This document shows, piece by piece, positions 1 to 64,000 of a DNA stretch of 64,000 nucleotides (the first letter of the stretch is position 1; every line of letters begins with the position of its first letter). Made by a program: the position numbers and the translations under genes. Origin of the DNA: Apostichopus japonicus (Eukaryota; Echinodermata; Holothuroidea; Aspidochirotida; Stichopodidae). The stretch covers positions 29,258,501-29,322,500 of the forward strand of contig NC_092568.1 in NCBI RefSeq assembly GCF_037975245.1. Direction: 5' to 3'. The notes under the pieces are model-generated. The model saw only the letters and a program-made list of their open reading frames with translations, had not been told where the DNA came from and did no database searches.

Positions 1-660
1 TTATTGTTCCTCTCCTTTGGTATCCTGGTACGGTGATCGCTGCACCAGATTATGCCTTGGTGCGATTGGAGAGGATCATTTATTATTTCATTTGGGGAAA
101 GTGCAAACCAAACCTTCTCCAAAGGACCGTTCTGTAAAAGACCCCCTTGAGCGGGTGGGCATGGTTTGGTCCACCTACCATCTTAACTGCGCTTTCTCCT
201 TTTGAAAGGTTTTTTCGTTGCGTTTGAGAACCCCTCGTTTGCCTTTTTTGTTAGGTTCTGGAGTGGTTTTCTTTTTCGCCACTACTGGCCCGGATCCTTT
301 TCCAATAACCGGCCAAAGGCGACACGCCCTTCGGGGGTGTATACTCAGATTGGTGACTCACTTTGCAGAATCAAAGAGGAGGGTGGGCCAGATGTTCTGC
401 TGAACGTGGCCCCCTCGGCTTGCCAAACCGCCATCTCTCCAGATGTGTGGTGTTCTGTGTGTTGTAAGTCACTAGATAGCCGTCTCCGGGACTTGGCGAG
501 GAGGATTGCACAGTGGGTCCTCATCACTAACCATTTTCACCTAGTCAGGTGGCGATTAGGTTATGGGATTTGTCCCTGTGTGGGCTGTAAAGCCATCAGG
601 ACTATGCAACACCTTTTGCTGGAGTGTCCCTTTGTCCGGTTGGTGTGGGAATGATGGTTT
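1..660 (+). mobile_element. Decayed non-LTR retrotransposon, 3' end of ORF2
   Basis: This is the C-terminal part of a reverse-transcriptase polyprotein, broken by frameshifts and stops. Near bases 33-140 one frame reads LERIIYYFIWGKCKPNLL, the block that follows the RT domain in many LINE ORF2 proteins. Around 560-654 another frame reads CPCVGC followed by HLLLECPFVRLVWE, the layout of the zinc-binding zf-RVT domain at the end of ORF2. A stop sits at about 140 and the frame shifts several times between the two blocks, so the copy is dead. It enters from beyond the left edge. The LINE clade is not assigned. Confidence 0.75.
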
Positions 661-1125
661 CACGCCTTCATTATTGGTGTTATTGGTTGTTATTGTTGTT
701 GTTTTGGTTATTAGTGTTATTGGTCGACCTCAGATGACTAGTGACCCGACTTAGCGTGTGTTGTTCGCAGAATTGACGTTGTGTTTATGAAGGGTGCACA
801 ATCGTACAAAATCTCTCAATGAGTCGGTATTCACATCTGGTCTGTTTTCCCTCAAGTTACCCTATTATATAGTTGACTCAATGCAATCAGTCTTACATGA
901 CACTCGTAACTCCCATATAATAACGGGCTTTGCGACAGTGTCTATCCACGGTCGATCACACCTCAAAGTTCCTCAATAAGTCCTAAGTGGCTTCCTGAGC
1001 CAAAGTGACACAATTAGAATACCAGTCATAACATATAGTCAGGGTGCTAGCCCGGTTTCATTTACACTATTGAGGACGGGAGGTTTGATGGTCCCGATCA
1101 GAAAAGGGCACAGGGGGTCTGGGGA
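661..1125. other. Intergenic stretch, nothing recognised
   Basis: It follows the retrotransposon relic and holds short TTG/TTA-rich segments near 672-722. It may be the 3' UTR of the same element. No gene is supported. Confidence 0.4.
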
Positions 1126-1512
1126 TTGAATATATATGAAATTTCCTTTTTTTTTCAGGGGGCCATCTTGGATTCTGGCCGCCATCTTGGAAGTGGGTGG
1201 CCCAAGCAACATACCATGACCATCATCTGTTTCAGTGAACTCGGAAACACCTTAATTGACCCCTCTTTTGTTCAACTCCGATTTTTACAGCCAGATATAT
1301 GACATTTCCTTTTTTTCTGGCGGCCATCTTGGATTTTGGCCGCCATCTTGGAAGTGGGTTACTCAAGCAACATGCCATGATCATCAACTGTTTCAGTGAC
1401 CCCGGAAACACCTGAATTGACCCCTCATTTGTTCATCTCCGATTTTTACAGCCAGATATATGACATTTCCTTTTTTTCTGGCGGCCATCTTGGATTTTGG
1501 CCGCCATCTTGA
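1126..1512. repeat. 161-bp tandem repeat carrying paired YY1-type motifs
   Basis: There are three copies of one unit, the last partial. GCCATCTTG, which contains the YY1 core CCATnTT, occurs six times in the same orientation at 1162, 1181, 1323, 1342, 1484 and 1503. Spacing within each pair is 19 bp, and equivalent sites in successive copies are exactly 161 bp apart. The rest of the unit (a T-rich run, a CAAGCAACAT block, a CGGAAACACC block and a TTTTTACAGCCAGATATATG junction) is also conserved. The array ends about 0.94 kb upstream of the YY1 start codon. Whether it regulates YY1 or belongs to a dispersed repeat cannot be decided here. Confidence 0.9.
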
Positions 1513-8402
<6,890 letters not shown>

Positions 8403-9616
8403 TAAAGAGAACTATGTACTTTGGAAAGACTTTTCTGAACAGGATGTGCATCATATTGTTATGTGCGTAGAATGGCAATTTCGTAGTGTGTGGAAAACCA
8501 GATGCAGCACCCTTACGCTTCTCTTTTACAGTGGTGTTTGCTTTCACTGCTGCAACTGACAACCTGAGATATTAGACGTACTCTGAATCTGCCAGAAATA
8601 CCATACCGTTTCAGCCGGTCACTGTTTATTGGCTCCATAGATCCACACGGATTCGCTCCTGCAGATGGACTTGGAATGGGAAGTGTCTACAAACTCTAAC
8701 GTGCCACTTAGAGACAGACGACACTCAATGTGATTATTACAACAGCATTAATAAGGTGTTCCTCTTAAAATGGACAGGATCTCTTGTGTGGCCAGTTTTA
8801 ATGGCAGTTGAGAGGATTTAGATCAAAACTGTAGCAAAATCTGGGGTGTCACTGGGCAACCACTGAAACAAGACACTGACAGTGATGTAAATGCTAGCTT
8901 GGAGGAAAGTGCAGACTATGAGAGTTATCAAATATTGTATCAAAAAATATGTATGCTGGTGCCAGGAGTTATTGTATTGCTGATACATCAGTAATGCACT
9001 GAACAAAACAACTACCAGCCTTTGTAAGGTTTAATATTCTCACAGTGAAAACTCCTCAAAGGTAGGCAGGCCACCACTGTATAAGTATGCCTATTAGCCC
9101 CATGTTTAACACATAGTGCTGACAGAAAATACTCAGAATAAACCTTCTTTGAATATTTCTTCAGTGGAAACTGGGACAAATAGCATACAGCTATATGTTG
9201 TATGCACAGTCACTATGTATTTATAAACAGCACCCTCTGCTCTACTAATTTAAGTCTAAGCCATCTCAGTCCACTCAACCAGCTATTGCTGAAGTGTCTA
9301 CATCCTCCTATAAATTATGTTAGTCCTCATAGAGGTGTCTCCAACCTCTTATGTACCTCATAGAGACTAACTTTACCTTGTGACAATACTATTACTGATG
9401 TACCAACTGTCTGTCTAGTGTCTAAAATATAAGACAAAGGTTAGGTTGTTGAATACAAACAGCTGTTTTTCCCTTGTTCGTGTCTGTTCACGGTTTGGTA
9501 ATATTGTGACATAGAAACATGATTGATGATATACAGTAGTTAGTATACATGTAATGAATACAGTTGAAATTGCAACTAATTTGAGATGTCTGACTCATCG
9601 GTTTATGTCTAATAAA
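8403..9616 (+). other. Presumed YY1 3' UTR with poly(A) signals
   Basis: No coding exon follows the stop at 8400-8402. Canonical AATAAA hexamers occur at 9137-9142 and 9611-9616; either could end the transcript. The extent is inferred. Confidence 0.5.
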
Positions 9617-10493
9617 GGACTGTATCCTCTATCATGCAGCTGTTGAACTTTGTACCCTACTGCCAACCACTTCAGTAGCAAACCATCTTTCTGCTGCTGT
9701 CGTTAAAATAATAACATAATTGAACGATTTGAAGTAAAAGTTAAGAGTTACTTTGAGATAGGGCTGAAGCTAACTTGAGAGCGATGTTTCTTTTAGTCTT
9801 ACAGTGTTGAAGGAGAAAAAATGCTGATCATTTGAAACTTTCAATACTTGTGTCTTGGGAATTGGAAAATGTTGCAGTAATGTAGAGTGTCTGGTGTTAA
9901 AATGCTATCAGGACAATTTTGTAAGAAGATTGATGAATCACAGAAGGTTTCTTTACAGCATGGAATAGACCGAATTACACCTTTGATAATGAGGGGAGGA
10001 GGGGAGGGGGAGAGAGGGGTTGGTGGATTGGGAAGAAGGAAAACACTACAACCTTGTGTTCAACTTAATGTGCAGGCTTGAATTTATCAATCTTTATGTG
10101 ATAGAAAGTGTATTTTGTTATATTGGGCCATTTGCAATGTTAGTGTTTTTTTTAATTGAAGACCTTGAAGAAGTTAGACAAAATTTTTAATTTAATACTT
10201 TCAAAAAGGTCAGTACAGTATCCCACTTAATTCTCATGAAATACCTAATATTACTCTCCCTCAAAGTTAACATTAATCTACTTGCAGCTTATGTGATTCT
10301 GCCTATTAAACATTTCAAGAAGGAAAATGAGAAGATTAATTTATAGACATTCCTTTTGTCAGTTTGGTTACTATTTATTTGTATTGTATTTATAGCTCAT
10401 TGTCTATGTTGATGTCACAGTGGTAAAGCCTGCATTCACTGGTCTTTTAACAACAGAATTTTAACAACAGTATGCTTATTTGGCTACACTATT

Positions 10494-10518
10494 GATTACT
10501 TGCCATTGGCAGGCAAGT
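10494..10518. repeat. Short perfect hairpin
   Basis: TTACTTGCC and GGCAAGTAA form 9-bp arms around a 7-base loop. It sits at the left edge of a region that may be a dispersed element. Confidence 0.6.
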
Positions 10519-12271
10519 AACCTATGCAGTCAAGTTGGCATGTGTTGGATGTGCTCGTACGTGTGTGTGTATGTGATGCCCTAGCTTGAAAACATGATAT
10601 CTCAAGATCGGTAGCATCTGCACTTCTCATATTTGGCATGTGGCTTCCCCATAACTAGTGCATGAACGCTATTGGTTTGGGTGGAGGTCAAATGTCATTT
10701 TGGGTCAGCAGAGGGCATAATGTGAAAATATCAATAACGCTGTATCTCCAGAAACTAGCCATGAAAGGAGTTCAACTGATCAGTGTTGACAACTGGTAGT
10801 GGGAAAAAATGCATAGAAGGCCGTCATTCAAAGTTTTCTAAATATGACTCAAACTTTCTTCTGACTGAGGGACACCCTCAGGTATATGATAAGATAATGA
10901 TCAGTCTTGGTTTCAGCGCTTCAGTATATGAAAGGACTCAACAGTGTATCACAAATAACATGCATATGAAATTTAGACTTAATGGTACTTGTAAACATCT
11001 ACTTTCAGTAGTATTAAAATACAGATAGTAAGCTGAAGCCAGTTTATCAAATTCACCACATGACCTTAACAACTGGTCAACGATTATCTAATCAATTATA
11101 GACATAGTGACCAAAATTGTCACAATAGTTTCTTACTTGCGGAAATGGGATGTCCATTCTGGTTGCAGACTTCATGTGTTAGCCAATTCTGACAAGAACT
11201 GCTATGATTTCTAGGGAGTAAACTGGTTCCTTTAGAGCAATTGGGTCACTGATAATGATCTTGTTGACAGTTTTGTGTACCAGAATAAGTCAACTATTTG
11301 AAAGGTTGTTCTGCATATACTGTCAATGCAAGTAACCACTGGTTCCACACTGGTTCTTTTAATCCCCTTGCATGTGATTTTAAAGTAAATTACAAGTGGA
11401 AAGAAAGAAAATATTACAAACTGTGCCTTACACTTAACTTGGACATTGTTCATAAGTAACGTTTTGTTCTGTGCTGTTGTAGCAACTTTAAAGATTATAC
11501 GTTAACCCTCCTTCCCCACCTACCCCACCATCCCACACCCACCACCTTCCCACACAACTCACTGTCCCATCACAGTATGCTTAGTCGTTTTTCTGACGAT
11601 GGGTCCTATTTTGTTAGCAGATATCTGGATGGATGGGTCCACTGTAGACCTTGTATAGTTACATTTGTGGAGAAGTATGGATTCCTTGAAGTTTAGGTTT
11701 TAAAGGGTTTATTTTGTAAAGTGTGTGGGCCATGCAAGGCATGTTCAAATCAATTTGCACAATTTACATTAATTTGTATTCAGTCACAGTTTTTAATAAC
11801 TCTTTAGGTAGACTTCAAGTGTTGGCATGTATTGGTCTTCACCAGCAGGTCAACACATGGAATTTCATATGATATGCAAGGCTCGCTCCACAGTAGGAAA
11901 ATGTACCAACCCATGGAGGGTCATGTGACCTGCTCCCAGGTGCTACTAATACATTATTTAACCCTTTGTCAGTTCGAAGCGATAAGAGTTTGTAGACAAA
12001 AGAAATTGAAAGATGCAGTAAACATTGGAACAATGTAAGCCTAGGTTAGATTCCCTTGTTCACGTAGCATCATCTAGAATGTGGTAGCTACGAGATACTT
12101 GTAGAATATACATTTAAGGAGTACTATAAGAGTACTCAAGTAAGAGTACTCAAGAGTTCTACAAGGTAGCACGTCTGCATTATTGGTACTTTTATGCACG
12201 TCTCCTTATTGACAAAGTCTGTCCAAATTCATATATATGCCAATGGGTCAACATTGTTGACTATATGGTAG

Positions 12272-12284
12272 AGGTCAAAGGTCA
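12272..12284 (+). promoter_or_regulatory. DR1 motif (AGGTCAAAGGTCA)
   Basis: Two perfect AGGTCA half-sites are separated by one base, the RXR/HNF4/COUP-TF type response element. It is intergenic, about 2.9 kb upstream of the ZFYVE21 start codon. Only the motif is seen. Confidence 0.4.
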
Positions 12285-13051
12285 TTTAATACTTAACCTG
12301 TGTTGCATGTGCATGGCAGCAAAGTTATGTTGGTATTCTGTAAGTTATCAAACCATTTTATCTGCACTTCTGACAAGTAGTGTACCAAAATGATTAGTAT
12401 TGTCAGTAAATTGGTTCCATTTGCATGTACTGTGTGAAAGATGAGTATACATATTTAAGTGAAAACCTAAAGAGGAAGTCTTTTTCCATTTTCCCTTAGA
12501 ATACCACACATACTCTGAACAGATAGTAAAGATTCTGAAATATTCTGCAAACTGTGCAAAGTACATCGTCAGCTAAACCTCAATTGTACTCTTGGTTTTT
12601 AGTGAAAATGGTTTGGTGATATAGAAAATGGAGAAATGTTAAACAGTGTATCTAGTTTACATATCTCTTTAGCCAAGTTTTGTGATTGAAAAATGGAACT
12701 TGAAACATTTTATTATCTGTTTAGCCAATGGGCAAAATTGAAACATCTCATTTGCATTTGGTTTTAGCAATGATTCATTGTCTAATGCAGAAAGCATGTA
12801 AATGTCTCATGCTTATAATTAAAATCAATAAACAAATAAAGGCACAGTCAGATCAAAGTGTAATGGAACAACATATATTTGCTACATGTTGCTGTATTGA
12901 AAGAGTGTTTCCATTAACGTGAAGGCCCTTAACGACACTGTCAACATATATGGGAGAGATTTCTAGTTATCAAGTTTGATTTTTCAGATTGTTAGTCAGT
13001 GATTACAAAATGTAGAAAGTAGGTGGTTTTGTTTTTTTGCAAGACATCTCT

Positions 13052-13085
13052 CTCATCATCATCATCATCATCATAATCATCATCG
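13052..13085. repeat. (TCA)n microsatellite
   Basis: Runs of TCATCA with one interruption (TCATAATCATCATCG) near the right end. Confidence 0.9.
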
Positions 13086-14764
13086 TTAACATCATACCAT
13101 CATAATATACAGTTGAATTTACAGTGTAGTGTTAGTTAAGTTTGTTGCAACTTACAAAATTATAGACAACAGTGGTGCTTCGTGTCTTCAGAAGCTGATT
13201 AAATTAATTCATATCAGTGATGTCAGATATAAAGTAGACCTACTACACTTACATATATCAAATAATACAATTGACCTTTGCCTACTTTGCATATAAGCAT
13301 TGGGGCTGCAGCTGATATTTTCATTCATGTGTTGAGAATGATTATCGATTTATTTGACCTTTTTGAGGCAAGAAGACATATTTCAACGAGTATAATAGCA
13401 CAGACCGTTCAGATGAGTAATTTGAGTGAAATTGACAACGAGAATCAAAATGTCGTTGACGCCGTCGTGAGGGTATGTGCTTGTTGTAAGGTGTAGAATC
13501 TCTAGACCAATTCATCTTTGTAAAGTCCAAATTCATCGGTCACATTAGTTGTGCATCACAATATTACCCATTTGTTCGGTGGGTCCGCTATGAAGGAAGG
13601 GTGCCTATACTCTGTTCATACTTTAACAATGCAAAGACATTCATTGAAGTTACTTTTATTATCAATAAAAGAAACAAAACTATTCATTAATGCGTTAGTT
13701 GTTATCATTGTTTGTATCTTTTAAAGCATGGTAGGTCTACAGACTTGTAATGTAGTCTTTCGAAAACAGGACTTCCACTCTCCATATTGCAACACCACTT
13801 GAACATCTCATGACTTCTTGCAACATTTCCCTTTTTTTCCCTCTCTCAACACTTTTTATTATATCTGTTTCTACTTTGACTGCATTAATTTCATAAATAC
13901 TGGTATTGAAGTCGGTCGTATCTCAAATAGATCCTGTTTAAGGTATTCGTGTAATTCTCCATACAGTATTTCCTTCTCATCCATAAGCTCTAATCAGCAG
14001 ATTATTAGCCTGAAGAGAAATGACAATGATGACTTTTAGCTTGTGTTATAAGTATATTCAAAGTACTGAGTACCTGCGTATCAATGCTGATATTGACTGT
14101 GTTGTTGATGTTTGTTTTGCAAAGAAATATGCCCTGTGACATTTCTTGTGGCATTCACACATCAGAAACAATTCTTTCCAAGAATCATCCTTGGAGATGA
14201 CAAAAAATTACATTGCCAAATGACCAGTCACTAAAATTATTAATTCAACACTTTGCAATGTCTGACACTGAGTTTGCTGATATAATGTTACTTACCTGAA
14301 TTTTAAGCTTAAGAAAATATTGGTTGGAAACCATTACCATATTTTAAAGCTTGGAGATAATACATGACCATAAAAAATTTCACGAGCAAAAATTTGGTAA
14401 AAGCGGTCAGCAGTACTTGATCACTTTACTATGAAATTATTAGGGCAATTCTGTCAGGTAAAATATGATTGATCATAGGAACTTTTTTACTGAAGTAAAA
14501 AGAATATGTGTCCAAGCAGGTGGAAAAATTCCAAATCATAACTGTACTAGTTACCAATGAGTGTAGAAGACAGTAGGACTGAGTGAGACAGGACTACCAA
14601 CATATAATTATATTTCTTAAGAAAGTAACTTGGAAACAGGATCTTGTGACATTTACATAAACACTCAAATTTGTTGTTATAAACATACCTTATACATGAT
14701 TGACTAACTTATGGCACTGATACATTTTAATTACACCGCTCGAATATACATTGAATTTGGAAGC

Positions 14765-14785
14765 AGGGAAATTGAATTTCCCTGT
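14765..14785. repeat. 21-bp palindrome
   Basis: CAGGGAAATT and AATTTCCCTG are perfect inverted arms around a single G, about 350 bp upstream of the ZFYVE21 start codon. It could be a dimeric protein-binding site; no specific factor is claimed. Confidence 0.7.
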
Positions 14786-15129
14786 TCACAAAAACGTACT
14801 GCACTGTAACAGTTGGAATTTCCCTTGTTACTCTTTTGCGCTGTGCGCCATCACATAACTTTTTACACCCCTTATGAATATTCAATATTGTCGTCTGTCG
14901 CCTCAGTCCAAAATCAAAACAACACGAATTTACGTCAGCATGCATGATATTTACCTGGCCAGGTCAGTTTTGTGCAGTATAATCTTGGTCTACCCATAGT
15001 GATTTGAGATTTGATGTTGAAGCAGTCTTTGACTTCACTCGTACTCCTCGTTACATACTTAGATCGTTCTGTTGAAGCTGTCAGAAGACTTTAGGGTAAG
15101 ATTTGTGGTTGACGAATTTGAACTTCTGA

Positions 15130-35750
<20,621 letters not shown>

Positions 35751-36664
35751 TAAATCTAGCTGCAACTCCTGCTCCGAGTGGTAAAATCCGATGTTTGTTT
35801 CAGTTAATTTCTCGCAATGATGAAAATGGAATATTTGTCACTAAGAAGACGACACCAGCTTGCCAATATTTCAAGGTTTCATTGTGGAAACTTGTAGGAA
35901 ACCGTTTGTGATTAATCTTGAGTTTATAATATTTATATTTTATTTTCTGGCCAGTTATCCACCAAACAAAGATGGGAATTATTGTGAGTGTACTAACAGT
36001 AAGGGTGAACATTATTTATTCATATCTATCATAATATATATTTAAAACATGACAAAATATTTCAGTATGCTTAATGATGATCAGCGTGGTGAATAGTCGA
36101 GTCATTTTTTAATTCTCTTTTTTTTACTAAAAAGCTGACCACAAAGCACAAAATAAAAGCTAAAAACATACTGCTGAACCAATAGCGCAAAAATAGACAC
36201 TAAAAAGCCACCAAAACAGTTTATTTTTTGTAAAAAATACAGGCACACTATACAGAATAGGTCAAAGTTCATCCCATGCACTTTTATATTTTGCTCTGCT
36301 TCTAAAGTCATCAGTGTATCACACAAATATTACAACTACTTTCTACTTTGTTTATAATTTTGTTTGATGTCAAACTATGAAGCATACAGCTAATTTGAGG
36401 TCCTTTTAGGAACAAAGTCTGACCTCCACCTTTCTAGCACCTGCAATGAATGTTACATTGGGTCCACCATTATATCTCTTTGAGAGTACTGTACAGTTCT
36501 TCCAAGCCTTGACAAAAGTCTTACAAGGATCCTTGCTTGTCTTCTGTTGTACCTTTCATAATACAAAAAATACTTCAAAATACCCCCCCCCCCCACAAAA
36601 ATAAAATTGTGAATTTAGTTTAACCAATTGACTATTGTCTTGTGTTTTTTGTTTATAATGCTGT

Positions 36665-36945
36665 CTTTCACTATAGACTACCCATTCCTCTGTTATCCAT
36701 ACCAGCCCTACCCATTCTTCTGTTTCCGTACCTGCCCTACCCATCCCTCTGTTTTCCGTACCTGCCCCTACCCATTCCTCATTTATCAATTAATGCCCTA
36801 CCCAGTCCTCTGCTATCAGTAAATGCCCTACCAATTCCTCTGTTATCAGTAAATGTCCTACCCATTCCTCTGTTTTCCATATGTGCCCTATCCATTTCTC
36901 TGTTATCCATACCAGTCCTACCCATTCCTCATTCAGATGACCACC
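36665..36945. repeat. About 30-bp minisatellite
   Basis: Roughly nine to ten copies of a unit like CCTACCCATTCCTCTGTTAT plus CCATACCAGC. Variants include GTACCTGC and CAGTAAATGC at the unit end. It is intergenic, about 0.9 kb beyond the ZFYVE21 stop. Confidence 0.9.
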
Positions 36946-37182
36946 ATCAGTTCTTGTCTTTTTCTCAAAACACATTGGTGATTGGTTTTAACATCTTTTT
37001 TTTTTCTTCAAAATCCTGCAACTATTCTACCTTTCATGACTACGACAAAACTACCAAGTTTTTCTTACAATTTTTTTTCCTGTTATGATTGGTAGTGCTC
37101 TGGTGCAATAACTGCATATATTCAATTCATACAGTATAGCTGTCCCAATGCAGGTTGTTATTGGTGGCAATGGTCAGACAAT

Positions 37183-37183
<1 letters not shown>

Positions 37184-37213
<30 letters not shown>
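37184..37213. repeat. (AT)15 microsatellite
   Basis: Uninterrupted AT dinucleotides over 30 bp. Confidence 0.95.
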
Positions 37214-37218
<5 letters not shown>

Positions 37219-38656
37219 GTATCTTCTTTACAGTCACTCTTCAAGTCATTTCTCACCAAACTGAAAATGATTGGCAAGCCAATATGTCAACTTAACAGAA
37301 ATATCTTAAAATACGTTCTTATCATTGTCCCATCTCATTAACTCGGGTTATGAGATACCTTGAGTTCATTTTATAATGACGTATTGGTAAAAGTCAATTG
37401 AATACACATGTACATAACCAGCACTGATACGTTCCAGTGGTATAAAGGGTATTTTGATCCTCAGACAATTCTCTTTCTTCCACCCATTGTAATATCATCT
37501 CATTTGCATGATATGAATATTCAAAGAAAATAATCGTTAAGGATATACTGTAATTGGCTTTCAGATTTCCTTTTACTTATTTCAGAATTTCAGAAATGAA
37601 TGATTCAGTTAATTTTGTAAAAGGGATAATTTGTAGGCAAGTTTCCTTGTTTTCTTATCTGTGATTTCAGTCCAGTATAAAACACAATAGTTCATGAAAT
37701 AACATCATGCTGTGCACATTATTGGATGTTGCATGACATATTACAAGTAAAAACTTTTCCCTTGATTTTATTTTTTACTCATAATCAACCATATAAACAT
37801 TTTTTTTCCTTCTTATATCTGAAAATTAAACTAAATAAGTTACATTTTGTGGTACCATTAGACTTGCATAATGTTGTCTTCATTTTTTTTGGCCATAAAC
37901 AAGAAACTATAATTATAAATTTATGATATTTTTCAAAATTTTTGTAGCCAAACCTGACATTAAACTCACTTTCAGTAGCATTGTTGTGATGGTTCCTTTT
38001 ATGAAGGTATTAATTGATGATCCTGGAAGTCTGCAGGCTCAAAGAGTGTTTACATGCAAGCAATCTGCTGTGAGAGCATTTGATCAGTACGTGACTGCTT
38101 CTAACCAATCATTGAAAATGGTGGTGCGGCAGTCTGCATCCAACCTATTATTACAGTTTACTTAATACAGACCTTTTAGAATGCTTGAATTTCTATTGAA
38201 TTTTTTTTTCATTTAAATTGATGCACATTGATACATAGCATTCAAATATTTTTTTATACATTTAAGTAAAACTTGAGGCAGAAAAATTAATTGTAATATG
38301 TTTTCAGATGCGTTGAAAACCAGGTTGTTATTTTTGTACGACTTTTAATTTATTTAGAAAAGCCCCTTTAAACAGCTGCCGTTAATCAATTAAAGTGACT
38401 GAACTACATAGTCTAACACAAATACCGTTAGGTCAGGTCTTCAGACGCAGCACAAAACTCAAAGGGTACAAACTTAAGGGTGTTTTTGACCTCGCATGAC
38501 ATACGTATCATGCATCACACAATATCTTAGTGAAAATGGTGTTGAACGTCTATAAGCATGATCTGTTGTTTGTATTAAAAAGGTTTTGGTCTAGTTGTTA
38601 GAATATATAAAAGAGTGGATTGAACTGAGGAGCAAATGTCATTATCAAGTTTAGCC

Positions 38657-38816
38657 TTAAAGGAGCATTCCAGAGATTTACTATATTTTAAATGGTGAAT
38701 ATTTAAGAAACAGGAGTAGCTATAGAAATATTAATAACACCCACTTTTCTCCTTTTTCTTCTTTTTTTTTAGACTATAACATATGAAGAAACAAAATCTG
38801 CATAGTCATCCTTTAA
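38657..38816. mobile_element. Possible short MITE
   Basis: TTAAAGGA at 38657 is matched by TCCTTTAA at 38809, giving 8-bp inverted ends on a 160-bp segment. A segment near 20251 starts with the same AGCCTTAAAGGAG and contains a similar AATATYTWRAAA stretch, which hints at a dispersed family. The evidence is weak. Confidence 0.35.
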
Positions 38817-41116
38817 TTGCATGTTTCCTTAAGACCAGCATAGTGTTAATTTTGTGTGATTGTTAGTAGTAACCCATGCTCAGAATCAAATCTATATAAA
38901 ACAAATATTCCTCAGATATCTGGAGTCAGATGATTTTATCTTGGGGGAGGGAGAGAGCAGGGTGGATAGCAAAGGGGGGGGGTGAGGTGGGGGAGTTGAG
39001 TAGGGGTGCTGATTCACCAAGTTGTACCAAAGAGTGTCCATTATGCCATTGATAGCGGACCAAGTCTCAAATCAATATCAGTGTGTTTCGTTTAAGTGAA
39101 AATTCTTTAATTTTTTACAGGATTTATTTTTGCATTTAATTTTATTCTGGTCATCGCTGGTAGTTTTCATTGCAAGTCTTCACCTCAAGATCTTCATACT
39201 AATGTAATTATTTTACCAGATGGACAAGTTATTTTCAAGTTTTACACTTCATTCCTCCCAATTTCTAGGATGTTTATGATTGTCAGAAAGGTTCAAAAGT
39301 GTTTTCACGAGGCTTTGTACTTTCCAACTTTTTCTCTTCTCATTCGAGTTGGAAGTCTTCATCAAACAGACTTTGTTAGATTTTTATCTAATGAAAATGC
39401 TCTGTAATCACCACAGGCTTTCCTGGGACATGCAAAGTCTGGACCTCCATCCCACTAACCGGTACCCCCCCCCCCCGCCCTTTCCCAATTCTCTCTTCCC
39501 AACCCCTGAAAAAGAAAGAAATAAGTGCAACTCATATTTCATCACTTTATCCCAAGAACCATAAAAAAAATCGTGACCTCTCAGAGTTTGTCTATCCATG
39601 TCCCCTTTAAAGTTGAATTCTCACATCACAGCTGTGAAAAAACATGGTTTGTTATTTATCATATGTACATTATGATGTTAATTTAACAAAAAAACTAATA
39701 CGACATTTTAGTTGTGTGTGATTGTATCTTTAAATTGACTGTACTTCTTTATCTTGATCATACGCTCTCGAAGGAAACAGGCTGAGAGTGGATCAGTTTT
39801 AAGTTGTTTGGTTTTCGTGTCCAGGTTATATCTCAGATGAATTTTCTTTACCCATATGGGGAGGAGTACCAATGAGTTGCTGATCATTTGATAACCGATA
39901 AAAAGTGGAATCGACAGAGATCAAATTTAAAGTGATCAATTAACATACCGCACAGAATAATATGTCAACAGTTTGCCAGTGTTGAGAAGACATTTAATAC
40001 TGCGCACAAGTGTAGAATAAGACTTAAGGTGAATTAATGTTTCGGCAGAAAAACTACAAATCTATGCAAACTTTTGTGTTCTTATTGTTATTGCTATTTT
40101 GTGTTTGGTTATATTACTTCCTTACTTTTTTGATGTAGCTCATTTTAAAATATGTTAAATAACATACTATCGTTTACGACAAGATCTCAATCTCTCAATT
40201 TTATCTTTAAATGTGTAATTTTATCTTTAAATGGTGCTTTAAATAGGGAACACTACCCTGTTGCAATGATTATTTCGATTTTTTTTTTTATGTTTTTACT
40301 GTAAGGTGTTGTAAGCAACCCAAATTGCCTTAATAATGATGTTAATTTCATGCTAAGTGCCTCTCTGATGATAAGTTTATTAAATGAAGTATAGAAAAGG
40401 AGGAATTAAAGATCCTTATTGATGAAGTGACCATCCGAGCACCTTTGCAAGGCCAATATGTACAATGCCTGATTGAGAAAGTGGGTTTGTTAGTGCATGG
40501 GTAGAAAGTGTCATCATAATATTTAATAAAATTACATATCTTCCTTCAAAGAATTGAATCAACCACGGGCTGAGTATTTATGTGACAGCATCAATTCACC
40601 TTGACTTCTTTGGTCGAGAATTACATACCAGAATGTGGGTATATAAAGTAAATACTGCCATGTTTTTATTAATTTTAGACAAATGTCAGCTCAAATCAAA
40701 CAATCATTTGGTTGGGCCCAACTTTCATTGCTGACACTGTTTAACCTGTATTGCATTTAAAGCTACACAGTTCGGAAAAGTTATTTTATATTTTGGAATA
40801 GTTTAGTGCATTTCTGTTTCACTGTTTAAATTGAGAATACTTCAAAGGATACTTAATATGTAATATTGTGTAATACTATGATCAAGACAAAAAGGAAAAT
40901 GTTTGGTATTTAAGAAATTTAAAAACTGTATGTTGTGGATATAAAAGGGGTGTGATACTATTTATTATCTGAATTTTCCCAAAAATGTCACAAGTAACTG
41001 CTCCTTTTTTAAGTCAAGGTGTTTTCGTATCTCATTAATGTTTTTACTTCCATTCCAACTATATGTCAGGTAATTCCAGTCAGAAATGACATTGCCACAA
41101 AACTTGTGCAAAATCT

Positions 41117-41180
41117 AAGGGAGGGGAGGGGTAGAGGAGGGGAGAGGAGGGATAGAGGAGGGGAAAGAGGATAAGGTCTG
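41117..41180. repeat. G-rich homopurine tract
   Basis: GGGGAGGGG, AGAGGAGGGG and GAGGAGGG repeats occur with only two pyrimidine interruptions. It is a candidate G-quadruplex or triplex former. Confidence 0.7.
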
Positions 41181-42050
41181 TGCCACTTCAGTAGGCACAA
41201 TGAGCATACTTTCCTACAGTTACAGTTAAGAGTTCATGATTGGCTAGTGGATTTCACAACCCTTGCTTTTAAACTGGGAGAACTCTGCTTTCTGTCAGAG
41301 TTTGACAATCCTGTACTTTTGCCAACTCTGTGTACCCCTTGATTTATTTTTGGAATCATTTCATATTTGTGTTTTGAGAAGCATAATTTGGAACACATTT
41401 TCAGACAATTTCAAAGAAGTATTATCTGTAAAGGAAGACTGTTTGCTATGGTATAAAACATAGTGTAATGTATCAGAATGCTCACTCGATGACAAAGAAA
41501 GATTCAATTGGTGATATTCTTTGTTCGGCATTGTCTTTGTTTTTCGGTCGATATTTGTAATATGATTATGAAATAAATAAACAGAAGACTAAAAGAATTT
41601 CAAATCAAAATATTTGGATTTCATAATTCTTTCTATTTTTGTAAATCACTCTTTATAAACATCATCAATCCACAAAGGATTTAAAAATCTCATACAAATT
41701 TCATTAACATTAAAGCCAAATATCTTATCCGACAAACTGAAGTACCGAATGTAACATGGACAGGGCTGTTTCAAATATCTCTTAACGAGGGCGCCAGTCA
41801 GCATGTCAAGTGGTAATGTCACATCATATAAAGGAATGCAAAATATATTCCAAAATTTATGGAACGCTAATGAGTTCATTTTATCCATGATACGAAATGT
41901 ACAAATCTTAAAGTTTTACTAAAGACTGTTCTTCTCAATGAGACATGCACATCAGAGTTTTTGGTAAAAATTATGAGCAGAGCAAGTGTAGACATCAGTA
42001 CTTGAAGAAGCCCTCAACATATTCTGTCAGCTCTCAAAGATTCAGTAGAT

Positions 42051-42285
42051 GAGTCTCCTTAATACTGCTACAGTAAGTAAAGAACACGTTTCACAACTCC
42101 TAAGGGTTATGAGTCCCCTTAATACTGCTACAGTAAGGAAAGAACATGATTTAAAAGTCCTAAGTGTTATGAGCCCCTTTAATACTGCTACAGTAAAGGA
42201 ACAACATGTTTAACAACTCCCTAGGTTTTATGAGTCCCCTTGACATTACTACAGTAAAGAAAACATGATTTACAACTCCTAAGGA
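42051..42285. repeat. 60-bp tandem repeat, four copies
   Basis: Copies begin with GAGTCYCCTTAATACTGCTA at 42051, 42111, 42171 and 42232 and contain the ACAGTAA and AACTCCTAAG words. The array lies 0.65 kb past the COQ8 stop and may be in its 3' UTR. Confidence 0.9.
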
Positions 42286-42932
42286 ATTGAAATATGACTA
42301 GTTTGATATATCGTATTCTTATTTACTGTAAATGGTAGGTTTGGTAAAATTGCAGACCCAGAGGCAAACGTCTACTTTATGCCGACCATTACATGACTTT
42401 TGACAATGTATCTTTCACGCATGCAGAAATAAGCTGGTTACAAGTTGAGGTAGTTACCTTCACTTAAAGTACACGAGGAAGTCTATTATAGCAGAGGTGT
42501 GACCCGCAGATGCTCAAACATGATGTGGAAAGTCCTGGCAATAATTAAATTTACTTCCCAGTTACTGTATCTCATTCATTGATCTAAGCAAGAGACCACC
42601 CTCCACCCTACCCTGTCTTCCCATTCCCATTTACACTTGACATAAACCTAGATAAAGGCTGACTCTAAAAATAACTTCAGATAGCTACATCATGAACAAT
42701 GACTTCACATCCATATTTCTGAGATATTACTGAGTGTGTGGTTCATTCCATTGCCAACATCTCAAACTCAACTGACTCAAGTGACAAAGATATCGTTTTT
42801 GAGCACCCCATGTGTATTCCTGAGTTTAGGAAGCCCAATGCTCAGTGTCTAAGCACTTCCATGAATATTCCTTCAGTTTATAAAACCGAAGCTGTGGTTT
42901 TCTATCGGGACAGAAACTCAAACACGACTTCT

Positions 42933-45900
42933 TCATGCACTAAACTTGTAGTCAGCATACACCCTGTCAAAGAGACTCTTACACGGTATATTAGCCCTCA
43001 ACTTGGCACAGAGTAAGAATGCCCCGGACATCTTCCTGTGGAGGGAGTAAGTTTCCTCCGGTGGAGGGGTGAGACGATTATCCACCATGTCTGGTAGGAG
43101 CAACTGTATCCTCCGGGTGGTGTCCTGAACGGCAAAGTCAAAGTCACCTTCTAGAGCAAACGGTTCTCCAAGTATCATCACAGCTTCCACGTGAGCTTGC
43201 TGCATGACCTGTGTCAGGATTAAAATCAAAAGACGAGAGTTTTCCAAAAAAACAGGACAAAACAGTAACAAAAGAGAAAAATTAACTTTGTAGGAAAGTC
43301 TTCTCCTGTTAATGTTTGCTAAACATTACAAAATTTGATGACTTTGTATAGTTTTCTACAGAAAGATGACTTTTTTTCCACATTTTGCTGAGTAAGATTA
43401 CCAGCTTACGATATTTTCTGTTCTCTTTTTGTCAGCTTTACACAGGATAAGTTTAGATCTAATTTTCATATCAAATATGTTCTTGGGACACCTTTTTTTG
43501 TCGCAGAAACGACACGCCTTCGTTTTAAAGTTTTAATGCATAGTTCGATTGATAATCATATCAAAATAGCATTTCACTTTTTTTCTGAAAGATATCTCAC
43601 CACCCTAAAGGCTAGAGATCATGCCTGATGATAAAAGGCTTGCTTGAGTTATAACAACTCCACAGCATGGCAACATAAATATTCAATAACAATTTATATC
43701 AACAGTAGCAAATTTACTGTTCAATTTGAATTCTCATGACAGCCAGAGATGACAACAATATTTCCTTTTTTCTGCTTGACTGAACTTGTCTGTCTTTAAT
43801 AGTGGATTGTCAGGCAGTGTGCGTGTACTAAAGACTACATCTGATCATGAATTTAGAGTTTCGAATCACGTCAGATTCGGTCAGGGAAACCGAACATGTA
43901 GCGTTTTGCCAGACTGGCAGTTGGCAGTGTACCTTGGGTCACAACTAGGACTACACAGTGTCAACAAATATAACCAATCAGAGATAAATAATGAGGCATG
44001 TGACATATCCGAGCAACGATCATTAACTAAAAACAGCCCTTGAATGAGCTCATCAGTGGTTCAGTGTGTCAAGGTTAGTTTTGAAAACCTTTGCATATTG
44101 AGGACTATAGAAAACTAGGTCACAACAGTCAAGCTGGGTCAGTTTGCATCGAGTCGAGGCGTTGTACCTAGGCCTGGCTTAAGATGACTGACCTTTGTTT
44201 CATATCCAGTCAGGAATCCAAGTTTGATGGAGTTTTCTAACACTGCATCTTTATTGCCTGTTGAAGCACCACGGATGATCTGTCAAAGTAAAGGAAGGTC
44301 AAAAGGTCAAAGACTTCTTTTTTTCCCCTTTCAATTCTATAATTGTGCAGGAATGATGGAAGCTGACAGTCCCCTTACAACATTTTAGTATGTGCGCGCT
44401 TCAATAAAAAAAAAGGTTTTAATATGCATCGTTCAACTAATGTGACTATATCATAATCACAAACTTAAGACCAGTTAATGCTTCAGGATATCAGGATATG
44501 TCACCATATGTAAGATAACCTGAAACTGCTTCAAAAATTAGATACTCACCTTTATATGAGTATTTACAAATGACTTGGGACCCCAACAATCCAAGAATGA
44601 TACGTTGTACTCACCTTCATATAAGTATCCACAAATGACTTGGGATATATTCTAGTTGCACCAAAGTCAAGAAGAGCGATCTGAAATTCAGAGAAATAAA
44701 CTACATGAATATTAATATATCATACATCTCTCAAATTGAGGCCCTGGTGTTTATTGTAGGTCATTAGTGTGTTCCCTTGAGAAGGGAATTCCTCAATAAA
44801 TCAATTTACTTTTTGTTCTTGTGTTTATCATAGCTCACTTGATGTGATTTAGAAGCCTCTGGTGTTATTGTTCACCTATAGTTAATTTTCTCTTGCAGGA
44901 ACTTCCCTTATTAAATCATGTTTTCATATTTCTTTAGTGTTTATCATAGCTCACTTGATGTGGAGGCCTTAGTATTATTCTTGGTCAATCATTTGTTTTC
45001 TGTAGCAGGGCCTTTCTTAGTAGATCACAGATTCACTTGTATCTTCTTTTTATCATGGTCATGGTCATTTCATTTATTTGTGATCTAACAACACACATCA
45101 ATACACACATATATAATTAATGAAGCAACATGCATAGTGGTGAAAGGAAGCCTCAGGGCTTAAAAAAGTAGAACACTCCCATATAAGCAACGGAAGAGAA
45201 GAACAATGAAAGAAAGGAAGCAAGACAAAGAACAAGAAACAACAAAATGTCTTTACTTCTGTTTACAAGCTTAAAAACACACTTGGTCACTAGCTGAGAT
45301 AACAGCCTTGCTGTTTATTCTAGTGTCCTTCATATGTTAACCTTCTTACTGTTACGTTATATTGTATTTATCTTGTACAAACATATGAGAAATAAATTTG
45401 AAATTGAAAAATAAAATGAGATGGCAAATAACCAACACTAAAACTAGTCGTTATAAGTTAATCAATGATAAACTGCATTCCACCTATCTTACTGAAGTAA
45501 GGAAGTGCACTAATGATCCTTGACACTGTGCTTAACGACTGTTTTCTAGATACAGTATGTGAGGTCGATGGAAGGCATTATCTACTGGAAAGAATTCCAG
45601 ACATTTGTTGCATGGTTTTCTCAGTCAATAGTGCATTTCCATCAGTACGGGCTTTCTTTGTTTTTTCATGGCTCACTCTAATTGGATGCCCTTATATTAT
45701 TGCAAGTCAACAGTTTTTTGTTCTCTCATAAAAGACTTTCTTACTAAGTCACCATCTTTCTTGCCCCCGTAAAATTAGCATATTGTTTTGGATGAAGTGC
45801 ATGAACAACTCAAGAGGAAGCTTTGTTTTACTTATAATTTAATTTAATTATAATTTCTTTGTTCTTAATATGCCATTGCTAAATTTTCTATCATATTCTT

Positions 45901-48900
45901 TGAATGTAGTACATTAGCAACTCAAGGGTAAACACTTTTTTTTAACTTTTATAATTTTTTTATTTAATATGCCATTGCTAAATTTTCTTTCATAGGCATC
46001 GCAATGGTCATTTTACCTAGTGACAAAACTACGTATACATATTGCATGTACTAAACCATTAACACTTGACTGCAGTAAAAAGAACAGAATACAGATCCTT
46101 TCACCGCCATTAGAACCCTGATTTAAAGACTTTCTGAATGCAGAGTTTGATCTCGACAATCAGGACATTGTGAAGAATATGGCTTTCTCACCTTCTTGGT
46201 TTCTGGATTGTAGAGAAAGTTTGACCAATTAGGGTCTGTCTGCATCATGTGCCATTCGTATAACTCTGTCAGACATAGCCGCAGGATGTTTTCACAGATC
46301 TGAAGAAAAGGTGACAGCAACTTTTAAATGATTGCAGCAGCAACAGTAGCAGGAGATGATTCAAATAAGGATAACTTTTCCATGAATGGCAGCAATTATA
46401 GACCAAACTTCAAAGCTCTTACATTAGGAATATGAGCAAAATGACCATCTATTAAATCAAGGCTCAAATATTCAATATTACTCATATTGTCAATACAACC
46501 TTCTTACAGTGTGAGACCTGAGAGGTATTCTTGTAGGGTGGTTACTAGCACTAATGAATTATGAGCAAAATGACCATCTATTAACTCGAGGCTTAAATAT
46601 TTAATTTTGCTCATATTGTCAAAACAAACTTATTACAGTGTGAGACCTGAGAGGTATTCTTGTAGATGGCTACTAGTGTTAGCAAATTATCCCCAGAGGC
46701 TGGATTCAAGTTGAAATTTTTTTTTGAACGATAATAGGCAATGGTTAAACCAATGTAAGAAAATAAGTATCATAATTACCCTGCTTGCTTAATCATTAGT
46801 TGATCTTTCTGATAAAAATATTGTAAACCAAATTTTCTTTTTCTTTTTTCTTTTCTTTATTGCTGTTTCTTTTTTCTCTCTCTCATCATTACACAATGAT
46901 ACCTTGTCATTACAGATTCAGATGTAGGCTTGTCTGGTAGTTTGGAATTTCATGTTCACGTCTTGTGAATAACACCACTTACTAATAATAATGATGGTTA
47001 AAACTTCTTCCCAAAGGAAACTTGTTTCCTTCACCCCACCTCACCCTTGTCACTCTATTAAACCATTCCCACATTCCCATAGAGTAAAAGATACAATCAA
47101 GATTATAATCAAACTCACATAGTTCCTGGTTTCCTGATCCAGGTCTGCTGCTTTCTCTAACGAAATTCCTTCGACGAATTCGCTGGTTAGGACTTGTTTG
47201 GACGAAAGGTCAAATATTACCTCTGGCACGAAAAACACATCGTCATCTGTCAGGAGTTTCCTGAGAAGAGACAGTTAAACAAGTGGGAGAAACAAATTCC
47301 ATGACTCTGTTCAATGGAAAATGTCTTTTACATCTGTTTCTGGCAAATTTTCAGGAGCAGACAAGACTCAAGTGGAGACAATTTAAAAGAGTCATTCTAG
47401 TTTCCATGACTTCTGATGTGTCTACTCTTTTCCATGACTTTATCATGCCTGGAAATTGATTTTCAACTTAAAGTGTTTTTTCTGTTGCAAGCAAGGTTTC
47501 AAAACACTCTTAATGCAGTTCACTGAACCTCATATCAAAATAACATTTTATCCGTCCATAAATCAGCTGAAAAGAAAGACTTTTGTGGTATGTATGGAAG
47601 GGAAAGCGTGAAATACAGTATGTATACGTTGGGTAGCTTCCATAAATACCCTATCTGTGGTAGCATCTGCATCATAATATATGGACAATACCTATGTAGC
47701 GGATCGTTATGTGATACTTCATTTTTATCGTGGGTCTTCAAAACATCCTTTACTGGAGATGAAGCCTGCTTATTGGGTATAATATTTCACTGTGACCCAC
47801 TCACAAGATTAAATTCATGTCCTCCCCTCCCACCCCCCCCCCCTCATCTTAGAGTGCAGCTTTAAGATTCAGTTTCTCAACATGCATGTTTAATACAATA
47901 ATATAGTTACCTGATTTTTTCAGAGCATTCTGCTTCTCGGTAGTAATCTACTTCCCAGCCAAGTTCCATCTTCATGACATCAATTGCATTCTCAGCATAC
48001 AGCCCTGGTTTATGAAAAATAGAAAGATATAATAAAGGGTATCCTTCATCTTATTACAGAGAACTGTTAAGGGGAACAATACTTTAAAATTAACACATGT
48101 TAACACATGTTAACACAGTGTTTACCCAGTGTTTACACAGGTACAAAGCATGCAATCCATACACTTATGAGTGTAATGTTCTCAACAGTTAGTGGTGTTG
48201 ATGATAAATAAGCTACCACATAATTTTTGCTTCATATTTTTTGCCCTCTACCAAATTCGATTTACATCTAAAATATGTAAAGGTGCATAAGGGCATGTGA
48301 TCTTATTATTGAGAAAACTTTGTGAGAAATAAAACTGTAGAAATTTATGCAAATACATCGACTACCATTAAGACAATAATCACAAAGATGCCTGACAGGC
48401 AATGCAAGAATAATTGGGTTATCTGGTGCAACAGTAGAAGGTTAAAACAAAAACAAAAATCCATATTATGAAATTAAAAACAAATAAATGAACTTACCAG
48501 GAGGGAGAACATTCCAGACATTCAACACCGACATTAAGTTATTAATGTCACTTTCGATACCTTCAGCGACACCAGGGTACTGATGGAGAGATAACAATAT
48601 AATAATAACCTTTAGTCTCTTACAATACAAAATGATAACACTGACTAGTCGAATTGCATTAATTATTGAGAGAAGAAAAAAACTGTTAGGAAACTGTTGA
48701 CCTTCTGCAAAAAGCCTGTGTGGGTAAAACTGTTAAAGTTAGAGGGGCTAGCAGGATCGTCTTCAGAGGCTTAACTGAAACTTAAAAAGAAAATAAGAAC
48801 ACATAATAAAGAGACACAGTTGGTCTGACAGTTACATTGGACAAATGAGGAACGAACAGAGCAAAAATACACACAAACAAGGAGAGGTAAGATGGGACGG

Positions 48901-51900
48901 AAAAAGTGATGAGAGGATTAAGGGCTGTGTTGATAATCTCTGAGGGGTGTAACAATCGGATTAAGGGCGTTGGAGATAATCTCTGAGGGTGTAACAATAA
49001 GATTAAGGGATCTGGAGATAATCGCTGAGGGGTGTAAACAATGTAACACATAATTACAGTGTATCCTAGCAGCATTTTAGAGTTCAGTCTGCAATTTTTC
49101 CAACTCACATAGTATTGCCTATAACATTATTAAAATCAGTCACACAAAGTCACTCACCTGGATATTTCCACCAGGTGAAGGTTAATGAGTGAAGTGATTA
49201 AAGAACTTTGATTTCGGTCCTCAACATTTTGTCGTCAGGGCACTTGTTATAGTAGCGTAGAAAACACAGCTTAAAACTACATAGAAGTCTTCAACTGTTA
49301 GACATTTACTCCACTGTTTTTGTAAAGTAACAGTTGGCTAGTCGAGAAAGCTATTGATGTGAGATTTTGGTATAAACTGGAATTGAACATGTTGAATTTC
49401 AAAAAAAACACTGCTAAAAGAAATAAATTGTTCACTAGAGAGGGTTGTTTGGTATTTACTATCTTTGGTTTCGACTTATGTGTCAAAGATTGAAATCCGT
49501 TGGGTGCAGGGGAGGGGGGTGGGCGGAGATATGGGGGTCAGAATCAATTGCCAGATAGCTTAATTCCATTTACAGAATTGCAGAATGTTAGTAGAAGTCT
49601 ATGGGAAGTGATAAAACACAACAGATTCTATTATAAATCTGGGACTAGGTATTATTTTGCCATGATATTTGCATCAAAAGTGGTTGTGCAAGTCTTACAA
49701 ACATTTTCACATCACTGAAGTACCCACATCGATATTACATAGACCAACATTAATTTACAAATGTGCTCATCTCAGAAGCATTCTTGATGTTTGTTCCAAT
49801 ATTTTTGGCTGGTGCAAGGATCCCTTAAATAAATGATATGAACCATTCACTTCAACCAGTGAACAATTAGCAACTAATTATTCTTACTGACTAAATTATT
49901 ATCATCTTCTGTTCCAGTTTTAATATAACTCTAAAATAGAGTTCTGCAGGGTTCCCCACAAATGTTGTGAAGTTTTTACATCATGCAATGACTTTAATTG
50001 ATGATGATAACAACTGGTCCAGTCCTCAAAAACGTTAAAAGACAGCCTAGTGTTGTCTGTGTATGATCTTTTCAAAGCCACAAACTCAGCAAACAATGCA
50101 TTTGTTGCTGGCATTCGTACGCCAAACGGTCTACAGCACACATTGTGCTGAGCATATTTGTACAGTGCCATTATATTTGGCCCACCAGCAGGTTTGACAA
50201 TCCTTCGATATAACACAACACAGCAGGAATGTTAAGCACAAAAGAAGTAACATCACACATTCTTTGAGAAGAACTAGCAACGAAAATGACTGGTTGTTAA
50301 TGGCATAACATTAAAAGTCCAAACATAACGGATGCATCAGTATGCACAAACACAGCGCTAGTCTGTACAACTCAGTCTGAGAAAACTAGTTTTGTACATA
50401 TAAAACTGAGTTGGTCCCGTTGTTTCTTCTTCAACGGTCACCTTTAGAAGATCCTGCTTGATTCTAAAGGTCAGGCCCTCTTGTTTTTATGTATCTATCT
50501 ACACGTGCATTTTTTTCGGTAGATTCGCAGTTATGTATGTTAACAGGTTATTTTCTCTCTCTTTGACAACTAGTATAGAGGTGTTAAGGAAATAGAGCTA
50601 CTAAACTGACCTGTATTTTCATGGCTACCTCTCTGCCATCTTTGAGGGTTGCTAGGTGGACCTGACCGATGGAAGCTGCCGCAAAAGGTTTCTCTTCAAA
50701 AGATTCCAAACTCTGCCTCCAATCCTCTCCTAGTTCCTTCTGTAAAACTTTCTGTTGAAGAGAGATGTTGCAAAAAAAAAAAAATAAAAAAAATATCCAT
50801 TAAGAGACAGCTTTGCAAAACCATTCTAGGTTAGTTTGACGTATTTTCATCGTCAACCAGCTAGGATTTTGGTAATGTTAACTACTACTTTAGTCTGTGT
50901 AAAACTTATGCAAAGTTAAAAACAAACAAACAAACACATGATAAAAACAAATCTTTACTGGCTGGATTTGTGGGATTAGTTAATAAAATAATCAATTAGT
51001 CAAAGTAATAATTAACTTGTAATTGTTATAATTCAGGTATTGAACCTACCTCAATGTGGCTAAATGAGAAATGAATTGTTACCAATGGTGAGCAAATTAT
51101 TAAAGGATTTGAAGATTAAATAAGTCTTACCTCCATCTGCCATGATGGCATGAAGTCTGCGCTCTGTCTCACACGTTCGAAGATCTTCTGTAGTTCCGGG
51201 CTGATCATGGTATTGTCTGAGAAACCGTATGAGAAGAATAAAACTAGTTAAGTTAACTAATTAAGTAAACTAATTACTGCTACATATTTGTCTGCTGTGA
51301 GAGTGATAGAGGCCAGCCGTGTGCTGAGCAATTATCTTAATGCTGGGAAGTGGCCGACCTTGCAAGGTTTGACTCATCCGTCTTGACATTGTTGAATCAC
51401 CGTTAGACTAACATCCAACTCACAAAACAATGTTGCTATGTTTCTTACTACATGGTAATTTGTCATGAAATGAGACAGGTCACAGCGCATCATCATCCTT
51501 GCCATTGTTATTATATGTTTCTTACCTACAAGAATGTGTGAAATATAATGTTCAGATCTTTGTTTAAAAGCAGCTAATCGCATTTCAGTCTTAACAAAAT
51601 ACTGTACATACAGATATTTATTATATAGTAAACTATATTCTACTTGTAGCCAAATTTACTCCAGTATAAACTAGTTCAACGTTTCATACCATCACTATTA
51701 AATTATTACTTTGATCAGTTTTAATGACAGTAAGGACTCTACTCACTTCCTACATTAAACGTACAACAGGGTAGGTTAATATATGCTATATACTGAAGTG
51801 TGGGAAGGCGTAGATGCGAGCAAAGGTCATTCTGAAGAGTGGCACAACTGTTTTCTGGTATTTGAATCCATTGTTGTGACATTACTGAAACCTCACAAAT

Positions 51901-54511
51901 ATATTTTTTTTTATGCTTGGCAGAATGAAAAACCAGCTGCTCTTGTAATGGTCTTATATAAAGTTGTCATGGATCCCTCCCTGTAAAACAATTGTGAGGG
52001 TACTAACCCTGTATGCTCAACATCTGTCCCAGCTTGAGGGCTGCACCTCTGACTCTGCACAGTGTTTCAACGATCCTCTCGGCATTTGCTTCTGTCAGTA
52101 GCAAGCTTCCTTCCAAAAGTGAGTTTGCACTGTTTCCATCTGCAAGTGTAAAGTTTAAGAAAGGTAAATCTTAGACAATTTAAGATGTGAAACTAAAAAT
52201 GATACGAAACGGCAAGAAGATGTTCATTAATATTATTATATTTTGTAATGTGTCAGCTTGAATTATGTTTTTCTAGATAAATATATATATTATCCCAAAC
52301 CTTTCAAGCCAAATGCTCTTCTTGTTTTCTCTGCGATGGCACCGATGCCGAGTCCAGCTGCCAGACCTTGAGAGAAAGAAACAAAAAAGAAGAAAACAAC
52401 AGTTCAAAATGATAGAACAGTGGTTACATGGTGAATTTAATCAAAACAGAATGTAAACAAAAACAAATTATATAATTCTGTACCATTCTACCATTTAGCT
52501 GGGAATCAACACCTTATTCACACATGACACACATTAATTAATATAACATACAGTATATTTATCTTATGTTGATCATGAGAGATGGCTGTCACCTACCATG
52601 CTACATGGGACTAGGAACAAGGGAGTTGCAATAGATGCATATTTAAACATTCACTTCACATGTAAAGAACTCAATTGTGTTTAGTTCTGTGAACCATGAA
52701 AGGGTATTTATGAAACATATCAGGATAACAGCTACATGACTATTCAAATATGATTTTTTTCAAATATGACATTAACAGCTTTAATATTTCAATTAATAAG
52801 GCTGACCAAGCAGTAGCTAGCTATGCATGATGCCATGGTAACCACAATACAACATTCTACTGAACAGCATACTGCTACAGATTATGACACACATCAGACT
52901 GTTTTACAGACTACATAGCAACAAGATCCAATAATCAATCTACTCACCACCAAAGTTTATCACCCTCTCTATCCTGGATGAAGGAACAGTCCTTTCTTTT
53001 GCTTGCTCACTGAGCTATTTAAATGAAAATTCAATGCATAATTCAAATTTCAAATATTTTCTACTGTGCAATCACTGGATCAGCATGAAGAGCATTTATC
53101 AAATTCTTGCACAACGTCACAGTAAATGTTATCATAGATGCAATAGTTTTACTAGTAAATATACATATTTTTTGATAGTAAGATTTTGAAACAGCAATAC
53201 TTCAAAAGACAAGAGGCTGAGAATGGTTACAATATTTACAAAGACGACAGCATGTATAGAAATTCATTATAAAAAAAAAGTTCATGATACATCACCAAAG
53301 CATCATATGAAATACCACTGAGCAATATTAAAGAGAAAACTATAAAGTACCAAACAAATTTTGTAATTTATAAAATAAAAGGAAAAAAACGTACTTTAGG
53401 CTTGATCCTCTTCCTTAACTTCTGCACCTTTGGAGGTTGCTTAGGGGAATCTCCAGACATTTGCAACTTTCCCTGGGCTTTTTGAAGTTCCTCAGCCGAT
53501 ACCGGCGAAGCGGAAGAGTCATAGTGAAACCTACGTACCAGTTCTATATAAGACACGTAAGGCCTGTGTTGCCTAGCAACAGAGTGAAAGTCTCTTTTAG
53601 CCTGATTGTTGGCAGTTTTAGCTTTGATGTTAACACCATTACTCTTCCTGTTACTGGTTGCATTGGCTATATGTGGCGATGGTTCTTCCGAGGGAGTGAT
53701 AGTTTGTGCTTCATCCATGCCAGTGACACCCATGGTCTCTGGCCAATCCTCATCTATTGGACCTCCTGTTGCAGCCTCCCAACGATTGAGGAAGTCACTC
53801 TTTGGCTGAGAGGATCAAAGGAAGACGGAAAAACAATCTGACAGATATTTCTAAACATTCATAACATGTGCAACTTCAATGCTGACAACAAAACGTTTTT
53901 TTTTGGGGGGGGTGGGGGTTCAGCTCTTTTGTTTTGACATATGATTGGAAAGAATTCCAAATGTACTTAGAAGGGATGTGAAACAAACATTATATCCATG
54001 ACTGTAGTGTATTCACAATTAGATGTGGTCCTATTAAGTACTATAGAAAACTATGTAAAATTTTTAAATGATAAAATGAAATGACAAGGTTTCGTCAATG
54101 TGCATCACGCCTATTACTTCAAGGTTAATTTTTTGTAGGAACTCAATGCAAACTTCACCAGCATACTTAGAATATGTTCTTTCTTCATTCAATATGAATT
54201 TACTACTTCTAAGTACAGTATTTCTTACAAAATGCTTGCAGCCCATCCGACTTTTACACATGCGTTTTAGTGTAACTTTGTGTGTGACTGAGCTTTTAAC
54301 TTTTTATGCTAATAAAATGATTTACCTCAGTCATGAATGAGTCACTGAGTTTTTCCTCTGCTTGAAACTGAAGTTCTTGAACAGCTGCTCTGATACTGGA
54401 ATTGTTCCATACTTGTTTCATCTCAGTACACTGAAAATCAGCAAATGCTTTGGCTACAAGGCCAAATCCATTAGCCATTTTCAGGCAATCTTTGTACCTT
54501 GTTTGAGCCAT
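42933..54511 (-). CDS. COQ8A: COQ8 atypical kinase (ADCK3/COQ8A type), 14 exons, 647 aa
   Basis: Exons in coding order: 54326-54511, 53395-53805, 52948-53014, 52301-52366, 52008-52139, 51131-51216, 50611-50751, 48498-48579, 47911-48004, 47119-47260, 46192-46299, 44615-44680, 44193-44279, 42933-43208. All borders are GT..AG and the frame is open for 647 codons, the length of human COQ8A. COQ8 is a UbiB-family ATPase/kinase-like protein of the mitochondrial inner membrane that supports the coenzyme Q biosynthetic complex. Hallmarks are intact: the membrane segment [17 protein letters not shown] (about 216-233), the KxGQ motif K279LGQ, the Ala-rich loop [10 protein letters not shown] (339-348), the VAMK lysine K361, TDPNWSNF (490-497) and D510FG. 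The C-terminus ([13 protein letters not shown]) resembles COQ8A more than COQ8B; invertebrates usually have one gene. An in-frame TAG lies 12 codons upstream of the ATG. Exon 4 and 5 donors (GTTTGG, GTTAGT) are weak. Confidence 0.96.
44296..44309 (+). promoter_or_regulatory. DR2 motif in COQ8 intron 12
   Basis: Two perfect AGGTCA half-sites are separated by AA, a nuclear-receptor-type direct repeat. It lies just upstream of the exon 13 acceptor, so it overlaps splice-signal sequence. Function is unknown. Confidence 0.3.
44544..44645 (-). repeat. Partial tandem duplication of COQ8 exon 12 3' end
   Basis: The block covering the exon 12 donor and the last 30 or so exon bases (44609-44645) is repeated 65 bp away at 44544-44580 with four differences. 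The downstream copy keeps a donor-like GTGAG and the reversed text of TCATTTGT and CTCATATAAAG. It is a decayed exon fragment inside intron 12. Confidence 0.85.
44749..45060. repeat. Diverged repeat in COQ8 intron 11
   Basis: A 26-bp block starting GTGTTTATCATAGCTCACTT is perfectly repeated at 44821-44846 and 44937-44962 (116-bp period). A weaker copy starts at 44749. Each copy is followed by similar CCTTTCTTAGTAGATCA-like text. Confidence 0.7.
46432..46689. repeat. 129-bp tandem duplication in COQ8 intron 10
   Basis: Two copies begin with ATGAGCAAAATGACCATCTA at 46432 and 46561. They share GTGTGAGACCTGAGAGGTAT and TTCTTGTAG. They differ by scattered substitutions and a few small indels. Confidence 0.9.
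48916..49043. repeat. 43-bp tandem repeat, three copies, in COQ8 intron 7
   Basis: GATTAAGGG, GATAATCTCTGAGGG and TGTAACAAT recur with starts at 48916, 48959 and 49001. Confidence 0.9.
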
Positions 54512-57481
54512 GACCTTTTCTTCGGAGAGTGAAAGGAAATTATGTAACTATGTTTTGTCCAAAGCATTTTTGTTAATGGAAATACATTTGTAAGAGTTTA
54601 AAAGCACCATTAACTGCCAGTTAAGGAACATGCACCAAGATAATAAATGAAAAGTTAAAACTTGAAGAAAAAAATGTCTATAAGGAAATACGAGACATGT
54701 TGATTACTCTTCTCACTCAATTGCTTAGTTCTCTTATTGTACATTGTAAGGTACATATATGTACCTTACTTTAAATAGGAGAAATGTCTTAGTGAAGGAC
54801 TTGGTTGAACAAGTTGAGACCCCTATTGTTAAAAAGTAACTTTTGTGATTGCCACATGATTCATAAATGAATGCAAATGGGTTAGCTGTGCATACACGTA
54901 GAACTACAAGATCACGGTGGGTTAGTGCAGTATTGGTCATTCATCTCCCGTATTTAGTAGCCTACTGTAGTCAGCAGTAAAACTGTCATTTTCAGTAAGA
55001 ATAAACTGTAAACATATATAGGAAAATGGGGCCTAAGAAATATAATGAGCACTTGTTCTATAATAGTTCTTGATTGATCACAGAATACAGATGATGCAAA
55101 CCTGTGATTTTCATTGACATAGATAGAGTAGCCTAGTTCACATAAATTGGTTGGACAAATTTGATGGCATAGATCTAGGCTTAATTCTGGTAGGCCTGAC
55201 GTACAGTAGCCTTGAGCCAGTACGTTTTGAGCACAGCCGATCACATCGTATGCTGCACTATAATATATAGCCTAGGTAACATCGTGACATAGCATTCAGA
55301 ACGTCATGAGAGTGTCTGTCCGTGAGTAAAGCCTAACATAGTAACAGGCCTAGGCCTACACAAAGTACAGTGCGCTGTAAATAGCCAGGTCAAATAATAA
55401 CACGCATAGCCCATTCCACATCTTAAGACTAGTGCCGAGGTTACTTACAAACGGAAATGAGGAGAAATACACACACGAACGCCTTAGCTTAAAGGCGCGC
55501 GAGAAACGGACAAAGGTAGAATCATAAAATGGTCAGACTTGTTCATTATCGAGCTCTTTTGAGTAAAACCTGGCCTTGGCACATGTATGTACAGGTGAGC
55601 TCGAACGCAATGCTTTCCTATTTGTTTACGAAATCACAGATATTATGTAACATCCAAAGAACTAACATCACATTCATATCTTACTTAGGAACGCTAAAAT
55701 TGACAAAATGTTTGCTTACGGTTGAGACCAAAGTGAGGTAAATCAAAAGTTCGTACGCACATGTCATTGAAACTCTTTATATCCACGTGTCTTGTCTTCA
55801 TTATAATGATGTTTATCTGTGAACATTGAATTATGATCGGGTCATCAAATATGTGGGTAGCTGCATGGATAGAGGCGCGGTTAAACTATATCTTAAACTA
55901 TGAACCCGGATACCATATGGTCTTGTAACCGTCATCTGTTTTTAGTATTGTCTGATAATACGACATGTTGTAAATTAATTGTTGTCTCTCAGGCTTGTCA
56001 AATTTATAGGTTTTGGTTACTAGATCGGAGATATATTTCGAGTACTGGTATTGGTAGAGTAGTGGAGAGAGTAAAATGCTTTTGTGTTGGGCTCATGTTG
56101 GACGACTCTCTGAATATATTTTAATAACTTTTGATAATCTCCATAGAATCTACAGGATATTTAGGGGTACTATGCAGACTGAGAAATCATGGCTAGTAAA
56201 GAACTTAGAAATTACATTTTCTCTCGAAGTCTCCGGCTCCGGCTCGACTCAGACGTGTGACGTGTGCTAGATTAAATAGACAAATACACAAGGTTACGTC
56301 ATTTTGGAACTTACTTATTGCGGTCAGAACTTTGCACTTACATGTGACCTTCAAAGCATCATGTTTCCTCCAAACGGGTGTATATGGATGGGAAGGAGTG
56401 GGATAAATTGGGTGGCCAATTCTTTCTTTACTGTATTCCGCACGAACGGTACGTTTAACGTACGGTAAATATCAGGTTAAATTGCCTTATTTACCGACTT
56501 TGGACGTTATAATTTTGGCCCTCTATATCGATGATGTCAAACATGCGCTATTGCCACACTGATGCGCAATTAACTGAAGCACACATTTTTATTTATTTTC
56601 TAATCTATAAATGGACAAGCCGCTGTATAACTGATTCTGCAAACTGTGTTAGGCCTCTTTTAAAATACCAGCAATTTTACATATACTTACAATTAGGGAG
56701 AGAGAAAAAGCGCGAGCGCCAAATACCACAACAATCACATTTAATCCTGCCATGCCATAAGCCCCCGCTGTTGGTTAAATCCTATTAACTTGCTGTGATT
56801 GTTGGGGTTTTTTCCCGAAAAGGTCTCAATTGTAAACATCCAAGTGTCAGTAGACTTTGCATATTATCATTTTGTCTGCTTTGTCTTCAAAGTTGGAATT
56901 TTTCTGCCTTATTAGTTTTTGTGGGATATTTGTTAGACACTGCTGAACTTTCGTGATTTTTTTTTCAGCTTCGAGGGGACTGGGATTCACAGTGGATCAA
57001 TTAAATCGTTTGGTTTTCGTGCAGGCCATGGTAGGTTCTCAATCTTGGGTGACTTTTCTTCAAACGTTCGACGTAATGGAGACACATGCGGCAGAAACCT
57101 ATAAGGTTTTATAATTATAGTGGACCGTTCGGTCGTAATTCTATGGTGGATAATTCTACACTATATAGTCAGGGTATATAATAATTCGAGATTTTACCTT
57201 CGAATATCACACTATCACAATGTATGAGATGACAGGATTGAAGCCAGCAGTAAATCGGCTTAGTTCGTTGCATTGGTATAGCATACAGTATATAATTGGC
57301 TGATTGACTTATTACACACTAAATCGTCAAAGTACTTTGTGGTCTCCACGTCCTACTGGAAGTTTTCACTAGCTATACCCCACTCTTCGCTGGATAGTTG
57401 ATACAGTGACCATTTATGGCACCTCAATTCGTCTGTATCATGACCAGGGTAAATTGTTAGCTGTGAGCTCGAAGTTTCCGT
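54512..57481. other. COQ8 upstream / intergenic region
   Basis: It should contain the COQ8 promoter and 5' UTR (minus strand), and possibly upstream exons of the plus-strand transporter. No TATA or other core element is clear. A segment at 56969-57030 is bounded by a good acceptor (T-run then CAG) and a GTAGGT donor and could be an untranslated or unrecognised exon. No other gene is supported. Confidence 0.4.
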
Positions 57482-58176
57482 CAGGCGCGGCGGAACGGGA
57501 AAATTATTGGGTGGGGGGCTAATGTTTGGAGACTATCTAAGCGGAGCGCCACCATCGGTTGGCGCGGAGCGTAAAAGAAAATTTTGGGTTTTCAAACCCC
57601 CAGATGGCCGGAAACGGCACTTCCCGAGTGTTTTAAAAAAAAGAAAGCATTTGTTAATGTCAACAAATGGGTGATTCCAAAATCATGTGCAGTTGCCAAC
57701 AAATTTCTATGAACCAAGCACTGTCACGAATGCATGTACCCTATACAGTACAGGTGAAATGCTAATATTGTGTTTTTGTTCGTTTAATAATTGATTGCGT
57801 TTAAACATAGAGCCATGTTCCACGCCTTGCGTGTACTCGTAGTGTAAACGCAAATTTTGATGAGTGTAACGTTTAGCTTATTACACTCTTATTTAAAACA
57901 CTAATATTCGATGAGGCATGATACAGACAATCAATGTGGTCTATAGCCAGGGGACGGGCCGAGGGTCCCCCAGCATTTACTAAAATTATTACACCTATAT
58001 AGTATACGTGTGCATCTGACAGATCGACAAGTATGCATTGAAAAATGGGCAGATGCACGTTTCGGAGCCTTGGTAAATATTGGGGGGCTTACCATGCATT
58101 TGCCCCCTCAACTTTTTTATGGGGGGGGGGCTGAGCCCCCCCCCCAAGCCCCCCCCCCCTGGTTCCGCAGCCACTG
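57482..58176. mobile_element. Non-autonomous hAT-type DNA transposon, 695 bp
   Basis: The left end reads CAGGCGCGGCGGAACGGG. The reverse complement of the right end reads CAGTGGCTGCGGAACCAG, matching at 13 of 18 positions with the CAG..CTG termini typical of hAT elements. The 8-bp sequence GTTTCCGT flanks both sides (57474-57481 and 58177-58184), a perfect target-site duplication of the length hAT transposases make. Subterminal G/C runs are present (58122-58160). The interior has no transposase frame. It lies between COQ8 and the SLC46-like gene. Confidence 0.9.
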
Positions 58177-58184
58177 GTTTCCGT

Positions 58185-59707
58185 GACTAGTAAATTAGAG
58201 AGTTCCAGCTCCCTATGTAAACAAACCTTTCTGCTATAGTAAACAGTTTTCGTACGCTGCTCCTTGGAGGCCTTAAGTGGTCTAACATTGCCTCAATTGA
58301 ACCAATTTTCGCATTCATTTTCTTCCATTCATGATGTACTCTGACATGCAAGCCACAAACACCCAAAATAAAATCGTGATTCAGTTTGATAACATTTCGA
58401 AAAAGATGTTCTCCTGTTGCTTTTCGGCACTTTTCCTGAATGACTCTATATAGAGTATAGGCGGGCCACTTTAGACACTACCAACAAATGGATGGTGGGG
58501 TCCCTTCATACGTTCCGAAAACATGCAAAGAGCATGATGGTATAGCAATTGTACGAGGAGAGCCTGCAATGTTAACATATACATCGAGGACGTTAGGGAG
58601 ACGGGGTTGAAGTGAGGGGGGGGGAGCTCAATAATTTTCGTTTGGTGATATTTTCATTTCCATTTAATATAAAACGTGAAAATTAGGAAACATATCAACA
58701 AAAAACTATTTTTCAAGATCCGCATCAAATGCTCCTTCACGATTGCTAAAACCGTTAAAAAGTTTGAGGTAAATGAAAAGATAGTTAAAATATCTCAATT
58801 TCTTCTTGACTTCTAGAAACATTTAAAGGGAAGGTAAAACCCAAATATTGATCCTGTAAAAGCCTGATAGTTGAATTGCCATTGCAGAGATGAAATATAC
58901 CCTCGAAGAAAACGGATGCTATAACAACATATGTATAACTAAGTTCTTTGAGTACATGGTCTATACAGCAACTGCGCATATATATACAGAAGCCTATAGC
59001 CATACATTGTACTATTTGTAACGGTAGCACTATAGACGTCCCGGGTTAATTCTTCAGTCAGTCGAAGTTTGGACGTTGGATTTCTTGTTCGTAAAAATAC
59101 TTTCCGTTTTAATACATCCACCAAAGTGTATTGAATAGACGATAAACATTTTTTTTTAATAGCGACTGATGTTGAAAAGAAGAAGAAAAATCTGTAGGTA
59201 ATCAGAAACTAATATAATACCTCTAAGCTTCTATACCGGTATAAATTTTAACTTTCAAGCAGTCGCTTCCTATACTTGAAGTTGATTAGGGTCCTTACGA
59301 ATAATGGCGCTATTCTTCAACAGCACTCATGACATGCGGGTTTATCCGTCATTAACATTGTTGTCGTAAATAGCTACAATGGACCTGCGGTCAGGGTTGT
59401 TATATATATATATAAGTCAAACCCCGCATGCAAACGTCTGCACAAACGTAACTGCTGATTAACTAGCAGCACAGTGATGTGGTCTTAAAATGGTGTCCTT
59501 TTTTTTGCTTCTTTAAATCATATTAAATGGAACTTTAGGATTTGTTTGCGTTTGAGACAAAATTCGTGCTTTACCAGTATAGGTTCAACTACACGCACAT
59601 CAATATCAAATCGGCATTCGCTACAACAGTCATTAATTTGTATATTCTGATTTTCAAACTTTGCTTTGATAAAGTTGAGAAGGGGACCCCATAAACTGAC
59701 AGGAAAC
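58185..59707. other. Intergenic region upstream of the SLC46-like gene
   Basis: No gene is recognised. TTTAAAGGGAAGGTAAAACCC-like text at about 58823 resembles a MITE end, but I could not find a partner end. A short (TA)n run lies at about 59401-59414. It should include the transporter's promoter. Confidence 0.4.
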
Positions 59708-62700
59708 ATGGCATTATCTGCACCAGGAGATGGAGTCCTCACAAAGTGGTCTGTTCACTTGACACTTTTCTTCTTCATGTTTGGAATGATGCTGCAACAA
59801 TTCGTCGGACAGAATATGATATTGTACAAAATATGCATAAACGAACACGACGAAGACACTTGTAAGGATATGAGCTCACATCCGACCGTTCAAGATGGCG
59901 TACAAGTAGAAGCGTCGAAATTCATTATGTTACAAATGATATCTTTAGGTTTACCTAGCGCTTTTTCGACTTTAATCCTCGGTGCAGCGAGTGATCAATT
60001 CGGCAGGAGGAAAATCATGTTATTAACGAGCTTTGGTGTGACATTGTTCACATTATCGGTGTGGTATCAATCTACCCTTGCCGAGATGTCAGTAGTTATA
60101 GTCGTCCTTGGAGGTCTTGCAACTGGTGTCACCGGCGGGATCATGTCATTTATCGGTACCGTGACAAACTACATCACTGACGTCACACCAGCAGAAGAGA
60201 GGACTGCCACGCTGAGTACAGTGTTTCCTTTTATGGGGATAGGAGCAATGGTGGGAACTCTATCTGCCGGTTTTCTTGAATCGACTTTCGGTTTTCAAGT
60301 CGTCCTACTTTTTAGTTTCTGTGCTGAGCTCATTGCGTTACTGTTTGTGGCATTCTTTGTCAAAGATGTTCTTCCTCCTAAAAAGGATGATCAAACGAAA
60401 AGTATTTTGTCGGAAATAAAATCTGGAGCCAGCGTCCTATTCCAGGATAACACAGGAAACCGGAAGAGACTACTGCCTTTAGTGTTCAGTGATGTCGTGA
60501 ACATGGCCTTCATTATGTGTAAGTATATACATTATTTCGGGTTCCATTATATATATTTCTCTACGTGCGTAACGTACGGTGACTTTGTAAGGCATACACT
60601 TTCAACGGAGCAGATACATTATCGGAATAGGGAGGGGGAGAGGGGGGGGGTCAGAACTGAAGCCAAGGGACTAACCCGAGACGGGAAATGTAAGCTCGAG
60701 CACGTGGTGATGGAGGTGAGAGGAAGAGTGTGTTGGGTCTCAAAGTTTCGTTTTTATAATAATGTTCTTTTTATATATATATTATTATTGCGTTAAGCAG
60801 GAAATTGTTACCATTTTGGCTTCCTTCTATACACACTATAGGTGAAGGTTCGTTGATGATGTTGTACACAAATCGACCCCCTTTCAATTGGACTTCCAAC
60901 GCTTTCGGTTTTTATGCAGCGGCTAAACAGGTAATACAATCATTATCGGGTAAAATTGTGAATGCAGATGAAAAGGGGTAAGGATAGTTAACCGTGGCAG
61001 TCACCACCACGTGTAAGTTGTAGTAGTATAGTGCCTTGACTATGTTTGTCGACAAATTACAGTAAATGTTGGGTGACTAAATATAATCATATTGTAGTGT
61101 AGGTGGGCAAAACTTGGATCTCACGGTGGAGACATGCTTCGTTAAACGAACAAATATTTCGTTATAATTTCATTTGGTATCAACTGTTGTGCATTTTTAA
61201 ATTTTACATACAAATCGAACATTTCTCAAGAAAATAATAAATGAGAGTTCACTATTTGTCAACTCAAAACAAAACAATAACATTATAATTAATATGTAGA
61301 ACTATCCAAGAAGAAGTAGCATAGAACGGACTCAGATGAAGGTTCCAACTAATGGTTGGTGTTTATTATGTAATTTCACTCTCTTGCACACAAATGGCTG
61401 AGGGTTTTTTTTTTTTAAATATTGAACTGCACTCCACTGAACTATACTCCAGGATAACGATACCATTTTTGTCTTGTTAGGTTGCAGGTGTACTTGGTCA
61501 GGTGTTTGGGACTGGCATAATCATCAAGTTTATTGGAACTCAAAATATACAGACGGACTTCACCATACTGCAGATAGGAGTGTCAATGAACATCGTGGTT
61601 GCCCTCATCACAGCCTTCTCCAACAGTAGTGTTATGCTTTTGCTCGGTACGAACATCACTGAAATACAAACATATTGCATATTTGCATACAAAATCTCTA
61701 TCAAAAGATAGGACTGTGGGTAAAAAAAAAAATTGCAAATATTACACAGATAGATTGTTGTTTATCCCTTTAAAAGCAGAAATGGCATTTGTTAAAAACA
61801 TGCACTTTCTGATGTCATGAAAGACAAATGTAGAAAATTGATTTAGTTCGGTTTATTAATTTATGTATACATCGTTCCATTTTAATGACACCATGCAGTA
61901 ATTTAGGTTATACCGCACACAATGGCAACAATTTTTAATTTTAACATCTGAAATAAGAAAAAAATATATATGTTAAATCATGAAGGCCTATGTATTTTAC
62001 TGTCAATTGAAATTTATCTGATTTTTAATTATAATGTTTTCTTTATTATTTCCAGCGATACCTTTCTGTTTCTTAGCCGGACCGGCACAATCAGCAGGTG
62101 GATCTCTGACATCAAAACTGGTGTCTTCAGACAAAAAAGGTATGATCAGTTTCACACGTAGATCCAAAGAGGCTAACCGCAGGTTGAGGCGTCCCCCTTC
62201 TGAAATGTGTCTGGCACTTAAACAATAAGCTACAAAATAATATTGTTCAAAACAATTAAGATACATCATGAAAAACCTTAAGCGCTCTGCGCGTAGATAT
62301 GTTTACTTTTACCGGTGTTTAATATGCACTGCTATTTCACTAATAATTTCCACTAGATACTTACCTTCAGGCCACAACTTCTGAGAAAACCTGTCTCCGC
62401 CACTTAACATGAATACACTCCCAATGTTATTAACGAGCTTTGGTGTTACATTGTTCACATTATCGAGGACTGCCAGTGGCTAAAGCTGAACCAGTTATAC
62501 GTAAACATGGTTTGATGTTCATGCCCATGCAGACTCTCTAAGGAGGATTAATTTGCTACAAAAGTAGCCAATATATATATATCCATTTTATAGAATCCGA
62601 CTTTGAAATGTAACAATGTAATAGAAATAACTGGTGGTTTGTTGGTTTGTTGGTATGAGCGTAAAAGATGTAATTATAGATCAAACTCAGTGGTTGTATC

Positions 62701-62914
62701 AAATATTTCCTTTTGGCTCTCCACCTCTCTCTCTCTCTCTCTCTTCGTATTCAGGATCGTATACGGCATTTACATCATTCATAACGACATTCTTAGCTCC
62801 AATGATTTCGTCATTTTACAACCAGCTGTATTCCTCTTCCGTCACTTCCGGTAACCCAGGGCTTGTCTTTATAATCCATGCATCTGCTCTGATGGCCGTA
62901 GTCCTACTATTGCG
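59708..62914 (+). CDS. SLC46-like major facilitator transporter, 5 exons seen, 3' end open
   Basis: Coding exons are 59708-60518, 60842-60930, 61481-61646, 62056-62139 and 62755-62914, giving 436 codons plus two bases; all have GT..AG borders. The protein is a 12-helix MFS carrier. Exon 1 holds TM1 (about 14-37), TM2 (73-93), the MFS loop motif DQFGRRK (96-102), TM3-TM6 (103-217) and a charged central loop (219-256). TITDVTPAEERT-type text after TM4 and the Cys-containing TM1-2 loop (C43, C52) resemble SLC46 proteins (proton-coupled folate transporter and relatives). The substrate is unknown. The start at 59708 has a good context (AAACATGG); an in-frame ATG at 59666 would add 14 residues. The last exon is outside the window or very short: SLC46 proteins run about 450-470 aa. 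Confidence 0.85.
62424..62475 (+). pseudogene. Rearranged fragment of SLC46-like exon 1 in intron 4
   Basis: Bases 62424-62465 match exon 1 bases 60017-60058 with one difference. They are followed at once by 10 bases identical to 60200-60209, so about 141 bp is missing between the two blocks. It is non-coding here and too short to be an exon. It looks like debris of a paralogue or of a local duplication. Confidence 0.85.
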
Positions 62915-64000
62915 GTGAGTATTGTTGTTTAATAGAATCAAGTAAAAGCGATCACTATGAATTAAAACAAAACGAGCGTGTCTTTGTTAGTATTTGTGTC
63001 GTAAGTGCAATGATATGTTTATCAATGCGATATTTACGTTGACGTTTCTACAATAATATGTAAGATGAAAACCAACTCTCTCCAGGTAACTTCAATATGG
63101 CATTTAGGTGGTGTTGCCCTCTACAATGTGTCGTACACCACAATTAATTGCTCCATTGGCTTACACACTAAATTCGTCACTTTCCAAGCCTGCAAGAACA
63201 TTTATGTTAGAAATTTCAACTGACGTGTATGGTAGGCCATGGTATGGTAGGCCATATGGGAAATAGTTGCTGATTTAATGTCCGTATGAACTAACATTAT
63301 TACCGGTAATAATTCTATTTAATACCGGCATTAATTCCCAGCCAATCATCATGTAGCTTCATATGCCGGTATTAAATAGAATTAATACCGGCATTAAATA
63401 GACCAATCACATTAGCGAATTTTGAAGCTGTTATCCTACTCTGAGCTAGTGTTAAACCCTCTTGCTGTAGCGTGAAAGCAGCGCAGTTATTTCTGCTGTG
63501 TAAAGCAAAATACAACGCAATGCCACGCATGATAGACACAGGACAATATCTGTGTGATTTTCGTCGAGAAGCGAACGATACTTGTGGGTTATTGACAAAT
63601 GTTGACTCCCAATCCCACACAATCCGATGTTTTACCAGTTCGCAATGCTTTGAACCGGTTTGTTAATCTTCGAAGAGCATTGCGCTATGCAAAGCTTGGA
63701 AGACTCCTGAAGAGGTAGACAATGTCGCATCAGTGTCTCTGGATTAACTAACGGGGGAAGTTTCACGCCTGGCACAAGAGCTGGAAACTTGTTAATAACA
63801 TTACATATTACACTGGTTTATACCTGACTTCAAATGCCTTTTTGAAAGGCCTGACTAAAATGAAATTGCTCTATAAAACATTTGAGTCATTCTAAACGAG
63901 TTGTCCCAATTCAAGTCACATAAAGGTTATAGGTCGACCCTTGTTCCCTATAGTACCGGCAAGTATCAAATCGGTATGGTTTATTTTTAGAATAGGTCAG
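62915..64000. other. Region downstream of SLC46-like exon 5
   Basis: It holds a strong inverted repeat (63303-63391) and no clear coding exon. A possible acceptor at about 63086 (TCTCTCCAG) would join in phase and give an immediate TAA, ending the protein at 437 residues; this is speculative. Confidence 0.4.
63303..63391. repeat. Long inverted repeat (29-bp arms, 31-bp loop)
   Basis: 63303-63331 pairs with 63363-63391 with one mismatch; the inner 21 bp are perfect. The arms contain AATACCGGCAT and ATGCCGGTATT. The ACCGG..AATA text recurs in direct orientation within the right arm. It is likely a MITE end or foldback element. Confidence 0.9.

Follow-up and report, generated by a model that had tools for sequence, protein, structure and literature searches.

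The six YY1-type sites that form a regular array upstream of YY1 in the sea cucumber Apostichopus japonicus belong to a dispersed, non-autonomous DNA transposon, in whose right TIR they lie. Taken as a whole, the observations are very probably best explained by the chance insertion, beside the gene, of a transposon family that bears such sites, and not by an array that senses YY1. The story of a tailor-made sensor is unsupported, and two checkable ones replace it: that of the transposon family and that of a cluster of sites in YY1 intron 1. More generally, an array of motifs close to a gene should be searched for genome-wide before it is read as regulation.

The array and the element that carries it

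The window, meaning the whole 64,000-nucleotide stretch of DNA that was analysed, contains seven copies of GCCATCTTG against 0.48 expected, and none of 100 shuffles reached at least seven. Six of the copies stand on the plus strand upstream of YY1 (n = 6; Table 1), and the seventh is solitary, at 59891 on the minus strand. Successive spacings within the array are 19, 142, 19, 142 and 19 bp, giving a unit of 161 bp that TRF also reports, with 92% matches. The array lies 936–1285 bp before the YY1 ATG (2447). A sequence-only reading of this DNA had described six identical sites on one strand, a strict 19-bp and 161-bp spacing and a distance of 0.94–1.29 kb to the start codon. The sites are present exactly as claimed, the spacing is exact by both the positions and TRF, and the distance agrees.

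The element at the YY1 locus measures 3,266 bp (C8:29256881-29260146), has its right end at window 1646 and landed some 0.8 kb ahead of the YY1 start codon. The window boundary cuts it, leaving the left half and its sites outside. Its two TIRs match over 696 columns at 97.3% identity, and both flanks bear the 3-bp target duplication ATA. The left TIR carries six further sites in mirror orientation to those of the window. The whole element therefore has 12 sites, six per end, set in tandem 161-bp units with two identical 9-mers each.

Table 1. Features of the window at and around YY1 (positions counted from the first letter of the window)
Feature	Position	Strand	Basis
Right-hand 1,646 bp of the 3,266-bp non-autonomous TIR transposon (left 1,620 bp outside the window)	1..1646	+	ends TAGTCAGGTGGCTTAGCAAC on both sides
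Transposon interior derived from LINE ORF2 (reverse transcriptase), decayed; right boundary approximate, from the L002 alignment	1..690	+	RVT_1/LINE alignment
Tandem array, 161-bp unit, 2.3 copies, within the right TIR	1132..1511	+	TRF
YY1-type site no. 1, GCCATCTTG, first of a pair	1162..1170	+	motif scan
YY1-type site no. 2, CCGCCATCTTG (= CAAGATGGCGG on the minus strand)	1181..1189	+	sequence, motif scan
YY1-type site no. 3	1323..1331	+	motif scan
YY1-type site no. 4	1342..1350	+	motif scan
YY1-type site no. 5	1484..1492	+	motif scan
YY1-type site no. 6	1503..1511	+	motif scan
11-nt spacer of the "long" element end	1616..1626	-	end comparison
Terminal 20-mer of the TIR (TAGTCAGGTGGCTTAGCAAC read from outside)	1627..1646	-	end comparison
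ATA 3-bp target site duplication (other copy precedes the left end)	1647..1649	+	flank comparison
YY1 exon 1, coding part; splice site by eye	2447..2972	+	sequence, ORF
YY1 intron-1 cluster, GCCAT cores 3261+, 3274+, 3297+, 3310-, 3323-	3261..3327	.	motif scan, shuffles; outside the transposon
YY1 zinc fingers 1-2, coding stretch	7262..7426	+	94.5% to 1ubd (55 columns)
YY1 zinc fingers 3-4, coding stretch	8109..8285	+	96.6% to 1ubd (59 columns)

A dispersed family with two kinds of ends

The paired-site pattern recurs at 469 places of the 671.6-Mb genome (243 forward, 226 reverse), and among the 100 of these that were listed, minus arrays commonly precede plus arrays by about 3 kb. The terminal 20-mer, with at most three mismatches, is found at 265 places in the genome against 7 for its reversed control, a number that points to roughly 130 elements whose ends can still be recognised. 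All seven elements that were picked by the motif and read with their flanks have matching TIRs, of 0.44–1.0 kb, and share the end TAGTCAGGTGGCTTAGCAAC, in which L007 has one substitution. Each TIR of the elements inspected contains 2–4 copies of the 161-bp unit. Identical 3-bp duplications flank both ends in 12 of the 14 elements tested: beside ATA these are TAA, GTT, TGA, CAG, CTA, GTA, TAA, TAT, TGG, AGG and AAA. A matching duplication is absent in the other two, L003 (ACG/TGA) and L005 (TCA/TTA). The sequence-only reading had offered, as its alternative, a dispersed element that exploits YY1; the 469 places, the TIRs and the duplications bear out the dispersed element, and its use of YY1 is plausible. 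It had also likened the 161-bp period to a nucleosome repeat; the period holds, and it is the length of the unit repeated within each TIR. Finally, it had called for a genome search and named thousands of copies as one mark of a chance insertion. Dispersed copies are indeed there, but at hundreds of places.

A DNA search with one element tip, in which the best 40 of 351 candidates were scored and diverged members are not visible, gave matches at 98–99% over 93 bases for 39 of the 40, besides the query itself. In 8 of 12 elements the two TIRs resemble each other more than, on average, they resemble the TIRs at the same end of other elements (exceptions L010-L012 and L026; L008, L013 and L014 left out of the count). 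YY1 cores are not enriched in the flanks of seven elements (4 seen against 4.9 expected in 23,510 bases), so there is no sign of targeting.

The ends themselves come in two forms. Among 45 ends from the fetched loci, a TTAACG block follows the 20-mer after 1 nt in 19 and after 11 nt in 23, and the exact block is missing in 3. Short and long ends thus differ by 10 bp near the tip, about one turn of the DNA helix. Genome-wide there are 65 short and 86 long exact ends (151 in total). In all 43 plus/minus pairs of exact ends lying within 15 kb, one end is short and the other long, a count that covers 86 of the 151 ends, those with an exact partner. The span is 2.8–4.3 kb in 38 of these 43 pairs. 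This mixed pairing could be explained by shared descent; even so, both end types are retained in deletion derivatives of 651 bp, 1,046 bp and, by eye, 158 bp. The smallest derivative (L021:3831-3988) keeps both ends, with a CTA/CTA duplication seen by eye, and is without any complete YY1-type site; the sites may therefore not be strictly needed, unless L021 shrank after insertion.

None of the elements read is autonomous, and their interiors contain a piece of LINE sequence. In the YY1-locus element, an RVT_1 domain (E=1.1e-13) lies in the piece immediately left of the window (L001:4442-4960), and the 155-aa piece at window 187-654 gave no Pfam match. Three stretches of L002 within 886-2617 align at 89–92% to nt 2768-4715 of L016, an intact LINE with a 1,157-aa ORF. 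The interior is inverted relative to the end types in L004, L005 and L010-L012. Only the interior aligns to the LINEs: GCCATCTTG was not found in L016 or L017, two relatives of the captured LINE, nor was a 5'UTR with the 161-bp unit in either stretch, that of L016 beginning about 290 nt before the first long ORF, so that a longer 5'UTR is possible.

All long ORFs seen in the elements that were inspected derive from LINEs, and no transposase was found inside the oversized elements L008, L009 and L010-L012. Nor was one found up to 4 kb inward of 13 unpaired ends (L019-L031), taken from the 40 that have no listed reverse transcriptase match; seven of the 13 (L022, L026-L031) align to the LINE-derived interior. 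Two candidates for an autonomous partner were rejected. The 1,130-aa ORF of L008 belongs to a nested LINE (Exo_endo_phos + RVT_1), and the 11.1-kb pair of ends on C10 (L015, L018) belongs to an ordinary element that other DNA interrupts, in which no ORF exceeds 192 aa. L023, which has only its end in common with the family, holds no ORF above 144 aa in 14 kb. Distances from 159 ends (151 exact, plus 8 among the 100 of 265 end-like places that were listed) to transposase candidates, both lists being incomplete, are also large. The nearest of 117 DDE_Tnp_4 places (PF13359) lies 11.3 kb from any listed end and outside that element, the nearest of 21 Transposase_21 places (PF02992) at 110 kb, and the nearest of 45 P-type transposase places (PF21787) at 49.8 kb.

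Other features of these loci deserve mention in their own right. The LINE with the 1,130-aa EN-RT ORF is inserted in an element TIR (L008:3586-6975), with about 8 bp of TIR appearing on both sides of the insert. In L017, a second partial LINE copy begins 2 bp past the alignment end of the first. Directly behind an element TIR, L025:317-3703 has open frames of more than 1,100 aa on both strands and is apparently a simple repeat. Many long LINE ORFs (up to 1,158 aa) akin to the captured fragment crowd, among the best matches listed, in a few regions: C17 15.5-25.7 Mb, C16 26-31 Mb and C11 13.1-14.5 Mb.

The sites, YY1 and the competing explanations

Conservation bears on whether the element has a use for its sites. 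In a conservation model trained on the motif-found units of L001-L007 and scored on 20 end-found loci (80 unit rows), the two 9-mers have 23 mismatched cells in 1386 (1.7%), compared with 528 in 8145 (6.5%) for the other non-CpG columns of the same rows. Only 3 of 131 placements of a two-block window are as low or lower. Both sites are kept in 61 rows, one in 13, both are mutated in 3 and gaps occur in 3. Elsewhere in the unit, conservation is nonetheless of a similar level, with several 9-mers ranked above both motif copies; the copies are young, related and not independent, and the units used for training were chosen by the motif. Conservation of the pair is thus supporting, not decisive, evidence that the sites may matter to the element.

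The likeness to YY1 motifs goes beyond the 9-mer. The 11-mer AAGATGGCGGC, which we take to be the YY1 optimum, occurs 1,159 times in the genome against 37 for its reverse, partly in the arrays and partly elsewhere; C1, for instance, has 18 such sites, yet no paired-site place among those listed. No literature linking AAGATGGCGGC to YY1 was found in open-licence PMC. Other tandem repeats, with units of about 23–48 bp, have AAGATGGC in most units among 100 of 180 places listed (reversed control 16), as at C10:10317228-10318734, C4:22509887-22510716, C14:22116324-22116641 and C8:16261367-16261611. In mouse, the YY1 site of L1 Tf_III is GTCGCCATCTKG, which has CGCCATCT in common with the array (PMC11602158). 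YY1 activates transcription of L1 Tf, Tf_I and Tf_II show high YY1 ChIP-seq enrichment, and synergy between the monomers is attributed to their YY1 motifs (PMC11602158). This likeness, together with a better conservation than most of the unit, makes it plausible that host YY1 binds the array sites.

The sites would then be cis-signals of the element, bound by host YY1 as on the mouse L1 Tf monomers. Their likeliest use would be to keep the ends accessible and occupied by YY1 within chromatin, or to promote transcription there, giving a trans-supplied transposase the chance to work on them. Insertion beside YY1 would have come about by chance, and an influence on the expression of that gene, if there is one, would be a side effect. 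YY1 is said to form dimers and oligomers and to promote enhancer-promoter contacts (PMC11602158). YY1 sitting on the mirror-image TIR arrays might bridge a short and a long end for the trans-acting transposase, an improbable extension. If it were true, a DNA transposon would be using a conserved host looping factor for the synapsis of its ends, with a pairing rule like the 12/23 rule of V(D)J recombination, and the copy at YY1 would tie the gene's upstream chromatin to the gene's own product.

The sequence-only reading had named the gene itself as YY1, rightly so: its two stretches of zinc fingers match 1ubd, presumably the human YY1 zinc-finger chain, at 94.5% and 96.6% identity, so that the protein may reasonably be assumed to prefer YY1-like sites. 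The window's densest GCCATNTT cluster is found in intron 1 of this gene, with five cores in 67 bp. It begins 288 bp into the intron, in the orientation + + + - -, and five cores in 70 bp were reached in none of 2,000 dinucleotide shuffles of the intron (four in one shuffle). According to Kim et al. 2009 (PMC2743690), the vertebrate YY1 autoregulatory cluster lies at the start of intron 1, and most vertebrates have five conserved sites within about 100 bp, the outer two opposite. Sites 1-2 face one direction and sites 3-5 the other, the third being imperfect (PMC2743690). The same authors align clusters of sea urchin, amphioxus (four sites) and sea squirt (three), report none in fly pho and deem the cluster unique to vertebrates (PMC2743690). 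Window 3261-3327 resembles it in having several intron-1 sites within less than 100 bp, with the outer two opposed (PMC2743690). The third core, at 3297 (GCCATAA), is imperfect as in vertebrates (PMC2743690), yet it is oriented like the first two, unlike in vertebrates, which argues against exact equivalence. The cluster is nevertheless likely to be the counterpart of the vertebrate one, and it fits the autoregulatory element known there. If YY1 controls itself in this animal, it would most likely do so through this cluster. The upstream array at 1132-1511 is unlike it in being upstream and not locus-specific, given the 469 paired-site places.

The sequence-only reading had proposed that the upstream array could titrate or sense YY1 protein, which would mean that an inserted transposon end was exapted to close a feedback loop. 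Against this, the sites point away from YY1 when read as on the human L1 sense strand. The array does lie 936–1285 bp before the ATG with six of six sites intact, but the other six motif-picked elements retain 10–12 of their 12 sites, which makes intact sites here unremarkable. With about 132 copies in the genome, roughly 0.0009 copies would be expected to overlap any particular stretch of 1 kb. Finding one at YY1 is thus mildly notable, but it was singled out after the event, and this, with the lack of YY1-core enrichment in the flanks, is why we regard the position as chance. YY1 autoregulation is reported in mammalian cells (PMC2743690), but the documented cluster is intronic (PMC2743690) and a candidate for it is present in this intron 1. 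Identical paired-site arrays genome-wide, and an array that belongs to a TIR and hence would have arrived with the insertion, also speak against the proposal. A sensor or titrator at this place is very improbable, and the titration claim is not upheld.

Two further explanations concern the origin of the sites rather than the gene. One takes the paired 9-mers as binding sites of the element's own missing transposase, their likeness to YY1 sites being coincidental; it is possible, though we think it unlikely. In this view they would correspond to the subterminal repeats of other DNA transposons. The 9-mers are subterminal, tandem, mirror-imaged at both ends and fairly conserved, and the only long ORFs seen in the elements inspected come from LINEs, which makes a promoter role for an own gene moot. 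However, the match extends to the full AAGATGGCGGC, which is frequent outside the arrays too (the 18 on C1), and an accidental AAGATGGCGGC in a 161-bp unit has, by our rough estimate, a probability of about 1e-4. The other sees the array as a LINE 5'UTR promoter, captured and duplicated into both ends of a LINE-derived palindrome, an idea that is hardly credible. The interior does derive from a LINE ORF2, and mouse L1 Tf has tandem YY1 monomers (PMC11602158), but the absence of GCCATCTTG from L016, whose stretch starts about 290 nt ahead of the first long ORF, and from L017 stands against it, and target duplications with fixed 20-mer ends indicate DNA transposition. Insertion of a site-bearing transposon, our preferred explanation, accounts for the array without any YY1-specific history.

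Relation to known systems

With TIRs that have fixed ends, 3-bp duplications (12 of 14 elements) and dispersed copies, the family shares these features with Class II elements. Its long TIRs with tandem units inside resemble, by class description, foldback elements such as Tetris, which have long TIRs with tandem units. CACTA/EnSpm elements end in CACTA or CACTG, and the ends here begin TAGTCAGG. PIF/Harbinger elements prefer TWA targets; the 3-bp duplication is alike, but only 2 of the 12 matched duplications follow that preference.

Harbinger elements usually have 3-bp duplications (PMC2572040), and Turmoil-1, a Harbinger of C. elegans, likewise combines long ITRs (760 bp) with captured foreign coding sequence (PMC2572040). 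It differs in that Turmoil-1 has its own Harbinger transposase and its captures lie in the ITRs (PMC2572040), whereas in the sea cucumber family no transposase was found and the capture is interior. The Drosophila P element also has unequal ends, with spacings behind the terminal repeat of 9 and 21 bp (PMC7776569) where the present family has 1 and 11, a difference of about one helical turn in each case, and a review likens this 9/21 spacing to the 12/23 signals of V(D)J recombination (PMC7776569). P elements, however, have 8-bp duplications and 31-bp repeats (PMC7776569), in contrast to the 3-bp duplications and long TIRs described here. No DNA transposon carrying YY1 sites was found among the open-licence PMC papers listed, which does not imply absence in print. 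A close parallel is mouse L1 Tf, likewise a mobile element, with a small number of tandem monomers that each contain a YY1 site (PMC11602158) and have CGCCATCT in common with the array. Unlike in L1 Tf, the units here occupy the two TIRs of a DNA transposon, and each 161-bp unit has two putative sites. The family is thus a set of DNA transposons with tandem YY1-type units at their ends, like those of mouse L1 Tf, and with an unusual pairing of short and long ends.
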